Assembly: GCF_006175945.1 (NCBI RefSeq)
Contig: NZ_VAJL01000001.1
Location: forward strand, 1,054,001 to 1,118,000
Origin: Chryseobacterium mulctrae
Lineage (GTDB): Bacteria; Bacteroidota; Bacteroidia; Flavobacteriales; Weeksellaceae
Length of the DNA: 64,000 bases
Reading direction: 5' to 3'
Below are positions 1-64,000 of the stretch, piece by piece (the first letter of the stretch is position 1; every line of letters starts with the position of its first letter). The notes under the pieces are model-generated. The model made no database searches, was not told where the DNA came from, and saw nothing but the letters and a program-made list of their open reading frames with translations. The position numbers and the translations under genes are program-made.

Positions 1-861
1 GAATATTTCAGAGAATATTTCCTGAGTTAATTCTTTCCATTCCCCTTTTTTGAAATTTTTTAAAGCTTCATTAGGTTTAAATTTAGCCTGAAGATTCGGC
101 GCCGAAAAACGGTTCCACGGACAGACATCCTGACAAATGTCGCAACCAAACATCCAGTCCTCCATTTTATCTTTAAAATAATCCGGAATTTCAGTTTTTA
201 ATTCAATCGTTGCATACGAAATGCATTTACTTCCGTCAACAATTTTCTCCGAAACAATCGCATCTGTCGGACAAGCGTCAATACATTTCCTGCAGCTTCC
301 ACAATGATCTGTTGTTTCATGATCCGGAATTAAATCTAAATCACAAATAATTTCAGCCAAAAAATAAAACGAACCGCTTTGTTTGGTGATTAAGTTGGCA
401 TTTTTACCAACCCAGCCGATTCCTGATTTTTTCGCCCAACTTCTTTCCAAAACTGGCGCAGAATCTACGAAAACACGGAAACCAAAATCTCCGATTTCCT
501 CTTGCAGTTCAGAAACCATATCACGCAGAATTTCCTTTACCACTTCATGATAATCTTCAGCATACGCATATTTTGAAATTTTAAAATTCTCTAATGCAGA
601 AATTTTTTCTTCAGGAAAATAGTTGTAAGAAAGCGAGATCACAGATTTTGAACCTTCTACCAACAATCTAGGGTCTAATCTTTTATCGAAATGATTTCCC
701 ATGTATTTCATTTCGCCATGGAAGTTATTTTTAAGCCATTTTTCCAAATGCCGTGCATCTTCTTCCAAGAAATCTGCTTTGGAAATTCCACAATTCTGAA
801 ACCCAAAACTTTTAGCTTTAGATTTTATTAATTGAGAATATTTTTCAGCTGTTGAATTCAT
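1..861 (-). CDS. queG: Epoxyqueuosine reductase QueG (C-terminus cut by window edge)
   Basis: The minus-strand frame opens at an ATG (859-861) and stays open for 287 codons to base 1, so the C-terminus lies outside the window. Two ferredoxin-like clusters are visible: [12 protein letters not shown] (Cys187, 190, 193, 197) and [10 protein letters not shown] (Cys240, 243, 247). This pair, after an N-terminal half of this kind, is characteristic of QueG. Known of the family: QueG is a cobalamin- and 4Fe-4S-dependent cytoplasmic enzyme that reduces epoxyqueuosine to queuosine in tRNA, the last step of the pathway. A TAAGTTTG promoter-like octamer lies 13 nt upstream of the ATG. The next gene diverges, so this is probably a single transcription unit here. 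Assignment is firm. Confidence 0.93.
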
Positions 862-874
862 AGATTTCGCATTG

Positions 875-882
875 CAAACTTA
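875..882 (-). promoter_or_regulatory. queG -7 promoter element
   Basis: TAAGTTTG on the minus strand matches the Bacteroidetes -7 consensus TAnnTTTG; it lies 13 nt before the queG ATG. No TTG is found at the -33 distance, so it is a partial match. Confidence 0.45.
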
Positions 883-933
883 GGATTAATTAGTATATTC
901 GTGGGCTTAAAATAAATCATATTTCAATAAAAC

Positions 934-2136
934 ATGAAAAAATTATTTTTACTCTTTTTACTTTTATTTATTTGCAATTTTAATGCTCAAATAAAGTACG
1001 AACCTGGCTACTTTATTGACAACACAAATTTAAAAAAAGAAGTTCTTATAAAAAATGAGGGTTGGAAAAATAACCCTGAAAAATTTGAGTATAAAAATGA
1101 CAACTCTTCCCAGGCAAAAACCTTAACTATAAATAATGTTAAGGAGTTTGGAGTAAATGATAAACAAAGATTTATTCGTAAGACTGTATCAATAGATCTT
1201 TCTTCTGAGGAAATTAATAGACTTACTGATGACAAAGAAATTAATTTTAAAGAAAAAACTATTTTTCTAAATTATGTTATTCAGGGAAAAGCAAGTTTAT
1301 TATCTTATCATGATGGAAATATTAAAAAATATTTCTACATGATTGATGAAAGTGAGCCAAAGCAACTTGTTTACAAGCCTTTCTTAATAAACCAGAGTCA
1401 AATATCATATAATAAAAAATATCAAGATCAAATAAAAGAAAATTTAATCTGTGATAATATTACGAGTTCTGAAATTTCTCAAGCAAAATACAATCAAAAT
1501 GATCTTTCTAAACTATTTACAAAATACAATAGTTGCTCTAATAATCAAACAATTGATTATAATAAAGAAAAAAGAAGTAACAAAGATGCAATTAGTCTAA
1601 GTATCCGACCTGGTGTCGTTTTTTCTTCATTAGATTTAATAAGTAAATACAATAAAGATAATTATACTGATTTTGGTTCAAAAACGCTCTTTAGAATAGG
1701 AGTAGAGTTAGAATATATTCTTCCTTTCAATAGAAATAAATGGGCATTATTTGCAGAACCAAATTTTCAATATTTCAAAGCTGAAAAAACAATTGTACTT
1801 TTCGAGCAAACTCGTGAACGAAGTATTGATTACAAAAATATTCAAATTCCTTTTGGTATAAGACATTATTTTTTCCTTAATGATAATTCTAAAATATTTA
1901 TGAATGTTGCTATCGGAATAAATGTACCTATAAGATCAGATATAAAATTCTCTAATGATCCAAATGCGAACAAAATTTCAAATGGTACTCCTATACTCTT
2001 TGGTGCAGGATATAAGTATAATAATAAATTTGGCATCGAATTAAGATACTCAAAAGAAAATTTATTAAGAAACTTTTTGGCTATGGATTCAAATTATTCA
2101 AATTTTTCTGTGATTCTAGGATATAATTTATTTTAA
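934..2136 (+). CDS. Secreted protein with predicted C-terminal outer-membrane beta-barrel
   Basis: A 400-residue product with a signal peptide (MKKLFLLFLLLFICNFNAQ, cleavage after NAQ). Residues about 20-210 form a polar, lysine/asparagine-rich region with no motif I recognise. From about residue 220 ('AISLSIRPGVVFSS') to the end, the sequence has alternating hydrophobic strands and closes on an aromatic residue (GYNLF), as in PorT/OmpW-like 'outer membrane beta-barrel' proteins of Bacteroidetes. Inference: it is an outer-membrane protein whose N-terminal domain is either periplasmic or surface-exposed. It diverges from queG and is followed by an independent rhodanese gene, so context gives no function. 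Product class is moderately supported; function is unknown. Confidence 0.6.
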   Translation: MKKLFLLFLLLFICNFNAQIKYEPGYFIDNTNLKKEVLIKNEGWKNNPEKFEYKNDNSSQAKTLTINNVKEFGVNDKQRFIRKTVSIDLSSEEINRLTDDKEINFKEKTIFLNYVIQGKASLLSYHDGNIKKYFYMIDESEPKQLVYKPFLINQSQISYNKKYQDQIKENLICDNITSSEISQAKYNQNDLSKLFTKYNSCSNNQTIDYNKEKRSNKDAISLSIRPGVVFSSLDLISKYNKDNYTDFGSKTLFRIGVELEYILPFNRNKWALFAEPNFQYFKAEKTIVLFEQTRERSIDYKNIQIPFGIRHYFFLNDNSKIFMNVAIGINVPIRSDIKFSNDPNANKISNGTPILFGAGYKYNNKFGIELRYSKENLLRNFLAMDSNYSNFSVILGYNLF

Positions 2137-2166
2137 GCTTCTTAGCAAAAATTATTATTTTTCACT

Positions 2167-2174
2167 TAATTTTG
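2167..2174 (+). promoter_or_regulatory. Rhodanese gene -7 promoter element
   Basis: TAATTTTG fits TAnnTTTG and sits 23 nt before the rhodanese ATG. The 9-residue gap to an A/T-rich leader is usual for this phylum. No -33 TTG is evident. Confidence 0.4.
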
Positions 2175-2197
2175 TCTAATAAATAAAAAATTATATT

Positions 2198-2476
2198 ATG
2201 TCATTAGCAGATGTATTACAATCAGGAAATTATGCATTAATAGACGTTCGTGAGCCAATGGAGCTTGAAATGGATGGAAATATAGAAGGAGCAACCAATA
2301 TTCCTTTGGGAGAAGTTGAAGACAGAAAAGAAGAAATCCTATCTATTGAAAAGCCTGTCATTTTATTCTGCAGAAGCGGAAACAGAAGCGGAAAAGCTTT
2401 AGAATATCTTAATTCTCAAGGTTTAAAAGACGGCTATAACGGCGGAGGCTGGGCTGATTTGAAAGCAAGTTTATAA
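2198..2476 (+). CDS. Single-domain rhodanese-like sulfurtransferase
   Basis: A 92-residue cytoplasmic protein that is essentially one rhodanese domain. 'LIDVREPMEL' (residues 14-23) is the typical N-terminal rhodanese signature. The active-site loop is CRSGNRS (residues 58-64), with catalytic Cys58 that would carry a persulfide. It closely resembles GlpE/PspE-size proteins but has no signal peptide. Known of the family: transfer of sulfane sulfur to thiophilic acceptors; the physiological acceptor here cannot be told. A TAATTTTG octamer at 2167-2174 suggests its own promoter, and a strong hairpin follows the stop, so it is probably monocistronic. Confidence 0.88.
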   Translation: MSLADVLQSGNYALIDVREPMELEMDGNIEGATNIPLGEVEDRKEEILSIEKPVILFCRSGNRSGKALEYLNSQGLKDGYNGGGWADLKASL

Positions 2477-2483
2477 CAAACAG

Positions 2484-2510
2484 AAGGAACTTTTTTAAGT
2501 TCCTTTTTTT
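2484..2510 (+). terminator. Rhodanese terminator
   Basis: AAGGAACTT-TTTT-AAGTTCCTT, a 9-bp stem followed by a T run to 2510, directly after the rhodanese stop. Confidence 0.85.
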
Positions 2511-2530
2511 ATTTAATTAAACCTGATTAT

Positions 2531-3148
2531 ATGATTTTAAAAGATAGATTTGAATCACTTTGTCTGAATTTTACTAAAGATAAAATTCTAATTGAAAAAT
2601 TTTGGTTTGAAATAGAGAAAAAATATTCAGGAAAAAGCAGGTATTATCATAATCTTCAACATTTAGAAAATATGTTCGAGGAAATTGATGCAGTAAGAAA
2701 TCAGATTGAAAAATTTGATAATATTTCATTTTCTATTTTTTATCATGATGTGATTTATGATCCGACATCGAAGTTAAATGAAGAAAAAAGTGCAGATATT
2801 GCAAAAGAAAGACTTGAAAGTTTGGATGTAAATAATGATGACATTCAAAAAGTTTACAAACAGATTTTATCTACAAAATCTCATCAAAAATCTAAAGATG
2901 AAGACACTAATTTTCTTTTAGATGCCGATTTATCAATTCTTGGAAAAAGCAGTGAAGTTTATTCAGAATATACAAAACAGATCAGAAAAGAATATTCTAT
3001 TTATCCGGATTTTCTTTATAAGCCGGGAAGAAAAAAGGTTTTACAACATTTTTTGGAGCTTGAAAGTATTTATAAAACTGAATTTTTTAAAAATAAATAT
3101 GAAACTCAGGCGAGAGAGAATATAGAATTTGAATTGAAAAGTTTATAG
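2531..3148 (+). CDS. HD-superfamily metal-dependent phosphohydrolase (predicted)
   Basis: A 205-residue cytoplasmic protein matching the stand-alone HD hydrolases called 'predicted metal-dependent HD superfamily phosphohydrolase'. Candidate metal ligands are visible in order: His40 in YYHNLQH, the His71-Asp72 doublet in FYHDVIYD, His117 in STKSHQ, and Asp130/Asp132 in LLDADLSILG. Family knowledge: HD proteins hydrolyse phosphomonoesters or nucleotides; this branch has no assigned substrate. It starts 20 nt after the rhodanese terminator, so it must have its own promoter, although I see no clear TAnnTTTG octamer. Fold assignment is good; substrate unknown. Confidence 0.75.
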   Translation: MILKDRFESLCLNFTKDKILIEKFWFEIEKKYSGKSRYYHNLQHLENMFEEIDAVRNQIEKFDNISFSIFYHDVIYDPTSKLNEEKSADIAKERLESLDVNNDDIQKVYKQILSTKSHQKSKDEDTNFLLDADLSILGKSSEVYSEYTKQIRKEYSIYPDFLYKPGRKKVLQHFLELESIYKTEFFKNKYETQARENIEFELKSL

Positions 3149-3220
3149 ATTTTGGTTAAAAAATTAAGCGGCTAAAGCTCGATTTTTATTGGTGTCATTG
3201 AGGGTTTATATTTTATTAAA

Positions 3221-3277
3221 CCACCCCGTCAAAAATTCTTTGAATTTTCGCCACCCCTCCAAAGGAGGGGAATTTTT
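3221..3277. repeat. Two-hairpin intergenic element
   Basis: In the 137-bp gap between two convergent genes: AAAATTC-TTT-GAATTTT (3232-3248) followed by CCCCTCC-AAA-GGAGGGG (3254-3270) and a T run. The second hairpin can terminate the HD gene transcript. The GC-rich composition and wording resemble dispersed intergenic repeats in Chryseobacterium (recollection, not checked). Confidence 0.5.
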
Positions 3278-3285
3278 TTAGAGAA

Positions 3286-4059
3286 TTAATTGATAACAGA
3301 ATTTATAAATTCAATTGATTTATTTAAAACTATTTCCGGAGATTCTTTGTGTGGGGTATGTCCAATATTTGGAATGATAAATTTATCGGCAGTTCCTTTA
3401 ACCTGCGAAACTGTTTTTTCAACTTGGTCTAAAGTTCCATATTCATCATTCTCTCCCTGAATAAATAATAGAGGACTTATTATATTTTTCAATAAATACT
3501 CAATATTCCAGCTTTTGAACTTGTCGCTAAGCCAAATTTCAGTCCATGCTTTGACAATCATTTCTACTTTGTCTCCGTGATATTTTTCCAGACGTTGTGG
3601 TAGGTTTGTGGTGTTGTAAGCATTTAACGCTTCCTTCACTCCTTTTACCGTTATATCTTCAACAAATATATGTCCAGCTTCACAAATCACAGCTTTTACT
3701 TTTTCAGAATATTTTGAGGCAGCCATTAAAGCAATCGTTCCGCCATCGCTGTGCCCGAAAAGAATGGCATCATTAATATTCAATTCAGAAAGCAAATCAT
3801 TCAATGCATCAGCTTCAAGTTCCATGTAATTATTTTCCCTTTCATGGGTAGTCATCGAAAAAGATTTTCCATATCCTAAACGATCATATACTAAAGCATT
3901 ACATCGAGTTTCTTCAGCCAATTTTTCAGGAAAATCCCTCCAAAGCTGAGTCGAACCTAAAGAATCATGTAAAAAAACGATGGTGGGTTTATTTTCGAAT
4001 GAATTATTAAATTTTATAAATAAGTTTTTCCCCTTTACATCAATTACCTCTTCAATCAT
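3286..4059 (-). CDS. Alpha/beta hydrolase
   Basis: A 257-residue cytoplasmic alpha/beta-hydrolase with the full set of motifs: oxyanion-hole HDSLGS (31-36), nucleophile elbow GHSDGG with Ser104, the acid in GENDEYG near residue 208, and the catalytic His in GHTPH near the C-terminus. Its length and lack of a signal peptide fit small esterases or C-C hydrolases; the substrate cannot be read from sequence. The start codon lies 3 nt after the stop of the upstream nitronate-monooxygenase-like gene, so the two are almost certainly co-transcribed and may act on related small molecules (inference). Confidence 0.85.
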   Translation of the reverse strand: MIEEVIDVKGKNLFIKFNNSFENKPTIVFLHDSLGSTQLWRDFPEKLAEETRCNALVYDRLGYGKSFSMTTHERENNYMELEADALNDLLSELNINDAILFGHSDGGTIALMAASKYSEKVKAVICEAGHIFVEDITVKGVKEALNAYNTTNLPQRLEKYHGDKVEMIVKAWTEIWLSDKFKSWNIEYLLKNIISPLLFIQGENDEYGTLDQVEKTVSQVKGTADKFIIPNIGHTPHKESPEIVLNKSIEFINSVIN

Positions 4060-4062
4060 TAT

Positions 4063-5052
4063 TTATAAACTAGGATTTTTTGTTTCGTTAAATTCTTTTA
4101 AAAGGTTGGCAAAAACTGTTTCCACGGGAAGAACTTCGTCAATTAAAGCTGAAACCTGACCAATTTCCAATTCGCCTTCTTCCATATCACCTTCAAACAT
4201 TCCTTTTTTAGCTCTTGCTCTGCCTAAAGAAGCGACCAAAGCTTCTGCATTTCGTCCTACATTATAAATTTCTTCGAGCTCATTAAAGAATTTGTTTTTA
4301 ACCATTCTTACAGGTGCCAATTCTTTTAACGTAAGAAGTGTATCGCCTTCATTCAGTTCTGTAATTTTCTTTTTCCAGTTTTCGTGAGCACTTGCTTCTT
4401 GTGTTGCGGCAAAACGGCTTCCAATCTGAACTCCGTCTGCTCCTAAAATCATGGCAGCTTTCATTTGAGAACCCAAAGCAATTCCGCCTGCTGCAATTAA
4501 TGGTTTAGAAATATGTTTTTTTACATTTGGGATTAAACAAAAAGTAGTTGTTTCATCTCTACCGTTGTGACCTCCAGCTTCAAAGCCTTCTGCGACAATT
4601 GCATCAACTACAGCTTCTTCACACTTAACTGCAAACTTAGTTGAAGAAACTACGTGAGCTACTTTTAAGCCTTCCTTTTGAAGAGTTTCGGTATACGTTT
4701 TAGGACTTCCGGCTGAAGTGAAAACTATTTTCACACCTTCTTCTAAAATTATATTGATAATTTCTTCTAAATTAGGGTAAAGCAGGGCAACGTTTACACC
4801 AAAAGGTTTATCGGTAGCTTTCTTGCATTTCTTAATATTTTCGCGCAAAATATCGGGATACATACTTGCTGAACCAATTAAGCCCAATCCGCCACAGTTT
4901 GAAACCGCCGAAGCCAGCCTCCAACCTGAATGCCAAATCATACCGGCCTGAATTATGGGATATTGAATATTGAAAAGTTCTGTGATTCTGTTTTTATTTT
5001 CGTTCATTTCATGAAGCTTTTTAGCGGAATTGAAATCTATAAAATTACTCAT
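4063..5052 (-). CDS. NAD(P)H-dependent flavin oxidoreductase / nitronate monooxygenase family
   Basis: A 329-residue TIM-barrel protein of the 2-nitropropane dioxygenase/FabK-like family. Signatures are 'YPIIQAGM' near the N-terminus, 'NCGGLGLIGSASM', 'EGFEAGGHNG' (typical flavin/active-site loop with its His), 'LIAAGGIALGSQM' and 'GADGVQIGSRFAAT' (phosphate-binding region for FMN). Family activities include nitronate oxidation and enoyl-ACP reduction; this sequence alone does not choose between them. The listed ATG gives 15 residues before a second in-frame Met (MNENKNRITELF) that could be the true start. It leads a two-gene operon with the alpha/beta hydrolase, 3 nt downstream. Confidence 0.85.
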   Translation of the reverse strand: MSNFIDFNSAKKLHEMNENKNRITELFNIQYPIIQAGMIWHSGWRLASAVSNCGGLGLIGSASMYPDILRENIKKCKKATDKPFGVNVALLYPNLEEIINIILEEGVKIVFTSAGSPKTYTETLQKEGLKVAHVVSSTKFAVKCEEAVVDAIVAEGFEAGGHNGRDETTTFCLIPNVKKHISKPLIAAGGIALGSQMKAAMILGADGVQIGSRFAATQEASAHENWKKKITELNEGDTLLTLKELAPVRMVKNKFFNELEEIYNVGRNAEALVASLGRARAKKGMFEGDMEEGELEIGQVSALIDEVLPVETVFANLLKEFNETKNPSL

Positions 5053-5107
5053 AAGGTAAAAATACTAAAAACGTAGATTCTATGATACATCTAAGATATA
5101 TTTTCAT

Positions 5108-5141
5108 AAAAAAACCTCCAGAAAGTTCTGAAGGTTTTTTT
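5108..5141 (-). terminator. surA-like gene terminator
   Basis: Hairpin CCTCCAGAA / TTCTGAAGG with one mismatch, flanked by 7 A and 7 T. It ends the SurA-like transcript on the minus strand and could act in both directions. Confidence 0.8.
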
Positions 5142-5142
5142 A

Positions 5143-6510
5143 TTATTTTTTAAGAGATTCTTTTTTCCAGTTCCCTTTAAAATCACAATTATCATATCGC
5201 CCGTCTATAGAAATAAATGTGGTTGGAAGTTTTGAATTAACAAACTTTTCAATCATTTCACTTTTTTTCTTATTAAGAGCCATCTGCTTAATTCTGTCAT
5301 AATCTGTTTCTAAAGTAATCTGGTGAGCAGGAATAACATCTTCAATTTTAATGATTTTTACCACTTTTCTTTTTCTTTCGTCTTCATCATCAAAAGCAGT
5401 TGTAATATCATTTTTATTAAGACCGGCAAGCTCATAGCTGATTACTCCCGGAACACTTTCTCTTTCCATTTTACTAGAACCATCTTGGCCAGTAATAACA
5501 CCCGCATTGAATTTAGTTCTTTTATCATCCGAAAACTTAAATGCGGCATCTTTAAAACTCAATTTTTCAGCTAAGACCAAACCCCTGATACTGTCTAATT
5601 TTTGTTTTGCAGTCGTAATTTCCGCATCTGTAGGCGTAGCCATTAAAAGAATATGTCTCGCATCATATGCTTTACCCGACTTTTTCACCAACTGAATAAT
5701 GTGATATCCAAATTCAGATTCTACAGGGTCTGAAATTTCACCTTCCTGTAGGTTTAATGCTGCAGCTTCGAAAGGCTTTACCATTTGTCCTTTAAAGATA
5801 TTTTTCATCAAACCTCCATTTGGAGCTGTTCCCTGATCTTCAGAATAAATTCTTGCCTGACTTTCGAAACTTTCTCCTGCTAAAATATCAGCTTTAATTT
5901 TTTTAAGTTTATTAATCAATTCCTCTTTATGAGCTTCCGTCAATTTAGGATACATCATAATCTGAGAAAGAGAAACCTCATCTTTTATTTCAGGAAGCTG
6001 AGATTTATACAAATTGAAAAAATCGGTTACTTCATTTGGAGTAACATCGGCTTTTTCTGTAATTCTCTGATATTTTGCCTGCCCGTAATATTGATCAGTA
6101 TCAATTTTTTCGATGGCATTTTTCATCTCAAACTGATTTCTGAACTTATAAGCAGCCAACATCGACTTTTCGTCTGGAAATTGAGAAAGCAATTGACCAT
6201 ACTTTGCATTTACTCCTTCTTTAATTGCCGCAGAACGGTTATCAATCAAGGTATCTCTTTTTGCTTCGTAAACCAGAAGTTTATTATTGATTAAGTTTTC
6301 CAAAAACTCACATCTGTCGGTTGTTGAGGCACCCTGTTGTTTTCCGTAATTCATCTGCTCTTCAACATCAGATTCCAAAACGATCTCATCACCAATTACT
6401 GCCGCAATACCGTCTACCAACTGTCCTTTCTTTAGCTGAGCGTTGATGTTTCCTGAGAACAACATCGTGAAAACTCCCAAAAGGAAAGTGATTTTTAGTT
6501 TATTTATCAT
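5143..6510 (-). CDS. SurA-like periplasmic peptidyl-prolyl isomerase
   Basis: A 455-residue exported protein (signal peptide ending 'SGNINAQ'). The N-terminal region 'VDGIAAVIGDEIVLESDVEEQM' is the typical SurA entry into the SurA_N chaperone domain. Two parvulin-type rotamase domains follow, at about residues 175-272 ('LSQIMMYP ... EFGYHIIQLVKK') and 283-384 ('DARHILLMATPT ...'). Known role: escorts unfolded outer-membrane proteins through the periplasm, which fits a genome rich in beta-barrels. It has a convincing promoter, TTG-N21-TAAATTTG, and a hairpin terminator after the stop. The overlapping reverse-frame ORFs are shadows. Confidence 0.9.
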   Translation of the reverse strand: MINKLKITFLLGVFTMLFSGNINAQLKKGQLVDGIAAVIGDEIVLESDVEEQMNYGKQQGASTTDRCEFLENLINNKLLVYEAKRDTLIDNRSAAIKEGVNAKYGQLLSQFPDEKSMLAAYKFRNQFEMKNAIEKIDTDQYYGQAKYQRITEKADVTPNEVTDFFNLYKSQLPEIKDEVSLSQIMMYPKLTEAHKEELINKLKKIKADILAGESFESQARIYSEDQGTAPNGGLMKNIFKGQMVKPFEAAALNLQEGEISDPVESEFGYHIIQLVKKSGKAYDARHILLMATPTDAEITTAKQKLDSIRGLVLAEKLSFKDAAFKFSDDKRTKFNAGVITGQDGSSKMERESVPGVISYELAGLNKNDITTAFDDEDERKRKVVKIIKIEDVIPAHQITLETDYDRIKQMALNKKKSEMIEKFVNSKLPTTFISIDGRYDNCDFKGNWKKESLKK

Positions 6511-6531
6511 TATACTATTTTAAACAAGTTG

Positions 6532-6563
6532 CAAATTTAGAATTCTTAATGAATTACACTCAA
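6532..6563 (-). promoter_or_regulatory. surA-like gene promoter
   Basis: Reading the minus strand: TTG (6561-6563), 21-nt spacer, then TAAATTTG (6532-6539), 21 nt upstream of the ATG at 6510. This is a complete match to the flavobacterial -33/-7 promoter. Confidence 0.65.
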
Positions 6564-6598
6564 TTTTTTATTATAAATATTTCTTAAAAAGAGATGAT

Positions 6599-7522
6599 TT
6601 ACTGCAATTCGACATTAAAAGTTGTCAATTCTTTAAATTGCTCCAATCTCTTAGAAATATCAGCTTCGTTTACCTCCTCAATTCTTTCAGTTCCGAATTT
6701 TTCTACCGTGAAAGATGCCATTGCAGAACCTACAATTAATGCAGACTTCATTGTTTCGAAATCGAATTTACCTTTTTTAGCTAGATACGCTGCAAAACCA
6801 CCTGCGAAAGTATCACCCGCTCCAGTCGGATCGAAAACTTCTTCCAATGGAAGCGCAGGAATTGCGAATACTTTATTATCGTGGAAAAGCAAAGCACCGT
6901 GCTCTCCTTTTTTGATAATTACATATTCAGGTCCCATTGTGTGGATTTTTTTAGCAGCTTTTACTAAAGAATATTCTCCTGAAAGCTGTCTTGCTTCTTC
7001 ATCGTTGATACTGATTACGTCAGTTTTAGCAATCATATCTTTCAAAATATCCATTGCAGAATCCATCCAGAAATTCATTGTATCTAAAATAACCAATTTA
7101 GGACGCTGATTCATTTTTTCAAGAACTGAAAGCTGAACTCCAGGGTGAAGATTTCCTAATAACAAAATTTCTGCATCCTGCATCGAATCAGGAATTTTTG
7201 GATCAAAGTTTTCCAATACATTTACTTCAGTCGCTAAAGTGTCTCTTGTATTTAAATCATTATGATATTTTCCTGCCCAGAAAAACGTTTTCCCTTCTTT
7301 TACAATTTCAATTCCTTCAATATTTACGTCTCTATTGGTAAATTTATCAAGGTATTCTTGTGGGAAATCTCCTCCAACTACAGATACAATTCCAGATTTC
7401 ACTCCCAAAATAGAAGATGTAATCCCGATATAAGTAGCTGCTCCACCTAAAATTTTATCTGTTTTCCCAAACGGCGTCTCAATTGCATCAAATGCCACGC
7501 TTCCTACGACTAAAAGTTTCAT
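6599..7522 (-). CDS. PfkB-family carbohydrate/nucleoside kinase
   Basis: A 307-residue cytoplasmic kinase of the ribokinase/PfkB fold. The N-terminal 'GGAATYIGITSSILG' is the first PfkB signature. The C-terminal signature DPTGAGDTFAGG holds the anion hole and catalytic base Asp237. The family phosphorylates sugars or nucleosides with ATP; close relatives in Flavobacteria are annotated only as sugar kinase, and the substrate is not evident here. It lies 73 bp downstream of gldD on the same strand, with a short duplicated stretch in the gap, so read-through from gldD is possible. Substrate uncertain, family certain. Confidence 0.88.
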   Translation of the reverse strand: MKLLVVGSVAFDAIETPFGKTDKILGGAATYIGITSSILGVKSGIVSVVGGDFPQEYLDKFTNRDVNIEGIEIVKEGKTFFWAGKYHNDLNTRDTLATEVNVLENFDPKIPDSMQDAEILLLGNLHPGVQLSVLEKMNQRPKLVILDTMNFWMDSAMDILKDMIAKTDVISINDEEARQLSGEYSLVKAAKKIHTMGPEYVIIKKGEHGALLFHDNKVFAIPALPLEEVFDPTGAGDTFAGGFAAYLAKKGKFDFETMKSALIVGSAMASFTVEKFGTERIEEVNEADISKRLEQFKELTTFNVELQ

Positions 7523-7585
7523 ATGTATTTTTTATTTTATTTTAAAGGTCATATGCAATCTACCGATGTCATATGTATTTTTTAT
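7519..7585. repeat. Short direct repeat in the gldD-kinase gap
   Basis: TCATATGTATTTTTTAT occurs at 7519-7535 and at 7569-7585; a third TCATATG lies at 7548. The first copy includes the kinase start codon (CAT of 7520-7522). Looks like a 50-bp local duplication. Confidence 0.55.
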
Positions 7586-7595
7586 ATTTTAAAGT

Positions 7596-8153
7596 TTATT
7601 TTTTCCATTCAAAAGTATCCAACAAATGCATCATGTCTTTTTTGATATAATCAATTGCAGGAGCTAAAGAATCTGGTTTTGGTCTAGAATTAAAGTATAA
7701 ATATCCTGTCACGAAATGTTTTGTACTGTCGGTTGCATAAAACTGTAGATTGGATGCAGCCTGACCTTTCAACTCATAAAAATTTCCGTAGACTTTTTTC
7801 TCAGGATATTCGAAAGATTTTGTATCGATAGAACTTGCTTTCACAGTATGTTTGTAAACCATTTTTTCGGTTTCCATAATCTGTTGAGCAAAATCGTTGT
7901 TGATTGGGTAATACGTCAGGAAAATCTTCGCCTTCATTTTAGGATAGTTCAGATAATACCAACAAGGTTTCTTTGCATCATAAATTTTGGCATAATCTGA
8001 AGCTTCAAAAGAATACAGACAATTAGGTTCAAATTTATGATATTTTGGTGCAGGATATTCTAATCTCAACTCGCCGTAAGGTTTTGGAGTACTCTCTTTT
8101 CCGCACGAAATAATCAGCATCGAAACAAAAATAAAAATGACTTTTTTAATCAT
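7596..8153 (-). CDS. gldD: Gliding motility / T9SS lipoprotein GldD
   Basis: Recognised as GldD from its overall pattern ('YGELRLEYPAPKYHKF', 'CWYYLNYPKMKAKIFLTYYPI', 'GQAASNLQFYATDSTKHFVTGYLYF'). I choose the ATG at 8153 (185 aa) because it places a clean lipoprotein signal, MIKKVIFIFVSMLIISC with Cys17, at the N-terminus. A longer frame to 8168 would translate through a TATTTTTG promoter octamer. Known: GldD is a lipoprotein required for gliding and type IX secretion in Flavobacterium johnsoniae, where gldE lies beside it. Here mutY is nearby, but ssb and gldE are absent from the 254-bp gap. Confidence 0.9.
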   Translation of the reverse strand: MIKKVIFIFVSMLIISCGKESTPKPYGELRLEYPAPKYHKFEPNCLYSFEASDYAKIYDAKKPCWYYLNYPKMKAKIFLTYYPINNDFAQQIMETEKMVYKHTVKASSIDTKSFEYPEKKVYGNFYELKGQAASNLQFYATDSTKHFVTGYLYFNSRPKPDSLAPAIDYIKKDMMHLLDTFEWKK

Positions 8154-8157
8154 TTTG

Positions 8158-8165
8158 CAAAAATA
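8158..8165 (-). promoter_or_regulatory. gldD -7 element, leaderless spacing
   Basis: TATTTTTG on the minus strand, exactly 4 nt (CAAA) before the ATG at 8153. It overlaps the alternative longer start, which supports the shorter one. Confidence 0.5.
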
Positions 8166-8349
8166 CAAATTAGATTTAGATTTTGGGAGACAAATTTCAG
8201 CATTTCAATGAGTTTTGAAATTTGTTGGAGAAGATTTTTTTAACGCAAAGTCCGCAAAGATTTTTTTTCATCACTTACTGCATATTTTTCGTTCACAAAG
8301 GCGTTTCACTTAGCAAAGACAAAAAAGTTAATAAAGTAGGTATTTTTTT

Positions 8350-8385
8350 CATTCTGAACGAAGCAAAGCATAGTGAAGAATCTCT
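8350..8385. repeat. CATTCTGAACG-type repeat fragment in mutY-gldD gap
   Basis: CATTCTGAACGAAGCAAAGC followed by ATAGTGAAGAATCTC, related in wording to the longer inverted element at 19633-19712. The gap of 254 bp also holds an 'ACGCAAAGTCCGCAAAG' stretch (about 8243-8259); no gene is found in it. Confidence 0.5.
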
Positions 8386-8422
8386 TTTTTAAATTAATAG
8401 ATAGTGACAAACTAAACTTTAA

Positions 8423-9481
8423 TTATAGAATTTTATACGCTACATCGTAATGTTGAATATAATTTTCTAAAGGTTTTGGAAATGATCTTTCATGAGAACC
8501 TTCAACATCGGTTACAATGTAATTGTTTTCAGCAATAAAACTTTCCCAAGCTGTTTCAGAATCAACTTCAACATTAAAAATTTCTATGCTTAAATTTTTG
8601 TGGGTGAGTTTATGATTGATGGTTTTTACACTTTTAATAAACGGTTTTAAATCATCTGAAATTGTTGATGGAAATTCAAATAATTTTTTCCAGATGAAGT
8701 CGTCTTTTCTTTGCTGAATTAAAAACTGTCCGTTTCGGTGAACGAAATAATATAGTAATTGTAAATCCTGTGCTTTTACTTTCTTGGTTTTAACAGGAAA
8801 TTCCGATATTTTATTTAATGAAAAAGCCAAGCAATCATCATTTACAGGACATTCTCCACACAAAGGATTTTTGGGTTTGCAGATTTCCGAACCTAAATCC
8901 ATCATTGCCTGATTAAAATCACCCACATTTTCAGGTATAATCAAAGCTGATAATTCTGAAAAATAATTGAAAGCTCTCGAATTAGAAATATCAAAATCAT
9001 CGGCAAAAATTCTACTTAAAACTCGGTAAAAATTTCCATCAACTGCAGGCATTTTCCCACCAAAACAAATACTGGAAACAGCTGCAGCAGTATATTTTCC
9101 AATTCCTTTTAGTTTTAAAATTTCTTCATAATCGGAAGGAAAAATTCCGTTGTAATCGTGAATAATTTGTTGTGACGCTTTATGAATATTGATGGCACGA
9201 GAATAATATCCCAAACCTTTCCAATATAATAAAACCTCATCTACAGGAGATTCTGCCAAAGTTTTCACGTCGGGAAATCTTTCGATAAAATTATTGTAAT
9301 GATTTAAACCCTGAGCAATTCTGGTTTGCTGAAAAACAATCTCACAAATCCAGATTTTATAAGGATCTTTGGTTTTTCTGAACGGTAAATCTCTCGCATT
9401 TTTGTCATACCACTTCAACAGCTTGTTCCCGATGTGAAGAAAGTCTGAGTTCTTTTTATTCTTTTCCAAAAACCAATTCAT
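8423..9481 (-). CDS. mutY: A/G-specific adenine DNA glycosylase MutY
   Basis: A 352-residue base-excision-repair glycosylase. Visible landmarks are the catalytic Glu47 in CEIVFQQTR, the helix-hairpin-helix LKGIGKYTAAA (124-134), the catalytic Asp148 in AVDGN, and the 4Fe-4S loop Cys201-x6-Cys208-x2-Cys211-x5-Cys217. The C-terminal ~120 residues form the NUDIX-like 8-oxoG recognition domain ('LIQQRKDDFIWKKLFEFP'). Role: removes A mispaired with 8-oxoguanine or G. Promoter TTG-N20-TATCTTTG lies 9 nt before the ATG, between this gene and the stop of the upstream lipoprotein gene, so mutY is independently expressed. Confidence 0.95.
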   Translation of the reverse strand: MNWFLEKNKKNSDFLHIGNKLLKWYDKNARDLPFRKTKDPYKIWICEIVFQQTRIAQGLNHYNNFIERFPDVKTLAESPVDEVLLYWKGLGYYSRAINIHKASQQIIHDYNGIFPSDYEEILKLKGIGKYTAAAVSSICFGGKMPAVDGNFYRVLSRIFADDFDISNSRAFNYFSELSALIIPENVGDFNQAMMDLGSEICKPKNPLCGECPVNDDCLAFSLNKISEFPVKTKKVKAQDLQLLYYFVHRNGQFLIQQRKDDFIWKKLFEFPSTISDDLKPFIKSVKTINHKLTHKNLSIEIFNVEVDSETAWESFIAENNYIVTDVEGSHERSFPKPLENYIQHYDVAYKIL

Positions 9482-9490
9482 TTAATGAGG

Positions 9491-9521
9491 CAAAGATAAA
9501 ATTATTTTTTTGCGTTATCAA
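9491..9521 (-). promoter_or_regulatory. mutY promoter
   Basis: TTG (9519-9521), 20-nt spacer, TATCTTTG (9491-9498) on the minus strand, 9 nt before the mutY ATG. The element overlaps the end of the upstream lipoprotein gene. Complete consensus match. Confidence 0.65.
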
Positions 9522-9975
9522 TAAGATAAACAGGTGCTCCTTTTAACCATTGATATTTGATTTGTTTTATTTCTGCAATAGATTTATACCCCTTAAGCTT
9601 TTCTAAAAAAACATACACCGAATCATTTTTTTCTTTTTTAATATTTAATCTCTGATTTGAAAGAAACCGATACGGATACGAAATTACAGAATCTCTTTTG
9701 CTGAATAACAAGTCTCCCGAATTGATGCTGTAAATATAAATTGCCTTACCTCGACCTGAAGAACTGTCGGTAACAGAAATATCTGAACTTGCCACAACCA
9801 TATCGCTGATTCCGTAAGCTTCGTCTTCAGACATTACATAAGCCTGATTGCTGTCTTTTTTTTCGTTTTTAAAAAGATCAATCTCATATTTTCGAGGCCG
9901 CTGATATTCTTTTTCACAGCTTAAAACAGAAATCAACAGAAAAGCGAACAAAATGTAAAACGTGAAATTTTTCAT
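9502..9975 (-). CDS. Small lipoprotein of unknown function
   Basis: I use the ATG at 9975 (157 aa), which gives a lipoprotein signal MKNFTFYILFAFLLISVLSC with Cys20. The frame continues to 10026, but that extension overlaps the hairpin terminator of tssC and lacks a signal, so it is unlikely. The mature part is charged, with 'GKAIYIYSINSGDLLFSKRDS' and a C-terminal 'KYQWLKGAPVYLIDN'. I recognise no domain. It lies just downstream of the T6SSiii sheath genes on the same strand. T6SSiii systems have a dedicated small lipoprotein (TssQ), so a TssQ-like role is conceivable, but the intervening terminator argues against a tight link. Confidence 0.65.
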   Translation of the reverse strand: MKNFTFYILFAFLLISVLSCEKEYQRPRKYEIDLFKNEKKDSNQAYVMSEDEAYGISDMVVASSDISVTDSSSGRGKAIYIYSINSGDLLFSKRDSVISYPYRFLSNQRLNIKKEKNDSVYVFLEKLKGYKSIAEIKQIKYQWLKGAPVYLIDNAKK

Positions 9976-10002
9976 TAAACCGTTTTTAAAATAATTAGAA
10001 AT

Positions 10003-10034
10003 AAAAAACCGATGTTTTTGACGCACCGGTTTTT
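10003..10034 (-). terminator. tssBC terminator
   Basis: AAAAACCG (10004-10011) pairs with CGGTTTTT (10027-10034), giving a T run in the minus direction after tssC. It lies inside the rejected N-terminal extension of the next lipoprotein gene. Confidence 0.7.
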
Positions 10035-10053
10035 ATATTAAATATTAGAAAAT

Positions 10054-11415
10054 TTAATCCTGGATATATTCTGCATCCCACTCATTACCGTCATCACCTT
10101 TGTGACCATCAAGTTTGATCACAAAACTTTTTGTTGGGAAATAAGGAGTCAGTCTGATATCTAGCCAAACTCTGTCTTTATTCACTTTATCCTGCTCGAA
10201 ACGGACAATTTTGAACTTTTCGATTAATTTATCAGCTCCTTTGATACCGTCTAAGAAACTTACAATCTGCTTTCTCAAATCGTCTTCGTTTTTTGCATTC
10301 CAGTTTTCGAAGGCTCTTCTGTTTAAGAAATCCAGTAAAACTTTAGTTACATAATCGAATACACGAACTACAGAATACGTCTGAAGACCAATATTATCTC
10401 CTGTAAACAATGTTTTTGCAGAGAATGCCATGATTTTTCCGTACTCGTTGACCATAGGAACCAATCCCATTTTTTCTAACTGAGAAATTTCACTTTTCTT
10501 CAATTCAAATTTTACAGCGTCTACTTCGTTGATATTACCGTGTTTTTTACCGGCAGCAACTTGTGACATTAATGTTTTGTGAATTTTTCCAGCCAATGAA
10601 GTTGAAGGTGGAAGTTCCACGTTTTCTTCTTCACCCACTTCTTCTGCTCTACCACGACCAACTAACCAGTTACACGTCATAATCACATTACTTCTGTGCA
10701 ATTCGCCACCTGTAAGATTCGCAGAGTGGAATAAATCTACCACATCATCCGGCTTATCAAGGTTGGCAAAATCGGTAACCATCATTACTTTGTTTTCGTT
10801 ACAGATTTTCGCCCATTTTTCAATTACTTTATTAGATCCTAAATATCCCGGAATTGCCAAAATAGAATAGTTATCTCTTAAATCTAAACGATCGTAATAG
10901 TTTTTAAACTCATCAGAAATAGCATCAATAAATAACGGGTTATCTAAATCTGAAACCTGCTCTAGCGTTGCATTTACAATGCTTACATTATCTACTTTGT
11001 CTAATTCTGTATTTTTATAAAACTGAGCAACCGTTCTGTATGAAGTCTCCAGCTGACGAACAGCATCGAGAGAATTTTTAAGATTTAATTTTAAATTCTG
11101 ATCTGCTGCTTGTGCTTTATTTTTGCAGATATCTGCCATTTTTTCAGCAGAATCGTTGCTGTTTAAAATCTCTACCCACAGATTGATTTTCTGTAAAAGT
11201 TCTTTTCTTTCCTCGTTTTTATTACCATCATTCAGGAAAATTTCTTTTCTTGCTTTTCTGGTTGGGTTCATATTGGCAATTCCGTCTACGACAGATTCTA
11301 TAAAGCCAAAACCTCCGATTTTATTTAATTCTTCAAGCGGATTTCCTTTCGGTCTTCCAGCCTGCTGCTGTTGATTATGCTGTTGGCCTTCTGCAGCCTG
11401 TAATTTACTATCCAT
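10054..11415 (-). CDS. tssC: T6SS subtype iii contractile sheath large subunit TssC
   Basis: A 453-residue protein that I recognise as the Bacteroidetes TssC (VipB-like, formerly DUF5458). Diagnostic stretches are 'IGGFGFIESVVDGI', 'NPTRKARKEIFL', 'LDLRDNYSILAIPGYLGSN', 'SNVIMTCNWLVGRG', 'MVNEYGKIMAFSAKTLF' and 'LQTYSVVRVFDYVTKVLLDF'. Known role: with TssB it builds the cytoplasmic contractile sheath that drives the Hcp tube. The first ~25 residues are a Gln/Asn-rich tail. tssB lies 23 nt upstream, so the pair is one operon. None of the other T6SS genes (TssK, F, G, E, H/ClpV, Hcp, VgrG, TssN-R) is in this window, which is unusual. Confidence 0.93.
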   Translation of the reverse strand: MDSKLQAAEGQQHNQQQQAGRPKGNPLEELNKIGGFGFIESVVDGIANMNPTRKARKEIFLNDGNKNEERKELLQKINLWVEILNSNDSAEKMADICKNKAQAADQNLKLNLKNSLDAVRQLETSYRTVAQFYKNTELDKVDNVSIVNATLEQVSDLDNPLFIDAISDEFKNYYDRLDLRDNYSILAIPGYLGSNKVIEKWAKICNENKVMMVTDFANLDKPDDVVDLFHSANLTGGELHRSNVIMTCNWLVGRGRAEEVGEEENVELPPSTSLAGKIHKTLMSQVAAGKKHGNINEVDAVKFELKKSEISQLEKMGLVPMVNEYGKIMAFSAKTLFTGDNIGLQTYSVVRVFDYVTKVLLDFLNRRAFENWNAKNEDDLRKQIVSFLDGIKGADKLIEKFKIVRFEQDKVNKDRVWLDIRLTPYFPTKSFVIKLDGHKGDDGNEWDAEYIQD

Positions 11416-11438
11416 AATATTTGTGTAGGTACTTTAAA

Positions 11439-11885
11439 TTATTTTTCAAGTTCTTGTGCGACATCTTTCAATGCTTCAATAAAAGCAGCTCTGGTCTGCT
11501 CATTTTCCAACATATTGCGAAGAATCTTATTGGTTTTCAGCTGACGTACGATTTTATTGTACTGCTCCTGCTCCATGCTGAGCTGCTGAAGATAATCTGA
11601 TTTCTGAACAAGATTTTTGGGAGTAAAGTCTGCAAGATTCTGAAAACGGAATTCTTCTTCTACCACGCTTCCTTCCTCTGTTTCGTGCTGTACAGCGACA
11701 GAAGGCTGAAAGTGTCTGAAAACATCATCTACGGTTTTTAATCCTGTAACAATTTCGGGAACATAAGATTCGTCGGTTGTAAGCTGGCTTACGATAAGAG
11801 ATTTGTTCTCCTGAATTTCCTGAATAGCTTCATTAGCGTCGACCTTGACTTCGTTTCCGCCAACACCATAATTAAACATTGCCAT
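11439..11885 (-). CDS. tssB: T6SS subtype iii contractile sheath small subunit TssB
   Basis: Using the ATG at 11885, the product is 148 aa and begins MAMFNYGVGGNEVKVDA, the characteristic start of Bacteroidetes TssB (VipA-like). The frame runs further to 11942, but those 19 residues are Asn/Gln-rich and not typical. Other family signatures are 'VDDVFRHFQPSV', 'FRFQNLADFTPKNL' and 'EQEQYNKIVRQLKTNKILRNML'. Known role: forms heterodimers with TssC to assemble the sheath. It is first of the two-gene unit tssB-tssC. I could not find a clean TAnnTTTG promoter in the 240 bp upstream, so its transcription start is unclear. Confidence 0.92.
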   Translation of the reverse strand: MAMFNYGVGGNEVKVDANEAIQEIQENKSLIVSQLTTDESYVPEIVTGLKTVDDVFRHFQPSVAVQHETEEGSVVEEEFRFQNLADFTPKNLVQKSDYLQQLSMEQEQYNKIVRQLKTNKILRNMLENEQTRAAFIEALKDVAQELEK

Positions 11886-12073
11886 ATTATTATTATTTTG
11901 AGATTGTTGATTTTGGTTTTGGATTAGCAAACTTTTGACCAATCCATTGTTTAAATTTATAAAAAAACTGTAACATACAAAATTTTGTGAAGATTTTTAT
12001 TAAAATAAATCAAATTACCGATGATAATTAAATGATTATTAATATGTTTTGGTGTCACTAATCTAGGAAAAAT

Positions 12074-12105
12074 AAATAAAAAAACGCACCAAAATGATGC
12101 GTTTT
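12074..12105 (-). terminator. M13 peptidase copy 1 terminator
   Basis: AAAACGCA (12081-12088) pairs with TGCGTTTT (12098-12105); an A-rich left flank gives the U run in the minus direction. Confidence 0.75.
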
Positions 12106-12128
12106 AACAGTATATTATTGTTGTAAAA

Positions 12129-14228
12129 TTACCAGATTTTAATTCTCTCAGCCGGAGCTTTATATAATTTATCCCCTGGTTTAATATCGAATGCTTTCAT
12201 GAAAGAATCCTGATTTACCAACGGTCCGAAAGCTCTGAAATATCCCGGTGAATGCGGATCTGTTTTCACCTGATTCATCATATACTGATCGGTAGATTTT
12301 GTTCTCCAAACTGTAGCCCAGCTCATAAAAAATCTCTGATCCTGATTAAATCCGCTAATCAAACCAACATTTCCTTTATCTTTTAAATACATTTGAAGTG
12401 CATCATACGCAACCGCTACTCCACCTAAATCACCAATATTTTCACCGCTTGTAAATTTTCCGTTTACAAAACTTCCTTTTACCGGTTCGTAAGCGTTGTA
12501 TTGAGCCGCTAATTGTCCCACTTTAGCATCGAAATTCTTACGATCCTGATCTGTCCACCAGTTATTTAAGTTTCCGTCGCCATCGAATCTTGAACCACTG
12601 TCATCGAAACCATGAGAAATTTCGTGACCGATAACCGCTCCGATTCCCCCAAAATTCACTGCAGCATCAGCTTTTGGATTGTAAAAAGGAGGCTGTAGAA
12701 TCGCAGCAGGGAAAACAATTTCGTTATTTGAACCGCTGTAATATGCATTTACGGTTTGCGGAGACATTCCCCATTCAGTTTTATCAACAGGTTTTCCTAC
12801 TTTTTCTAAGCTTTTTTGGTATTGCCAAGCCGAAACATTCTGTAAGTTTGAATATAAAGTTGCTCCTTGAGCCGGAGATTCTACTTTTAATTTAGAATAA
12901 TCTTTCCACTGATCCGGATAAGCGATTTTTACTGTGAATTTAGACAGCTTTTCCTGAGCTTTTACTTTGGTTTCCGGCGACATCCAATCCATATCATTGA
13001 TATGCTTTTTGAATGATTTTAAAATGTAATCGATGTACATTTCCATCTGCTGTTTAGATTCCGGAGTAAAATATTTGTCAACATACAGTTTACCAAAAGC
13101 TTCACCCAAAACTCCGTTTACAAGCGCCAAACCTCTTTTGTCCATCGCTCTCTGCTCTTTTTGTCCCTGAAGATATTTAGAGTAAAAATCGAAACGGATG
13201 TTATCTAAATTATCTCCCAAATTACTTGCGTTGCCATTGATGACATGATATTTCAGGTAATCTTTCAACAACGGAAGGTTTTTCTGATTGATAAACTGAT
13301 CCATATTCTGGTAATATTTCAGTTCACCCACGATTACTTTATCTGTATTTACTCCTGCATCTTTCAGATATTGAGCAAGATTTACATTTTTCACTAAGCC
13401 AGAAAGCTCAGTAACATTTTTAGGATTGTATCTTAAATTGGCGTCTCTATTTTGCTCTAAAGTCAATAAATAATTAGCCAGTTGTTTTTCAAAATCAACT
13501 ACATTTTTTGCAGCAGCATCAGAGTTTTTATATCCTAAAACAACAAACAATTTAGCTACATAATTTTGATATTCAGCTAAAGTTTTTGTGTTGGCTTCGT
13601 TTACTTTTTGGTAATAATCTCTTCCTAAACCAAGATCCGGACCGCCAAGATAAACTGCATTCATCTTAGAGTTTTTCATATCTGCGCTTACTCTCCAACC
13701 ATAGAAAGAATTGTCACCCAATTTGGTTGCCTCTAAAAGATATTTCTGAAGATCATTTACATTTTTAATCGCATCAATTTTAGCTAAATCAGATTTGATG
13801 GGGGCAATTCCTGCAGTATTTCTTTTTTCAACATCCATAAAAGACGCATACAGATTCTGGATTTTTTGTCCTTCCGAACCTTCTGCATATTTTTCGGTTA
13901 AAATTTTATTTAAAATTCCTAAAGAAGCATCATCTACATTTTCTCTCAATGCATTGAAAGATCCCCAACTTGCTTTATCAGAAGGAATCTGAGTTTCTTT
14001 CACCCAGTTTCCGTTTACATAGCTGAAGAAATCATCCTGCGGACGAACCGTTTTATCCATATAAGATAAATTAATTCCATTTTCAGGATAAATGGTGAGT
14101 GAAGAATTCTCAACAACAATATTTGTGGGAGCTTTTTCTTCGGTCGCAGTGGTATTTTTGGTAGTTCCACAAGAGTTTAAGAATACAATACCGGAAAACG
14201 CAAGTACTGCAATATTTAGCTTTTTCAT
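12129..14228 (-). CDS. M13 family zinc metallopeptidase, lipoprotein (copy 1)
   Basis: A 699-residue neprilysin/PepO-type endopeptidase. The start at 14228 gives a lipoprotein signal MKKLNIAVLAFSGIVFLNSC (Cys20); a TATATTTG promoter octamer at 14261-14268 lies upstream of it, inside the longer frame that reaches 14273, so the longer start is rejected. The zinc site is HEISH (535-539) in AVIGHEISHGFDDSG, with the third ligand in GENIGDLGG about 60 residues later. The end 'DKLYKAPAERIKIW' has the family C-terminal W. Likely envelope-anchored peptide hydrolysis. It is paralogous along its whole length to the gene at 15655-17706, and a hairpin terminator follows. Confidence 0.92.
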   Translation of the reverse strand: MKKLNIAVLAFSGIVFLNSCGTTKNTTATEEKAPTNIVVENSSLTIYPENGINLSYMDKTVRPQDDFFSYVNGNWVKETQIPSDKASWGSFNALRENVDDASLGILNKILTEKYAEGSEGQKIQNLYASFMDVEKRNTAGIAPIKSDLAKIDAIKNVNDLQKYLLEATKLGDNSFYGWRVSADMKNSKMNAVYLGGPDLGLGRDYYQKVNEANTKTLAEYQNYVAKLFVVLGYKNSDAAAKNVVDFEKQLANYLLTLEQNRDANLRYNPKNVTELSGLVKNVNLAQYLKDAGVNTDKVIVGELKYYQNMDQFINQKNLPLLKDYLKYHVINGNASNLGDNLDNIRFDFYSKYLQGQKEQRAMDKRGLALVNGVLGEAFGKLYVDKYFTPESKQQMEMYIDYILKSFKKHINDMDWMSPETKVKAQEKLSKFTVKIAYPDQWKDYSKLKVESPAQGATLYSNLQNVSAWQYQKSLEKVGKPVDKTEWGMSPQTVNAYYSGSNNEIVFPAAILQPPFYNPKADAAVNFGGIGAVIGHEISHGFDDSGSRFDGDGNLNNWWTDQDRKNFDAKVGQLAAQYNAYEPVKGSFVNGKFTSGENIGDLGGVAVAYDALQMYLKDKGNVGLISGFNQDQRFFMSWATVWRTKSTDQYMMNQVKTDPHSPGYFRAFGPLVNQDSFMKAFDIKPGDKLYKAPAERIKIW

Positions 14229-14260
14229 TAAAATAATTTTGATGTGTAAAACAGTTTGAT

Positions 14261-14268
14261 CAAATATA
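14261..14268 (-). promoter_or_regulatory. M13 peptidase copy 1 -7 element
   Basis: TATATTTG on the minus strand, 32 nt before the ATG at 14228. It excludes the longer start at 14273. No -33 TTG at the right distance. Confidence 0.45.
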
Positions 14269-14364
14269 AGCATTTATGTTAAATCTTACTCAGAACAATT
14301 AATCAACAAAAAGAGATAAATGAGTACATTTACAAGTAATTAAAAATTAATAAAAACATTTGCA

Positions 14365-15609
14365 TTGAAAAAATTAGTTTTATTAGTAATCACATTCACA
14401 GTACAATCTATTTATTCACAATCTTCTCAAAACTCTGTAATTGATAATGATGAAAAAGAATACCTGAGAAAATTTGTTTATCCTTTACAATCTTATGAAC
14501 CGGAAGTTGGCTTTAAAGAAGATTCTTTAGTTTTTAATAAATTTTTTTCGAATGCCAAAATTGTTGGTTTAGGAGAGGCATCACATGGATCAAGTGAAAT
14601 TTTTAAGGTAAAAGATAAATTAACCCGATATATTTTACAGAAAAATAATGGCGGAGTTTTTTCAATAGAAACATCCATGCCGAATTCTATTTTACTCAAT
14701 GAATATATTATCAATGGTAATAAAACAGGTAAAGAATATCTGATGAATATTAAATCGTGGATTTATCAGACCGATGAAATTCTAAGCATGGTAGAATGGA
14801 TGAAAAAATACAATGATAAACATGCTCAAAAAATACGGTTTACAGGATTTGACAACACCACTTATACAGGTTCGGTTGTTCAGCTTAAAATGTTGATGAG
14901 TAAATATAAAATTCCGGATAATGATTTAATTGCTTTATTTAAAAACCTCAACGACTTCAGCAAGCTTGAAGGAAATCAGCTTTCAGAAAAGAAAAATATA
15001 AAAAGTGAAGCTTTAATAGAACTGAATAAGATAAAAGCACTTTCTTCAAATATATCGGATGAAGAAGATAAGTCTTGGTTTCTGCAGCATATTATTCTTT
15101 TAGAACAACACCTTAACAATACTTATTGGAAAAGAAATCGATATATGGCAGACAATATTTTGTGGCTTACCAATAAGTATCCCGAATCTGCTTTTGTTTT
15201 GTGGGCACATAATTCACATCTAAAGAAAACCGATGAAGAAACAGGAAAATTTCTAAAAGAGAAATTAATGGATGACTATGTGAATTGCGGAACATTTTTC
15301 TACGAAGGTTTTCATTCTGTGGTTGATATGAATGATAATGATATTAAACCTACTTATTTAGAGAAAAATTCTAAAAATTCATTAGAAGAACTATTAAACT
15401 CTTTTGAAGTGCCAGTCTTTATTTTAGATTTAAAAAACATAAAAAAAGAAAATAACAAGCTTGCAAAGAAGCTTTTAAACAAAATTGATTACCGTACAGT
15501 AGGATCTGCAATACATAAAAAAGACTTCAAATCAGGAAATGTTTCGGAAGATTTTGATTATATTATTTTCATCAAAAAATCCACAGCATCTAAGTTGTTA
15601 GTCAAATAA
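14365..15609 (+). CDS. Erythromycin-esterase-like secreted hydrolase
   Basis: A 414-residue protein of the erythromycin esterase (Ere/EreB-like) family. The key loop GLGEASHGSSE (around residues 68-78) carries the catalytic His-Glu pair, followed by 'FSIETSMPNS' and 'VLWAHNSHL'. An N-terminal signal peptide (KKLVLLVITFTVQSIYS) places it in the envelope, unlike cytoplasmic Ere resistance enzymes. The start is a TTG at 14365; there is no ATG before about residue 105 and the signal peptide begins directly after the TTG, so TTG is probably real. Bacteroidetes carry many such proteins without proven macrolide activity, so resistance should not be assumed. It sits between two M13 peptidase paralogs on the opposite strand. 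Confidence 0.82.
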   Translation: MKKLVLLVITFTVQSIYSQSSQNSVIDNDEKEYLRKFVYPLQSYEPEVGFKEDSLVFNKFFSNAKIVGLGEASHGSSEIFKVKDKLTRYILQKNNGGVFSIETSMPNSILLNEYIINGNKTGKEYLMNIKSWIYQTDEILSMVEWMKKYNDKHAQKIRFTGFDNTTYTGSVVQLKMLMSKYKIPDNDLIALFKNLNDFSKLEGNQLSEKKNIKSEALIELNKIKALSSNISDEEDKSWFLQHIILLEQHLNNTYWKRNRYMADNILWLTNKYPESAFVLWAHNSHLKKTDEETGKFLKEKLMDDYVNCGTFFYEGFHSVVDMNDNDIKPTYLEKNSKNSLEELLNSFEVPVFILDLKNIKKENNKLAKKLLNKIDYRTVGSAIHKKDFKSGNVSEDFDYIIFIKKSTASKLLVK

Positions 15610-15636
15610 AAAAACCGCTCATTTCTGAGCGGTTTT
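15608..15636. terminator. Bidirectional terminator, esterase / M13 copy 2
   Basis: Perfect 11-bp stem AAAACCGCTCA-TTTC-TGAGCGGTTTT between convergent genes; 7 A on the left serve the minus-strand peptidase, 4 T on the right the plus-strand esterase. Confidence 0.85.
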
Positions 15637-15654
15637 GAATATTTTAAATACTGA

Positions 15655-17706
15655 TTACCAGATTTTAATTCTGTCTTCTGGTTTTTTGTAAAGTTTATCA
15701 CCAGGTTTCACATCAAATGCTTTGTAGAAAGCATCAACATTTGTTAACGGACCGAAACTTCTGAAATATCCAGGAGAGTGCGGATCTGTTTTTACTTGGT
15801 TTACCATATATTTTTCACTTGATAAAGTTCTCCAAACGGTTGCCCAGCTTAAGAAGAATCTTTGATCTTGAGTATAACCGCTGATTGATCCAGGGTTTCC
15901 TTTATCTTTTAAATACATTTGCAATGCATCGTAAGCAATGTTTACACCTCCTAAATCTGCAATGTTTTCACCGTTTGTAAATGTACCGTTTACGAAAGTT
16001 CCTTTTACAGGCTCGTATTTGTCATATTGAGAAGCTAAAGCTTTAGTTGCTTTTTCGAAGTTTGCTTTGTCTTCCGGAGTCCACCAGTCAACTAAATTAC
16101 CTTCTGCGTCAAACTGTGCTCCTGAATCATCAAATCCGTGGCTCATTTCGTGACCAATAACCGCACCGATTCCACCAAAATTAACTGCAGCATCCGCTTG
16201 AGGATTGAAGAAAGGTGGCTGAAGAATCGCAGCTGGGAAAACGATTTCGTTATATACCGGGTTGTAATATGCATTTACAGTTTGTGGAGTCATTCCCCAT
16301 TCTGTTTTATCAACAGGTTTTCCGATTTTTGCTAAATCTTTATTGTACTGCCATTCAGAAATATTCTGAAGGTTTGCATATAGATTTCCACCTTTAGATT
16401 CAGGAACGATATTCAATTTAGAATAATCTTTCCATGTATCAGGATAAGCAACTTTCACTGTAAATTTATTCAATTTAGTCATTGCTTTTTCCTTAGTTGT
16501 AGCAGACATCCACGTTAAACCATTGATGTGAACTGCAAAACTTTTCTTTAAGTAATCGATCAACTCAACCATCTGAGCTTTTGCTTCAGCCGGGAAGTAT
16601 TTTTCAACATATAATTTACCGAAAGCTTCACCCAAAGAACCGTTGATTAGCTCATAACCTCTTTTGTTTAAAGCTCTCTGCTCTTGCTGACCTCTTAAAT
16701 ATTTACCATAGAAAGCAAATTTTGCATCTCCTAATTTTTCACTTAAATAAGAAGCACTTCCGCTGATCATGTGGAATTTCAAATAATCTTTGATTACAGG
16801 AAGCGTTTTAGCATTCACCAATTGATCAAAGTTTTTATAATATCCTAATTCACCGATGATCACTCTGTCTGTATTTACTCCAACTTTTTTAAGATAAGCA
16901 GGAATATCTACATTTTTAACCAAAGCTTTCAGTTCAGCCATTGTTTTAGGGTTATACTGAAGCGTATTATCACGGCTTTGCTCATTCGTTAACAAATGTT
17001 TTGCAATGCTTTTTTCGTAGTCTACAATTCCTTTTGCAGCTGCATCAGCGTTTTTGTAACCTAATTCTTTCAGCATAGAAGCTACATACTTCTGATATTC
17101 TGCAAGAGCTTCTGTGTTTTTAGCATCTACTTTTTGATAGTAATCTCTACCCATTCCTAATGAAGCATCACCAAGGTAAACTGCATTCATATTAGAATCT
17201 TTAAGATCTGAATAAACACCCCATCCGTAGAAGTTATTTTCTCCGTCTTTGGTAACTGAAATTAAATAATTCTGAAGATCAGCAAGATTCTTGATCGCAT
17301 CAATTTTGTCGATATTTTCCTGAATAGGCTTGATTCCGTCTGCATTTCTCTTATCCATATTCATGTACGTTGCGTACAAATCCTGGATTTTTTTACCTTC
17401 ACTTCCTTCTGCAAATTTATCTTTAAGAAGAGAGTTTAAGATCGTCATTGAATTATTGTCGGTATCATCTGCCAGTTTGTTGAAACTTCCCCAAGTTGGT
17501 TTATCAGAAGGGATTTTAGCAGTTTTCATCCAAGTTCCGCTCACGTAATTGTAAAAATCATCTTGCGGGCGAACAGATTTATCCATCAAACTGATGTCTA
17601 AACCTTTATCAGTAGTAATTGTTTTGGTAGATTTAGTCTGAGCGTTCAATGTATTTTGTGAACAAACTCCAGCTAATAAAAACAAAGAAAGTGTTAATTT
17701 TTTCAT
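15655..17706 (-). CDS. M13 family zinc metallopeptidase, secreted (copy 2)
   Basis: A 683-residue paralog of the peptidase at 12129-14228, with the same order of blocks and many identical stretches ('TDPHSPGYFR', 'KPVDKTEWGM'). Zinc motif HEMSH is at 519-523, and GENIADLGG carries the third ligand. Unlike copy 1 it has an ordinary signal peptide ending 'NTLNAQ', not a lipobox, so it is probably periplasmic or surface-soluble rather than lipid-anchored. It ends in 'EDRIKIW' like its partner. The two copies share strand and orientation, separated by the divergently read esterase-like gene, consistent with duplication. A strong bidirectional hairpin separates it from that gene. Confidence 0.92.
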   Translation of the reverse strand: MKKLTLSLFLLAGVCSQNTLNAQTKSTKTITTDKGLDISLMDKSVRPQDDFYNYVSGTWMKTAKIPSDKPTWGSFNKLADDTDNNSMTILNSLLKDKFAEGSEGKKIQDLYATYMNMDKRNADGIKPIQENIDKIDAIKNLADLQNYLISVTKDGENNFYGWGVYSDLKDSNMNAVYLGDASLGMGRDYYQKVDAKNTEALAEYQKYVASMLKELGYKNADAAAKGIVDYEKSIAKHLLTNEQSRDNTLQYNPKTMAELKALVKNVDIPAYLKKVGVNTDRVIIGELGYYKNFDQLVNAKTLPVIKDYLKFHMISGSASYLSEKLGDAKFAFYGKYLRGQQEQRALNKRGYELINGSLGEAFGKLYVEKYFPAEAKAQMVELIDYLKKSFAVHINGLTWMSATTKEKAMTKLNKFTVKVAYPDTWKDYSKLNIVPESKGGNLYANLQNISEWQYNKDLAKIGKPVDKTEWGMTPQTVNAYYNPVYNEIVFPAAILQPPFFNPQADAAVNFGGIGAVIGHEMSHGFDDSGAQFDAEGNLVDWWTPEDKANFEKATKALASQYDKYEPVKGTFVNGTFTNGENIADLGGVNIAYDALQMYLKDKGNPGSISGYTQDQRFFLSWATVWRTLSSEKYMVNQVKTDPHSPGYFRSFGPLTNVDAFYKAFDVKPGDKLYKKPEDRIKIW

Positions 17707-17785
17707 TGTAATAATAATTTACACAATATGTATATTTAATTTAAATTTTGTTACGGTAAAGTTAATTTATTTTGTGAATTGGATT

Positions 17786-19036
17786 TTATTGAGCAATTAA
17801 AATCCCCACCAAATCCTGAATAATTTTCTGAGAAACAAAATAAATAAAATCTTGTCTGTCTAAATGAGGCATATACAATTTAAAAGTTTTAGATTCATTT
17901 TTCACTTTTATCGTGTAATAAACCAATCCGATCTCTTTTCCATCTTCACCTTTTCCGGGACCTGCAACACCCGTTGTAGAAAGAGAAATATCAGTTTTAA
18001 ATAAATTTTGGCAACCTTCTGCCATTTCCCGTGCAACTTCCTCGCTTACAACCGTAAATCGTTCAATAATCCCTTCTGAAACATGAAGAATATCTATTTT
18101 TTTCTGCGTTGCATAAGGTACTATACCTCCGATAAAATATTTTGAGCTTCCCGGATTTGACGTGATCAAAAGAGCCAATTCTCCGCCTGTACAACTTTCA
18201 GCAGTCGAAATGGTTAATTTTTTTTCGCTTAAAATTTCACCTAAAATTTTCTCTATTTTATCTTCGGAAGTTGCAATGATATTTTCTCCGATAATCGGAA
18301 ATAATTTTTGAATTTCATTTTCCAACTGAACTTGCAACAGATTTTCATCAGTTCCTGTAGCAGTTAATCTCAGTTTCACTCTTGTTCCGACAGGAAGATA
18401 AGATAAAGCAAGATTTTCCGGTAAAGCAAGTTCCCATTCTTCAATCTGGTCTGCTAAAATACTTTCGGGAATTCCGACTACAGAAACGATTCTTGTAGAA
18501 ATATAATTAAGATTAAATTTTTCTTTTAAATAAGGAATAATCTGGTCTTTTATCAACGGTTTTACTTCGTACGGAACACCGGGTAAACTGAAAGAAAGTT
18601 TTCCGTTTTGTTGCATCATCATACAAGGCGCTGTTCCGAAATGATTTTGAAAAACTGTAGATTTTGTAGGCACAAAAGCCTGTTCACGATTTCTTTCTAA
18701 AATTTCTATGCGACCACGTCTTTCCATATATGCTTTAAGATGTTCGAAAGTAGCTTCATCCAAAGCAATTTCATCATCAAAAAATTCGGCCAAAGCTTTT
18801 TTGGTTTTATCATCTCTTGTTGGACCCAAACCTCCTGTAGTAATCACTAAATTTCCCATTTCAAAAGCCGACTTTAATGTACTTTTTATGGTTTCTATTT
18901 CGTCTGAAATGGTAATGATCTGAGAAACTTTGATGCCTATGTTTTTAAGTTCGGTAGCAATAAAATTTGAATTGGTATCAACTGTATTTCCTGAAAGAAT
19001 TTCGTCACCAATGGTAATAAGAACTGCGTTTTGCAT
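17786..19036 (-). CDS. cinA: CinA-like nicotinamide-nucleotide amidohydrolase
   Basis: The ATG at 19036 gives a 416-residue protein starting MQNAVLITIGDEILSG, the standard CinA start; an upstream in-frame extension to 19093 has no family counterpart. N-terminal MoCF-biosynthesis-like domain (about 1-170) with 'TTGGLGPTRDDKT' and 'FSLPGVPYEVK'. C-terminal CinA domain (about 255-410) with 'STAESCTGGELALLITS' and 'STTGVAGPGKGEDGK'. Known role: deamidation of nicotinamide mononucleotide in NAD recycling, with an ADP-ribose pyrophosphatase activity in the COG1058 part of some members. It appears monocistronic. Confidence 0.92.
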   Translation of the reverse strand: MQNAVLITIGDEILSGNTVDTNSNFIATELKNIGIKVSQIITISDEIETIKSTLKSAFEMGNLVITTGGLGPTRDDKTKKALAEFFDDEIALDEATFEHLKAYMERRGRIEILERNREQAFVPTKSTVFQNHFGTAPCMMMQQNGKLSFSLPGVPYEVKPLIKDQIIPYLKEKFNLNYISTRIVSVVGIPESILADQIEEWELALPENLALSYLPVGTRVKLRLTATGTDENLLQVQLENEIQKLFPIIGENIIATSEDKIEKILGEILSEKKLTISTAESCTGGELALLITSNPGSSKYFIGGIVPYATQKKIDILHVSEGIIERFTVVSEEVAREMAEGCQNLFKTDISLSTTGVAGPGKGEDGKEIGLVYYTIKVKNESKTFKLYMPHLDRQDFIYFVSQKIIQDLVGILIAQ

Positions 19037-19110
19037 GCGTTTAATTTTGAATAAATTCCATACAAATGACGTGAAAATCTCTGTAGTGAACAAAAGAAAA
19101 TGATTTTTTA

Positions 19111-19118
19111 TATCTTTG
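19111..19118 (+). promoter_or_regulatory. -7 element of the 19150 gene
   Basis: TATCTTTG, 31 nt before the ATG of the acidic unknown gene. Exact TAnnTTTG match; -33 TTG absent. Confidence 0.45.
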
Positions 19119-19149
19119 GTTTAAACTGTCTGAAACTATAATAAAGATT

Positions 19150-19626
19150 ATGACTAAATATGATGATGCTTCGTGGCATTATGGAGGAGATTTTCCGGAA
19201 GGAATTCCCGAAAAAAACAGCGCTACCCATACCGGAATGTTCTTGAATTGGTGTATTAACAATGATTTGGTTTCGGAAGAATTTAAAGAATATGCTGGAG
19301 AAGAAATCGAAAAATTAAAAAGAAGAGAAATCACCGGAGCGGATTTTGTCATCGAATCTATGGACGGAAAATTTTCTGAATATGATTTGAATGATTTAGG
19401 AAATAGTTTTGCCAAAGATTATTATGCTGACGAAACCGATTTCGCCGATAAATTCAGTTCATTTGCTACAGATTACATCAATATTTTTGACACTGTAGCC
19501 GAAGAAAATGATTTTGAATATGAAACTTTTTATCATATTGAAGATACCTACGAAAATTATGATCTGATGAAGCAGATCATCGATCATCGTTTTCAGGAAT
19601 GGAAAGAGTATAAAAGCTTAGATTAA
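19150..19626 (+). CDS. Uncharacterised acidic cytoplasmic protein (YDDASWHYGGDFP family)
   Basis: A 158-residue, strongly acidic protein without signal or membrane segments. The N-terminus 'YDDASWHYGGDFPEGIP' followed by 'ATHTGMFLNWCIN' is a conserved signature I have seen in an uncharacterised family (from memory DUF7832; not checked). No enzymatic motif is evident. A TATCTTTG octamer at 19111-19118 lies 31 nt before the ATG. The neighbours, cinA (divergent) and lipocalin (convergent), do not suggest a pathway. Some members of comparable small acidic families act as immunity proteins, but nothing here shows a cognate toxin, so that is only a thought. Confidence 0.7.
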   Translation: MTKYDDASWHYGGDFPEGIPEKNSATHTGMFLNWCINNDLVSEEFKEYAGEEIEKLKRREITGADFVIESMDGKFSEYDLNDLGNSFAKDYYADETDFADKFSSFATDYINIFDTVAEENDFEYETFYHIEDTYENYDLMKQIIDHRFQEWKEYKSLD

Positions 19627-19632
19627 ATAATT

Positions 19633-19712
19633 CAGTTTGTCATTCTGAACGCAATGAAATGAGGAATCTTTTTTTATTGTAGAGATTCTTCCTTCGTCAG
19701 AATGGCAAACTG
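19633..19712. repeat. 80-bp imperfect inverted repeat
   Basis: CAGTTTGTCATTCTGA (19633-19648) pairs with TCAGAATGGCAAACTG (19697-19712), with GAGGAATCT / AGATTCTTCC inside. A stable hairpin between convergent genes, related to the fragment at 8350-8385. No T run, so more likely a dispersed element than a simple terminator. Confidence 0.6.
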
Positions 19713-19761
19713 AATGTTAAATTATTTTTAGATTGCTTCGTCGTTTCGCTTCTCGCAATGA

Positions 19762-20301
19762 CTAGTTGTGTTTTACCCAAATTAGATTATCAGTATTATA
19801 GCCTAGTTTCTGGGCTTTTGCTAAGAATCTTTCTTTGATACTGTTTGGAATTTCTTTATTTCGGGATAAGATCCAGATGTATTTTGTGCTGTTTCCTACG
19901 ACGAGAGCATTTTGATAATCATCATCAATATCAATCACATTGTAACCCGCCCAAATCGGTTTAAAAAAGGAAACCTTCAGTCTCGCTTCAGATTGATCGT
20001 TTACGAATTTTGCCTCTCCGATGGATTCTTTCCATTCTTTTTTTACATAATCGTAACCTCTGTTTTGTACTTTGATTGTTCCGTCAGGATTGAGTGAATA
20101 ATTGGCGGTCACATTATCCATATTTTTCTCGAATTTATAGTCGAAACGGGCAATTTCGTACCATCTTCCAAGGTATTTTTCTGAATTAAAATTTTTGATG
20201 GCTGTTGCGCCTTTTGGAATCCCGACCGAACAGGAATTGAATATTAAAAATCCGATAATACCTAAAGAAACGGGAATGGCTATTTTGTGTAAGGTTTTCA
20301 T
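19762..20301 (-). CDS. Bacterial lipocalin (Blc-like) lipoprotein
   Basis: A 179-residue outer-membrane-type lipocalin. The lipoprotein signal ends FNSC (Cys24). The lipocalin first motif is clear in 'YLGRWYEIARFDYKFEK'. Further Blc-like blocks are 'NVTANYSLNPDGTIKVQNRG', 'ARLKVSFFKPIWAGYNVIDI', and 'YIWILSRNKEIP' near the C-terminus. Known role: Blc binds lysophospholipids and fatty acids and is linked to membrane maintenance. It is a single gene with intergenic repeats on both sides. No clear promoter octamer is seen. Confidence 0.9.
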   Translation of the reverse strand: MKTLHKIAIPVSLGIIGFLIFNSCSVGIPKGATAIKNFNSEKYLGRWYEIARFDYKFEKNMDNVTANYSLNPDGTIKVQNRGYDYVKKEWKESIGEAKFVNDQSEARLKVSFFKPIWAGYNVIDIDDDYQNALVVGNSTKYIWILSRNKEIPNSIKERFLAKAQKLGYNTDNLIWVKHN

Positions 20302-20369
20302 GTTGAAATATTTTATTGATGTAAAAATTCAAAAATGATGCCTTTCAATGTAATTTCAGTATCGAATTG

Positions 20370-20442
20370 CTGCAGCCCGACTTGAACGGAGCTCTTTTTG
20401 TGAAACAAAAAAGCGGGAGTGGAAGGCGGAAAAGCTGCCCTA
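20370..20442. repeat. Hairpin-rich intergenic repeat
   Basis: CTGCAGC and AAAGCTGCC flank a stem of CTCTTTTTGT and ACAAAAAAGCG in the 174-bp gap between the lipocalin gene and the LytTR gene. I remember similar sequences scattered through Chryseobacterium genomes, but did not verify it. Confidence 0.45.
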
Positions 20443-20475
20443 AAAATAAAAATAGCTCAAATTACTGCTCAAAAA

Positions 20476-21210
20476 TCATGAAAAAACTTTCAAAAACTGG
20501 TCTTTGAAACTTCCTGAAACTTCAATTTCTGAATTGTCTGATAAAGTTGCCGTGCCACTTTTATGATATGATCTTACAAAATGAGTATTGATGATATGTG
20601 AGCGATGAACTCGAACGAAAGGGTTTTCTAACAAATCGTCAAAATGCTTTAAAAACCTGCAAACCATCTTCTTTGAACCGTCTGTAAGATAAACCTGCGT
20701 AAAATTTCCATCTGCCTGAAGTCTTACAATATCTTCCGTTTTTACGACATCAAAACCTTGTAATGTGGGGAGGATCAGTTGTTGTTTTTCTGGTTTTAAT
20801 TTTAAATTTTCCAGGAGGATTTTGTTTCGGTTTAATTCGTCTTTCTTTTCAATACTTTCTGCGACTTTATTCACTGCCAAAATCAATTCCTGAATATCGA
20901 TAGGTTTTAAAATATAATAACTCGCAGATTTGTTTAAAGCCTGCAGAGAATATTGCGAAAAAGCCGTGATAAAAATGGTTTCGTAAGAGAATTCTTTGGT
21001 GGCTTCCAAAACATCAAAAGCATTTCCGAAAGGCATTTCGACATCCAAAAAAACCAACTGTGGCTGATGTTCCGCAATCAAAGGAACGGCTTCTTTGATA
21101 TTTTCGGCTTCTCCCAAAATCTCAATTTGCGGACAGTATTTTGTGAGATAATTACTCAGAACTTCTCTTGCGATTTTTTCGTCGTCAACGATTACTGATT
21201 TTATTTTCAT
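20476..21210 (-). CDS. LytTR-family response regulator
   Basis: A 244-residue regulator. Receiver domain 1-120 has the acidic pocket DDE (9-11), phospho-acceptor Asp56 in FLDVEMP, and Lys in YILKPIDI. The LytTR DNA-binding domain covers about 145-244 ('IVRLQADGNFTQVYLTDG', 'FVRVHRSHIINTHFV'). It starts 26 nt after the stop of the LytS-type kinase gene, so the two form an operon. LytTR proteins bind two short direct repeats about 21-22 bp apart, and exactly such pairs (TTCACCAAGT) occur at three places just upstream in this window, which makes this protein the obvious candidate binder (inference). Confidence 0.92.
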   Translation of the reverse strand: MKIKSVIVDDEKIAREVLSNYLTKYCPQIEILGEAENIKEAVPLIAEHQPQLVFLDVEMPFGNAFDVLEATKEFSYETIFITAFSQYSLQALNKSASYYILKPIDIQELILAVNKVAESIEKKDELNRNKILLENLKLKPEKQQLILPTLQGFDVVKTEDIVRLQADGNFTQVYLTDGSKKMVCRFLKHFDDLLENPFVRVHRSHIINTHFVRSYHKSGTATLSDNSEIEVSGSFKDQFLKVFS

Positions 21211-21236
21211 CTTTCTAGATTAAAATTAAGTTGAGG

Positions 21237-23027
21237 TTAACTGTTTATTAATTTGAATGAAATTTCAACAAAAACACCTGGCTCTTCTTTTTTATCGGTG
21301 ATTTTGCACTGAATGTTTTGTTTATACAAATCATTCAATAAAGCAATTCTTTCCAAAGTATTTTTCATACCGCGACCTTTTCTGCTTTTTTGATGTTCGG
21401 TTTTTTGTTTTTTACTTTCTTCAATTCCGATGCCGTTATCCTCAATGAAAACATTAAGTGAATCGTTATTTTTTTCAAATTTTAAACTTAAAAATCCCTT
21501 ATCTGTTCTGTATCTTAGGCCGTGCCAAACTGCATTTTCTAAAAATGGCTGTATCAACATTCCCGGAACTTTTAGGCTTTGGGTATTTAAGCTTTCATCA
21601 ACTTCAATTTCGTAATCGAATTTATCGGAAAAACGTGTTTTTTCTAAAGCCAGATAATTCTGGAGCAAATCTAATTCCTGCTGAAACGGTATGAAATCTT
21701 CACTTGAATTTTCCATTACACCACGCATTAATTTTGAAAATTTGGTTAAATATTGATTGGCTTCCAGTTCATTATTGGTCGCAATAAAATGATTGACAGA
21801 ATTTAAACTGTTGAAAATAAAATGCGGATTCATCTCACGACGCAACGATTGTAACGCAATTTTTTTGTTTTTAATCTGAACTTTTTTCAAGGTTCTGAAA
21901 ATGAAAATTATTAAACCTGTCAGTAAAACCAATACACCAATTAAACTGTAATTAAAAATGTTTTTCTTGCGAATCAGCTCATCTTTCAGTTTTTTTTCCT
22001 GCTCAAGTTGTGAAATTCTTTGCTCAGTATCTTCAAGAATTTTATTATCAACTAAACTTCTGTCTTTGGAAACCAAATCAGGTAATTTTCCGAGAAAATC
22101 ACGGTAAAGCTGTACCGAAGCATTGGTGTTTTCAGAAATATTATAAAGACTGTCGAGTTTTTTTACACTTTTCTGCGCTTCAAGAGTGTGACCTTTCTGC
22201 AAAGCAATATCATAAGCATTTTTCAGTAAAACAATTGCTTCCTTTGGATCATTTTTTTTGATGTAAATTTCTGCGAGTTCCTGAATTTGCTCTACTTTTT
22301 TCTGAGAATTTTCTTTAACGAAATTCTCTTTTAAAACAGATTTTTTAGCTTCTATCGCTTTATCAAAATCTTTATTGTCGACATAAAAATTGGTCAATTT
22401 TTGATTGATTGCCAAAGCTTGTTGCGGCGCCTGTTCTTTCGAAATTTGGTAAGCTGTATTCAGGTTTTCTTCGGCTTTCGGAATATTTTTATTTTCAATA
22501 TTTACATCCGCCATTTGGCTATAACTTGCGGCAAGATCTTGTTTATTGTTTTCTTTTTCACTAATCTGAATATTATTCTGAATAGCTTCAGCTTTATTTT
22601 CTGACGCCGGAGAAGAAAGTCTTGAAGCGTCATTCGCATTCAAACTTCTTTTTGATTTAGAATATCCAATTTTTGAAGCCTTTTGGTAATTGCTTTGCGC
22701 AGATTTTAGCTTATTCTGATTTTCCTGAGACTGAGCCAGTTTTCGGATTACTTTTTCAAGATTTTGCTTGTCATTCAGCTTTTCGTAGAGGTTTTTAGAT
22801 TTTAGAAAATATTCTTCACTTTTAGAAAAATTTCTATCATTAAAAAATGTTTCGCCAATATTGTAATAAGAGTCGGCTTCTGCAGATTCGTTTTTGGTAT
22901 CAACGGCTTTTTTCAGTTTTTCGCTTTCAGCTTCAACTTCTTTCGATACATTATTAGTGCTTTGAGAATACAGGACATTCCCAAAAATCATAAATAAAAA
23001 GAGTATAAAAAACCGAAACATTTTCAT
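21237..23027 (-). CDS. TPR-containing sensor histidine kinase (LytS/His_kinase type)
   Basis: The start at 23027 (596 aa) gives a signal peptide MKMFRFFILFLFMIFGNVLYS and sits 4 nt after a TATCTTTG octamer. Residues about 30-330 are periplasmic tetratricopeptide-like helices ('SYYNIGETFFNDRNFSKSEE'). One transmembrane helix lies around 357-379 (YSLIGVLVLLTGLIIFIF). The cytoplasmic His_kinase domain carries phospho-acceptor His402 in MNPHFIFNSLNSV; the HATPase has 'ENAVWHG' and 'EDNGIGIEES'. Partner is the LytTR regulator 26 nt downstream. The TPR sensor suggests detection of a protein or peptide in the periplasm (inference). One of the TTCACCAAGT pairs lies in its divergent promoter region, so autoregulation is possible. 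Confidence 0.92.
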   Translation of the reverse strand: MKMFRFFILFLFMIFGNVLYSQSTNNVSKEVEAESEKLKKAVDTKNESAEADSYYNIGETFFNDRNFSKSEEYFLKSKNLYEKLNDKQNLEKVIRKLAQSQENQNKLKSAQSNYQKASKIGYSKSKRSLNANDASRLSSPASENKAEAIQNNIQISEKENNKQDLAASYSQMADVNIENKNIPKAEENLNTAYQISKEQAPQQALAINQKLTNFYVDNKDFDKAIEAKKSVLKENFVKENSQKKVEQIQELAEIYIKKNDPKEAIVLLKNAYDIALQKGHTLEAQKSVKKLDSLYNISENTNASVQLYRDFLGKLPDLVSKDRSLVDNKILEDTEQRISQLEQEKKLKDELIRKKNIFNYSLIGVLVLLTGLIIFIFRTLKKVQIKNKKIALQSLRREMNPHFIFNSLNSVNHFIATNNELEANQYLTKFSKLMRGVMENSSEDFIPFQQELDLLQNYLALEKTRFSDKFDYEIEVDESLNTQSLKVPGMLIQPFLENAVWHGLRYRTDKGFLSLKFEKNNDSLNVFIEDNGIGIEESKKQKTEHQKSRKGRGMKNTLERIALLNDLYKQNIQCKITDKKEEPGVFVEISFKLINS

Positions 23028-23031
23028 AAAA

Positions 23032-23060
23032 CAAAGATATACATATATATAGTTTACCAA
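23032..23060 (-). promoter_or_regulatory. LytS-type kinase operon promoter, leaderless
   Basis: TTG (23058-23060), 18-nt spacer, TATCTTTG (23032-23039) on the minus strand; only 4 nt (TTTT) separate the octamer from the ATG at 23027. The message should start at or next to the initiation codon. Confidence 0.6.
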
Positions 23061-23066
23061 AAACTA

Positions 23067-23097
23067 TTCACCAAGTGAAAATTGGTATTCACCAAGT
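23067..23097. promoter_or_regulatory. Paired direct repeat, LytTR-like operator A
   Basis: TTCACCAAGT at 23067-23076 and again at 23088-23097, start-to-start 21 bp, in the divergent region between the LytS-type kinase operon and the exported protein gene at 23158. TAAGTTTG (23126-23133) follows on the plus strand. Same pairing as the sites at 24903 and 25741. Confidence 0.75.
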
Positions 23098-23157
23098 TGA
23101 CTTTAAATTACTGTGAAAAGACCAATAAGTTTGTGATATAATTTAAACTTAATTCTC

Positions 23158-23733
23158 ATGAAAAATTTATCCTATTTAGTTCATTTTGCTTTGGTATTTT
23201 CAAGTTGCCAGATTTTTTCTCAAACCAAATTAATATCCTACAAAAGCCACAGTGGAGATATGAAATATTTTGAAAAAAGTATTGTGGAAGACAGTTACAA
23301 TACCAATTACTCTAATCTTGGAATGGCTCCTCAAAGGTATGTAACCAATTCAAAATTAGACAGCGTCATTATTATTGATGATAAAAAAAGCGTTATTGTT
23401 ACCTCAAACTACTGTAAAATCAGAGGAAATGCAGATCCTCAAAAATGGAAACCGGGAAGAGATACCGTTTACAATCATCCCGTTTTTTCCAAAGAAAATA
23501 TAGAAGCTGTAAAAAAAGAATTAAAAAGAGATTACAACTTTCAAAATGATATTGACAGCACCGTTTTTCTAAAATATGACAAGAAAACTAAAGAATACAA
23601 ACCAATTACGTCTAAAAAAGTTATAAAAACGGCTGAGATAAAATCTTTCAAGTCAAAAGAGGAAATCATGTATTTGCTTGTATTAAGTATCGCTGTGTTT
23701 GCGTCTGTTTTTATTTATAGAAAAAATCGTTAA
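23158..23733 (+). CDS. Unknown exported protein with C-terminal membrane anchor
   Basis: A 191-residue protein with an N-terminal signal peptide ('HFALVFSSCQIFSQ') and one C-terminal hydrophobic helix (MYLLVLSIAVFASVFIY) followed by RKNR, implying a periplasmic domain tethered to the inner membrane. No known domain recognised. It diverges from the LytS-type kinase operon. Its promoter, TAAGTTTG at 23126-23133, is preceded by the paired TTCACCAAGT repeats at 23067-23097, so it is probably controlled by the LytTR regulator. The following DoxX-like gene starts 10 nt after its stop (or overlaps it), so the two are co-transcribed. Confidence 0.75.
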   Translation: MKNLSYLVHFALVFSSCQIFSQTKLISYKSHSGDMKYFEKSIVEDSYNTNYSNLGMAPQRYVTNSKLDSVIIIDDKKSVIVTSNYCKIRGNADPQKWKPGRDTVYNHPVFSKENIEAVKKELKRDYNFQNDIDSTVFLKYDKKTKEYKPITSKKVIKTAEIKSFKSKEEIMYLLVLSIAVFASVFIYRKNR

Positions 23734-23743
23734 GAGTATTTCT

Positions 23744-24895
23744 GTGAAATTTAAATCAATATTTTTTAGACAGGCTACTGTTTTTTGCGGTGTTTTTTTT
23801 CTGCAGTTTATTCTATTTTTTCCGTTGAGTTTTTTTAATGATTTCCAGTTAAAAATTACGGATTTTATTTTTGGAGATTTTACAGGTTTTATTTTAGAAT
23901 TTTTCTTCAATAAAAAGAATAGCAGAATAGATTATAGCTCAGATAGTTATTCGATGTTGGTTTTAATCATCATTTTACTTCTTACGTCGATAATATTTTG
24001 TTTTCTGATCAAGGAAAAATGGAGTAAACATTTTCTATTAATAACAGAATATGTTTGTGTAATTTACATTTCTGTTGTATTGATAAAATACGGTGTTGAT
24101 AAAATTTTTAAAGCTCAATTTCCCACACCTGAACCGAATATTCTGTTCACAAGATTCGGAAATCTAGACAAAGATATTTTATTCTGGAGTACGATTGGGA
24201 CTTCTAAAATTTATAATAACATTACTGGTTCAGTTGAACTTCTTGCAGGAATTTTATTGTTATTCCAGCGTACCCGATTTTTGGGATTATTATTGGTAAT
24301 CATTAGTTTCGCTCAGATATTGATCATCAATATCAGTTTTGATATTTCTGTAAAATTATTTTCACTGATTTTACTTTTAATGACCTTATTTTTGGTCAGA
24401 AAAAGCGGATGGGAACTTATTTTGAAAATCATTAGTCTACCGAAAAAAACTTTTTTTGACCAAACTTTATTTCTTCCGTATAAAACCTTTTTTAAGATTC
24501 TTATTTTAGGAACTGTATTTATAAAAATCGGAATACCATATTTCAATAATGATTTCGATGCAGAAAATAAAGATAATTCATTCAATTTAACGGGATCTTA
24601 TCAAGTAATTTCTTCCGAAAGCCCTTACCAATATTTATTCTTTCATAAAGACCAATACCTGATTTTAATGGAAGGGTCTTCAGAAAAGATGGTTTCTTTT
24701 CATTATGATATTTCTCTTGATCATCAAATTATCCCTGAAGATAATCAACATCATATTTCCAAACATTTATTAATGAAAAATAAGAAAGACAGCACCATTA
24801 TTTTTTCTTTTGATCATCAAATGATTCATGCTAAACCTATTCAATACAAAAAAATGAATGTATTGCAGGATAGATTTCATTTTTTGGTTGATTGA
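23744..24895 (+). CDS. DoxX-like multi-pass membrane protein
   Basis: A GTG at 23744 gives 383 aa beginning M(V)KFKSIFFRQ, 10 nt after the upstream stop. The open frame also allows a TTG at 23699 inside the previous gene, which I consider less likely. Seven or so hydrophobic helices occur. The middle part 'VLIKYGVDKIFKAQFP', 'TSKIYNNITGSVELLAGILLLF' and 'RTRFLGLLLVIISFAQIL' resembles the DoxX/DoxX-like fold. The last ~90 residues are a soluble tail with 'SFNLTGSYQVIS' that is not part of DoxX. Probable operon partner of the preceding exported protein. Function unknown; DoxX proteins are loosely tied to redox and envelope stress. Confidence 0.72.
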   Translation: MKFKSIFFRQATVFCGVFFLQFILFFPLSFFNDFQLKITDFIFGDFTGFILEFFFNKKNSRIDYSSDSYSMLVLIIILLLTSIIFCFLIKEKWSKHFLLITEYVCVIYISVVLIKYGVDKIFKAQFPTPEPNILFTRFGNLDKDILFWSTIGTSKIYNNITGSVELLAGILLLFQRTRFLGLLLVIISFAQILIINISFDISVKLFSLILLLMTLFLVRKSGWELILKIISLPKKTFFDQTLFLPYKTFFKILILGTVFIKIGIPYFNNDFDAENKDNSFNLTGSYQVISSESPYQYLFFHKDQYLILMEGSSEKMVSFHYDISLDHQIIPEDNQHHISKHLLMKNKKDSTIIFSFDHQMIHAKPIQYKKMNVLQDRFHFLVD

Positions 24896-24902
24896 CCTTT
24901 CT

Positions 24903-24933
24903 TTCACCAAGTGAAAACTTCAGTTCACCAAGT
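24903..24933 (+). promoter_or_regulatory. Paired direct repeat, LytTR-like operator B
   Basis: TTCACCAAGT at 24903-24912 and 24924-24933, 21 bp start to start, upstream of the SIMPL gene. A -7-like TACTTTAG (24967-24974) begins 43 bp after the second repeat begins. Confidence 0.75.
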
Positions 24934-25016
24934 CTTCAAAATTTCAGTTTCAAATCGTGGTAATTTTACTTTAGAAATTTAAAACAAGAAATTTTAAAAT
25001 AATAAATACATACATT

Positions 25017-25691
25017 ATGAAACTGAAACACCTTTTATTAGTAGGAATCTTTGCAGCAGGAAGTTTGGTGAATGCGCAGGAAATCAAAAAAAACGCAATT
25101 GAAGTAACCGGAGTTGCCGAAATGGAAGTAGAACCGGATGAGATCATCTTTAGCATCGGTATAAAAGCCGACAACAAAAATCAATTGGCAAACAGCGAAA
25201 AACTTTTATTTGAAACACTGAAAAACAACGGTGTAAAAAATGAAGACATTAAATTTAAATCGATGTATCAGAATTTATATTCGAAAACAACGAAGTTTAC
25301 CAAAAGCTTTCAGTTTAAAGTTAATGCAAAAACCAATGTGAGTAAGCTTTTCGAAGATTTAAACCAAAAATGGGTAAGCAATCTGAATATTGCTGAAATC
25401 AAAAACACAAAGATTGCAGATTTCAGAAAAACGGTTAAAATCAATGCGTTGAAAGCGGCGAAAGAGAAAGCTGATTATCTTTTGGGAAGCATCAACAAAA
25501 AGACAGGAGATGCAATTGAAATCATTGAAATTGAAGATTACATGAGCGATTCTATTATGCCCGTTGCTTACAGAAGTAAAATGGCAAATGTACAGTTGGA
25601 AGCAGCCGACCAAAGTATGGATTATTCGTTCGACAACATCGAAAATATCAAGCTGAAATACAGCATCAAAACAAAATACGAAATTCTTTAG
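25017..25691 (+). CDS. SIMPL-domain (DUF541) periplasmic protein
   Basis: A 224-residue exported protein (signal peptide ending 'GSLVNAQ'). The start of the mature part, 'IEVTGVAEMEVEPDEIIFSIGI', is the hallmark of SIMPL/YggE-type proteins, and 'ALKAAKEKADYLLGSI' is the usual second conserved block. Known of the family: oligomeric periplasmic or surface proteins, with YggE affecting oxidative stress; no enzymatic activity is established. Upstream are paired TTCACCAAGT repeats (24903-24933) and, 43 bp after the second repeat start, TACTTTAG as a -7-like element. A hairpin terminator follows, so it is a separate unit in the suspected LytTR regulon. Confidence 0.9.
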   Translation: MKLKHLLLVGIFAAGSLVNAQEIKKNAIEVTGVAEMEVEPDEIIFSIGIKADNKNQLANSEKLLFETLKNNGVKNEDIKFKSMYQNLYSKTTKFTKSFQFKVNAKTNVSKLFEDLNQKWVSNLNIAEIKNTKIADFRKTVKINALKAAKEKADYLLGSINKKTGDAIEIIEIEDYMSDSIMPVAYRSKMANVQLEAADQSMDYSFDNIENIKLKYSIKTKYEIL

Positions 25692-25700
25692 TTTTTTAAG

Positions 25701-25728
25701 AGGCAGTCAGAAATGGCTGTCTTTTTTT
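25701..25728 (+). terminator. SIMPL gene terminator
   Basis: AGGCAGTCA-GAAA-TGGCTGTCT, 9-bp stem with two G-U pairs, then 7 T, right after the SIMPL stop. Confidence 0.8.
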
Positions 25729-25740
25729 CGCTTAAAAACT

Positions 25741-25771
25741 TCCACCAAGTGAAAACCTCGGTTCACCAAGT
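25741..25771 (+). promoter_or_regulatory. Paired direct repeat, LytTR-like operator C
   Basis: TCCACCAAGT at 25741-25750 and TTCACCAAGT at 25762-25771, 21 bp start to start, upstream of the MuiA-like gene. TACTGTAG (25805-25812) begins 43 bp after the second repeat begins, exactly as in operator B. Confidence 0.75.
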
Positions 25772-25831
25772 CTTCCGATTTTGGGTTTCTAATCAAAGTA
25801 ATATTACTGTAGAACTTTAAAATAATAAACT

Positions 25832-27427
25832 ATGCGACACTCTATTTTAATACTCATTTTGATGGTTTCGTTTTTTAAATCTCAGGAAATTAAAAAAGAA
25901 ATCGACGTAAAACAGGCGACTGTATTTTTGCAGGGCGCGAAAGTTTTTGGAAGCACAAACGTTACTCTTCAAAAAGGAAGAAACACCGTGAAAATCATTA
26001 ACCTTCCGAATGATCTGGATGAAAATACTTACAAAATCAATCTTGAAAAAAACACTACCCTTTTATCAATCACTCCGCAAAGCAATTATCTTAAAAACGA
26101 TGAACTGACCGATGGCGAAAAAAAACTGGATGATGAAAGAAAAAAAATTCAGAGACAGGTCAATTTATTGAATATTCAAATTAAAAATCTGACGGGCGAA
26201 CAAAATATCATTAATGATAATCTTAAAGTTTCAACCAACGATAAATCAACTCCCCAAGAACAGTTGATAAAACTGACTGAATTTTACAGAAAAAGAATGC
26301 TGGAAATCGATAATCAGGTTTTTCTTCTGACTGAACAAAAAACTACGCTTGATGAAAGCATTGCTAAAATCAACAAACAATTTTCTGAAGAACAGACTCA
26401 TAAAACACAAAACAGAAAAGAATTAATTCTTGAAATTCTTGCCGACAATGAAATGAATCTGAATCTTGGAGTAAGTTATATCGTTTCAAATGCAGGCTGG
26501 GTTCCATCTTATGATTTGAGAGCTTTGTCTACGAAGAAACCTTTAGAAATTGTCTATAAAGGAAAAATTTATCAGAAAACCGGACAAGACTGGAACAATG
26601 TGAAACTTTTCGTGTCCACTTACAGACCTTCTTACAACCAAAACAGACCAATTTTATCGCCATTGTACGTCGCAGAATATACGGCTTACAATAATGAGGA
26701 TGCAAAAGTAGGTTATATGCAAAAAGCGAAAGCAGAAATGTCGAATTCTTATCAGATGAGAGCAGAAACTGCTGCACCAAGTCAGATTCCTGTTGCGACA
26801 GTTTCGGATAATCAGATGAACATTCTGTATGAATTGAATTACAATCAAACCATCGTAAGTCAGGAAAAAGAGCAATATGTGATTTTAGATAAGAAAAATG
26901 TAGAAGCTAATTTCAAGTATCATACGGTTCCGAAACTAAACAATCAGGTTTTCTTAATGGCTTTTGTAAAAAACTGGCAAAATTTAAATCTTATTTCAGG
27001 TGAAGCGAATATTTATTTTGAAGATAACTATATCGGAAAAACCAATATTACAAGCAATTATGTGAAAGATGAATTCCCTATTTCTCTTGGTGTAGATGAA
27101 AGAATTGTGGCAAAACGTATCAAAATTGAAGATAAAACAGCTCAAAAATCTTTCAATTCTAATAAATGGGAAACAGAATCTTACGAAATATCCATTAGAA
27201 ATAATACGAAAGAAAGTATCGAGCTGGAGGTTTTAGACCAGATTCCATTAAGTGAAAATCAGAAAATCACAGTGAAAACTTTAAACATCGGCGACGGAGA
27301 TTTTGATATTAAAGCAGGAAGCATTCTTTGGAACAGAAAGATCAACAGCGGAGCTTCAGAAAAAATCAATTTCTCTTATGAAGTAAAATATCCGAAGGAA
27401 ATGCAGATTCAGTATTACAGTAGGTAA
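25832..27427 (+). CDS. DUF4139 / mucoidy inhibitor MuiA family protein
   Basis: A 531-residue exported protein (signal MRHSILILILMVSFFKS). N-terminal DUF4140-like domain about 20-110 ('IDVKQATVFLQGAKVFGST', 'NTVKIINLPNDLDENTYKI'). A coiled coil about 95-195 ('DDERKKIQRQVNLLNIQIKN'). C-terminal DUF4139 domain about 205-531 with 'NLGVSYIVSNAGWVPSYDLRA', 'YKGKIYQKTGQDWNNVKL' and closing 'NFSYEVKYPKEM'. Family knowledge is thin: named for the Rhizobium mucoidy inhibitor MuiA, molecular role unknown. Paired repeats (25741-25771) and TACTGTAG at 25805-25812 mirror the SIMPL promoter exactly, so co-regulation is likely. Confidence 0.9.
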   Translation: MRHSILILILMVSFFKSQEIKKEIDVKQATVFLQGAKVFGSTNVTLQKGRNTVKIINLPNDLDENTYKINLEKNTTLLSITPQSNYLKNDELTDGEKKLDDERKKIQRQVNLLNIQIKNLTGEQNIINDNLKVSTNDKSTPQEQLIKLTEFYRKRMLEIDNQVFLLTEQKTTLDESIAKINKQFSEEQTHKTQNRKELILEILADNEMNLNLGVSYIVSNAGWVPSYDLRALSTKKPLEIVYKGKIYQKTGQDWNNVKLFVSTYRPSYNQNRPILSPLYVAEYTAYNNEDAKVGYMQKAKAEMSNSYQMRAETAAPSQIPVATVSDNQMNILYELNYNQTIVSQEKEQYVILDKKNVEANFKYHTVPKLNNQVFLMAFVKNWQNLNLISGEANIYFEDNYIGKTNITSNYVKDEFPISLGVDERIVAKRIKIEDKTAQKSFNSNKWETESYEISIRNNTKESIELEVLDQIPLSENQKITVKTLNIGDGDFDIKAGSILWNRKINSGASEKINFSYEVKYPKEMQIQYYSR

Positions 27428-27543
27428 TTTCGAGTTTCGAGATACGGAATTCGAGTTATAACTTGGCTGATTCGTGTTGTGAATCTCAAATCTCAAACCT
27501 CGAATCTTGAATCTCGCAACCCGTAACTCATACCTCGTAACAA
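27428..27543. repeat. Heptamer repeat array, VWA upstream gap
   Basis: Left arm: TTTCGAG TTTCGAG ATACGGA ATTCGAG (27428-27455). Right arm: nine heptamers from 27481 (GAATCTC AAATCTC and so on) to 27543. The arms are inverted relative to each other, so the gap can fold as a loose hairpin of 7-bp units. The gap contains no gene. Confidence 0.7.
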
Positions 27544-27570
27544 AATAAAAAATCATTAAAAACATACAAT

Positions 27571-28764
27571 ATGAACACATTAAAAGTTTTAACAGTAACA
27601 GCAAGCGTATTCGCTTTTTTGAGTGCAGGTAAAATTTCAGATAACCGTTGCAGCAGCAAAGCCAACGAAAGAGAAATTATAGAGAGTAACATTTCAAATC
27701 AACCACAAATTTTGGTTTCAAAAGACAATAAAATTCAGGTTGCTTTGCTTTTGGATACTTCCAACAGTATGGATGGATTAATCGATCAGGTAAAGTCAAG
27801 ACTTTGGAATATCGTTAATACACTGACGACTTTAAAATATAACGGACAAGCACCACAAGTGGAAATTGCTCTTTATGAATACGGAAATGATGGTTTAAAA
27901 GATGAAAATTACATCAGACAAGTAACTCCGTTAACGCAAGATTTAGATTTAGTTTCGGAAAAACTTTTCGCTTTAAGAACCAATGGCGGAAATGAATATT
28001 GCGGAGCAGTCATTCGTGATGCATCATCCAATTTGAAATGGGATGGAAACGAAAAAAGTATGAAACTTATTTACATCGCCGGAAATGAACCTTTCGACCA
28101 AGGAAAAATCAGTTATAAAGATGTTATTTCTAAAGCTAAAACCAAAAACATTTACACGAATACGATCTTCTGCGGAAGCCGTGAAGAAGGCATTCAATCG
28201 CATTGGCAAAACGGAGCGAGCTTAGGAGACGGAAAATATTTTAATATTGACAGCGACCAAAAAGTAATTTATATTGAAACGCCTTATGATGTGAAAATTT
28301 CACAATACAATTCCAAGCTAAACGACACTTATATTTCTTACGGAAGCCGTGGTTATGAAATGAAAAATAAGCAAACGACCCAAGATTCAAATGCAGAAAT
28401 GCAATCTGCTTCGAATGCTGTTGAAAGAGCAGTAAGTAAGTCGAAGAAAAACGCTTACAAAAATGATCATTGGGATTTGGTAGATAAAGTTGAAAAAGAC
28501 AAAAGCTACATTTCATCAATAAAAGAGGATGAATTACCTTCTGAATTAAAAGGAAAAAGCAAAGATGAAATCAAAAAAATTGTGGTTCAAAAATCTGCAG
28601 ACCGAGATAAAATTCAAAAAGAAATTGAAGTTCTCGCAAGAAAAAGACAGGAATTTATTGATATTGAAACCAAAAAACGAGGAAGTTCTGAAGGCGATGA
28701 CTTAGGAAAAGCGATTGAGAGATCACTATTGGAAATCAGCAAAAAAAATGGTTATAGTTTATAA
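27571..28764 (+). CDS. VWA-domain exported protein
   Basis: A 397-residue protein with an N-terminal hydrophobic export signal ('KVLTVTASVFAFLSAG'). A von Willebrand factor A domain spans about 55-245, with the metal-ion-dependent adhesion site DTSNSMDG and downstream 'LRTNGGNEYCG' and 'KLIYIAGNEPFDQG'. The remaining ~150 residues are a highly charged Lys/Glu helical region that may form a coiled coil. VWA proteins commonly act as metal-dependent protein-binding platforms. It follows the MuiA-like gene by 143 bp on the same strand; the gap is filled by heptamer repeats and has no paired LytTR-like site, so it may be read through from upstream or have its own promoter. Confidence 0.88.
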   Translation: MNTLKVLTVTASVFAFLSAGKISDNRCSSKANEREIIESNISNQPQILVSKDNKIQVALLLDTSNSMDGLIDQVKSRLWNIVNTLTTLKYNGQAPQVEIALYEYGNDGLKDENYIRQVTPLTQDLDLVSEKLFALRTNGGNEYCGAVIRDASSNLKWDGNEKSMKLIYIAGNEPFDQGKISYKDVISKAKTKNIYTNTIFCGSREEGIQSHWQNGASLGDGKYFNIDSDQKVIYIETPYDVKISQYNSKLNDTYISYGSRGYEMKNKQTTQDSNAEMQSASNAVERAVSKSKKNAYKNDHWDLVDKVEKDKSYISSIKEDELPSELKGKSKDEIKKIVVQKSADRDKIQKEIEVLARKRQEFIDIETKKRGSSEGDDLGKAIERSLLEISKKNGYSL

Positions 28765-28770
28765 ATTGTA

Positions 28771-28796
28771 AAAACCGTTTCAATTGAAACGGTTTT
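28771..28796. terminator. Palindromic terminator, VWA / C1q-like
   Basis: A perfect 26-bp palindrome (AAAACCGTTTCAA / TTGAAACGGTTTT) between two convergent genes; works as a hairpin in either direction. Confidence 0.8.
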
Positions 28797-28817
28797 CTTG
28801 ATACCTCATATGAAATT

Positions 28818-29495
28818 TTACTTAACCTGATTAATTGTAAAAAAAGAACTGGTTTCAGATAAAAGATCAACTGAAAGTATAGATTTAACACCAAAGATAA
28901 TCTTATCACCAAAATTTAATGCCAATAATATCTGTGTGCTTCTTGTGGGGGGAGATACTGAAATTCCTAAAACACTTACGTTAACATAATTTTCTTCTGC
29001 TACTAACTCAGGAGCATTCATACCCCTTTGTACAAAAATACCAACTCCGAAATCTCCGGCAGAAATTAAAGAAGAGGTTTTACTTTGTACATAGACTTTA
29101 TAAATACCGTCTTTCGGTGCCGTAAAAGTATTTGTGATAACATCAAAATCATTATTTTCATCAATTATTTCTTTGTCGAACTGAATTCTCCTCCAGTCTG
29201 AAATAATTATTACGTTAGCTAAAATTGTACTGCCACTACCTGTACCAGATACAAATGATACATTGTTTGATATAGCCAATTGAGCTTTTGAAATACTCTG
29301 AATATATCCTCCATTGGTTTTTACCAAAATAGAGTCTGTACAAGGCAGTCCAGAGCATTTTTCTACAGTACGTATTCGCAAATTACCGTTAATGTCTAAA
29401 GTGGCTTGTGGGTCTTCTGTATTAATCCCTACCTGTGCATAACAGGTTATACCTATCATCAGGAATAGTACTAAAATAATATTTTCCTTTTCCAT
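28818..29495 (-). CDS. Secreted protein with C1q/TNF-like C-terminal domain
   Basis: A 225-residue exported protein (signal ending 'GITCYAQ'). The mature start 'VGINTEDPQATLDINGNLRIR' is a repeat-type segment very common in secreted Bacteroidetes proteins. The C-terminal ~130 residues look like a C1q-type jelly roll: 'RRIQFDKEIIDENNDFD', 'TFTAPKDGIYKVYVQ', 'GDKIIFGV' and 'SSFFTINQ' correspond to its beta-strand signatures. It is likely surface-associated; the ligand is unknown. Promoter octamer TAGTTTTG at 29528-29535, 32 nt before the ATG. It diverges from the Crp/Fnr regulator, and repeated 13-mers lie between them, so that regulator may control it (inference). Confidence 0.75.
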   Translation of the reverse strand: MEKENIILVLFLMIGITCYAQVGINTEDPQATLDINGNLRIRTVEKCSGLPCTDSILVKTNGGYIQSISKAQLAISNNVSFVSGTGSGSTILANVIIISDWRRIQFDKEIIDENNDFDVITNTFTAPKDGIYKVYVQSKTSSLISAGDFGVGIFVQRGMNAPELVAEENYVNVSVLGISVSPPTRSTQILLALNFGDKIIFGVKSILSVDLLSETSSFFTINQVK

Positions 29496-29527
29496 TACTT
29501 GTTATTTTAAATATGAAAATTTCTTAA

Positions 29528-29535
29528 CAAAACTA
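29528..29535 (-). promoter_or_regulatory. C1q-like gene -7 element
   Basis: TAGTTTTG on the minus strand, 32 nt before the ATG at 29495. Exact TAnnTTTG match without a -33 TTG. Confidence 0.45.
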
Positions 29536-29572
29536 TGTTTTTATTATTACCATAACCACATAACCACTTATT

Positions 29573-29606
29573 AATTAACCAATGCAATATAATAATTAAC
29601 TAATGC
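29573..29606. promoter_or_regulatory. Paired 13-mers, possible operator
   Basis: AATTAACCAATGC (29573-29585) and AATTAACTAATGC (29594-29606) differ at one base and are 21 bp apart start to start, between the divergent C1q-like gene and the Crp/Fnr gene. A regulator-binding pair is plausible. Confidence 0.4.
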
Positions 29607-29682
29607 TAAGAAATAAATAACATCAGTTAATTAAATACTATTAAAATTTAAAAAATATATTATGCAGAAAATATTTTTTTAT

Positions 29683-29690
29683 TAGCTTTG
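29683..29690 (+). promoter_or_regulatory. Crp/Fnr gene -7 element
   Basis: TAGCTTTG, 11 nt before the ATG at 29702. Exact -7 match; no -33 TTG. Confidence 0.45.
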
Positions 29691-29701
29691 ATATAGCACA
29701 A

Positions 29702-30286
29702 ATGAATAATATGAAATCTAATGAATTTACTAAAACCTATTTCGAGCAAAATAGTTTTTTGACTGATAAGGATAGAGATAAATTACTCGAAATGGTACAA
29801 ATTATTGATTATCCTGCAAATAAAATAGTATTACATCGAGGAGAACTACTCAGCCAAGTTGGTATTGTAATAAAGGGTTTAATAAGGGTATATGATAAAA
29901 ATGATAAGACTGTTTGGCTGGTTCCAGAGAATGATGTATATGGGTCAATAGAAGTTTTAGCGCTTAAGCAACCTTCCTCATTTACTTATGAAACATTAGA
30001 AGAAACAACATTATTTTTATTGAATTATCAAGACATGGAAAATGCCATTCAGGAATATCCAAATATCGCAATATTGCTTCTAATGTATTGGAAAAGCACA
30101 GCTATGAATATATATAACCACTTTCACTCTTTTCTTCATCTAACTCCCGAAGAAAGATATCTTGAATTACTTAGCCAAAATTCTAAATTAATTTTACGTG
30201 TAAAATCTAAAGATTTGGCAACATATTTAGGAATGCATCCTGTTTCTTTGAGTCGGTTAAAAAAAAGATATTTCAGCACAAAATAA
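29702..30286 (+). CDS. Crp/Fnr-family transcriptional regulator
   Basis: A 194-residue regulator. Residues about 15-115 form a cyclic-nucleotide-binding-like beta-barrel ('YPANKIVLHRGELLSQVGIVIKGLIRVY', read in two blocks). The C-terminus holds a short winged-helix with recognition helix 'DLATYLGMHPVSLSRLKKRY'. The phosphate-binding cassette of true CRP is not conserved, and there are no Fnr cysteines, so the effector is unknown. TAGCTTTG at 29683-29690 lies 11 nt before the ATG. The gene is transcribed away from the C1q-like secreted gene and ends 8 bp from the convergent FAD oxidoreductase. Confidence 0.88.
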   Translation: MNNMKSNEFTKTYFEQNSFLTDKDRDKLLEMVQIIDYPANKIVLHRGELLSQVGIVIKGLIRVYDKNDKTVWLVPENDVYGSIEVLALKQPSSFTYETLEETTLFLLNYQDMENAIQEYPNIAILLLMYWKSTAMNIYNHFHSFLHLTPEERYLELLSQNSKLILRVKSKDLATYLGMHPVSLSRLKKRYFSTK

Positions 30287-30294
30287 TATAAAAT

Positions 30295-31500
30295 CTATCT
30301 TCTAAATTTAAAATATTCAGAAAGCTTGTGTTTTTTATTTTTCATAAAAGCCGAAGCCATTTCCATTCCTGTGACAGAAAAAGTAATTCCGTTTCCACCA
30401 AATCCTAAAACGAAATACGAGTTTTTGAAACCTTCATGAGCGCCGATGTATGGAAGTCCATCTTTCGTTTCACCAAAAGTTCCCGCCCACACAAAATCAG
30501 TGTAAAAATGATAATCAGGTTTTATTCTTTTCAGGTTTTTCAGAATTTCTTTTTCTTTTTTATTTAGTAAAGAATCGCGTTTTTGTGGATCAGAAAAATC
30601 TTCGTCTCCACCGCCAATCAAAAGTCTTTCATCATCTGTCGTTCTCATATAAATGTAGGGATCATCTGTATTCCAAACAAGAGTGTGTTCTATATTTTTA
30701 AATTTATCATTGTCAATTTCAGAAACTACGGCAAACGTACTTTTAAGATCTACGAAATGTTCCTTTATCAGTGTTGAACTTTCATAACCTACACAATAAA
30801 TAATTTTCTTTGCTTTAATATTAAAGCCATCAGTCGTTAATGCCAAATTATGATCTCGTAAATATTTCACCGATTTCATTTCTGTTTTATCAAAAACTTT
30901 TAAACCTTTATTGACATTAAATCTCAGCAATTCGTGAGCAAATTTAAAAGCATCGATACTTGCTCCCTGTTTAGATAAAATTCCACCGTATGTATTTTGA
31001 AATCCGAATTTTTCTTCAATATCTTCAATTCCGAGCCATGTCACATCAAATCCTGCTTTTCTTCGGGCTTCATATTCCTTTTCCAGCCAAATCGCATCTT
31101 TCTTTTTCGACGCAAAATATAAAGACTGCTTTCTCTTAAAACCAGATCGGGCTTTTATTTCTTTTGTCAGTTTTTCCAGGTCATCTATAGATTTCGAACA
31201 AGCTTTGTAACTTTCTACCGCACCTTTTTCACCAATCATTTCAATCAATTCGTACAGCGGAGTATCAATTTCATACTGCAACATCGAGGTTGTCGCTGAA
31301 GTGCTTCCATTGCAGATTTCGCGTTTATCAATTAAAATGGTTTGATATCCGTCTTTTATCATTTGATGGGCAATAAGACTTCCTGTAATTCCACCACCAA
31401 TCACAAGAACATCACATTCTTCATCAGATTTCAGGGAAGGATAGGAAGATATTAAACCATTTTTTAAAAGCCAGAAAGGTTCGTTAGATTTCAAGTCCAT
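30295..31500 (-). CDS. FAD-dependent oxidoreductase (DAO family)
   Basis: A 401-residue flavoprotein of the D-amino-acid-oxidase/GlpO superfamily. The dinucleotide-binding fingerprint is VLVIGGGITGSLIAHQM (about residues 31-47), followed by 'ILIDKREICNGSTSATTSML', the FAD-ribose segment typical of the DAO family. The C-terminal FAD loop reads 'GLPYIGAHEGFKNSYFVLGFGGNGIT'. It resembles YurR/'glycine/D-amino acid oxidase' proteins that in other species carry an extra Rieske domain, which is absent here. Substrate unknown. It stands alone between convergent and divergent neighbours. Confidence 0.87.
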   Translation of the reverse strand: MDLKSNEPFWLLKNGLISSYPSLKSDEECDVLVIGGGITGSLIAHQMIKDGYQTILIDKREICNGSTSATTSMLQYEIDTPLYELIEMIGEKGAVESYKACSKSIDDLEKLTKEIKARSGFKRKQSLYFASKKKDAIWLEKEYEARRKAGFDVTWLGIEDIEEKFGFQNTYGGILSKQGASIDAFKFAHELLRFNVNKGLKVFDKTEMKSVKYLRDHNLALTTDGFNIKAKKIIYCVGYESSTLIKEHFVDLKSTFAVVSEIDNDKFKNIEHTLVWNTDDPYIYMRTTDDERLLIGGGDEDFSDPQKRDSLLNKKEKEILKNLKRIKPDYHFYTDFVWAGTFGETKDGLPYIGAHEGFKNSYFVLGFGGNGITFSVTGMEMASAFMKNKKHKLSEYFKFRR

Positions 31501-31611
31501 AGTTTTATTTTCAAAATCTCAGCAATAATTGAGCCTTAAATGTACCTATTCATTAATTATGGTTTAATTATTGATAAAATAAAATCACCAAAACCATTTA
31601 AAATATAAATT

Positions 31612-31992
31612 ATGATAACAATACTTAATGATGCTCCGGAAAATGTAGCAGCTTTCAATGCAACTGGTGAAGTAACCAAAGAAGATTTTGAGAATCTTGT
31701 CATTCCTTACGTGAAGAATAAAGTAGAACAATTTGATGAATTAAATTACCTCCTTTATTTAGATACCGATTTAAGCAATTTTACGATGGGAGCCTGGCTT
31801 CAGGATGCACTTTTAGGTATAAAAAATATTACCAAATGGAACAGAGCAGCCATTGTAACAGATGAGGAAGGAGTGCAGAATTTCACTGATATTTTTAGTG
31901 TTTTAATGCCCGGAGAATTTAAATCTTTTCCAAAAGAGAATCTCTACAATGCTTTGTATTGGTGTCAAAACGGAAATGAAGTTCATAAATAA
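31612..31992 (+). CDS. SpoIIAA-like (STAS/SEC14-type) small protein
   Basis: A 126-residue cytoplasmic protein with the pattern of the SpoIIAA-like family: 'VAAFNATGEVTKEDFENLVIP', 'LNYLLYLDTDLSNFTMGAWLQDA', 'WNRAAIVTDEEGVQNFTDIFS', and 'MPGEFKSFP' near the end. The fold is related to STAS anti-sigma antagonists, but the phosphorylatable serine motif of SpoIIAA is not obvious, so a regulatory phospho-switch should not be assumed. Monocistronic; a perfect palindromic terminator lies directly after the stop. Confidence 0.8.
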   Translation: MITILNDAPENVAAFNATGEVTKEDFENLVIPYVKNKVEQFDELNYLLYLDTDLSNFTMGAWLQDALLGIKNITKWNRAAIVTDEEGVQNFTDIFSVLMPGEFKSFPKENLYNALYWCQNGNEVHK

Positions 31993-31997
31993 TTAAT

Positions 31998-32029
31998 AAA
32001 AAAAGAGAAGCAATTGCTTCTCTTTTTTT
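31998..32029. terminator. Palindromic terminator, SpoIIAA-like / MFS
   Basis: A perfect 32-bp palindrome: 7 A, GAGAAGCAA, TTGCTTCTC, 7 T, between convergent genes and overlapping the MFS stop codon. Confidence 0.85.
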
Positions 32030-33230
32030 ATTGGTCACAGGTAGCACATTCTACCGCTATTTCTTTTTCGTCTTCATCTGATGATCTATATAGATAAAAA
32101 TAAACAATACTAATAATTAACCCAATCACCGTCATCCCGACTCCTACAAGCGAAGGATAATTGTAAGACAGCCCGTGTTCCAAAGGAATTCCGCCCAAGA
32201 AAGCACCCATTGCATTTGCAATATTAAATGCAGCCTGCATAAAAGCAGCGGCCATCATTTCACTTTTTGGCGCAGCTTTCATCATCATGATATTAATAGG
32301 TGCCGCAACCGACATCGATAAAGCTCCGCAAATAAAGGTTAACATCAACGAAATACTTTGATATTGAGAAAGGAAAAATACTCCTGCTAATGAGGTCATC
32401 ATTAAAAACAATAATAACGAACACGTTTTTTCTGGGCCTAATCTGTCTGAAAGAAAACCACCTGCCAAATTTCCAACAACCATTCCTGCGCCTGCAAGAA
32501 TCATTACATAAGCCATATAACCGCTTTCAATTTTTGAAACCACCGTCATTAAAGGTGTGATGTAGCTAAACCAAGTAAACAATCCACCAAAACCGATTGC
32601 TGTAATCATTAAAACCAACCAAGATTGTTTTCCTTTTAGGAATTTTAATTCTTCCAAGAAATGACTGTCTTCCTTTTTTTCCATTACAGGAAGCCAAAGT
32701 TTTAAAGCTAATAAAGTGGCGATACCAATAACACCAACAATTGCAAAATACCAACGCCAGTGAAATTCATGTCCGATGTAAGTTACCAAAGGAACCATCG
32801 CCAAATTGGCAACCGTTAATCCGGTAAACATTAATGAAATATATAAAGCTTCCTTCCCTTTTCCTGCCATTCTTGATGCAACCACAGTTCCTACTCCGAA
32901 GAATGCACCGTGCGGTAAACCAGACATAAATCTGATAATCAACATCGAATTATAATCAGGCGCAATAGCAGATAAAGCATTAAAAATTGTGAAAATTACC
33001 ATTAAAGCAAGCAATACTTTTTTAGGTGGAAATTTTACGGAATACCCAATCAAAATGGGTGCTCCAATTACTACTCCCAAAGCATACGCCGCAATTAAAT
33101 GACCAGCTTGCGGAATGGTAATCTGCAGTGTTTTTGCAATATCGGGAAGCAATCCCATAATAGTAAATTCTGTAGTTCCGATTGCCAAACCACCGATTGC
33201 CAAAGGCAAAATTCTTTTATCAAACATCAT
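32028..33230 (-). CDS. MFS exporter, AraJ/DHA1-like
   Basis: A 400-residue, 12-helix major facilitator. The start 'LPLAIGGLAIGTTEFTIMGLLP' is the signature of the AraJ/sugar-efflux subgroup of drug:H+ antiporters (DHA1). The MFS motif A equivalents are 'GAPILIGYSVKFPPKK' and 'GNLAGGFLSDRLGPEK'. The C-terminus ends in an acidic, Cys-containing tail ('DEDEKEIAVECATCDQ') that is unusual. Two ATGs (33230, 33227) are adjacent. A TACTTTTG octamer (33280-33287), a leader hairpin around 33247-33267 and a 19-bp palindrome (33319-33337) lie upstream. The substrate could be sugars, purines or drugs. Confidence 0.9.
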   Translation of the reverse strand: MMFDKRILPLAIGGLAIGTTEFTIMGLLPDIAKTLQITIPQAGHLIAAYALGVVIGAPILIGYSVKFPPKKVLLALMVIFTIFNALSAIAPDYNSMLIIRFMSGLPHGAFFGVGTVVASRMAGKGKEALYISLMFTGLTVANLAMVPLVTYIGHEFHWRWYFAIVGVIGIATLLALKLWLPVMEKKEDSHFLEELKFLKGKQSWLVLMITAIGFGGLFTWFSYITPLMTVVSKIESGYMAYVMILAGAGMVVGNLAGGFLSDRLGPEKTCSLLLFLMMTSLAGVFFLSQYQSISLMLTFICGALSMSVAAPINIMMMKAAPKSEMMAAAFMQAAFNIANAMGAFLGGIPLEHGLSYNYPSLVGVGMTVIGLIISIVYFYLYRSSDEDEKEIAVECATCDQ

Positions 33231-33279
33231 TAATCAATAATTATTTAAAGCAACACCCCCATTGCTTCTTTTAAAAGCA

Positions 33280-33287
33280 CAAAAGTA
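33280..33287 (-). promoter_or_regulatory. MFS exporter -7 element
   Basis: TACTTTTG on the minus strand, about 50 nt before the ATG at 33230. The leader contains a small GCAA...TTGC hairpin. No -33 TTG. Confidence 0.4.
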
Positions 33288-33318
33288 ACTATAATTGGAA
33301 AGAAAATGTTGAAAGGTT

Positions 33319-33337
33319 TGATATAAATTTTATATCA
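33319..33337. promoter_or_regulatory. 19-bp palindrome upstream of the MFS gene
   Basis: TGATATAAA-T-TTTATATCA: perfect 9-bp arms around one central base, 31 bp upstream of the MFS -7 element. It could be a regulator site; in A/T-rich DNA chance is not excluded. Confidence 0.35.
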
Positions 33338-33374
33338 GAACTATAATTAAATCAACTTAACCAATCTTTGAATC

Positions 33375-33405
33375 AAAAAAATCGCCTCAAAAAATGAAGC
33401 GATTT
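33375..33405 (-). terminator. lipA terminator
   Basis: AAATCGC (33379-33385) pairs with GCGATTT (33399-33405), with an A run on the left that becomes the U tract on the minus strand. Confidence 0.75.
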
Positions 33406-33410
33406 ATATT

Positions 33411-34277
33411 TTAATGAATATGTTTTTCTGCGTGGTAGGAACTTCTCACCAAAGGCGAACTTTCAACGTGTCTGAAACCCAAACTTCTAGCAAAATCTCC
33501 GAATTCATCAAACTCTTCAGGAGTGATAAATTTCTTTACTGGAAGATGTTTTTTTGTCGGCTGTAAATATTGTCCCATTGTAATAACGTCAACATTCGCA
33601 TTTCTAATGTCTTCGATAGTCTGGAAAACCTCATCTTTTTCTTCACCTAAACCAAGCATCAATCCGGTTTTTGTTCTGTTTTGTCCTGCTTCTTTTAAAT
33701 ATCTTAAAACCTCAAGACTTCTTTCATATTTAGCCTGAATTCTCACTTCTCTTGTCAAACGTTTTACCGTTTCCATGTTGTGAGAAATCACTTCCGGAGC
33801 AACATCTACCAATCTGTCTAAGTGTTTAGTCAAACCTTGAAAATCCGGTATCAAAGTTTCCATCGTTGTTCCCGGAGAAATTCTTCTTACTGCATTTACA
33901 GTTTCACCCCAAAGAATAGAACCCATATCTTTTAAATCGTCACGATCAACGGAAGTTAAAACAGCGTGTTTGATCTTCATTAATTTAATTGAACGAGCCA
34001 CTTTTTCAGGTTCATCCCAGTTTACATCCATTGGTTTTCCGGTTTTTACACCGCAAAATCCGCAGCTTCGGGTACAGATATTTCCTAAAATCATGAAAGT
34101 TGCCGTTCCTTCTCCCCAACATTCACCCATATTTGGGCAGCTTCCACTTTGGCAAATTGTATTTAATTTATATTTATCAACCAAAGTTCTCAATTCTTTG
34201 TAATTCTTTCCGGTAGGAAGTTTTACACGAATCCATTTTGGTTTTTGAACGGTAGTATCTTGAACTAAATTCTCCAT
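33411..34277 (-). CDS. lipA: Lipoyl synthase LipA
   Basis: A 288-residue radical-SAM enzyme. The auxiliary cluster ligands are Cys42, Cys47, Cys53 in [12 protein letters not shown], and the SAM cluster ligands Cys68, Cys72, Cys75 in CTRSCGFC. '[14 protein letters not shown]' and '[12 protein letters not shown]' are the standard C-terminal blocks, including the RSSY motif. Role: inserts two sulfur atoms into protein-bound octanoyl groups to give lipoyl cofactors. Promoter TTG-N18-TAACTTTG lies 20 nt before the ATG, and a hairpin terminator follows the stop. No lipB is adjacent. Confidence 0.96.
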
Positions 34278-34297
34278 TTATCTCTCAAATTGAGGTT

Positions 34298-34326
34298 CAA
34301 AGTTAGTGATTTTTTTATCGAAACAA
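34298..34326 (-). promoter_or_regulatory. lipA promoter
   Basis: TTG (34324-34326), 18-nt spacer, TAACTTTG (34298-34305) on the minus strand, 20 nt before the lipA ATG. Confidence 0.6.
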
Positions 34327-34384
34327 TCAAAGACAGACATTGATGAAACAGATAATTTTGTAATTTTAAGATTCAATATTTGTT

Positions 34385-35017
34385 ATGAAGACTACAGTTT
34401 GCTTTCTATCCATTATTTTCAGTACATTTTGTTTTGCTCAAAAAGAATTTCAACCAAAAGGCTCAACGGTTAATGAAACTGTTGATGGAGATTTGGATGG
34501 AGATAAAGTTCCGGAGAAAGTAATTGTTTATGACATTACATCCAACAATGATTATGGCAATATTCGAGAGATCCAAATTTTGAAGAAAATTAATAATAAA
34601 TGGACGGTTTTAGAAAAATCCAGAAATGCAATTTTAAAAAGTAAAGATGGTGGAATGATGGGTGATCCTTATATGAGCACAACCATTGAAAAAGGTATTT
34701 TAAGCATTACTCATTATGGAGGAAGCAGCTGGAAATGGGGAGGCACAGATAAATACAGATTTCAAAACGGACATTTTGAATTAATAGGATTTTCTTCAGA
34801 AGGCGGAAAACCAGAAGAATATTGGACTACCGTAGATTTTAATCTTTCAACCGGAAAACTAATTTTTAATAAAGAAGTTGTAAATACTAAAGAATACGGA
34901 AAATCTAAAAACGAGATTTTTATAAAAAAAGGAATGAAAATTAATCTTCAAAACAGAAATCAAGAGAAGCAAAGAAAAATTATTCTTCCTAAAACGAAGG
35001 AGGATGTTTATTTGTAA
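34385..35017 (+). CDS. Exported hypothetical protein with DGDLDGD motif
   Basis: A 210-residue protein with a signal peptide ending 'STFCFAQ'. The mature start contains 'ETVDGDLDGDKVPEKVIVYD', an Asp-rich loop resembling calcium-binding repeats in FG-GAP/integrin-like proteins that describe 'X of DGD' surfaces. The rest has beta-rich character ('GGSSWKWGGTDKYRFQNGHFEL'). I know similar uncharacterised proteins in Flavobacteria but no function. It is flanked by lipA (divergent) and a sigma factor gene (convergent). A nested palindrome lies directly after the stop. Confidence 0.7.
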   Translation: MKTTVCFLSIIFSTFCFAQKEFQPKGSTVNETVDGDLDGDKVPEKVIVYDITSNNDYGNIREIQILKKINNKWTVLEKSRNAILKSKDGGMMGDPYMSTTIEKGILSITHYGGSSWKWGGTDKYRFQNGHFELIGFSSEGGKPEEYWTTVDFNLSTGKLIFNKEVVNTKEYGKSKNEIFIKKGMKINLQNRNQEKQRKIILPKTKEDVYL

Positions 35018-35031
35018 ACAGTTTTCGGAAA

Positions 35032-35064
35032 AGCCTTGTCAAGGTTTTGTACCTTGACAAGGCT
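35032..35064. repeat. Nested palindrome at convergent gene ends
   Basis: AGCCTTGTCAAGG (35032-35044) and CCTTGACAAGGCT (35052-35064) form a perfect 13-bp stem with a 7-nt loop, and each arm is itself nearly palindromic (CCTTG..CAAGG). No T tract follows, so it may be a dispersed element or a hairpin that only stalls polymerase. Confidence 0.65.
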
Positions 35065-35066
35065 CA

Positions 35067-35627
35067 TTAGTTATCCTCAAACTCATTATTTTTCAGCAAC
35101 TCAGCTAAAACTTTTTTCGCTCTCATTACACGAACTTTCGTATTGGCAACAGAAATCCCCAGTTCTTCAGCAATTTCCTTAATGCTTTTTTCTTCAAAGA
35201 ATCTTAATCTGATAATATCCTGATAATTAACGTCTAAAGATTCGATAGTTTTGATGATTTTCTTTTGTTCTTCATCAGAAATCATTAGTTCTTCCGGAGA
35301 TTTTGCGTAATGATTTTTTACTTCATCCAGGTTTTCGGTAGGATCTTGATTTTCGCGGCTTTTTCTGCGCCAAAAATCAATAATTGTATTTTGAGCAATC
35401 GTCAAAATCCAGGTTTTAAACTGAAAATGAGGATCGTATAAATCGAGTTTTGATAAAACCTTTGAAAAAACATTCACGGTAATTTCGTCTGCATCATTTT
35501 CGTCATGCACTTTCTTCATCACAAAAGAAAAAACATCCAACCAAAAAACATTGATCAGTTTAGTTTGTGCTTTCTGGTCTTTTTCCTTTGCTTTTTGGAT
35601 GAGAGGAAATAATTGCTCGTCTTTCAT
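35067..35627 (-). CDS. ECF-type RNA polymerase sigma factor
   Basis: The ATG at 35627 gives 186 aa; the frame extends three codons to a TTG at 35636, but that would overlap the promoter octamer TATATTTG. Sigma region 2 is seen in 'FKTWILTIAQNTIIDFWRRK' and region 4 in 'YQDIIRLRFFEEKSIKEIAEELG' with recognition helix 'SVANTKVRVMRAKKVL'. Region 3 is missing, as in ECF sigmas. The promoter is a near-ideal TTG-N20-TATATTTG with only 6 nt between octamer and ATG. No anti-sigma or FecR-like gene adjoins it: its downstream neighbour is convergent, its upstream one divergent. Confidence 0.92.
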   Translation of the reverse strand: MKDEQLFPLIQKAKEKDQKAQTKLINVFWLDVFSFVMKKVHDENDADEITVNVFSKVLSKLDLYDPHFQFKTWILTIAQNTIIDFWRRKSRENQDPTENLDEVKNHYAKSPEELMISDEEQKKIIKTIESLDVNYQDIIRLRFFEEKSIKEIAEELGISVANTKVRVMRAKKVLAELLKNNEFEDN

Positions 35628-35633
35628 TATTAA

Positions 35634-35664
35634 CAAATATAATTGAATTTTGCTAATGAAACAA
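35634..35664 (-). promoter_or_regulatory. ECF sigma gene promoter
   Basis: TTG (35662-35664), 20-nt spacer, TATATTTG (35634-35641) on the minus strand. Only 6 nt separate the octamer from the ATG at 35627. Confidence 0.65.
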
Positions 35665-35668
35665 TAAG

Positions 35669-35803
35669 GGCTGGAAGTTGGATGATGGGTGTTGGAAGTT
35701 TACAACTTTGAATACAGGACTCAAAAAGCTTTGAAAGCTATCTAAAAATAATGATTGCTGGATGATGGAAATTAGATGGTGGAAGTTTACAACTTTGAAA
35801 ACA
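35669..35803. repeat. TGnTGGA heptamer arrays, two copies
   Basis: Heptamers GGCTGGA AGTTGGA TGATGGG TGTTGGA AGTTTAC (35669-35703) recur as TGCTGGA TGATGGA AATTAGA TGGTGGA AGTTTAC (35756-35790), 87 bp apart. The shared 20-mer TGGAAGTTTACAACTTTGAA lies at 35693-35712 and 35780-35799. The 285-bp tyrS upstream gap holds no gene. Confidence 0.7.
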
Positions 35804-35828
35804 TCGCTCTAAAAGTATTAACAGTAAT

Positions 35829-35877
35829 CTTGAAACTAGAAACATTGAACCCGAAACTCGAAACCCGAAACTCAAGT
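35829..35877. repeat. CTCGAAA heptamer array
   Basis: Seven consecutive 7-bp units, CTTGAAA CTAGAAA CATTGAA CCCGAAA CTCGAAA CCCGAAA CTCAAGT, ending 9 bp before the tyrS -7 octamer. Same unit as the arms at 27428-27543, read in either orientation. Confidence 0.75.
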
Positions 35878-35885
35878 GATTTTCT

Positions 35886-35893
35886 TATCTTTG
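35886..35893 (+). promoter_or_regulatory. tyrS -7 element
   Basis: TATCTTTG, 28 nt before the tyrS ATG, starting 9 bp after the last heptamer repeat at 35877. Exact -7 match; the -33 position falls in the heptamer array. Confidence 0.5.
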
Positions 35894-35921
35894 CGTATTA
35901 AATTTTAAACTGAAAAAAATA

Positions 35922-37217
35922 ATGAACTCTTTTATTGAAGAACTGAAATGGCGCGGTCTTTTTGCCGATATGATGCCCGGAACAGATGAACAACTGAATA
36001 AGGAAATGACAACTGCCTATATCGGTTTTGATCCTACCGCAGATTCTTTACATATCGGAAGTCTTATTCAGATCAAAATTTTAGCTCATTTTCAGCAGCA
36101 TGGTCATAAACCTATCGCTTTGGTAGGTGGCGCAACAGGAATGATTGGTGACCCTTCAGGAAAATCTGCAGAGAGAAATCTTTTGGATGAAGCAACGCTT
36201 TTACATTATGTTGACTGTCTACAAAATCAACTTTCAAGATTTTTAAATTTTGATGGAAATGAAACCAACAAAGCCGAATTGGTCAACAATTACGACTGGA
36301 TGAAAAATATTTCTTTCCTTGATTTTGCTAAAAATGTAGGAAAAAATATCACGGTCAACTACATGATGGCGAAGGATTCTGTAAAGAAAAGACTTTCAGG
36401 AGAAGCTGGTGTTGACGGAATGAGTTTCACAGAGTTCACTTACCAATTGATTCAAGGGTATGATTTCCTTCATTTATATCAGAATAATGGTGTAAAACTT
36501 CAGATGGGAGGTTCTGACCAATGGGGAAATATCACTACAGGTACAGAATTGATCCGTAGAAAAGCACAAGGAGAAGCATTTGCTTTAACAGTTCCTTTGA
36601 TCACAAAAGCTGACGGTTCTAAATTTGGAAAATCTGAAAGTGGAGAAAATTATTGGTTAGATAAAAAGAAAACTTCCCCTTATAAATTCTACCAGTTTTG
36701 GTTGAATGCAACCGATGATGATGCTGAAAGATTCATTAAATTCTATACTTTTTTAGGAAGACAAGAAATTGAAGCTTTAATTGAAGAACACAAAACAGCT
36801 CCTCACGAAAGAAAACTTCAAAGGAAACTGGCTGAAGAAGTTACGGTTTGGGTTCACGGGAGAGAAGAATATGAAAGAGCTTTAAAAGCTTCAGAAATTC
36901 TGTTTGGAAAATCAACCGCAGAAGATTTAGTAAGTCTTGATGAAGAAATTTTCTTGGAAATATTTGACGGAGTTCCTCAGAAAGAAGTGGCTAAAGCTGA
37001 TGTTTTAGGAATTAATATTGTTGATTTACTTTCTGAAAAATCAGGTTTCCTTAAATCTAAAAGTGAAGCAACAAGAGAATTGAAAGGAAACTCAATTTCT
37101 GTAAACAAAGAAAAGGTAAACGAAGTTTATACAGCAAACGAAACAGATTTAATTGACGGTAAATTCTTATTATTGCAAAAAGGAAAGAAAAGTTACTTTA
37201 TTGTAAAAGTGATTTAA
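35922..37217 (+). CDS. tyrS: Tyrosyl-tRNA synthetase
   Basis: A 431-residue class I aminoacyl-tRNA synthetase. HIGH-type motif HIGS at 44-47 ('DSLHIGSL'), KMSKS-type motif KFGKS at 234-238, tyrosine-pocket segments '[12 protein letters not shown]' and '[13 protein letters not shown]', and '[12 protein letters not shown]'. The C-terminal S4-like RNA-binding domain includes '[17 protein letters not shown]'. Essential cytoplasmic enzyme charging tRNA-Tyr. Promoter octamer TATCTTTG at 35886-35893; a 285-bp spacer with heptamer repeats precedes it. A 17-bp-stem terminator follows. No T-box is expected in this phylum, and none is seen. Confidence 0.97.
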
Positions 37218-37234
37218 TCTTAAAATAATACACA

Positions 37235-37274
37235 AAAAATAATCCGACTCAGTTTTTGAGTCGGATTATTTTTT
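37235..37274. terminator. tyrS / lipoprotein A bidirectional terminator
   Basis: Perfect 17-bp stem (37235-37251 with 37257-37273, GTTTT loop) between tyrS and the convergent lipoprotein, with A and T tracts on the flanks. Confidence 0.9.
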
Positions 37275-37291
37275 ATAAAAGTGGATAGATT

Positions 37292-37705
37292 TTAAAATGT
37301 ATAACTTGTTGAAGCTGATAAGGTCATTCCGCTCGAGACACTTTCTTTTTTAAGCTGACCATCTACCCAAATCTGAACTTTCAAAGTAGATGCCGCATCC
37401 ACTCCTGTTCCGTTTACTACAACATTAGAATTATAAACTACGCCTTCTGCAGTGAGTTCCGGGCTCGTCCATGTTGCACCGCTTAAACCATTTACCGTAA
37501 TAGGATTTCCATCAATTCCATAAACGGCTTTACTGATATTAACTCCGGATGATCCTTCTGCCTTGAAGACTACTTTTTGTGTCTTGATATCTTCAGAAGC
37601 ATCATCATCATCTTTGCGACAAGATTCAACAAAACTCAAAACCATTACCGTGATTACAGCGACAAATAATCCTTTAAATACCTGATTCAATTTTATTTTT
37701 TTCAT
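37292..37705 (-). CDS. Small beta-rich lipoprotein, paralog A
   Basis: A 137-residue lipoprotein; signal with lipobox FVESC (Cys29), then an acidic linker (RKDDDD). The mature domain 'KVVFKAEGSSG ... AVYGIDGNPITV ... TWTSPELTAEG ... LKVQIWVDGQLKKE' is an all-beta pattern resembling the MmpS-like accessory proteins (inference from strand pattern only). It is a clear duplicate of the next gene upstream, with the same length and shared blocks AVYGIDGNP and STLKVQIWVDG. Promoter TTG-N20-TATCTTTG, conserved with the paralog. The tyrS terminator serves as its terminator on this strand. Confidence 0.75.
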   Translation of the reverse strand: MKKIKLNQVFKGLFVAVITVMVLSFVESCRKDDDDASEDIKTQKVVFKAEGSSGVNISKAVYGIDGNPITVNGLSGATWTSPELTAEGVVYNSNVVVNGTGVDAASTLKVQIWVDGQLKKESVSSGMTLSASTSYTF

Positions 37706-37753
37706 AAATTATTTTTGTTAATAGTATTCGGAATCTCTTGATTTAAGCATCCG

Positions 37754-37784
37754 CAAAGATATGATAGACTAAAAATACTGTCAA
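37754..37784 (-). promoter_or_regulatory. Promoter of lipoprotein paralog A
   Basis: TTG (37782-37784), 20-nt spacer, TATCTTTG (37754-37761) on the minus strand; conserved in position and context with the paralog at 38423-38453. Confidence 0.65.
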
Positions 37785-37891
37785 TCCTCAAATTTAAAAA
37801 AAATATCCTACCCTACTTTAGATATTTTTCAGTTTTGCTTTTTGTAAAACTATTTTCATTAATGGCTATGAAAGAATACGATTTGTTCTAC

Positions 37892-37929
37892 AAAAAAGTC
37901 CGGCTCAAAACTGAACCGGACTTTTTTTT
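37892..37929 (-). terminator. Lipoprotein paralog B terminator
   Basis: AAAAAAGTCCGGCTCA pairs with TGAACCGGACTTTTTT (one mismatch), directly downstream of paralog B on the minus strand. Confidence 0.85.
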
Positions 37930-37944
37930 CATCATTAGTTTATA

Positions 37945-38361
37945 TTAGAATGTATGACTTGCTGAAGCAGATAAATATTGCCCGCTTGAAGTTCCTTCTT
38001 TTTTAAGTTCACCATCTACCCAAATCTGAACCTTCAAAGTAGATGAAGTACTCGCTCCTATCGCATTTATTGCAACATTTGCGCTCATTGCTCCCGCTTC
38101 AGTAGTAATTTCCGGGCTTGACCATGTTGTTCCGCTTAAGCTACTTGCAGTGGTAGGATTTCCATCGATTCCGTAAACAGCGATCTCAATATTACTTCCT
38201 GCAGATGCTTCTGCTTTGAAAACTACTTTATGTGTTTTGTTGGTTCCGGGAATATCGTCGTCGTCATCATTGCTGCACGATGTTACAAAGCCAAAAACCA
38301 ACGCTGCCATCACCATTACAAATGAGCCTTTCAATACGTTTTTCAATTTCATTTTTTTCAT
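37945..38361 (-). CDS. Small beta-rich lipoprotein, paralog B
   Basis: A 138-residue duplicate of the lipoprotein at 37292-37705: lipobox FVTSC (Cys29), acidic linker SNDDDDD, then 'HKVVFKAEASAGSNIEIAVY', 'GTTWSSPEITTEAG' and 'STLKVQIWVDGELKKEG'. It has its own promoter TTG-N20-TAGCTTTG and its own terminator (37892-37929), so the copies are separate units despite being in tandem. The untranslated leader and the region upstream of the promoter are also recognisably similar between the copies, meaning the whole transcription unit was duplicated. Function unknown; a surface or periplasmic role is likely. Confidence 0.75.
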   Translation of the reverse strand: MKKMKLKNVLKGSFVMVMAALVFGFVTSCSNDDDDDIPGTNKTHKVVFKAEASAGSNIEIAVYGIDGNPTTASSLSGTTWSSPEITTEAGAMSANVAINAIGASTSSTLKVQIWVDGELKKEGTSSGQYLSASASHTF

Positions 38362-38422
38362 AATTTCTCTTGTTAAATATTACTGTTAATTTTAATTTGT
38401 AATCTTTCTGATTTAGTACCTG

Positions 38423-38453
38423 CAAAGCTATGACTGTCTGAAAAGGCAATCAA
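38423..38453 (-). promoter_or_regulatory. Promoter of lipoprotein paralog B
   Basis: TTG (38451-38453), 20-nt spacer, TAGCTTTG (38423-38430) on the minus strand; 61-nt leader. Shares the GGATTGA context of the paralog A promoter. Confidence 0.65.
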
Positions 38454-38556
38454 TCCTTAGAATCAAGGAAAATATTCTACCTAATTTTAGGTATTTTTCA
38501 GTTCTTAATTTTTCACTAAATTGTGGAGTTTTATTTTCAATAATGAAATTGATATA

Positions 38557-40542
38557 ATGAAGAATCACCTCATCACCATTTGTATATTTTTATCTACTTA
38601 TGTACAATCTCAGCAACTCATTCCGCTGAATGAGAAAAGCTATTCAGACAGTCTGAAAACTGTTGTAAACAGAAAAATTGACAACAACGCCAAAGCGAAT
38701 TCATATTTCTTATTATCAAACTTTTACAGAAATACAGATTCTCTTTTAAGTAAAAGCTATTTAGAAAAAGGGAAAGCTTTAAGTGAGAAAACACCTTTAA
38801 ATACAGCAAAATATCATTATTATGAAGGTTGGCATTTTTTAGAAAGCAACAAAGAAAAAGCAGCAGTCTCATTTCAAAAAGCCATACAGGAATTTTCTAA
38901 AATTAAAACTGAAGAAGCCGATTTCTACATCGCTTCATCGTGGTACAACTATGGCGTTACCCAGAAAAACAAAGAAGGTTACCCTTTTTTGGTAAAAATT
39001 TTGGTTGAAAAAAGCATTCCGCAGATTGAAAAATACAAGCATCATAAAACTTTAGGTCAATTCTATTCTCAGCTTGCCATCATTCTTACGTATAATGCCG
39101 AGTTTGCAAAAGCCTTTGAATACAATACAAAAGCGATTAAAATATTAGAAAAAAATGCGCCACATTCTCCAGAATTGTTTTTTGCTTACCTCAACACAGC
39201 AAGTAATTTCTGTTACCAGGCAAAAGGTGATGAAGCCAAAAAATATTTAGACAAAGCCGAAAAACTTATTCAGCCTTATTCGGAATCTTCTTCCAATGCT
39301 TCTTTCTATTATGGAAAGACACTTTATTTTATTACTAAACAGAAAAATGAAGAAGCACTTCCAATGATTGAAAAAGGTTTGGTTTATGCTAAAAGATCTA
39401 ACCAAAATCTGTTAACTCAGATGTTTTATATGAATAAATATGATATTTTAAGGAAGCAGAATAAACTGAATGAAGCGAAAAACGTTCTGGAAAATATCTT
39501 ATCCGAAAAGACACTCATTATTGATGCTAACAACAGAAAAGCTTTTTACAACCAGCTTTCAAGCCTTAATGAACAAATGGGCAATCTGAAAGAAGCTTTG
39601 ATCTGGGAAAAGAAATATTCAAAATTAAATGACAGCTTAAATTCTGAAAATGTAAAGCTGGAACTCAATACACTGGAAACAAAATTTAGAACTGCAGAAA
39701 AGCAAAAAGAAATCGCCAATCTCAACACTGAAAAAGCACAAAAAGAACTGGAGATCAACAAGAAAAACCAATATTTATGGCTATTGGTTTTTGCATCACT
39801 ATTCCTTCTTATTTTAATTATTTCCATTTATTTCTACACTAAAAAATTAGCAAAAGAAAAAGAAATAAACCATTCTCAGAAGCTGAAAGAAATCGCGCAA
39901 CAGGAAGAATTAAAAATAACAAAAGCGATTCTGGAGGGTGAAGAAAAAGAAAGAGAAAGAGTGGGAAAAGACCTTCATGACGGACTTGGAGGAATGCTTG
40001 CCGGAGTGAAAATAAATTTTTCAGCTTGGGCTTCACAAAATTTAGAGTCAGAAAACAAACAAAACTTCAATGAAATTTTAAATCAATTAGATCATTCGGT
40101 GACCGAGCTCAGAAATATTGCCAGAAATCTGATGCCCGAATCTCTTTTAAAATTTGGTTTAGAAACTGCTTTAAAAGATTTGTCTGAATTTTACGCCAGA
40201 AAAGATTTACATATTGACTTTCAGTCTATTGATATTAACACCAATTTTCCTTTGACGGTTCAGATTAATATTTTCAGAATTGTACAGGAAATTCTGGCTA
40301 ATGCAGTGAAACATTCTGAAGCAGAAAACATATTGCTGCAATGCTCTCAATCTGAGGACGTATTTTTAATTACCATTGAAGATGACGGCAAAGGTTTTTC
40401 ACAAGATTCTTCCCAAACAAAAAGTATGGGACTTCACAATCTAAAAACTCGCGTGGATTATTTAAAAGGTAAAATGGAGATCAATTCCGATGATGAAGGA
40501 ACGGCAATTAATATAGAACTCAACACCAATGCAATCTCATAA
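38557..40542 (+). CDS. TPR-containing sensor histidine kinase (HisKA_3, NarX/DesK type)
   Basis: The ATG at 38557 (661 aa) gives a signal peptide MKNHLITICIFLSTYVQS; an upstream TTG at 38521 is rejected. About residues 25-390 form periplasmic TPR repeats ('ALIWEKKYSKLNDSLNSE' is the last), then a transmembrane helix around 408-428 (YLWLLVFASLFLLILIIS) and a short coiled coil. HisKA_3 domain with phospho-acceptor His474 in GKDLHDGLGGML, and HATPase with 'EILANAVKHSEA' and 'EDDGKGFS'. The NarL-type regulator gene overlaps its 3' end by 14 bp, so they are translationally coupled partners. The TPR sensor topology is typical of Bacteroidetes. Confidence 0.92.
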   Translation: MKNHLITICIFLSTYVQSQQLIPLNEKSYSDSLKTVVNRKIDNNAKANSYFLLSNFYRNTDSLLSKSYLEKGKALSEKTPLNTAKYHYYEGWHFLESNKEKAAVSFQKAIQEFSKIKTEEADFYIASSWYNYGVTQKNKEGYPFLVKILVEKSIPQIEKYKHHKTLGQFYSQLAIILTYNAEFAKAFEYNTKAIKILEKNAPHSPELFFAYLNTASNFCYQAKGDEAKKYLDKAEKLIQPYSESSSNASFYYGKTLYFITKQKNEEALPMIEKGLVYAKRSNQNLLTQMFYMNKYDILRKQNKLNEAKNVLENILSEKTLIIDANNRKAFYNQLSSLNEQMGNLKEALIWEKKYSKLNDSLNSENVKLELNTLETKFRTAEKQKEIANLNTEKAQKELEINKKNQYLWLLVFASLFLLILIISIYFYTKKLAKEKEINHSQKLKEIAQQEELKITKAILEGEEKERERVGKDLHDGLGGMLAGVKINFSAWASQNLESENKQNFNEILNQLDHSVTELRNIARNLMPESLLKFGLETALKDLSEFYARKDLHIDFQSIDINTNFPLTVQINIFRIVQEILANAVKHSEAENILLQCSQSEDVFLITIEDDGKGFSQDSSQTKSMGLHNLKTRVDYLKGKMEINSDDEGTAINIELNTNAIS

Positions 40543-41170
40543 AATCAACATCGTCATTGTAGATGACCATCCTATCGTTATTGAAGGGTTGAAAATCATG
40601 TTATCTGACAAACCTTTTTTTCATATTGCAAAAACGTTTACCAACGGTGGTGAAGTCATTCAGTTTATTAAATCTAATGAAGTCGATATTATTCTTCTCG
40701 ATATTTCTCTGCCCGACATCAGCGGAATTCAGCTATGTGAAGAAATTAAAAAAATATCTCCGAATACGTCCGTCATTATGTTTAGTAACCGTTCCGAAAG
40801 GAGCATTATCATGCAGTGTATACAAAACGGAGCCAGCGGTTATTTATTGAAAAATGTTTCTTTGGAAGAATTGATGGAATGTTTTCACGGCGCGCTTTCC
40901 GGCAATATTGTTTTCTGTAACGAAACCAAAAATATCATCAGTAAACCTTCGCCACAGGAATTGACCACTACTCCACGCTTAACAAAACGCGAGAAACAGA
41001 TCCTACAATTTTTAGCAAAAGGAAAAACAAGCAATGAAATTGCAGACGAACTTTTTTTAAGCCCATTAACTGTTGATACCCACCGTAAAAATCTGCTTCA
41101 GAAATTTGGTGCTAAAAATTCGGCTGAGCTTGTGCATATTGCGGTACAGCAGAATATGATTTTGGAATAA
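40529..41170 (+). CDS. NarL/LuxR-type response regulator
   Basis: A 213-residue regulator: receiver domain about 5-122 with DD pair (12-13), phospho-acceptor Asp58 in ILLDISLPD, and Lys in 'GYLLKNVS'. LuxR-type HTH about 148-210 ('LTKREKQILQFLAKGKTSNE', 'LFLSPLTVDTHRKNLLQKFG'). It overlaps the 3' end of the TPR-kinase gene by 14 bp, fixing the partnership. The cognate targets are not apparent; the genes on either side (twin lipoproteins, efflux operon) are candidates by proximity only. A bidirectional hairpin follows. Confidence 0.93.
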   Translation: MQSHKINIVIVDDHPIVIEGLKIMLSDKPFFHIAKTFTNGGEVIQFIKSNEVDIILLDISLPDISGIQLCEEIKKISPNTSVIMFSNRSERSIIMQCIQNGASGYLLKNVSLEELMECFHGALSGNIVFCNETKNIISKPSPQELTTTPRLTKREKQILQFLAKGKTSNEIADELFLSPLTVDTHRKNLLQKFGAKNSAELVHIAVQQNMILE

Positions 41171-41198
41171 AAAAACCTCTGAAAATTTCAGAGGTTTT
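41169..41198. terminator. NarL regulator / emrB bidirectional terminator
   Basis: 13-bp arms AAAACCTCTGAAA / TTTCAGAGGTTTT with a single central base, between convergent genes. Confidence 0.85.
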
Positions 41199-41208
41199 AG
41201 TTTATATT

Positions 41209-42786
41209 TTAGTGCATTGCTTCACTCAAATCTATTTTTTTTTTGCTTTTCCGTTCTCTGATAAATAGAATAAACGGAATACATATCAAGAACGCTACAC
41301 CAAGGTAAAGGAAAACATCCATGTAAGATAAAACGGTTGCCTGTTTGGTGACGGTCATATCTAAAACTTTGTAAGCGGCATTCATAGCTGCATCAGGAGT
41401 CATTCCTTTAGCTATAAAATTAGCTTTTAAAGCTGCCAATCTCTGCTGAACATCAAAGCTGTCTCCATCCAAATGCGAAATTAAATTCAGCCTGTATTTC
41501 TGACTGGCGTTCGCAATAAATGTTGTAATCGCTGCAATTCCGAAAGAACCACCAAGCTGTCTCATCATTCCTGTAAAAGCTGCACCTTGTCCGATTTCCT
41601 GACCTTTCAATGTGCTTAATGATAAAGATGTGATTGGAATAAACAATAAACCAAGTCCCATTCCTCGTACAATCAGCATCCAGAAAAAGGCTTCTTTACT
41701 CGTATCCGGTGTCAGAATTTTGTACCCCCAGAAACTGTAAACAAAGAATATAAATAACCCCAGGGAAACTAAAATCTGCTGTTTTGCACCTTTTGAAAGC
41801 AATCTTCCGATGATCGGCATCATGAAAGCTGTTGTAAGCGCCGCCGGAATCATTAATGCTCCTGACTGAAGCGCCGTCCAACCCAAAATACTCTGCGTAT
41901 ATAAAGGAACAATAAACGTTGAACCATATAACCCGAATCCTAAAACGAAGGACATCACAGTTCCGATCCTCAGATTTCCGTTCTTTAAAACCCGGAGTTC
42001 CACAATCGGATATTTAAAGGTTAGCTCTCGCCAGAGAAATAATATAAATCCTAAAACTGCAGTAGTCGTGAAGGTTACAATCATTCCGCTTTCAAACCAG
42101 TCTTCTTCATGACCTCTTTCCAGAATGAACTGTAGAGATCCTACGGTTAATGCCAATAAAGCAATTCCAAGCCAGTCGACATCTGAAGCTTTTCTTTTCT
42201 CAGAAAATTTCGGACTTTTTACAAACTGTAAAGTCATTAATGTTGCCGCAATACCGATAGGAATATTGATGTAAAAAATATACGGCCAACTGTAATTATC
42301 AACAATATATCCTCCCAAAGGCGGTCCTAAAGTTGGACCAATAATTACACCCAAACCGTAAATTGCCTGCGCCATACTACGTTTTTCAACCGGATAAGAT
42401 TCGGTAATAATGGTTTGCGAAGTTACGAGCAACGCTCCACCGCCAATTCCCTGACATAATCTGAAGAATACCAGCTCCCAAATATTTTCGGCATTTCCAC
42501 ATAAAAACGAAAATATGGTAAATATAATAATGGATGCTGCAAAATAATTTCTTCTTCCGAACTGCTGCGAAAGCCAGCTCGTCATAGGTACAACAATAAC
42601 GTTACCAATAGCATATGCTGTGATTACCCAACCCACTTCAGAAAGTGTGGCACCCATGTTTCCCTTCATTTCGTTGAGGGCAACATTTACAATCGTGGAA
42701 TCCACAATTTCTAGCAAAGCACAAAGAATCGCTGTAATCGTAATGATCACTCTTCGGGCTCCATATTCTACTAATGAATCTTGCAT
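41209..42786 (-). CDS. emrB: DHA2 (EmrB-type) MFS efflux permease
   Basis: A 525-residue, 14-helix MFS permease. The signatures are 'LLEIVDSTIVNVALNEMKG' (motif D1 of the 14-TMS family), 'WVITAYAIGNVIVVPMTSWL' (motif with Tyr/Pro) and 'LCQGIGGGALLVTSQTII', with motif C 'GLGVIIGPTLGPPLGGYIVD'. Its partners upstream are an EmrA-like adaptor and a TolC-like channel, so it exports drugs or other hydrophobic compounds across both membranes with H+ coupling. Unlike the tight junctions elsewhere in this operon, a 389-bp spacer with two inverted-repeat elements separates it from emrA, which could reduce or separately control its expression. Confidence 0.92.
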   Translation of the reverse strand: MQDSLVEYGARRVIITITAILCALLEIVDSTIVNVALNEMKGNMGATLSEVGWVITAYAIGNVIVVPMTSWLSQQFGRRNYFAASIIIFTIFSFLCGNAENIWELVFFRLCQGIGGGALLVTSQTIITESYPVEKRSMAQAIYGLGVIIGPTLGPPLGGYIVDNYSWPYIFYINIPIGIAATLMTLQFVKSPKFSEKRKASDVDWLGIALLALTVGSLQFILERGHEEDWFESGMIVTFTTTAVLGFILFLWRELTFKYPIVELRVLKNGNLRIGTVMSFVLGFGLYGSTFIVPLYTQSILGWTALQSGALMIPAALTTAFMMPIIGRLLSKGAKQQILVSLGLFIFFVYSFWGYKILTPDTSKEAFFWMLIVRGMGLGLLFIPITSLSLSTLKGQEIGQGAAFTGMMRQLGGSFGIAAITTFIANASQKYRLNLISHLDGDSFDVQQRLAALKANFIAKGMTPDAAMNAAYKVLDMTVTKQATVLSYMDVFLYLGVAFLICIPFILFIRERKSKKKIDLSEAMH

Positions 42787-42892
42787 TGATTTTTTAATGT
42801 GTTTTAAAGAAGGTTGAGGTTAAAATTTAGCTTGAGAATAAAATATTTCTAAAGCCTAAAATCATTACTCCTCATCTTTAAGAATTATAAAA

Positions 42893-43045
42893 AGTGAATT
42901 GTCAATAGTTAATCAACTTCATGGTCAACTTTACTACTTCATTTTCAATCTGTCATCAGTCATCGTCAAAACCTTCATCAATCTTCCTGCATTTAATTCC
43001 TCAACATTCGCAATTGACTCGCCTCAGCAAAACTGACAATTCACT
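42893..43045. repeat. 153-bp element with 14-bp terminal inverted repeats
   Basis: Ends AGTGAATTGTCAAT (42893-42906) and ACTGACAATTCACT (43032-43045, one mismatch). The interior, on the minus strand, is degenerate heptamers (ACGATGA CTGATGA CAGATTG AAAATGA). Lies in the 389-bp emrA-emrB gap, which has no gene. Confidence 0.65.
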
Positions 43046-43064
43046 TATATACTTTTTTATAAAA

Positions 43065-43157
43065 AATGAATTGTCAATACCCCATCAACATTGTTACCGA
43101 TCTTCAGCTGCATTTCCATTCACAATCGATTTGCTTCCGCAAAATTGACAATTCACT
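43065..43157. repeat. 93-bp element with the same terminal inverted repeats
   Basis: Ends AATGAATTGTCAAT (43065-43078) and ATTGACAATTCACT (43144-43157). Same termini as the 153-bp element 20 bp away, with a shorter interior. Together the two fill most of the emrA-emrB gap. Confidence 0.65.
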
Positions 43158-43175
43158 TCACTAACTTTTTCAATA

Positions 43176-44279
43176 TTATTTTAAAGAAACTTCTGCTTTC
43201 ACATTCATCCCTGTTCTTAATCTTTTTGCAATGTTTGGATCTAATTTTACAAAATCGATTTTTATAGGAAGTCTCTGTACAACTTTTACAAAGTTTCCAC
43301 TTGCATTATCGGGAGGCAAAATTGAGAATGTAGATCCTGTTGCAGGAGAAAATGAGCTTACTACACCGTCAAATTCCGTATCAGGAAAAGCATCAATTTC
43401 TATTTTCACTTTTTGTCCTTCAACCATTTTAGCAACCTGAGTTTCTTTAAAATTTGCAATTACCCATTTCTGATCATTTTTAACCAAGCTAAATAATTGT
43501 GCACCTGCCTGTAAAAACTGACCTGCCTGAATAGGAACTTTCCCAACAAAACCATCTTCCGGAGCTACGATAACCGTATAAGAAAGATTTAATTTTGCAC
43601 TTTCTACATCCACTTCTCTCTGTTTCGCTACCGAACCGGCAACTGAAATCTGTTGAGAACTTGCTTCTGTTTGTGAAGATGCAATTCCTGTTTGTTGTGC
43701 AATCTGGTTTCTTGTATCTACTAAAACCTGCAATTGTTTATCTGCAGATTGCTTTGCTGCTAAAGCCTGTTCGTACTGCTGTTCTGTAATTGAATGATCT
43801 TTTACAAGAACTGAATATCTTTTTAAATCCTGAGCCGTTTTCCAAACGTTTACTTTTGCCGCTTCAATTTGTGCATTTGCTGTTGCTACAGCTGCTTGTG
43901 AGCTGCTAATATTTTTTGAAGTTGCATTGGTAGAAGACTGAGCAGATGAAATATTGCTTTTTGCGGTTGACAAAGCTGCCTGAGCTTGCTCTAAAGCCAT
44001 TTTCTGATCTTTGTTATCTAAAATAACCAATGTATCACCTTTTTTTACAAACTGATTGTCTTTTACTTTTACTTCTGCTACATATCCTGAGATTTTAGAA
44101 ATTACAGGGTTCATATTAGAAGCGATTTGAGCATCATCCGTTTCTTCATGAAACTGACCGTAAGTGTAAGATCTATAACCGAAAATTCCGCCCCCGATTA
44201 CTACTACGGCTAAAATGATCGGAAAAACTAAACTTTTTTTCTTTTTAGGTTCAGTTACTTGAGTATTGTTATTTTCCAT
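43176..44279 (-). CDS. emrA: EmrA/HlyD-type membrane-fusion adaptor
   Basis: A 367-residue adaptor with one N-terminal transmembrane helix (LVFPIILAVVVIGGGIFGY). The biotinyl-lipoyl-like half motif is 'ISKISGYVAEVKVKDNQFVKKGDTLVILD' (read as two blocks), followed by a long alpha-hairpin of Ala/Gln/Ser-rich coiled coil (about 90-215). Then the second lipoyl half 'VIVAPEDGFVGKVPIQAGQFL' and a beta-barrel domain. The lengths and order fit EmrA. It links the inner-membrane permease to the TolC channel. It starts 19 nt after the tolC-like gene's stop; the permease gene comes after a repeat-filled 389-bp gap. Confidence 0.93.
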   Translation of the reverse strand: MENNNTQVTEPKKKKSLVFPIILAVVVIGGGIFGYRSYTYGQFHEETDDAQIASNMNPVISKISGYVAEVKVKDNQFVKKGDTLVILDNKDQKMALEQAQAALSTAKSNISSAQSSTNATSKNISSSQAAVATANAQIEAAKVNVWKTAQDLKRYSVLVKDHSITEQQYEQALAAKQSADKQLQVLVDTRNQIAQQTGIASSQTEASSQQISVAGSVAKQREVDVESAKLNLSYTVIVAPEDGFVGKVPIQAGQFLQAGAQLFSLVKNDQKWVIANFKETQVAKMVEGQKVKIEIDAFPDTEFDGVVSSFSPATGSTFSILPPDNASGNFVKVVQRLPIKIDFVKLDPNIAKRLRTGMNVKAEVSLK

Positions 44280-44298
44280 TTTGGATATTGTCTGTTTT

Positions 44299-45612
44299 TT
44301 ATTTGATTGTTAAAGTTCCTGTTGTCTGCAATAGTTTTCTATACGCTAATGCAGCATCTGCTTTTGCATTGATAACGCCAACATTGGCAGCAATCTGAGC
44401 CGCATCTGCATCCAATAATTCTGTCATGGTTGCAAGACCGTTATCATATTTGTTTTTTGTAATTCTGTAGTTTTCGTTAGCTTGTACCGCTGCTTTTTCG
44501 AAAACTGTAATTCTTTTTTTAGAATAATCTGAGTTTTGATATTCTCTGTTGACGTCTAATTTAATATTGTCGTTCAACAGTTCGTTGGTTGCAGACAACT
44601 GCATTTCTCTGGCTTTTGATTGCTTTAAAGAAGAATTTTCTTTCCAAAGGTTAGATAGATTGTAAGAAATTCCTACTCCAACATTCACGGCATTATAAAT
44701 CGTTAAAAATTTCGGGATATCTGCTGCTACATAACCTCCTGTAAATGCAATAGAAGGAAGATTTTCTGCTTTTGCCGATTTCGTTCCCAATTCTGCGGCT
44801 TTTCTTTGCTGATCTAAAGCTTGAAGATCTTTACGGTTTTCTCTCGCTTCATTCAGATAAAAACTAACAGGTTTTACATCATCAGATTCATCCAAATAGT
44901 TTTGATCAACTTCGATCTCCGTAGTTTCCGGAAGACCAAGAAGCAAATCCATATTGATATTGGCAATGTTGTAATTGTTTTTAGCTTCTAATAACTGCAG
45001 TTCAATATTTGAAGTCTGAAGGTTTGCTTTCAAACGGTCGTTTCTTGCAATCACTCCATTATTTTCAAGCTTAAGAAAAGTTTCGTCTCTTTTTTGAGAA
45101 GCCGTAAGATTTTCTTCTAAAACTTTAATCGATTGGTTGGCTTTAAATAAGTTATTATAAGCCTGAGCTACATTATACGCAATGGCGATTTTATCATTTT
45201 CAGTGCTCAATTTTGATGCTTCCACCAAATACTTTGCAGACTGAATTCCGTATTTTATTCTTCCACCGCTGTAAATAGGTACGCTAAGATTTGCCGAACC
45301 ATATGCAACCTGATGAACTTCCGGTCCTCCTGCTGCAGAAACTCCTGGAAGTTTCAGATCAATGTTCGGTTTTATCGGAAGATACATATAACTCCCCGAA
45401 ACTTTCAATTCCGGAAGCTGTCTGTTTTTTGCTTCCAAAAGATCGGCTGTAGCTTCTTCTATTTTGGCAGCATCTATTTTTAAACTTTTACTGTTCTGGA
45501 TTCCCAACTGTACCGCCTCATCAAGACTTAACTGTTTTTTCTCCTGAGCATTAGTGTACATCATTCCTACGAAAAGGGACAGTACAATAGCTGAGTTATT
45601 TATTCTCTTCAT
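44299..45612 (-). CDS. TolC-family outer-membrane efflux protein
   Basis: A 437-residue outer-membrane factor with a signal peptide ('NNSAIVLSLFVGMMYTNAQ'). Two homologous halves of long amphipathic helices are visible, each beginning in the usual way ('LDEAVQLGIQNSKSLKI' and 'YLNEARENRKDLQALDQQRK'). 'YDNGLATMTELLDADA' is the characteristic equatorial segment of the second half. It provides the exit duct for the EmrAB-like pump. The tetR gene just upstream overlaps its start by 17 bp, so the regulator and pump are one transcript. Confidence 0.93.
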   Translation of the reverse strand: MKRINNSAIVLSLFVGMMYTNAQEKKQLSLDEAVQLGIQNSKSLKIDAAKIEEATADLLEAKNRQLPELKVSGSYMYLPIKPNIDLKLPGVSAAGGPEVHQVAYGSANLSVPIYSGGRIKYGIQSAKYLVEASKLSTENDKIAIAYNVAQAYNNLFKANQSIKVLEENLTASQKRDETFLKLENNGVIARNDRLKANLQTSNIELQLLEAKNNYNIANINMDLLLGLPETTEIEVDQNYLDESDDVKPVSFYLNEARENRKDLQALDQQRKAAELGTKSAKAENLPSIAFTGGYVAADIPKFLTIYNAVNVGVGISYNLSNLWKENSSLKQSKAREMQLSATNELLNDNIKLDVNREYQNSDYSKKRITVFEKAAVQANENYRITKNKYDNGLATMTELLDADAAQIAANVGVINAKADAALAYRKLLQTTGTLTIK

Positions 45613-46222
45613 AACCTAAAAGGTCTTTTAAAATATGTTTTATATGTTTCTTGAGTTCTGAATAATATTTTTCCTCAAAAGCTTCCTCATCTTCAGTATT
45701 ATTAAGAAATTCTTTATACATACCTTTGGCGTTTGATGCGTAAAAAAGCGTTCCGCTTACGGTAGAATGTAATAAATAGATGGGTGGGTTTTTGGTGAAA
45801 ATTCCTTTCTGAATTCCGCTTTCCAAAATTTTAGAATACATGGAAATGAAACTCATTTTAGTTTCCTTTAAAAATTCCACAATCTGAGGATTTTCTGTAT
45901 GAAGCTGCTCTCTCTGCATAATTCTGTAAAAGCATTTGTGGTGCCTTACTCTGCCAGCAAACTGATCAACAATTCTTTCAATTTTTTCCCATTCATTAAT
46001 ATCTGTTCTTTCTAAAATATCTTTAGAAAAAAACTGTCCTTCATTCATTCTGTACTCCACCAATTTCTCATAAAGCTTTTCTTTAGAACCGAAATAATAA
46101 GAAATCATTGAAATATTTACATTGGCAGCTTTAGAAATCTCTCTTGTAGAAGTTCCCTGAAAACCATTTTCCGCAAATAGTTTTTCTGCAGCGAATAATA
46201 TATTTTCTTCTTTTGAAATCAT
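45596..46222 (-). CDS. TetR/AcrR-family repressor of the efflux operon
   Basis: The ATG at 46222 gives 208 aa; a TTG at 46252 would place translation across the promoter octamer and is rejected. The N-terminal HTH is typical: 'ENILFAAEKLFAENGFQGTS' then 'TREISKAANVNISMISYYFG'. The C-terminal ligand domain contains a segment seen in CerR/TetR_C proteins. It is the first gene of a TetR-TolC-EmrA-EmrB operon and overlaps tolC by 17 bp. Promoter TTG-N20-TACATTTG, with a perfect 6-4-6 inverted repeat (AATCAA-acga-TTGATT, 46267-46282) over its -33 element, suggesting autorepression of the pump. Confidence 0.92.
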   Translation of the reverse strand: MISKEENILFAAEKLFAENGFQGTSTREISKAANVNISMISYYFGSKEKLYEKLVEYRMNEGQFFSKDILERTDINEWEKIERIVDQFAGRVRHHKCFYRIMQREQLHTENPQIVEFLKETKMSFISMYSKILESGIQKGIFTKNPPIYLLHSTVSGTLFYASNAKGMYKEFLNNTEDEEAFEEKYYSELKKHIKHILKDLLGYEENK

Positions 46223-46241
46223 CTTTAGTAATTTTCGGGTG

Positions 46242-46272
46242 CAAATGTACAACGCTTTTTTGTTAAAATCAA
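46242..46272 (-). promoter_or_regulatory. TetR efflux-operon promoter
   Basis: TTG (46270-46272), 20-nt spacer, TACATTTG (46242-46249) on the minus strand, 19 nt before the TetR ATG at 46222. Confidence 0.65.
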
Positions 46273-46282
46273 ACGATTGATT
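46267..46282. promoter_or_regulatory. Candidate TetR operator
   Basis: AATCAA-ACGA-TTGATT, a perfect 6-bp inverted repeat with a 4-bp spacer, overlapping the -33 TTG of the efflux operon. Position and symmetry suit a TetR-type repressor blocking its own promoter. Confidence 0.5.
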
Positions 46283-46352
46283 GATTTTTTAATTTATTTT
46301 TAATTCTTTATATATTTCCAATTAATTTTATATTTACTTAAAATCAATTTTT

Positions 46353-47333
46353 ATGGGCTTTTTCAGTTTTCTTTTTGGCAGAAAAAAACAGACGGAGAAA
46401 ATCAATCCTCCCGCAGAAGATCAATCTGTTAAAATTTCAGAATCCGGAGTAAAATTCGATCTGGAAATTGTAGAAGCTTATAAAAGATATCATTCAGATC
46501 CTTCTTCAGATATAAGTTTAGACATCGAAGATCAAAACGGAAAAAGTGTTCCGCCACACGTTGCTTATTCTCAGATATTTTCTGAGTGGGCAAAAATTCA
46601 GTCTAAATGGGATAGAATGTCTGTGCTTTATGAATTTTGGGATAATTCTCAACTTGAAAAACTGGAAGACTGGCAAATCATAGAACGATATACGAAAGAC
46701 AGATATGCTACAAAATCACTGAATTATTTCAGAAAAAAGGTTGAAGGAAAAGATAAGTTGTCTGTAGAAGAATTAGTGGCTGTCTCTAAACTTTACAGAG
46801 TTTTACTGGATAATGATTCAGCATTGACTTACGCAGAAAAAGCCTACGAAAAGTTTCCCGGCAATGATTTAGCAAAAGTGGAATACGCCAGTGTACTTCA
46901 TTTATCTAAAGACACCGTAAAAAGAGAAAAAAGCCATCAGATTATTGGTGATGTTTTGGAAAAGAAAATGAAACAAAATGAATCACAAAATATATTCGAT
47001 TGTTTTATATTTTCAGAAAATTATCTGGATTCGTCAGTATTTGCAATGGCATATCTTATTAACGGCGATGCAGATCTTGAGATGTGGGATTACGTTGCAG
47101 AAGAATATTATTATTGCCCTGTCTTCCGTTACGAGCATGCAGTAAAATTATCTGAATCTGAAAATACAGGTTTGCGTGCTCTCGCCAAACTCACTTCTTT
47201 AAGTCAGGAATTTCCATGGTTTACAACTGCAGTGCAGTCTACAGTAAAAAACATAGAATCTATGCGTGTTCAGTTGGGCAAACCCGATTTTATGGAAAAG
47301 GAATATTTAGAGTTTAAAAACAATCTTCAATGA
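46353..47333 (+). CDS. Uncharacterised cytoplasmic protein with TPR-like helices
   Basis: A 326-residue protein without signal or membrane segments, starting MGFFSFLFGRKKQ (a basic N-terminus that could touch the membrane). The body is alpha-helical with repeat-like stretches ('LSVEELVAVSKLYRVLLDN', 'SALTYAEKAYEKFPGNDLAK') compatible with tetratricopeptide repeats. No catalytic motif is recognised. It diverges from the TetR efflux operon and converges on holB with a 39-bp gap. I can offer no function. Confidence 0.7.
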   Translation: MGFFSFLFGRKKQTEKINPPAEDQSVKISESGVKFDLEIVEAYKRYHSDPSSDISLDIEDQNGKSVPPHVAYSQIFSEWAKIQSKWDRMSVLYEFWDNSQLEKLEDWQIIERYTKDRYATKSLNYFRKKVEGKDKLSVEELVAVSKLYRVLLDNDSALTYAEKAYEKFPGNDLAKVEYASVLHLSKDTVKREKSHQIIGDVLEKKMKQNESQNIFDCFIFSENYLDSSVFAMAYLINGDADLEMWDYVAEEYYYCPVFRYEHAVKLSESENTGLRALAKLTSLSQEFPWFTTAVQSTVKNIESMRVQLGKPDFMEKEYLEFKNNLQ

Positions 47334-47372
47334 TAGTTCTTTTTTAATATTGATTTAAAAATCCCGAATTTA

Positions 47373-48488
47373 TTAGCTTTTATGAATATATCTTGATAAT
47401 TTAATTCCCAAGTCTGTCCATACAATTTTAGGATTTCCATTTCTTGTAAGATGTAAATCGGCAGTGTTTATTTCTTCTAAAATATTAATAATATTTGCAC
47501 CGCTGATATATTTTGAAAAACCAGCCCAGTTGAAACCATTGGCATCAATCTTTTTGTACACCAATTCTTCAGACTGATAATTTTGCAATAAAGCCAATCT
47601 GAAAATTTCTGAGGCATAGTTGAGAAAGTTTTTTTGCTTTTCTCTGTTCCAGCCTGCAATTTCTTTTGCCCAAATAATGATGTTTTTAAGATATTCCGGT
47701 TTCTTTTTTACCATAAATGCATCACGAACCCACTGTACAAATAGCTTTTCAAACTCCGGATTTTTATCTTGTGAACTTAGAAATTTTACGGCATCATTGA
47801 GATTTCCTTGTGACTGATGCACAACCTCCTTCCCTTTTTCATCTGAAATATTAAATTTACTTTTCAAATAAACTTCCAAATCTTCATCATTAATTCTTGG
47901 AACTTCAATCAGCTGCGTTCTTGATAAAATCGTTGGTAAAATATCGTCACTGCTTTCTGCCGTTAAAAGAATGATTGTTTTTGCTGGTGGTTCTTCTAAA
48001 AATTTAAGAAACTTGTTGGATGCTGCTGTATTCATTTTATCAGCACGCCAAACGATAAGAATTTTAGTTCCGCCCTCAAAACTTTTTAAAGCAAATTTTT
48101 GATTTTGCTCATCTATTTCATCTGCAGAAATAAAGAACTGTTTGTTTTCAGATTCAAGAACGGCAGTCCAATCGTCAAAACTCGCGTAGGGAAAATCTAA
48201 GATCATTTCTCTGAATTCCTCAAATTTATTTTTGCTTAATGAGTTTCTATTATCGGTAAAAACAGGAAAGCTGAAGTGTAAATCTAAGTGATTAAGATGT
48301 TCTACTTTTGATGCAGCATGCTCATTTTCACCTTTTAATATTTCTTTTGCATACGCTAAAACCAAAGGCATTGTTCCGTAGCCTTCTTTTCCTATGAAAA
48401 GCTGGGCGTGGCTTACTCGGTTTTCGGTGATGCTGTCTTTAAGAAGTTTTTTAAGATTTTCTTGTCCGGCGATGTTTTCCCAATTCAT
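47373..48488 (-). CDS. holB: DNA polymerase III delta-prime subunit
   Basis: A 371-residue clamp-loader subunit. Recognised by 'WENIAGQENLKKLLKDSI', 'RVSHAQLFIGKEGYG', 'NKFLKFLEEPPAKTIILLTA' and the sensor/SRC-like 'LPTILSRTQLIEVPR'. The P-loop is degenerate (GKEGYGTM: Lys replaced), as expected for the non-ATPase delta-prime subunit, and the zinc-module cysteines of E. coli HolB are absent. Role: rotor-like clamp-loader component with DnaX and HolA. TATCTTTG lies 4 nt before the ATG, so the mRNA may be leaderless. Confidence 0.9.
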   Translation of the reverse strand: MNWENIAGQENLKKLLKDSITENRVSHAQLFIGKEGYGTMPLVLAYAKEILKGENEHAASKVEHLNHLDLHFSFPVFTDNRNSLSKNKFEEFREMILDFPYASFDDWTAVLESENKQFFISADEIDEQNQKFALKSFEGGTKILIVWRADKMNTAASNKFLKFLEEPPAKTIILLTAESSDDILPTILSRTQLIEVPRINDEDLEVYLKSKFNISDEKGKEVVHQSQGNLNDAVKFLSSQDKNPEFEKLFVQWVRDAFMVKKKPEYLKNIIIWAKEIAGWNREKQKNFLNYASEIFRLALLQNYQSEELVYKKIDANGFNWAGFSKYISGANIINILEEINTADLHLTRNGNPKIVWTDLGIKLSRYIHKS

Positions 48489-48492
48489 GTTT

Positions 48493-48500
48493 CAAAGATA
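48493..48500 (-). promoter_or_regulatory. holB -7 element, leaderless spacing
   Basis: TATCTTTG on the minus strand, exactly 4 nt (AAAC) before the holB ATG at 48488. Confidence 0.5.
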
Positions 48501-48527
48501 AGAATTTTTGAAAAGGGTAGCGAGTCA

Positions 48528-48614
48528 AGTGTTAATTTTGCTTCGCAAGTAAATAGTTAATTTTAATGTCATTAAAAATTTGACAGTAAAGCTAATTTTT
48601 CATTGACAATTCAT
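48528..48614. repeat. Degenerate relative of the AGTGAATTGTCAAT element
   Basis: Begins AAGTGTTAATTTTGCTTCGC and ends ATTGACAATTCAT in the 217-bp gap before the 48706 gene. It keeps the end sequence and the internal ATTTTGC run of the two elements at 42893 and 43065 but lacks a clean left end. Confidence 0.4.
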
Positions 48615-48705
48615 TACAAATTCACCCTTAACAAACTTTAACCTCAGTAAATTTTTACAATTCATTAATATTTAAGATATTTGCGCATTATTTTAAAAAT
48701 ATAGA

Positions 48706-49980
48706 ATGAAAAAAATTTTTGTACTATCATTCATTTCAGTGGGGTACTTCCTTAACGCGCAAAGTTTGAGCAACTCACCTTATGCAACTTACGGAATTGG
48801 TGATGTAAAATATGATAATACGATTGAAACTTCCTCTATGGGAGGGATCTCAACTGCTTTTATAAGTGATTTCAGCAGTAATTTTAACTTCGGAAACCCT
48901 GCGAATAACAGTAATTTTGAGTTAACAAGTATTAAGCTTGAAGCTACTAACGAAAACAATTATTTTAAAACTGATTATAATAATACGAAGTCTACCAAAC
49001 ATTCTACGTATTTATCTAATATATCTATCGCTTTTCCTATTTCATCAAAAATAAAAATGGGTTTCCTTTACCAACCGTATAGTTCTAAAAGCTATGAGGT
49101 AGTACATGATGAAACAATTGATGGAGCAATCAATCGAAATATATTCAAAGGTAGTGGAACTTTAAATACCGCTCAGTTAGCCCTATCTTATAAAATCAAT
49201 TCTCAATTTGCTGTAGGAGCAAGAGCTAATTATTATTTTGGTAATCTTTATGATTTAAATGAATTTTCAAATTCTAATGCTGAATTAATAAATGGTTACG
49301 AAACCAAAAACAGCATTAAAAATTTCAACTTTACATTAGGTACAAGTTATCAAAGTGTAAATACAAGTACCGATCGTAAACTGACCATTGGGGCAACTGC
49401 TACATTTGGTAATACAAGTAATATGAACACCAATTATATTAACAGCACTTATTATTACAGTGATGTTGATACAAAAGCGGGAGAAACAATTATTGATCAA
49501 AAAAATACAAGTTCAAACAATTTACTTCCACTTCAGGCTTCAATAGGTGTAGGATACGGAAGTGAAAACCATTGGTTCCTTTCAGGACAGATTGATTATA
49601 AAAAAGGAGAATCTATCAGCTATTTCGGTAATACTTTTGATTATCAGGATTCTTACAGGATTTCTGCCGGAGGTTGGTATTTACCAAACTATAACAACTT
49701 TAGAAGTTATTTCTCAAGAGTTGTTTACCGATATGGAGCTTTCTATGAAAAAGGAAGTCTTGAAATTGCAGGAAACAGTATCAATAAATTTGGTATATCA
49801 GGAGGAGTAATGCTACCATTCAAAAATAGCAGTATCACAAGAATGAGTGGTCTTGAAATTGGTGTAGAATTAGGAAAAAGAGGAACGCTTAAAAACAATC
49901 TGATTAATCAGAATTTTGTTAACCTGAAAGTTGGTTTCAATTTTGCTGACAGATGGTTTAGAAAACAGCTTTACAACTAA
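48706..49980 (+). CDS. Outer-membrane beta-barrel protein (FadL/OmpP1-like, lptC operon)
   Basis: A 424-residue protein with a signal peptide ending 'GYFLNAQ'. The mature start 'SLSNSPYATYGIGDVKYDNT' and 'SSMGGISTAFISDFSSNFNFGNPAN' are typical of uncharacterised FadL-like outer-membrane proteins of Bacteroidetes, with many amphipathic strands to the C-terminus. It stands 2 nt ahead of lptC and is in one operon with lptC and anmK. That context, an LPS-export lipoprotein and a cell-wall recycling kinase, points to envelope biogenesis (inference). I assign no substrate. Confidence 0.8.
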   Translation: MKKIFVLSFISVGYFLNAQSLSNSPYATYGIGDVKYDNTIETSSMGGISTAFISDFSSNFNFGNPANNSNFELTSIKLEATNENNYFKTDYNNTKSTKHSTYLSNISIAFPISSKIKMGFLYQPYSSKSYEVVHDETIDGAINRNIFKGSGTLNTAQLALSYKINSQFAVGARANYYFGNLYDLNEFSNSNAELINGYETKNSIKNFNFTLGTSYQSVNTSTDRKLTIGATATFGNTSNMNTNYINSTYYYSDVDTKAGETIIDQKNTSSNNLLPLQASIGVGYGSENHWFLSGQIDYKKGESISYFGNTFDYQDSYRISAGGWYLPNYNNFRSYFSRVVYRYGAFYEKGSLEIAGNSINKFGISGGVMLPFKNSSITRMSGLEIGVELGKRGTLKNNLINQNFVNLKVGFNFADRWFRKQLYN

Positions 49981-49982
49981 GA

Positions 49983-50579
49983 ATGAATTTTATTTCAAAC
50001 ATAAATTTTAAAAATATAGCATACCTTTTTAGTTGTGCTATATTTTTTATATTCACATCCTGCGAAGAAGACCTCACCAAACCAAAAGGCGGCAACGAAA
50101 AAAACTTCCCATCGCAGATTATTCACAATGCAAAAATTATACAGAGAGATTCTGGTTTTATTACCCTAAAAGCAACGGCTCCGATTATTGAAAAATACGA
50201 GTTGATCGACAGTCCATATACTGTTGCTAAAAAAGGAATGAAAATAGAGTTTTTTGATAAAAAAAATCCTAAAAAACCTGGTAACATTACTGCAAAATAT
50301 GCAAAAATGTACGATTATAAAAAATTCTACGAAGCAAGAGGCAATGTAAGAATTCTTACCAGTGACGGACAAAGATTTGCTACCCAAAGTGTTTTTTGGG
50401 ATCAGAAAAAAAATAGAATCTACACAAGAGACACTGTTTATGCAACTATGGAAGATGGCTCTACTCTTGTACACGCCAACGGAATGACCGCTAAAGACGA
50501 TTTCTCAGAATATAAATTTTTCAACAATTCTGGAGATCTTGATGTAAGCAAGGCTAAAATTGCACAACCAAGACCTTAA
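49983..50579 (+). CDS. lptC: LPS export protein LptC, lipoprotein form
   Basis: A 198-residue protein with a lipobox 'FIFTSC' (Cys27), as in Bacteroidetes LptC, followed by an OstA/LptC-like beta-jelly roll: 'QIIHNAKIIQRDSGFITLKA' then 'KYELIDSPYTVAKKGMKIEF', 'ITAKYAKMYDYKKFYEARGN' and 'SVFWDQKKNRIYTRDTVY'. Role: periplasmic relay of LPS/LOS from LptBFG to LptA. The gene follows the beta-barrel gene by 2 nt and precedes anmK by 3 nt, a compact operon. The sequence 'RGNVRI' is the classic conserved turn of the family. Confidence 0.92.
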   Translation: MNFISNINFKNIAYLFSCAIFFIFTSCEEDLTKPKGGNEKNFPSQIIHNAKIIQRDSGFITLKATAPIIEKYELIDSPYTVAKKGMKIEFFDKKNPKKPGNITAKYAKMYDYKKFYEARGNVRILTSDGQRFATQSVFWDQKKNRIYTRDTVYATMEDGSTLVHANGMTAKDDFSEYKFFNNSGDLDVSKAKIAQPRP

Positions 50580-50582
50580 CCA

Positions 50583-51632
50583 ATGACTGTTTATAAAGCA
50601 ATAGGATTAATGTCGGGAACCAGTTTAGATGGTTTAGATATTTGTTTTGCAAAATTTTGGAAAGAAAATTCTTCTTGGAAATTTGAAATCATCAAAGCTG
50701 AAACGATTCTTTACCCTAAAGTTTTAGAGGAGCAGCTTAGAAATTCTATTTATTTATCTTCACAGGATTTATTAGCCTTACATTCAGAATACGGCTTTTA
50801 TTTAGGTGAAATTACCAAAGATTTCATTACGAAAAACCAGCTTTCAGATATTGATTTGATTGCGTCTCATGGTCATACTGTTTTCCATCAACCTCAAAGA
50901 AAATTCACCCTTCAGATTGGTGACGGAAGAGCCATAAAATTACAAACTAAAATTCCAGTTATTTACGATTTCCGATCTCAGGATGTTTTATTAGGCGGAA
51001 ACGGAGCGCCTTTGGTTCCGATTGGTGATGAGTTATTATTTTCGGATTACAATGCATGTCTTAATTTAGGTGGATTTTCGAATATTTCGTTTAAAATCAA
51101 TGAAGAAAGAATCGCTTTTGATATTGCTCCGGTAAATATTGTTTTAAATAAATTAGTTCAGGAGTTTGGTCAAGATTACGATGAAAACGGCGATTTATCG
51201 AGAAAAGGAAATATTAATCCTCAATTATTAGAACAATTAAATTCTTTGGATTTTTATGCGCTGTCTCATCCAAAATCATTGGGAATTGAATGGTGTAATG
51301 CAAATATATTCCCTTTTTTTTCAGGGATTGAAAATTTAGATGTTTTAGCAACTTTTACAGAACATGCTGCTGAACAGATTTCTAAAATCTTCAATATTCA
51401 TCAGTTTAATAAAGTACTTTTTACAGGAGGCGGAACTTACAACCAATTTCTTATCGAAAAAATAAAAAGCAAAACGAATACAGAAATCATTATTCCCGAA
51501 AAACAGATTATTGATTTTAAAGAAGCATTAATCTTTGCTTTTATGGGCGTTCTCAGATTGAATAATGAAACCAACGTTCTTGCTTCGGCAACAGGAAGTT
51601 CACATAACCACAGTTCCGGAATTATCGCATAA
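50583..51632 (+). CDS. anmK: Anhydro-N-acetylmuramic acid kinase
   Basis: A 349-residue sugar kinase of the hexokinase/actin fold. The phosphate-1 motif GLMSGTSLDGLD is at 8-19. 'LIASHGHTVFHQP' and 'LLGGNGAPLVPIGDELLF' are AnmK hallmarks, the latter with the catalytic Asp. 'CLNLGGFSNISF' and the C-terminal 'VLFTGGGTYN' complete the ATP site. Role: cytoplasmic conversion of anhydroMurNAc to MurNAc-6-phosphate in peptidoglycan recycling. Third gene of the operon with the beta-barrel protein and lptC. A hairpin with 10-bp stem follows the stop. Confidence 0.95.
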   Translation: MTVYKAIGLMSGTSLDGLDICFAKFWKENSSWKFEIIKAETILYPKVLEEQLRNSIYLSSQDLLALHSEYGFYLGEITKDFITKNQLSDIDLIASHGHTVFHQPQRKFTLQIGDGRAIKLQTKIPVIYDFRSQDVLLGGNGAPLVPIGDELLFSDYNACLNLGGFSNISFKINEERIAFDIAPVNIVLNKLVQEFGQDYDENGDLSRKGNINPQLLEQLNSLDFYALSHPKSLGIEWCNANIFPFFSGIENLDVLATFTEHAAEQISKIFNIHQFNKVLFTGGGTYNQFLIEKIKSKTNTEIIIPEKQIIDFKEALIFAFMGVLRLNNETNVLASATGSSHNHSSGIIA

Positions 51633-51657
51633 AAAAACCTTCATTTCTGAAGGTTTT
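51631..51657. terminator. anmK / SRPBCC bidirectional terminator
   Basis: Perfect 10-bp stem AAAACCTTCA-TTTC-TGAAGGTTTT with an A run on the left flank, between convergent genes. Confidence 0.85.
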
Positions 51658-51661
51658 CGTT

Positions 51662-52051
51662 TTATTTATAAGCTTCGATTTTATCGGTCAAAGTATTAAT
51701 GAAATTCTGAAGCGGTTTCTCAACCATCATTTTGATAAAAGGATTAAATTTCCCTTCAAAAAGCATCTGTACTTCAGTCTGATTTTCGTTCAAAGGTTTC
51801 AAAGTTGCTGTAAGAGCAAAATCTAAGCTTGAGCTAGCCGATTTCAAAACAGCTTTTTCATCTGTAACTTCATCTATTTTGAGTGCAATTTCAGGCATTC
51901 CTTGAAGTCCGAATTTAAAGCCATCTTCTCTGGTTTCAAATTTTTGAAGACCATCCGGCATAAATTCTTTATAATTTTCAGGAGATTTCAGCAACTCAGA
52001 TAAATCTTTAGATGATTTATTGACAATAATTTTTCGTCCTTCTAAATTCAT
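51662..52051 (-). CDS. SRPBCC-fold small protein
   Basis: A 129-residue cytoplasmic protein with the 'steroidogenic acute regulatory-like' SRPBCC pattern: N-terminal 'KIIVNKSSKDLSELLKSPEN', central beta-strands, and a long C-terminal helix 'LQNFINTLTDKIEAY'. Proteins of this kind bind hydrophobic ligands but no ligand can be predicted. In other Bacteroidetes it often accompanies pyrE; here it diverges from a NUDIX hydrolase with a 29-bp gap, so the two promoters overlap. Confidence 0.75.
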   Translation of the reverse strand: MNLEGRKIIVNKSSKDLSELLKSPENYKEFMPDGLQKFETREDGFKFGLQGMPEIALKIDEVTDEKAVLKSASSSLDFALTATLKPLNENQTEVQMLFEGKFNPFIKMMVEKPLQNFINTLTDKIEAYK

Positions 52052-52055
52052 TTTT

Positions 52056-52063
52056 TATTTTTG
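52056..52063 (+). promoter_or_regulatory. NUDIX gene -7 element
   Basis: TATTTTTG, 17 nt before the ATG at 52081, within the 29-bp divergent gap shared with the SRPBCC gene. No -33 TTG. Confidence 0.4.
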
Positions 52064-52080
52064 TATTTAAATTACTACAA

Positions 52081-52692
52081 ATGTATAAAGTTTTTGTGAA
52101 CGAAAAAAAATTATTGATATCTAAGAACCCTGAAAACTTAGAGAAAGTCTTAAATTACGAAAGTTTCACAACTTTAGAAATTGCCCTTGATCTTTTGCAG
52201 AACACATCGACTTCCGAGCTTAATGTGTACGGCGAACAGATTGATGAGATCTGGAAAGAATTTAAAAAACTTTTCAGGATTATTGAGGCTGCAGGAGGAA
52301 TTGTAAATAAGCCAAACGGAGATACACTTTTCATCAGAAGATTAGGCAAATGGGATCTTCCGAAAGGCAAAATGGAAAAAGGTGAATCTCGTGAAGAATC
52401 TGCCATAAGAGAAATTGAGGAAGAAACCAATCTGCAGAATGTAGAGCTCAAAGATTTCATCAATACAACCTATCATATTTATATCGAAAGAAATGGCGAC
52501 CGTGTTTTGAAACACACCCATTGGTTTGAAATGTTTTTTGATGGTGAAGATACCTCAAAACCTCAGTTAGAAGAAGGCATCACAGAAGTTGCCTGGAAAA
52601 ACACCACTCAGATTGAGAATGAAGTTTTTCCAAACACGTTTCAAAATATAAAATTGATTATTAATGAATTTTGGGATACAAAATCTAAATAA
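52081..52692 (+). CDS. NUDIX hydrolase
   Basis: A 203-residue protein. The NUDIX box occupies residues 96-118 (GKMEKGESREESAIREIEEE and onward), with all consensus Glu and Arg residues intact, so it should be an active Mg2+-dependent pyrophosphohydrolase. The ~65 residues before it ('YKVFVNEKKLLIS', 'LDLLQNTSTSELNVYGE') are an extra N-terminal domain common in Bacteroidetes homologs. Substrate unknown. TATTTTTG at 52056-52063 is a likely promoter 17 nt upstream of the ATG. Its 3' end overlaps convergent murF by 8 bp. Confidence 0.9.
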   Translation: MYKVFVNEKKLLISKNPENLEKVLNYESFTTLEIALDLLQNTSTSELNVYGEQIDEIWKEFKKLFRIIEAAGGIVNKPNGDTLFIRRLGKWDLPKGKMEKGESREESAIREIEEETNLQNVELKDFINTTYHIYIERNGDRVLKHTHWFEMFFDGEDTSKPQLEEGITEVAWKNTTQIENEVFPNTFQNIKLIINEFWDTKSK

Positions 52693-53956
52693 AATCGATT
52701 GCTTTTTCTAAAGAAATCCCACGTGAAGCTTTAAGCAGAATATTTTCTGACTGAATTTTGTTGCCTTTTAAATATTGAATTAATTCATCTGTACTTTCAA
52801 AAGCCGCAGAATTTTTGTTGACGTTTTTAAATTGTTTTCCAACAGTAATAATTTCGTTGAAACCTAACTCCTGAGCTAAATTAAAAATATTCTGATGTTC
52901 TTTTTCGCTTTCATCTCCTAATTCCAACATATCGCCGATAACGATTGTTTTTGAGCCTTCAAAAGTGACAAAATTATGTAGAGAAGCAGACATTGAACTC
53001 GGGTTTGCATTGTAGGTATCTAAAACCAGAGTTTTATGATCTTTTTTCACCACCTGAGATCGCATATTCGTTGGAGTGTAAGATTCTATAGCAGATTGTA
53101 TTTTATTAAAATCTATTCCAAAATACAGTCCTAAACTCGCAGCAGCACAGAGATTGGTAAAATTGTAGTCTCCTGTCAGTTTTGATAAAGCTTTTTGATT
53201 TTGATACTGTAAACCGACAAAATTATTTTCAGAAAAAGCCTCGAAATAATAATCAGAATCAGCTTTCCCAAAAGTTATTTTTGGTCTATAATTCTGAGTT
53301 TTATCTAATTGAATAGGATCATTTTCATTAATTAAAACGGTTTGTTCTGCATTTTTAAGATAATCATACAACTCAGATTTCCCTTTTATAACGCCTTCGA
53401 ATCCTCCAAATCCTTCTAAATGTGCTTTTCCAAAATTGGTTATATATCCATAATTTGGGCGAGCAATAGTACAAAGTAATTCTATTTCTTTTTGATGATT
53501 GGCTCCCATTTCGATAACCGCCATTTCATGTTCCGGTTTAATGGAAAGTATAGTCAAGGGAACACCGATGTGGTTATTTAAATTTCCGAAAGTGTACTGC
53601 ACATTATATTTTTCTGATAATACTGCATGAATGAGCTCTTTGGTCGTCGTTTTACCATTACTTCCGGTAAGACCAATAATCGGAATATTTAATTGATTTC
53701 TATGATGTACAGACAGTTCTTGCAAAAATTCTAACGTAGAAGGAACATAAAAAATATTTCTTTCTGAATTTTCAAATTCTTTATTTTCAATAATAACAGC
53801 AAAAGCGCCCAATTCAATAGCCTTTTCAGCTAAAGTTGCCGCATCAAAATTATCTCCCGAAAACGCAAAGAAAATATCATTCTTTTCTACTTTTCTACTG
53901 TCAATAGTTATTTTTTTTGCCTTTAAAAAGATAGGATAAAACTGTTCTATATTCAT
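52685..53956 (-). CDS. murF: UDP-MurNAc-tripeptide D-Ala-D-Ala ligase MurF
   Basis: A 423-residue Mur ligase. ATP-binding loop GSNGKTTT is at 98-105; 'YTFGNLNNHIGVPLTIL' is the MurF substrate-binding segment. 'VIEMGANHQKEIELL' and 'AHLEGFGGFEGV' are characteristic of MurF, and the C-terminal domain has 'LVLDTYNANPSSM'. Role: last cytoplasmic step of peptidoglycan precursor synthesis. Downstream of gldJ on the same strand, as in F. johnsoniae, but a terminator follows gldJ. The 3' end overlaps the NUDIX gene by 8 bp tail to tail. Confidence 0.95.
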   Translation of the reverse strand: MNIEQFYPIFLKAKKITIDSRKVEKNDIFFAFSGDNFDAATLAEKAIELGAFAVIIENKEFENSERNIFYVPSTLEFLQELSVHHRNQLNIPIIGLTGSNGKTTTKELIHAVLSEKYNVQYTFGNLNNHIGVPLTILSIKPEHEMAVIEMGANHQKEIELLCTIARPNYGYITNFGKAHLEGFGGFEGVIKGKSELYDYLKNAEQTVLINENDPIQLDKTQNYRPKITFGKADSDYYFEAFSENNFVGLQYQNQKALSKLTGDYNFTNLCAAASLGLYFGIDFNKIQSAIESYTPTNMRSQVVKKDHKTLVLDTYNANPSSMSASLHNFVTFEGSKTIVIGDMLELGDESEKEHQNIFNLAQELGFNEIITVGKQFKNVNKNSAAFESTDELIQYLKGNKIQSENILLKASRGISLEKAIDFI

Positions 53957-54044
53957 TATATTTTATTTCAGAGATCATAGATAATCGCCCAATCTGCATA
54001 AGTATTTTAGATTTTATAGCCAAGCGATTTCATGGTTCAAAAAT

Positions 54045-54078
54045 AAAAAACCTCCCGAAAATACGGGAGGTTTTTTTT
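54045..54078 (-). terminator. gldJ terminator
   Basis: AAAAAACCTCCCG-AAAATA-CGGGAGGTTTTTT, 13-bp stem with A and T tracts on either side; lies between gldJ and murF. Confidence 0.9.
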
Positions 54079-54095
54079 AAGTATTTTGATAAATA

Positions 54096-55694
54096 TTATC
54101 TTCTCGTTCTAGATTTGTCGTTTACTCTAGCATCTTGTGCAACACGGAAACCGATCCAACCATAACCAGCTGACTGATTTTTGTATCTTCTCTGTCCCGG
54201 ATCCAACCAATATGCTGAATCTTGCCAAGAACCACCTTTCACAACTCTGATATCGTTAGAAATAGCTGAAGTTCTGTCTTTAGTATCTTTTTGCAATATT
54301 ACTTTACCATTTGCATCAACAACAAATTTCGTAGTTGGAGCATTGTACATATCGTAAGATGCAGCAGAATCGCTTGCATTTCTGTAATCTAATGAAGACT
54401 GTCTGTCACCATCTCTATAGTTTCTGTAATCTGCGATAGTTTGTCTTTCAAACTGACCAGGTAAGTTTTTGTAAACCAATCTTCCGTCAGCTAAAGTATC
54501 GTATTTCATATTACCTTCTTCTACCATTTTGTAAGTTCCGTCACCGTTTCTTACGATAGCTTGAGGCATGTTTCCTCTGTAATAGTTGAAGTCACTTGAT
54601 TCATCAATGATTGGTCTGTAGACATCCGCAGTCCATTCTGAAACGTTTCCAAACATACCGTAGATACCGATGTTGTTTGAAGGAAACTGTCTAACGTCTG
54701 CAGTTTTAGCAGCCCCATCATTTTTCCATCCTGCCGTACCTGAGTAATCTCCTCTTCCTAGCTTGAAGTTTTCAAGGATCATTCCTCTATTTTTACCTTT
54801 GGTACCTCTAAGAAGATCTACCTGAGGTTTTTTCTCTAAGTAATTGTTGTACTCTCTGTTTTTCTCCATACCAAGAGCAGCAAATTCCCATTCAACTTCT
54901 GAAGGAAGTCTGAATTTGGTAACCATCGCAGCATTCGGAGCTCCGTTTGCAGCCTGAATTCTTTGGTTGGTAGTTTTCATACCAGTCCTTTGATTCATTC
55001 TTTGCTGGTTGATGTAACCTTGCATTTCAGGATCATTCGATTTGAATTTATCCATATTGAAAGCTGTTCCACCTTGGTTATTAGATTCGTTGATGTACAA
55101 ATCTTTTGCAATAATACCTGCTTGCATCAAAGCTTTTTCGTTTGCTCTGTCTGTCAACCACTCACAATATCTGTTTGCCTGAGTCCAAGAAACTCCTACT
55201 ACCGGATAATAATCATAGTTTTGATCTCTGAAATAAGTTTCGTTAAGATCATTTCTAGATAATTTATTATCCCATAACAAAGTATCCGGTAAAGCACCGT
55301 TGTAAATTTCTTTATAACTAGGATCACTTGGAGGGAATACATACTTCAACCATGTAAGGTATTCGCGGTATTCGTAGTTAGTAATCTCAGTTTCACCGAT
55401 AAAGAACGAACTAACCTGCATTCTGCGAGGCGAGTTATTCCAATCGTGCATTACATCATCTTTCACTAATCCCATTGTAAAAGTTCCTCCTTCAACATAT
55501 ACCATTCCCGGCCAACCTTTTTGCTTCTGTTGCTTTCCTGCAAAAAACCAACCCTGTTTTTCGTTTGGTTTCCAACCTGTCTTGCTGACAAATTTTTTGG
55601 TACCCCCGCCTCCGGAAGTTCCTGAACCACCACAGCTGGTTAATGCAAGTGTAGAACTCAATGCTATTAATGAAAACAACTTTAGTTTTTTCAT
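54096..55694 (-). CDS. gldJ: Gliding motility / T9SS lipoprotein GldJ
   Basis: A 532-residue lipoprotein: signal MKKLKLFSLIALSSTLALTSC with Cys21, then a Gly/Ser linker. A formylglycine-generating-enzyme-like (FGE-sulfatase) domain runs from about residue 65: 'MVYVEGGTFTMGL', 'FFIGETEITNYEYREYLTWL', 'YPVVGVSWTQANRYCEWLT', 'FRLPSEVEWEFAALG', 'GNVSEWTADVY', 'VVKGGSWQDSAYWLDPGQRR' and 'GWIGFRVAQD'. Together with adjacent porU/porV, this identifies GldJ rather than GldK or another paralog. Known: GldJ interacts with GldK and stabilises other Gld proteins and type IX secretion. It diverges from porU; an efficient hairpin terminator separates it from murF. Confidence 0.93.
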   Translation of the reverse strand: MKKLKLFSLIALSSTLALTSCGGSGTSGGGGTKKFVSKTGWKPNEKQGWFFAGKQQKQKGWPGMVYVEGGTFTMGLVKDDVMHDWNNSPRRMQVSSFFIGETEITNYEYREYLTWLKYVFPPSDPSYKEIYNGALPDTLLWDNKLSRNDLNETYFRDQNYDYYPVVGVSWTQANRYCEWLTDRANEKALMQAGIIAKDLYINESNNQGGTAFNMDKFKSNDPEMQGYINQQRMNQRTGMKTTNQRIQAANGAPNAAMVTKFRLPSEVEWEFAALGMEKNREYNNYLEKKPQVDLLRGTKGKNRGMILENFKLGRGDYSGTAGWKNDGAAKTADVRQFPSNNIGIYGMFGNVSEWTADVYRPIIDESSDFNYYRGNMPQAIVRNGDGTYKMVEEGNMKYDTLADGRLVYKNLPGQFERQTIADYRNYRDGDRQSSLDYRNASDSAASYDMYNAPTTKFVVDANGKVILQKDTKDRTSAISNDIRVVKGGSWQDSAYWLDPGQRRYKNQSAGYGWIGFRVAQDARVNDKSRTRR

Positions 55695-55859
55695 AGTCGA
55701 TATAAATATTATTCAAAGTACAAAGAAAAAATAAATTATTCAATAAATCAAATAAAGATTTGATTTTTTTGAAAATTCTTAACAAATTAATTTTATGGTA
55801 TCACATATTAATTACAAAATTTTCATTTATTTTGTAATTTAGAAATTTCAAACATCAAC

Positions 55860-58800
55860 ATGAGACTAAAAATCACTCTATTACTTGTATTTGCTTTTGT
55901 ATCAACCTCTTGGGCTCAAAGAGTGCCCATAAATTGGGACGGTGCTAAAATTCAAGATTATGGTGATACAAAAAGGAATCTTCCAAACTTCAAAAACGAA
56001 GGTTTTTCGTACAGCCAAAATAATATTTTTATCGTTAATAAGCAAAAAACAGGTGAAAAACAGCTTCGTGTTTCTAATCTTATTTGGGAATCTGTTTCTG
56101 CAAAAGATTTGTTTGAAATGAATAAAGATCTTATTCAGGATTTTGATATTTCAGATATAGACTATTACTATTCTGAAGGAGAAAGATACGCAAGTGTGCG
56201 TGTTGGCTTATTTAAAAATATAAAAGGAAGAATTCAGAGATTATCTTCTTTTGATATTTCTGAAACCAATGCATCTGCTCCTCAAATGGCAAGTAAAGTA
56301 GGAAGTACTCAAAATCCGTTATCTAGTGGTGGTTTTTATAAAATTAAAGTTGATAAATCTGGAGTTTTCAAAATAACCGCCCAGTTTCTAAGAGACAATG
56401 GAATGAACCCAGCTAATATCAATCCGAAAAACTTTAGAATCTACGGAAATGGTGGCGTTATGCTTCCGGAGTTTAATCAGGATGTAAAATACAGTGCTTT
56501 GCAGGAAAATGCTATCCAGGTAGTGGGTGAAGATGATAATGTCTGGAATGATGGCGACTATGCTCTTTTCTACGCTCAAGGACCAAATGGATATAACCTG
56601 TATAACAAGGCAAATGGAAATGGATTTAAGAGAGCTGAGACGAGACTAAGTGACAGAAGTGAAAACGTAAAAAATATCTATGAAGACTTCTCCTATTACT
56701 ATATTAATTTTGATAAAGGACCAGGAAAAAGAGTACAAGACGTTGATGTAAATCTTCCGACAACAACACTCATTTCAAGATTTGACAACTATCAGGTTAT
56801 TAACAATGATCAGAAAAATTTATTTAAAGTAGGAAGAATTTGGGTGGAAGACCAAGGTTTCACAACCGATAAAGCAGTAACGTTTAATTTAAGCTCAGCT
56901 ATCCAGGGAACTGATGTTATACGCTACAGAACTCAGGTTGTAGGATGGCGAGCGCAGCAAAACGGTATTACTTTTAACATCAACAGTCAAAATTCTTCAC
57001 CACAAACAGTACCAGCAAACGATCCTGATTATGCCTATGATTATTTTCCTATTAATTACAACGGCTCTATTTCTAACCTTTCAGGAAACCAACTTACGAT
57101 TAATTATTTACCCAATATTTCAACCAATCCAAACGGGGCTTTTTATCTAGATTATGCAGAAGTGCAATACAAAGATGATTTAAAATTCAATGGCACTCAG
57201 ATGAGTTTCAGAGATTTCTCTTTGGCAAGCGGAACCAATACCAATTACGGTTTTAGTATTTCTAATACCGGAAATCTGGAGCAAGTTTGGGATGTGACCG
57301 ATATTACAAATGCCAACAGAAGAGTAAACAAGGCACCGGGAAGCGGAAATTTCAATTTTGGATATTCTACTTCCGATCCTAATTTTAATAATGAATTTAT
57401 AGCTTTCAGAGCCGACGCTGCTTTTTCACCTCAATTTGTAGGAAGAATCGCCAATCAAAATCTTTCAGCTTTACAAAATGTAGATTATTTAATTATCACA
57501 ACGCCTCCAATGATGGCACAGGCTCAAAGAATTGCCAACTATCACCAGACAAAAAATAATTTTAATGTTCAGATTGTAGACACAGATAAGATTTACAATG
57601 AATTTGGCAGTGGAAGCAAAGATCTTACAGCAATAAGAGATTTTGTAACAAAACTTAATACTCCGCTTGGCAGTCTTAAATATGTATTTATATTAGGAGA
57701 TACATCATATGATTATAAAAACAGAGTTTCGAATAACACTAATATTGTTTCAAGTTATCAGAGTCAAGTATCTTCGGATTTTGTGGGTTCATTTGTTACA
57801 GACGATTATATTGTAATGACAAAACCACAAACGGCTGCTGAAATATCAAATAATCTTCCAGATTTACCAATAGGTAGAATCCCGGCAGCCAATCCTACAG
57901 AAGCAGCCAATATGATTGATAAAACTTTAGCATATTACAACTCACTTGCTGGACAGTCATCGCCTTTCGGAGAATGGAGAATGAAGCTTGATTTTATTGT
58001 GGATGACGATGGGCAAGGAGGAGGTCCTTTTCATAATGTCATGAATAACACTCTTGTAAACACATTTGAAATTCCGCTAGTAAATACTTTGAAAGAATAC
58101 AATGTGAGAAAGCTTTATCTGGATGCTTTTCAGGCGCAAAGTACAGCAGGAGGCCAGAGATATCCTCAAGTAAACCAGGCAATCTCTAATGATATAGGCA
58201 ATAGTCTTTATTTGTTTTATTTTGGGCATGGAGGTATCAATGGATGGGCTCAGGAAAGAGTTTTAACAACAGATGAAATTCAGAACTCAAATAATTTCTC
58301 AAATGTTTACAGCAGATTCCCGTTTGTATCAACAATTACCTGTGAATTCACACTTTGGGATGAGCCGTCTACTTTTTCGGCAGGAGAACAGTTTATAAAA
58401 TTAAAACAGGGAGGCCCCGCGGCAATGATTACATCTAGTAGAGCAATTGGTGTAGACTATGGAAGAGATTTCACAGATCTTTATACAAAAGAAATGTTTA
58501 AAATGACCAATGATGATTTTAACACTATCGGGAATGCCCATCTGAATGCAAAAAAATTAAAACCCGGAAACAGCAATCATTTAAAAGTAAATGTCTTGGG
58601 AGATCCTGCGATGAAATTGAGTAGACCTCAGAGATTATTAGTGATTGACGGAATAGAAACTCCTGTTCCCGGATTAATCCGAGGCTTAGATTTTGTAAAA
58701 GTGAAAGGTCATATTAATAATCCAAACGGAACTTTAAATACAAGCTTTAACGGAAGAGTAGTAATTAATATTTTTGATAAAAAATTAAATAAAACAACTC

Positions 58801-59759
58801 TAAACAATGATGGTGGATTAACTCCTGTTTTAAGCTACAAAGAAGAAGGAAGCGCTATAGTAAAAGCTTCCGGAACAGCAGTAAATGGAGTTTTCACTGT
58901 AGAATTTTATGTTCCTAAAGACATTAATTATGCAGTAGGAGAAGGTAGAATCTTAGGTTATGCTGATAACAAATCGATTGATGTATTCGATAATCAGTTT
59001 GTACAGGTAGGAGATATTAATCCTAACGGAATCAATGATAATGAGCCACCAAAAATAAAATTGTACATGAACAACACTAATTTTGCAAATGGCGGCATTA
59101 CAAATCAGAATCCTATGCTTTTGGCATGTTTGAATGACGATACGGGAATAAACTCTACAGGTTCTGGTGTTGGTCATGATATTACAGTATATTTAGACGG
59201 GCAAATTATTAACACCATTGTTTTAAATGATTTCTTCTCGTCAGGTGAAGGAAACGGATGTATCAATCCTGCTTTGGCAGACTATCAAAAAGGAAATGTA
59301 ACCTACCCTTTCAGAAACTTGGCGATAGGTCAACATCAGTTAACATTTAAAGTTTGGGACATCAACAATAATTCGACAACTGAAACGTTAAACTTTGAAG
59401 TTAAAGATGAAGCTGATCAACATTTGATTATTAACAGACCATTGAACTGGCCAAACCCTTTTACCAATAAAACATACGTTCAATTTGAACATAATTGTGA
59501 TGATATTTTAGATGTAAACGTTCAAATTTATACAATTACAGGAAAATTAGTAAGAACTTTAACAAATGTTGTAGTCGCAGAACCTTTCCTACAGGGCTTT
59601 AGAACGCCACGTCAGGCAATTGAATGGGACGGAAAAGACGATTTTGGTGACACAGTTGCAAAAGGTACGTATATTTTTAAGATATTTGCAAAAAGTCAAA
59701 ATCAAGAAAAATGCAAAGGAAGTGCTACAGCTGTAGAAAAAATGGTACTTTTGAAGTAA
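55860..59759 (+). CDS. porU: Type IX secretion system sortase PorU
   Basis: A 1299-residue exported protein (signal ending 'STSWAQ') with a C25 gingipain-type caspase-fold domain about 550-960: catalytic His790 in YFGHGGINGW and catalytic Cys828 in STITCEFTLWDEP. Before it is a beta-rich N-terminal region; after it an Ig-like stretch and a C-terminal domain with 'NWPNPFTNKTYVQFEHNCDD' and 'EWDGKDDFGDTVAKGTYIFK'. Known role: cell-surface sortase that removes the C-terminal T9SS signal and attaches cargo to A-LPS, working with PorV. It leads the porU-porV unit and diverges from gldJ, the same order as in F. johnsoniae. Confidence 0.95.
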   Translation: MRLKITLLLVFAFVSTSWAQRVPINWDGAKIQDYGDTKRNLPNFKNEGFSYSQNNIFIVNKQKTGEKQLRVSNLIWESVSAKDLFEMNKDLIQDFDISDIDYYYSEGERYASVRVGLFKNIKGRIQRLSSFDISETNASAPQMASKVGSTQNPLSSGGFYKIKVDKSGVFKITAQFLRDNGMNPANINPKNFRIYGNGGVMLPEFNQDVKYSALQENAIQVVGEDDNVWNDGDYALFYAQGPNGYNLYNKANGNGFKRAETRLSDRSENVKNIYEDFSYYYINFDKGPGKRVQDVDVNLPTTTLISRFDNYQVINNDQKNLFKVGRIWVEDQGFTTDKAVTFNLSSAIQGTDVIRYRTQVVGWRAQQNGITFNINSQNSSPQTVPANDPDYAYDYFPINYNGSISNLSGNQLTINYLPNISTNPNGAFYLDYAEVQYKDDLKFNGTQMSFRDFSLASGTNTNYGFSISNTGNLEQVWDVTDITNANRRVNKAPGSGNFNFGYSTSDPNFNNEFIAFRADAAFSPQFVGRIANQNLSALQNVDYLIITTPPMMAQAQRIANYHQTKNNFNVQIVDTDKIYNEFGSGSKDLTAIRDFVTKLNTPLGSLKYVFILGDTSYDYKNRVSNNTNIVSSYQSQVSSDFVGSFVTDDYIVMTKPQTAAEISNNLPDLPIGRIPAANPTEAANMIDKTLAYYNSLAGQSSPFGEWRMKLDFIVDDDGQGGGPFHNVMNNTLVNTFEIPLVNTLKEYNVRKLYLDAFQAQSTAGGQRYPQVNQAISNDIGNSLYLFYFGHGGINGWAQERVLTTDEIQNSNNFSNVYSRFPFVSTITCEFTLWDEPSTFSAGEQFIKLKQGGPAAMITSSRAIGVDYGRDFTDLYTKEMFKMTNDDFNTIGNAHLNAKKLKPGNSNHLKVNVLGDPAMKLSRPQRLLVIDGIETPVPGLIRGLDFVKVKGHINNPNGTLNTSFNGRVVINIFDKKLNKTTLNNDGGLTPVLSYKEEGSAIVKASGTAVNGVFTVEFYVPKDINYAVGEGRILGYADNKSIDVFDNQFVQVGDINPNGINDNEPPKIKLYMNNTNFANGGITNQNPMLLACLNDDTGINSTGSGVGHDITVYLDGQIINTIVLNDFFSSGEGNGCINPALADYQKGNVTYPFRNLAIGQHQLTFKVWDINNNSTTETLNFEVKDEADQHLIINRPLNWPNPFTNKTYVQFEHNCDDILDVNVQIYTITGKLVRTLTNVVVAEPFLQGFRTPRQAIEWDGKDDFGDTVAKGTYIFKIFAKSQNQEKCKGSATAVEKMVLLK

Positions 59760-59815
59760 ATAAATAATTAATCAACAATATCAATAAAAAACTGATAATA
59801 TATAAAAGACAACAT

Positions 59816-60982
59816 ATGAATTTAACTACTAAACTGCTTTTAGGGATTGGTTTGAGTGCTGGTTTTTTAAGCTACGCGCAAGATTTGAGTCAGGTAAGAC
59901 CTGTATTAACCGGAGCTCCATTCCTTAGAATCGCACCAGATGCAAGATCAGGAGGTATGGGAGATCAGGGTGTGGTAACTTCACCTGATGCATTCTCTCA
60001 ATTCTGGAATGCTGCAAAATATCCTTTTAGCAGAACTAGTTCTTCTGTAGGTTTGAACTATACTCCATATATGGGAAAATTAACCAATGATGTATTCTTA
60101 TTGTACGGTGCTTTCCATAAATTTTTAGGTCAGGAAGAAAGATCTACTATTTCTGCAAGTATTTATTACTTCAATATGGGGGAAGTAGAACTTACTGAGC
60201 TTGGTGTAGACAATACAGTAACATCTAATGGGGTTTCAAAACCAAACGAAATGTCAATCGACGTTGCATATGCTTTGAAATTATCAGATTCTTACTCTAT
60301 GGCGGTTACAGGTAGATTCATTCGTTCAGATTTATCTGGAGGATTCAACACTGATACTACACTGAAGCCGGCAAATACTTTTGCGGTAGACGTTTCAGGT
60401 TACTATACATCTCCAAAGTTTTCTAGCTTCGGAAATATGGATGGTAAAATAAATGGAGGTTTCTCGATTACAAACTTAGGTCCGAAATTAGACTATACAG
60501 GTGATGAGGCTTCTAGATCTTATCTTCCTACAATGGCTAGAATTGGTGTAGGTTACGATATGTATCTTGATGACATGAACAAAGTAGGTCTTTCTGTAGA
60601 AGGATCTAAAATCTTGGTTCCGGGATCAGAATTTGTAGGAACAGATCCTAATACAAGACAGCCAATGTACCAAGTTCCAAATGTTGGGGTAATGGCAGGT
60701 ATCGGAAAATCTTTCAAGAATACCAACTCAATTATGTACAGTGGTGCATTAGAATATTCTTATGACAATGCATTTGCTGTAAGAGGAGGTTATTTCCACG
60801 AAAGCGAAGAGCAGGGAGCAAGACAGTTTGCAACTGCGGGTATTGGTTTAAAATACCGTTCTTTCGGTCTTGATGTATCTTACTTAATCAATATGTCTAA
60901 AATTAATACAGCATTAGATAACACTATTCGTTTCGGTTTAACTTGGAACATTGGTGATGAAACTTCAAATGTGGATTATTAA
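59816..60982 (+). CDS. porV: Type IX secretion outer-membrane protein PorV (LptO)
   Basis: A 388-residue, FadL-like outer-membrane barrel with a signal peptide ending 'AGFLSYAQ'. Recognised by the PorV signature 'GAPFLRIAPDARSGGMGDQG', followed by 'SQFWNAAKYPFS', 'INGGFSITNLGPKLDYTGDE', and the C-terminal strand 'TIRFGLTWNIG'. Known role: shuttle that binds cargo proteins leaving the SprA translocon and presents them to PorU; also called LptO for lipid A/LPS modification. It follows porU by 56 bp with no hairpin in between, so they are co-transcribed. A strong terminator follows. Confidence 0.94.
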   Translation: MNLTTKLLLGIGLSAGFLSYAQDLSQVRPVLTGAPFLRIAPDARSGGMGDQGVVTSPDAFSQFWNAAKYPFSRTSSSVGLNYTPYMGKLTNDVFLLYGAFHKFLGQEERSTISASIYYFNMGEVELTELGVDNTVTSNGVSKPNEMSIDVAYALKLSDSYSMAVTGRFIRSDLSGGFNTDTTLKPANTFAVDVSGYYTSPKFSSFGNMDGKINGGFSITNLGPKLDYTGDEASRSYLPTMARIGVGYDMYLDDMNKVGLSVEGSKILVPGSEFVGTDPNTRQPMYQVPNVGVMAGIGKSFKNTNSIMYSGALEYSYDNAFAVRGGYFHESEEQGARQFATAGIGLKYRSFGLDVSYLINMSKINTALDNTIRFGLTWNIGDETSNVDY

Positions 60983-61004
60983 AAAACGAATATAAAAAGT
61001 TTTG

Positions 61005-61033
61005 AAAAGCCTCATTTTTATGAGGCTTTTTTT
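61005..61033 (+). terminator. porV terminator
   Basis: AAAAGCCTCA pairs with TGAGGCTTTT across a 6-nt loop, followed by T residues; ends the porU-porV message. Confidence 0.85.
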
Positions 61034-61136
61034 GTTTCAGTACTTTGCTGTCATTTTATATGTGCTTTAATAAAATATTTAAATAAAAATTCACAATTCA
61101 CGTACGAAGTAAACCTGCCAATTCACATTTAACTCT

Positions 61137-61144
61137 TATTTTTG
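61137..61144 (+). promoter_or_regulatory. FUSC gene -7 element, leaderless spacing
   Basis: TATTTTTG, exactly 4 nt (TAAT) before the ATG at 61149. Exact -7 match without a -33 TTG. Confidence 0.5.
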
Positions 61145-61148
61145 TAAT

Positions 61149-63413
61149 ATGAACTATTCTTCGGAGCTCAAAAAAATCGTAACCAGCCAATATGTATATT
61201 CTTCCATAAGAATTACATTGGCGACGGTGATTCCGTGTTTAGTTCTCTCCTACTTCGGTTTACTCAAAGAATATTTTCTTTTTCCTTTGGGAACCAGCTT
61301 TGTTGCATTAACAGATCAGCCGGGACCATTTATCAGACGTAGAAATTCATTAACTTTTGCTATTTTCTGCTTTGTCGTTGTTGCGTCAATTGCGAGTCTG
61401 GTGAAAGGAATTATTCCGCTTGTTCTTCTCGAAGTCATTGTTTTCGGAATGTTTTTCTCATTAATCGGAGTTTACGGACAAAGATTAGCCGCTGTAGGTT
61501 CGTTAGCATTAGTTGTTTTAGCCATCTTTATTGATGGTCATTTAACCGGAGCCAATATTCTGAAAAGTTTATTGATTTTTGCAGCCGGGTGTATCTGGTT
61601 TTTATTGATTTTCCTTATTGTTACTACAATTCAGCCGTATAAACTGGCAAGTCAGATGATTGGTGAAAATTATCTTCAGCTTGCAGAATTTCTTAAAATT
61701 AAAGCAAATTATTACCAGAAAAATCCTGATTTCGATAAGCTGAGCTTACAAGTCATTACAAAGCAGATCGGAATTAAAAATCTTCAGGAAGAAACCCGCG
61801 AAACTGTTTTTAAAACAAGAACCATCGTCAATGAATCCACAACAATAAGCAGATTATTGATGCTGATGTTTCTGAATTCAATGGACCTTCACGAAAAACT
61901 GATGACCTCTGAAAGCGATTACAAAAAGCTTCAGGAAAGTTTTGAAGACACCGAAATTTTAGTTAAAATTCATGACTATTTAAATATCCTTTCCGAAGAA
62001 ATTGCCAACATCGGCATCTCTTTACAAAGCAGCACACGAGCAAGACCAATTTTCAATCTTGAAGTACGCTTTCATGAGCTTAATGTACATTATTTCGAAT
62101 TGAGAAATAAGGAAATGACTCCTGAGAATTTGGAAAATTTCATGATTCTACGCCAAATTATGATGCGTATCAACGAAATTACCAAAGAGATCAGTGAGAT
62201 TTACAAGGTTTTTTCTCAGAACGTAAAACTGGCAAAAAGTCTTTCTACAGGTTTAGATTTAAAGAAATTTATGCCTAAAGAAGAGAAAATTAATTTTAAG
62301 GTTTTAAAAAGCAATATTTCTCTTACCTCATCACATTTTCGTCATGCGATAAGAATTACGGTTGCGCTTTTATTGGGATATTTAGTTTCTTTGCTGCCGT
62401 TTGTAGAAATTGGTCATACTTATTGGATTTTAATTACCATTGTTGCTATTTTAAAACCTGCCTACTCTATTACCAAACAGAGAAATCTTCTGCGTTTCTA
62501 CGGAACAGTTGCAGGAGCGGTGATTGCTTATGGTTTATTGTACTTTATTCACATTAATGCCTTGCTTTTTGCTATTCTTTTGTTGAGCATGATTTTATGT
62601 TTCAGTTTATTAAAAGGAAGATATTTCTGGGCGGTTTTGTTTATGACAATTTATGTTTTTATGAGTTTTAATTTCTTAAATCCGGGAAATGTAAATGTTA
62701 TTTTTAAAGACCGAATTGTAGATACTTTTATCGCCGGAATTATCGCTTTTGTGGTTTCGTATATTGTGCTTCCGGTTTGGGAACATACACAGAATTTAGA
62801 TTTAATGAAAAAATCTGCAGAATCTAATCTCACGTATTTCCACAGCGTAATGTCTAAGTTTTTGAATGATGGTTTTAATGTAGAAGACTATAAAGTAAAA
62901 CGTAAAAACGCGATCATTTCTTTAGCCAATCTTTCGGATAATTTCCAGAGAATGATTTCTGATCCTAAAAATCAACAGAAAAAACTGGAAGTAGTCCATC
63001 AGTTTGTGGCAACTTCACATCTAATTACAGCGTATACCGCATCATTGTCGCAATACGCCAAAAGTGATCAGGAATATCCGGAAATAGACTCTGAAAGCTG
63101 GAGCAAAAAAATAGAATCTGAAATGAATCAGGTTTCAGCAATACTTAACGGAGATAAGATTTCAGAAACGTTAAGAATGGACAGCCGTCTTGAGCCAGAA
63201 GATTCTTCAATCGAAGATATGCTTCACAAAAGAAAAACAGAACTTCTCGAAAAAGAACATTTCGATACAAGAGATCCTAACAAAATTTCTCACTTAACTG
63301 AATTGAAAAATATCCACGATGTTTTGGAACTGATTTATGATGTTGCTAAAGAACAGCGAAAAGTAATTGAAAAGTACAGAAACGAAGAAAATTCTACTCT
63401 TCCACAATCGTAA
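61149..63413 (+). CDS. FUSC-family (YccS/YhfK-like) membrane protein
   Basis: A 754-residue inner-membrane protein built as two repeats: about 20-165 six helices ('VIPCLVLSYFGLLKEYFLFP', 'TDQPGPFIRRRNS'), about 175-390 a cytosolic helical domain, about 395-545 a second set of six helices ('ILITIVAILKPAYSITKQRN', 'GTVAGAVIAYGLLYF'), and a charged helical C-terminus. This architecture is that of YccS/FUSC proteins, which are linked to aromatic acid or fusaric acid efflux, without proof for this branch. TATTTTTG is exactly 4 nt upstream of the ATG. The 3' end overlaps the convergent PPTase gene by 20 bp. Confidence 0.9.
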   Translation: MNYSSELKKIVTSQYVYSSIRITLATVIPCLVLSYFGLLKEYFLFPLGTSFVALTDQPGPFIRRRNSLTFAIFCFVVVASIASLVKGIIPLVLLEVIVFGMFFSLIGVYGQRLAAVGSLALVVLAIFIDGHLTGANILKSLLIFAAGCIWFLLIFLIVTTIQPYKLASQMIGENYLQLAEFLKIKANYYQKNPDFDKLSLQVITKQIGIKNLQEETRETVFKTRTIVNESTTISRLLMLMFLNSMDLHEKLMTSESDYKKLQESFEDTEILVKIHDYLNILSEEIANIGISLQSSTRARPIFNLEVRFHELNVHYFELRNKEMTPENLENFMILRQIMMRINEITKEISEIYKVFSQNVKLAKSLSTGLDLKKFMPKEEKINFKVLKSNISLTSSHFRHAIRITVALLLGYLVSLLPFVEIGHTYWILITIVAILKPAYSITKQRNLLRFYGTVAGAVIAYGLLYFIHINALLFAILLLSMILCFSLLKGRYFWAVLFMTIYVFMSFNFLNPGNVNVIFKDRIVDTFIAGIIAFVVSYIVLPVWEHTQNLDLMKKSAESNLTYFHSVMSKFLNDGFNVEDYKVKRKNAIISLANLSDNFQRMISDPKNQQKKLEVVHQFVATSHLITAYTASLSQYAKSDQEYPEIDSESWSKKIESEMNQVSAILNGDKISETLRMDSRLEPEDSSIEDMLHKRKTELLEKEHFDTRDPNKISHLTELKNIHDVLELIYDVAKEQRKVIEKYRNEENSTLPQS

Positions 63414-64000
63414 AACAATACTCGTCGAAAAATTCCACTCTTGCTTTGAGCTCGTCTGAAATCTTATCGTCATGAACTCTGCATTTAATTTGATGCAGAT
63501 GTTTTAATTCAAAGGGTCTTACTTCATAATGCTTTTTCAGCGACCAATGTTTGGAGTGATGAATTTTGTACATACTTTCCTTCACGCTCCAAATAATTGT
63601 ATAAAAAACAACTTCCGTATCAAAAGGGATAAAACCTCTTTCGTTTTCGTAAGTGAATTTGTCGATTACTCTTAAAATTTTAGGATTAAATTTTTCAATA
63701 TCAATTCCTATTTTATTTTTAGAAATGGCAATCGCCGCAAAAGGATAAGAATGGGTAATAGAAATTTCGGCATCTTTCGGTGATAAAAATGGTTCTCTTT
63801 CTTTATACAGAATTTTCGAATTGGGTTTTAAACTTTTCAAAAGTTTTCTGACCATTAAAACCTCCAACAATTTTTTAGGATGATAATCTTTTACTTTTTC
63901 GGCATTTTCGGGTTCTAAAAGCTCATCAATATTAAGTTCATCATTCTCGTCGTATTTCCAGACCAGAATAGTTGCAGTATCATCAGAAAAATCTCGGTAA
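63394..64000 (-). CDS. 4'-phosphopantetheinyl transferase (N-terminus beyond window)
   Basis: The frame reads from the stop at 63394 through the window end without interruption, so the gene's start lies outside; at least 201 residues are visible. The Sfp-type signature is complete: 'ISITHSYPFAAIAISKNKIG', 'GIDIEKFNPKI' with the Mg-binding Asp, and 'WSVKESMYKIHH' with the catalytic Lys-Glu. Role: transfers phosphopantetheine from CoA to carrier proteins of fatty-acid, lysine, or secondary metabolism. The only in-frame methionine near 63870 is not the start, because conserved family sequence continues upstream ('SDDTATILVWKYDENDE'). Tail overlap with the FUSC gene is 20 bp. Confidence 0.88.
   Translation of the reverse strand, partial: YRDFSDDTATILVWKYDENDELNIDELLEPENAEKVKDYHPKKLLEVLMVRKLLKSLKPNSKILYKEREPFLSPKDAEISITHSYPFAAIAISKNKIGIDIEKFNPKILRVIDKFTYENERGFIPFDTEVVFYTIIWSVKESMYKIHHSKHWSLKKHYEVRPFELKHLHQIKCRVHDDKISDELKARVEFFDEYCFTIVEE

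Follow-up and report, generated by a model that had tools for sequence, protein, structure and literature searches.

In E. coli, the YpdA/YpdB system consists of a LytS-type kinase and a LytTR regulator, and the cited passages of PMC4847170 describe a 10-nt motif, GGCATTTCAT, present as a direct repeat in the target promoter, and a very small regulon with yhjX as the only direct target. The same passages give the form of LytTR regulator sites as two repeats of 9-11 nt with 11-13 nt between them, and state that LytTR domains have no common DNA consensus. AgrA of Staphylococcus aureus, which has a LytTR domain with an FhRhHRS-type motif, is described in the cited part of PMC4227749 as an activator whose binding sites are two direct repeats lying upstream of promoters. 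A 64,000-nt stretch of the Chryseobacterium mulctrae genome (4.87 Mb; GCF_006175945.1, NZ_VAJL01000001.1 positions 1,054,001-1,118,000, forward strand), referred to as the window, likewise carries a LytS-type kinase gene and a LytTR regulator gene, here beside three paired repeats. As judged from sequence comparison, the LytTR regulator encoded next to the paired repeats very probably binds them and would thereby activate a few genes for likely exported proteins, most of them close by, whose promoters have a -7-like box beginning 58-59 bp after the site start. The locus is best read as an undescribed LytTR regulon, local for the most part, whose members encode SIMPL, MuiA and VWA proteins with predicted export; no description of this regulon was found in the literature searched (open-licence PMC papers).

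The paired site has the form TTCACCAAGT-N11-TTCACCAAGT. Site 1 (23067..23097, + strand) is exact and lies 5′ of a gene for a predicted exported protein, site 2 (24903..24933, +) is exact and lies 5′ of the SIMPL gene, and site 3 (25741..25771, +) has one mismatch (TCCACCAAGT, first half) and lies 5′ of the MuiA-family gene. The three 21-bp-spaced pairs of the original prediction are real: the 10-11-10 layout, 21 bp start to start, was found in all three, and shuffled window sequences gave no pairs. The layout agrees with the LytTR site form given in the cited passages of PMC4847170, as had been proposed. Random scatter of sites over the genome, which would have spoken against a regulon, was not observed; with up to two mismatches, the window's three sites were the sole matches in the whole genome, and allowing three mismatches added two matches, with one match for a reversed-motif control. 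The loci of LytTR paralogues in this genome yielded one more clean 21-bp pair. A locus-level sample of 80 named Chryseobacterium-type loci contained 213 sites. All 213 are on one strand and on the side of the kinase and regulator genes where the targets lie; an equal length on the opposite side of the regulator (786 kb) contained no sites, and the reversed motif gave 0. When spacers from 5 to 19 were scanned in these 80 loci, 208 of 216 half-site pairs had a spacer of 11.

The regulator gene (20476..21210, - strand) encodes the predicted site binder, with PF00072 (62.2 bits) and PF04397 (45.2 bits) both exceeding their cut-offs, the sequence FVRVHRS matching the FhRhHRS motif, and D56 as the candidate phospho-acceptor. 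The adjacent kinase gene (21237..23027, -) encodes a LytS-type histidine kinase with a hydrophobic N-terminal stretch, a TPR region, one predicted membrane span (about 356-383) and PF06580 (77.6 bits against a cut-off of 25.2); kinase identities across Chryseobacterium-type loci were 70-94%. Both assignments confirm those made earlier. The kinase operon promoter, recognized by sequence reading, is a consensus-like TTTG-N18-TATCTTTG (23032..23061, -), and site 1 sits just upstream of its -33-like element on the other strand, a few bp apart.

On the target side, the likely target downstream of site 1 is a predicted exported protein of 191 aa (23158..23733, +) with no significant Pfam or NCBIfam family. 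The following gene (23744..24895, +, GTG start assumed) encodes a probable membrane protein and is likely co-transcribed with it; this protein had been labelled DoxX-like, a label that found no backing, with no Pfam match at E 0.1 and no NCBIfam match at 0.01. The other two likely targets are a SIMPL protein (PF04402; 25017..25691, +) with a signal-like N-terminus and a MuiA-family protein (PF13600, PF13598; 25832..27427, +) with 256.4 bits to TIGR02231 against a cut-off of 112.6, so that the names SIMPL and MuiA-like both stand. The VWA gene (27571..28764, +; PF13519 below its cut-off) is without a site of its own in the window, is site-adjacent in other genomes, and is a frequent module neighbour in other genera. 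By a hydropathy proxy, a signal-like N-terminus was present in 190 of 210 site-downstream proteins versus 25 of 50 window ORFs. Mere inheritance of the sites along with an orthologous target is a less favoured reading: the genes behind the sites are unrelated from one lineage to another, and the genome's MuiA paralogue (28% identity) has no site with up to two mismatches.

Candidate -7 boxes were scored as matches out of 6 to TAnnTTTG, a box placed at -12 to -5 in the cited part of PMC9723704. In the window, such boxes begin at +59 from the start of site 1 (TAAGTTTG, 23126..23133, +; 6/6), at +58 from site 2 (TAATTTTA, 24961..24968, +; 5/6) and at +58 from site 3 (TAATATTA, 25799..25806, +; 4/6). 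The perfect box at site 1 was absent from the original prediction, which had instead pointed to the octamers TACTTTAG and TACTGTAG at an identical distance of 43 bp from the second repeat at sites 2 and 3. That distance is right and corresponds to +64 from the site start, but the box at +58/+59, 6 bp upstream of TACTTTAG, is better supported across genomes. The octamers tie with it at sites 2 and 3 (5/6 for TACTTTAG, 4/6 for TACTGTAG); scores of at least 5/6 were obtained at +58/+59 in 73/88 SIMPL, 38/39 MuiA and 18/18 VWA promoters versus 16/88, 6/39 and 2/18 at +64, and the +64 octamer was demoted to a weaker candidate. Over eight gene groups in the named loci, the box at +58/+59 scored at least 5/6 in 171 of 208 sites (5 sites unscored), and in 28 of 28 sites of a Flavobacterium-like genus. 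A predicted flavobacterial sigma-A type promoter, with a TAnnTTTG-like box at fixed distance, was found in most groups, though not in the amidohydrolase-like group, where 0 of 16 had the box at +58/+59; in the c7 group just 2 of 5 had it.

The sites might be bound by another regulator, of the LytTR type or unrelated, with the local kinase-regulator pair merely travelling along, which we consider improbable. Eight LytTR genes are present in the window genome and another of them could contribute, but among the seven module genes the local regulator alone has a recognized DNA-binding domain (Pfam, NCBIfam). Against this alternative, co-occurrence of site and local regulator was strong in two genera. 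Among 216 family genomes (65 with the LytTR regulator and 151 without; regulator query lacking its first Met), the site was present in 64 of 65 regulator-bearing versus 2 of 151 regulator-free genomes, where site-bearing means a match anywhere in the genome; among the matches listed, the sites lie at the regulator locus. One of the two regulator-free matches was an assembly break and the other a chance intragenic match. The sole family miss (G137, regulator identity 64-65%) has, at the corresponding position, a drifted pair of TTTACCCATT repeats with the 21-bp spacing, followed by TAGCTTTG at +59. In the Flavobacterium-like genus (48 genomes with the regulator and 201 without), the site was found in 45/48 regulator-bearing genomes (the remaining three carry it with 4 mismatches at the expected position) versus 12/201 regulator-free genomes; the reversed-motif control in the same 201 genomes gave 17/201, not below the site count. 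Sites are nearly absent where the regulator is missing, and the co-occurrence test asked for in the original prediction did not refute it. The 64/65 and 2/151 family table, the reversed-motif control counts and the 9/20 for other-order loci (below) were tallied by hand from listings.

The module is mostly gained or lost as a block. Within the genus, the site was present in 36/36 genomes of a near-kin sample (own genome included) and in 61/69 of a wider sample, and the 8 genomes without regulator and site lacked SIMPL too (E 1e-15); therefore, co-occurrence does not single out the regulator among the module genes, which leaves room for another binder. Likewise in favour of another binder, a good site occurs in one genome (G581) that lacks a close orthologue of the regulator. 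In another genome (G253), the SIMPL/VWA block lies 2.0 Mb from the kinase and regulator genes and retains two sites, which supports the regulon reading. The regulon is mostly local and wider than first proposed.

The half-site, however, has drifted where the local regulator diverged (variants TTCACCAAGT, TTTACCCATT, TTCACTAAGT and TTCCCTAA), which argues against another binder. With drifted motifs at 15 distant loci of the order, 21 bp was the commonest repeat spacing (5/15; each of 17 other spacings had 0-2), and at 10 of the 15 no 21-bp repeat pair was found. At 20 loci from other orders, the 21-bp spacing occurred in 8/20 versus 0-3 at other spacings, and a TTCACCAAGT-like pair with up to 4 mismatches stood in the expected place at 9 of the 20 and was not found at the other 11. 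The module and its 21-bp phasing recur in the Flavobacterium-like genus, as well as in some of the other-order loci examined.

It is highly improbable that the regulator binds but represses, or mainly controls its own kinase operon. The closeness of site 1 to the kinase -33-like element would fit such control, as would the fact that in 80 of 80 loci the kinase start has a site no more than 150 bp away, but all 213 sites point toward the target genes and none extends past the kinase start. Moreover, the sites lie upstream of the -33 region and, in most groups, at a constant distance from the target -7 box, which is where an activator usually sits, and many loci carry one to three additional sites distant from the kinase. 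A repeat element or duplicated promoter cassette, alike through copying and without regulator binding, is a scarcely credible account of the repeats: SIMPL, MuiA and VWA promoters have a common TAATTTTAC-type sequence outside the site, which fits promoter duplication, but the half-sites are much more conserved than most of the 11-bp spacer, and both site and phasing are seen again in other genera and orders and before unrelated genes.

The regulon interpretation of the original prediction is thereby supported, and we infer binding by the regulator, activation and the signal as follows. The kinase, with its predicted periplasmic TPR region and single membrane span, would sense an envelope signal and phosphorylate the LytTR regulator. 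Two regulator molecules would then fill the two half-sites, which are two helix turns apart and span roughly -70 to -40 relative to the predicted start, and the bound regulator would recruit RNA polymerase. More speculatively, and with less than even probability, the locus may represent a class-wide Bacteroidia envelope-signalling module of TPR kinase and LytTR regulator, in which the phased 10-11-10 promoter stays, the exported cargo (SIMPL, VWA, MuiA, amidohydrolase-like, lipoprotein-like) is swapped by lineage, half-site and regulator drift together, and loss may be selected with an antibiotic-producing competitor. In F. johnsoniae coevolution, all 5 coevolved lines were mutated in FJOH_RS09515 (LytTR) or FJOH_RS09520 (kinase), according to the cited part of PMC10197871. 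Among 15 Flavobacterium-like orthologues (start codons assumed), base 46 was G, as reported, in 11 and base 44 was C, as reported, in 1; orthology of FJOH_RS09515/FJOH_RS09520 with the window pair is taken as a lead only. Now that site, promoter phase, regulator and genes are defined, the function and signal of the SIMPL/MuiA/VWA locus can be tested directly, and half-sites that change in step with their regulators form a natural series from which the LytTR DNA code could be read.

Compared with YpdA/YpdB, the window module has a different half-site; the YpdA/YpdB target is a putative transporter and its signal pyruvate in the cited passages of PMC4847170, whereas the window has a TPR kinase and predicted exported SIMPL, MuiA and VWA targets. 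The likeness to AgrA is one of domain, motif and site layout, and its signal and genes, as given in the cited part of PMC4227749, differ from those of the window module. The best NCBIfam matches of the window regulator were BtsR (PRK11697, 102.4 of 246 bits) and LytR (PRK14084, 93.4 of 375 bits), and because these scores are far under the curated cut-offs, it falls outside both equivalog families. Regulators of the LytTR Regulatory Systems are not known to have a receiver domain. These systems, described in the cited part of PMC6193735 as possibly a new class of sensory system, share the LytTR domain with the window regulator, which in contrast carries a receiver domain and is paired with a kinase.

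The three repeat pairs behind the original prediction of a LytTR regulon, each with a spacing of 21 bp, were present as described, the third with one mismatch in its first half. Each site consists of two 10-bp half-sites and an 11-bp spacer (site 1, 23067-23097; site 2, 24903-24933; site 3, 25741-25771). The sites lie on the plus strand upstream of genes 1, 3 and 4 of five plus-strand genes, which are divergent from the minus-strand genes for a LytS-type kinase (21237-23027; PF06580, with a hydrophobic stretch at the N-terminus, a TPR region and a single predicted membrane span) and, next after it, a LytTR response regulator (20476-21210; PF00072, PF04397). On this target side, genes 1 and 2 encode a protein predicted to be exported and one that is probably a membrane protein, neither with a significant family; genes 3 to 5 encode a SIMPL protein, a member of the MuiA family (TIGR02231) and a VWA protein whose VWA_2 match falls under the Pfam cut-off. 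The region between the MuiA and VWA genes (27428-27570) is full of CTCGAATC/TCGAGTT-like repetitive sequence. Shuffled window sequence contained no pairs, and within 2 mismatches the three pairs were the sole sites in the whole 4.87 Mb genome, with none of the random scatter for which a check had been proposed; at 3 mismatches the genome yielded two more pairs and the reversed-motif control one.

Co-occurrence was assessed in 216 family genomes, with the regulator called at ≥65% identity (next-best matches, ≤44%) and a site at ≤3 mismatches to the refined motif. The regulator was present in 65 genomes, and sites were found in 64 of these versus 2 of the 151 regulator-free genomes (Fisher p ~2e-51, kinship ignored), so that sites kept where the LytTR gene is missing, the other check proposed, were confined to two genomes. 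In one, G128, the contig begins within the kinase, and the regulator is therefore probably in an assembly gap. In the other, G196, the 3-mismatch match is apparently within an open reading frame, and regulator, SIMPL and MuiA were all searched for in that genome and none was found. The exceptional genome G137 (regulator at 64-65%) carries, in unchanged position and orientation, a TTTACCCATT pair spaced by 21 bp, with TAGCTTTG at +59 from the site start. In genome G253 two sites accompany a SIMPL/VWA block that lies 2.0 Mb along the contig from the kinase and regulator, which retain their own site, indicating that sites survive loss of linkage. A limit of the co-occurrence test is that SIMPL (E 1e-15) was absent from all 8 genomes of the same genus that have neither regulator nor site, which argues that the module is mostly gained or lost as a block; it was also absent from 5/5 regulator-bearing genomes of other genera, so SIMPL is no fixed part of the module. 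A decaying module was seen in genome G228: the regulator has an in-frame stop, kinase and SIMPL both lack their N-terminal parts in the alignments, at an overlapping junction, and a single site is left, before the MuiA gene.

The best 80 loci of a larger candidate set from the regulator scan, 78 of them titled Chryseobacterium, contained 213 sites at ≤3 mismatches (three sites in 46 loci, two in 26, four in 5 and one in 3). All 213 were on the strand and side of the target genes; 786 kb beyond the regulator in the other direction had none, and the reversed motif gave no matches. Allowing any spacer from 5 to 19 gave 216 half-site pairs, 208 of them with a spacer of 11. A site was located ≤150 bp from the kinase start in 80/80 loci, and none extended beyond that start. 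The downstream gene, taken as the nearest long ORF, was SIMPL for 88 sites, counting tandem ones, MuiA for 39, a second SIMPL-domain protein (c2) for 25, VWA for 18, an amidohydrolase-like protein (c4) for 16, the window's exported gene for 10, another VWA protein (c6) for 7, a small lipoprotein-like protein (c7) for 5, a singleton for 2 and none for 3. By a simple hydropathy proxy, 190/210 of these proteins had a signal-like N-terminus versus 25/50 window ORFs. At the kinase-adjacent promoter of these loci the site is kept while the gene behind it differs by lineage. Identity to the window was 89-98% (median 93) for the regulator and 70-94% (median 76) for the kinase, whose sensor half (63-95%, median 71) diverges faster than both its catalytic half (77-94%, median 85) and the regulator, a pattern that looks like a changing input with a constant output.

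At each offset counted from the start of the site, promoter boxes were scored against TAnnTTTG (6 fixed positions), the sigma-A -7 consensus of Flavobacterium psychrophilum, spanning -12 to -5 (PMC9723704, as excerpted). The SIMPL, MuiA and VWA groups had their best box at +58 (TAATTTTA type); for c2, c6 and the first gene of the window it was at +59 (TAAGTTTG). Across eight groups in the best 80 loci, 171/208 sites had a +58/+59 box with at least 5/6 matches (5 sites were left unscored); the box was found in 0/16 of the c4 group and just 2/5 of the c7 group. In a Flavobacterium-like genus (label inferred), 28/28 sites had a box of at least 5/6, 25 of them perfect at +58. The octamer originally placed 43 bp past the second repeat, at +64, ties with the +58 box at window sites 2 and 3, but was matched far less often across genomes. 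Given -7 boxes at +58/+59, the sites would be placed at about -70 to -40 from the predicted start. Beside site 1, a consensus-like kinase promoter, TTTG-N18-TATCTTTG, can be read in the 23025-23061 region; if its box spans -12 to -5, the kinase transcript would begin at the first ATG (23027) or immediately beside it, which suggests a leaderless or near-leaderless message.

In the Flavobacterium-like genus the regulator was present in 48/249 genomes, and the genus-adjusted pattern found sites in 45/48 of these versus 12/201 without it, the latter compared with 17/201 for the reversed control (20/249 overall). The three regulator-bearing misses had 4-mismatch sites at the expected place, and 15/15 genomes of this genus matched by the order-wide search had sites at ≤4 mismatches. 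In genome G581, in which no close regulator orthologue was found, a good site (L235:6896-6926) with TACTTTAA at +58 precedes small exported-protein genes. The class-wide search matched 33 genomes outside the order; in the 20 of these that were examined, a TTCACCAAGT-like pair (≤4 mismatches) was at the expected place in 9 and not found there in 11. VWA or c2 was the nearest identified target at 7 of those 9 loci. Independently of sequence, among spacings of 14-31 bp in the region upstream of the kinase, repeats occurred most often at 21 bp in 15 distant order-level loci, same-genus paralogue loci and genome G068 being left out (5/15 versus 0-2 at any other spacing), and in the class-level loci (8/20 versus 0-3). 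In most of the 15 order-level loci no 21-bp pair was found, and a few of the pairs in distant loci may be chance matches. Elsewhere in the C. mulctrae genome, paralogous genes for a kinase and a LytTR regulator are preceded at ~0.85 kb by a perfect 21-bp pair, TTTACCGATG-N11-TTTACCGATG (L244:9837-9867, ~C1:2166836), which suggests a sister site built on another half-site, and AGTTAGA-type heptamers occur in tandem near another LytTR gene (L245:3202-3250).

The local LytTR regulator would bind the paired sites and activate the target genes, a prediction from sequence that we consider the best reading and hold with good confidence, because the site form matches that reported for LytTR regulators and AgrA offers a precedent for such activation. 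Less probably, the binder is a different factor, or the regulator acts by repression or autoregulation; a promoter cassette that nothing binds is a further, unlikely alternative. The portions of PMC10197871 seen report that, in F. johnsoniae coevolution, a LytTR gene or the adjoining kinase gene, given by tag number, was mutated in each of 5 coevolved lines; that pair is a candidate, unproven, for this module, and the base found at position 44 speaks partly against it. Among the open-licence PMC papers listed by the searches, none was seen to describe the regulon or the half-site. Paired LytTR sites are a kind already known: in the excerpts of PMC4847170, two direct repeats with a spacer are the reported site form of LytTR regulators, for which there is no shared consensus, and the window sites, with 10-nt direct repeats either side of an 11-nt spacer, have this form. 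Likewise AgrA, according to the passages seen of PMC4227749, works from two direct repeats that lie in front of promoters.
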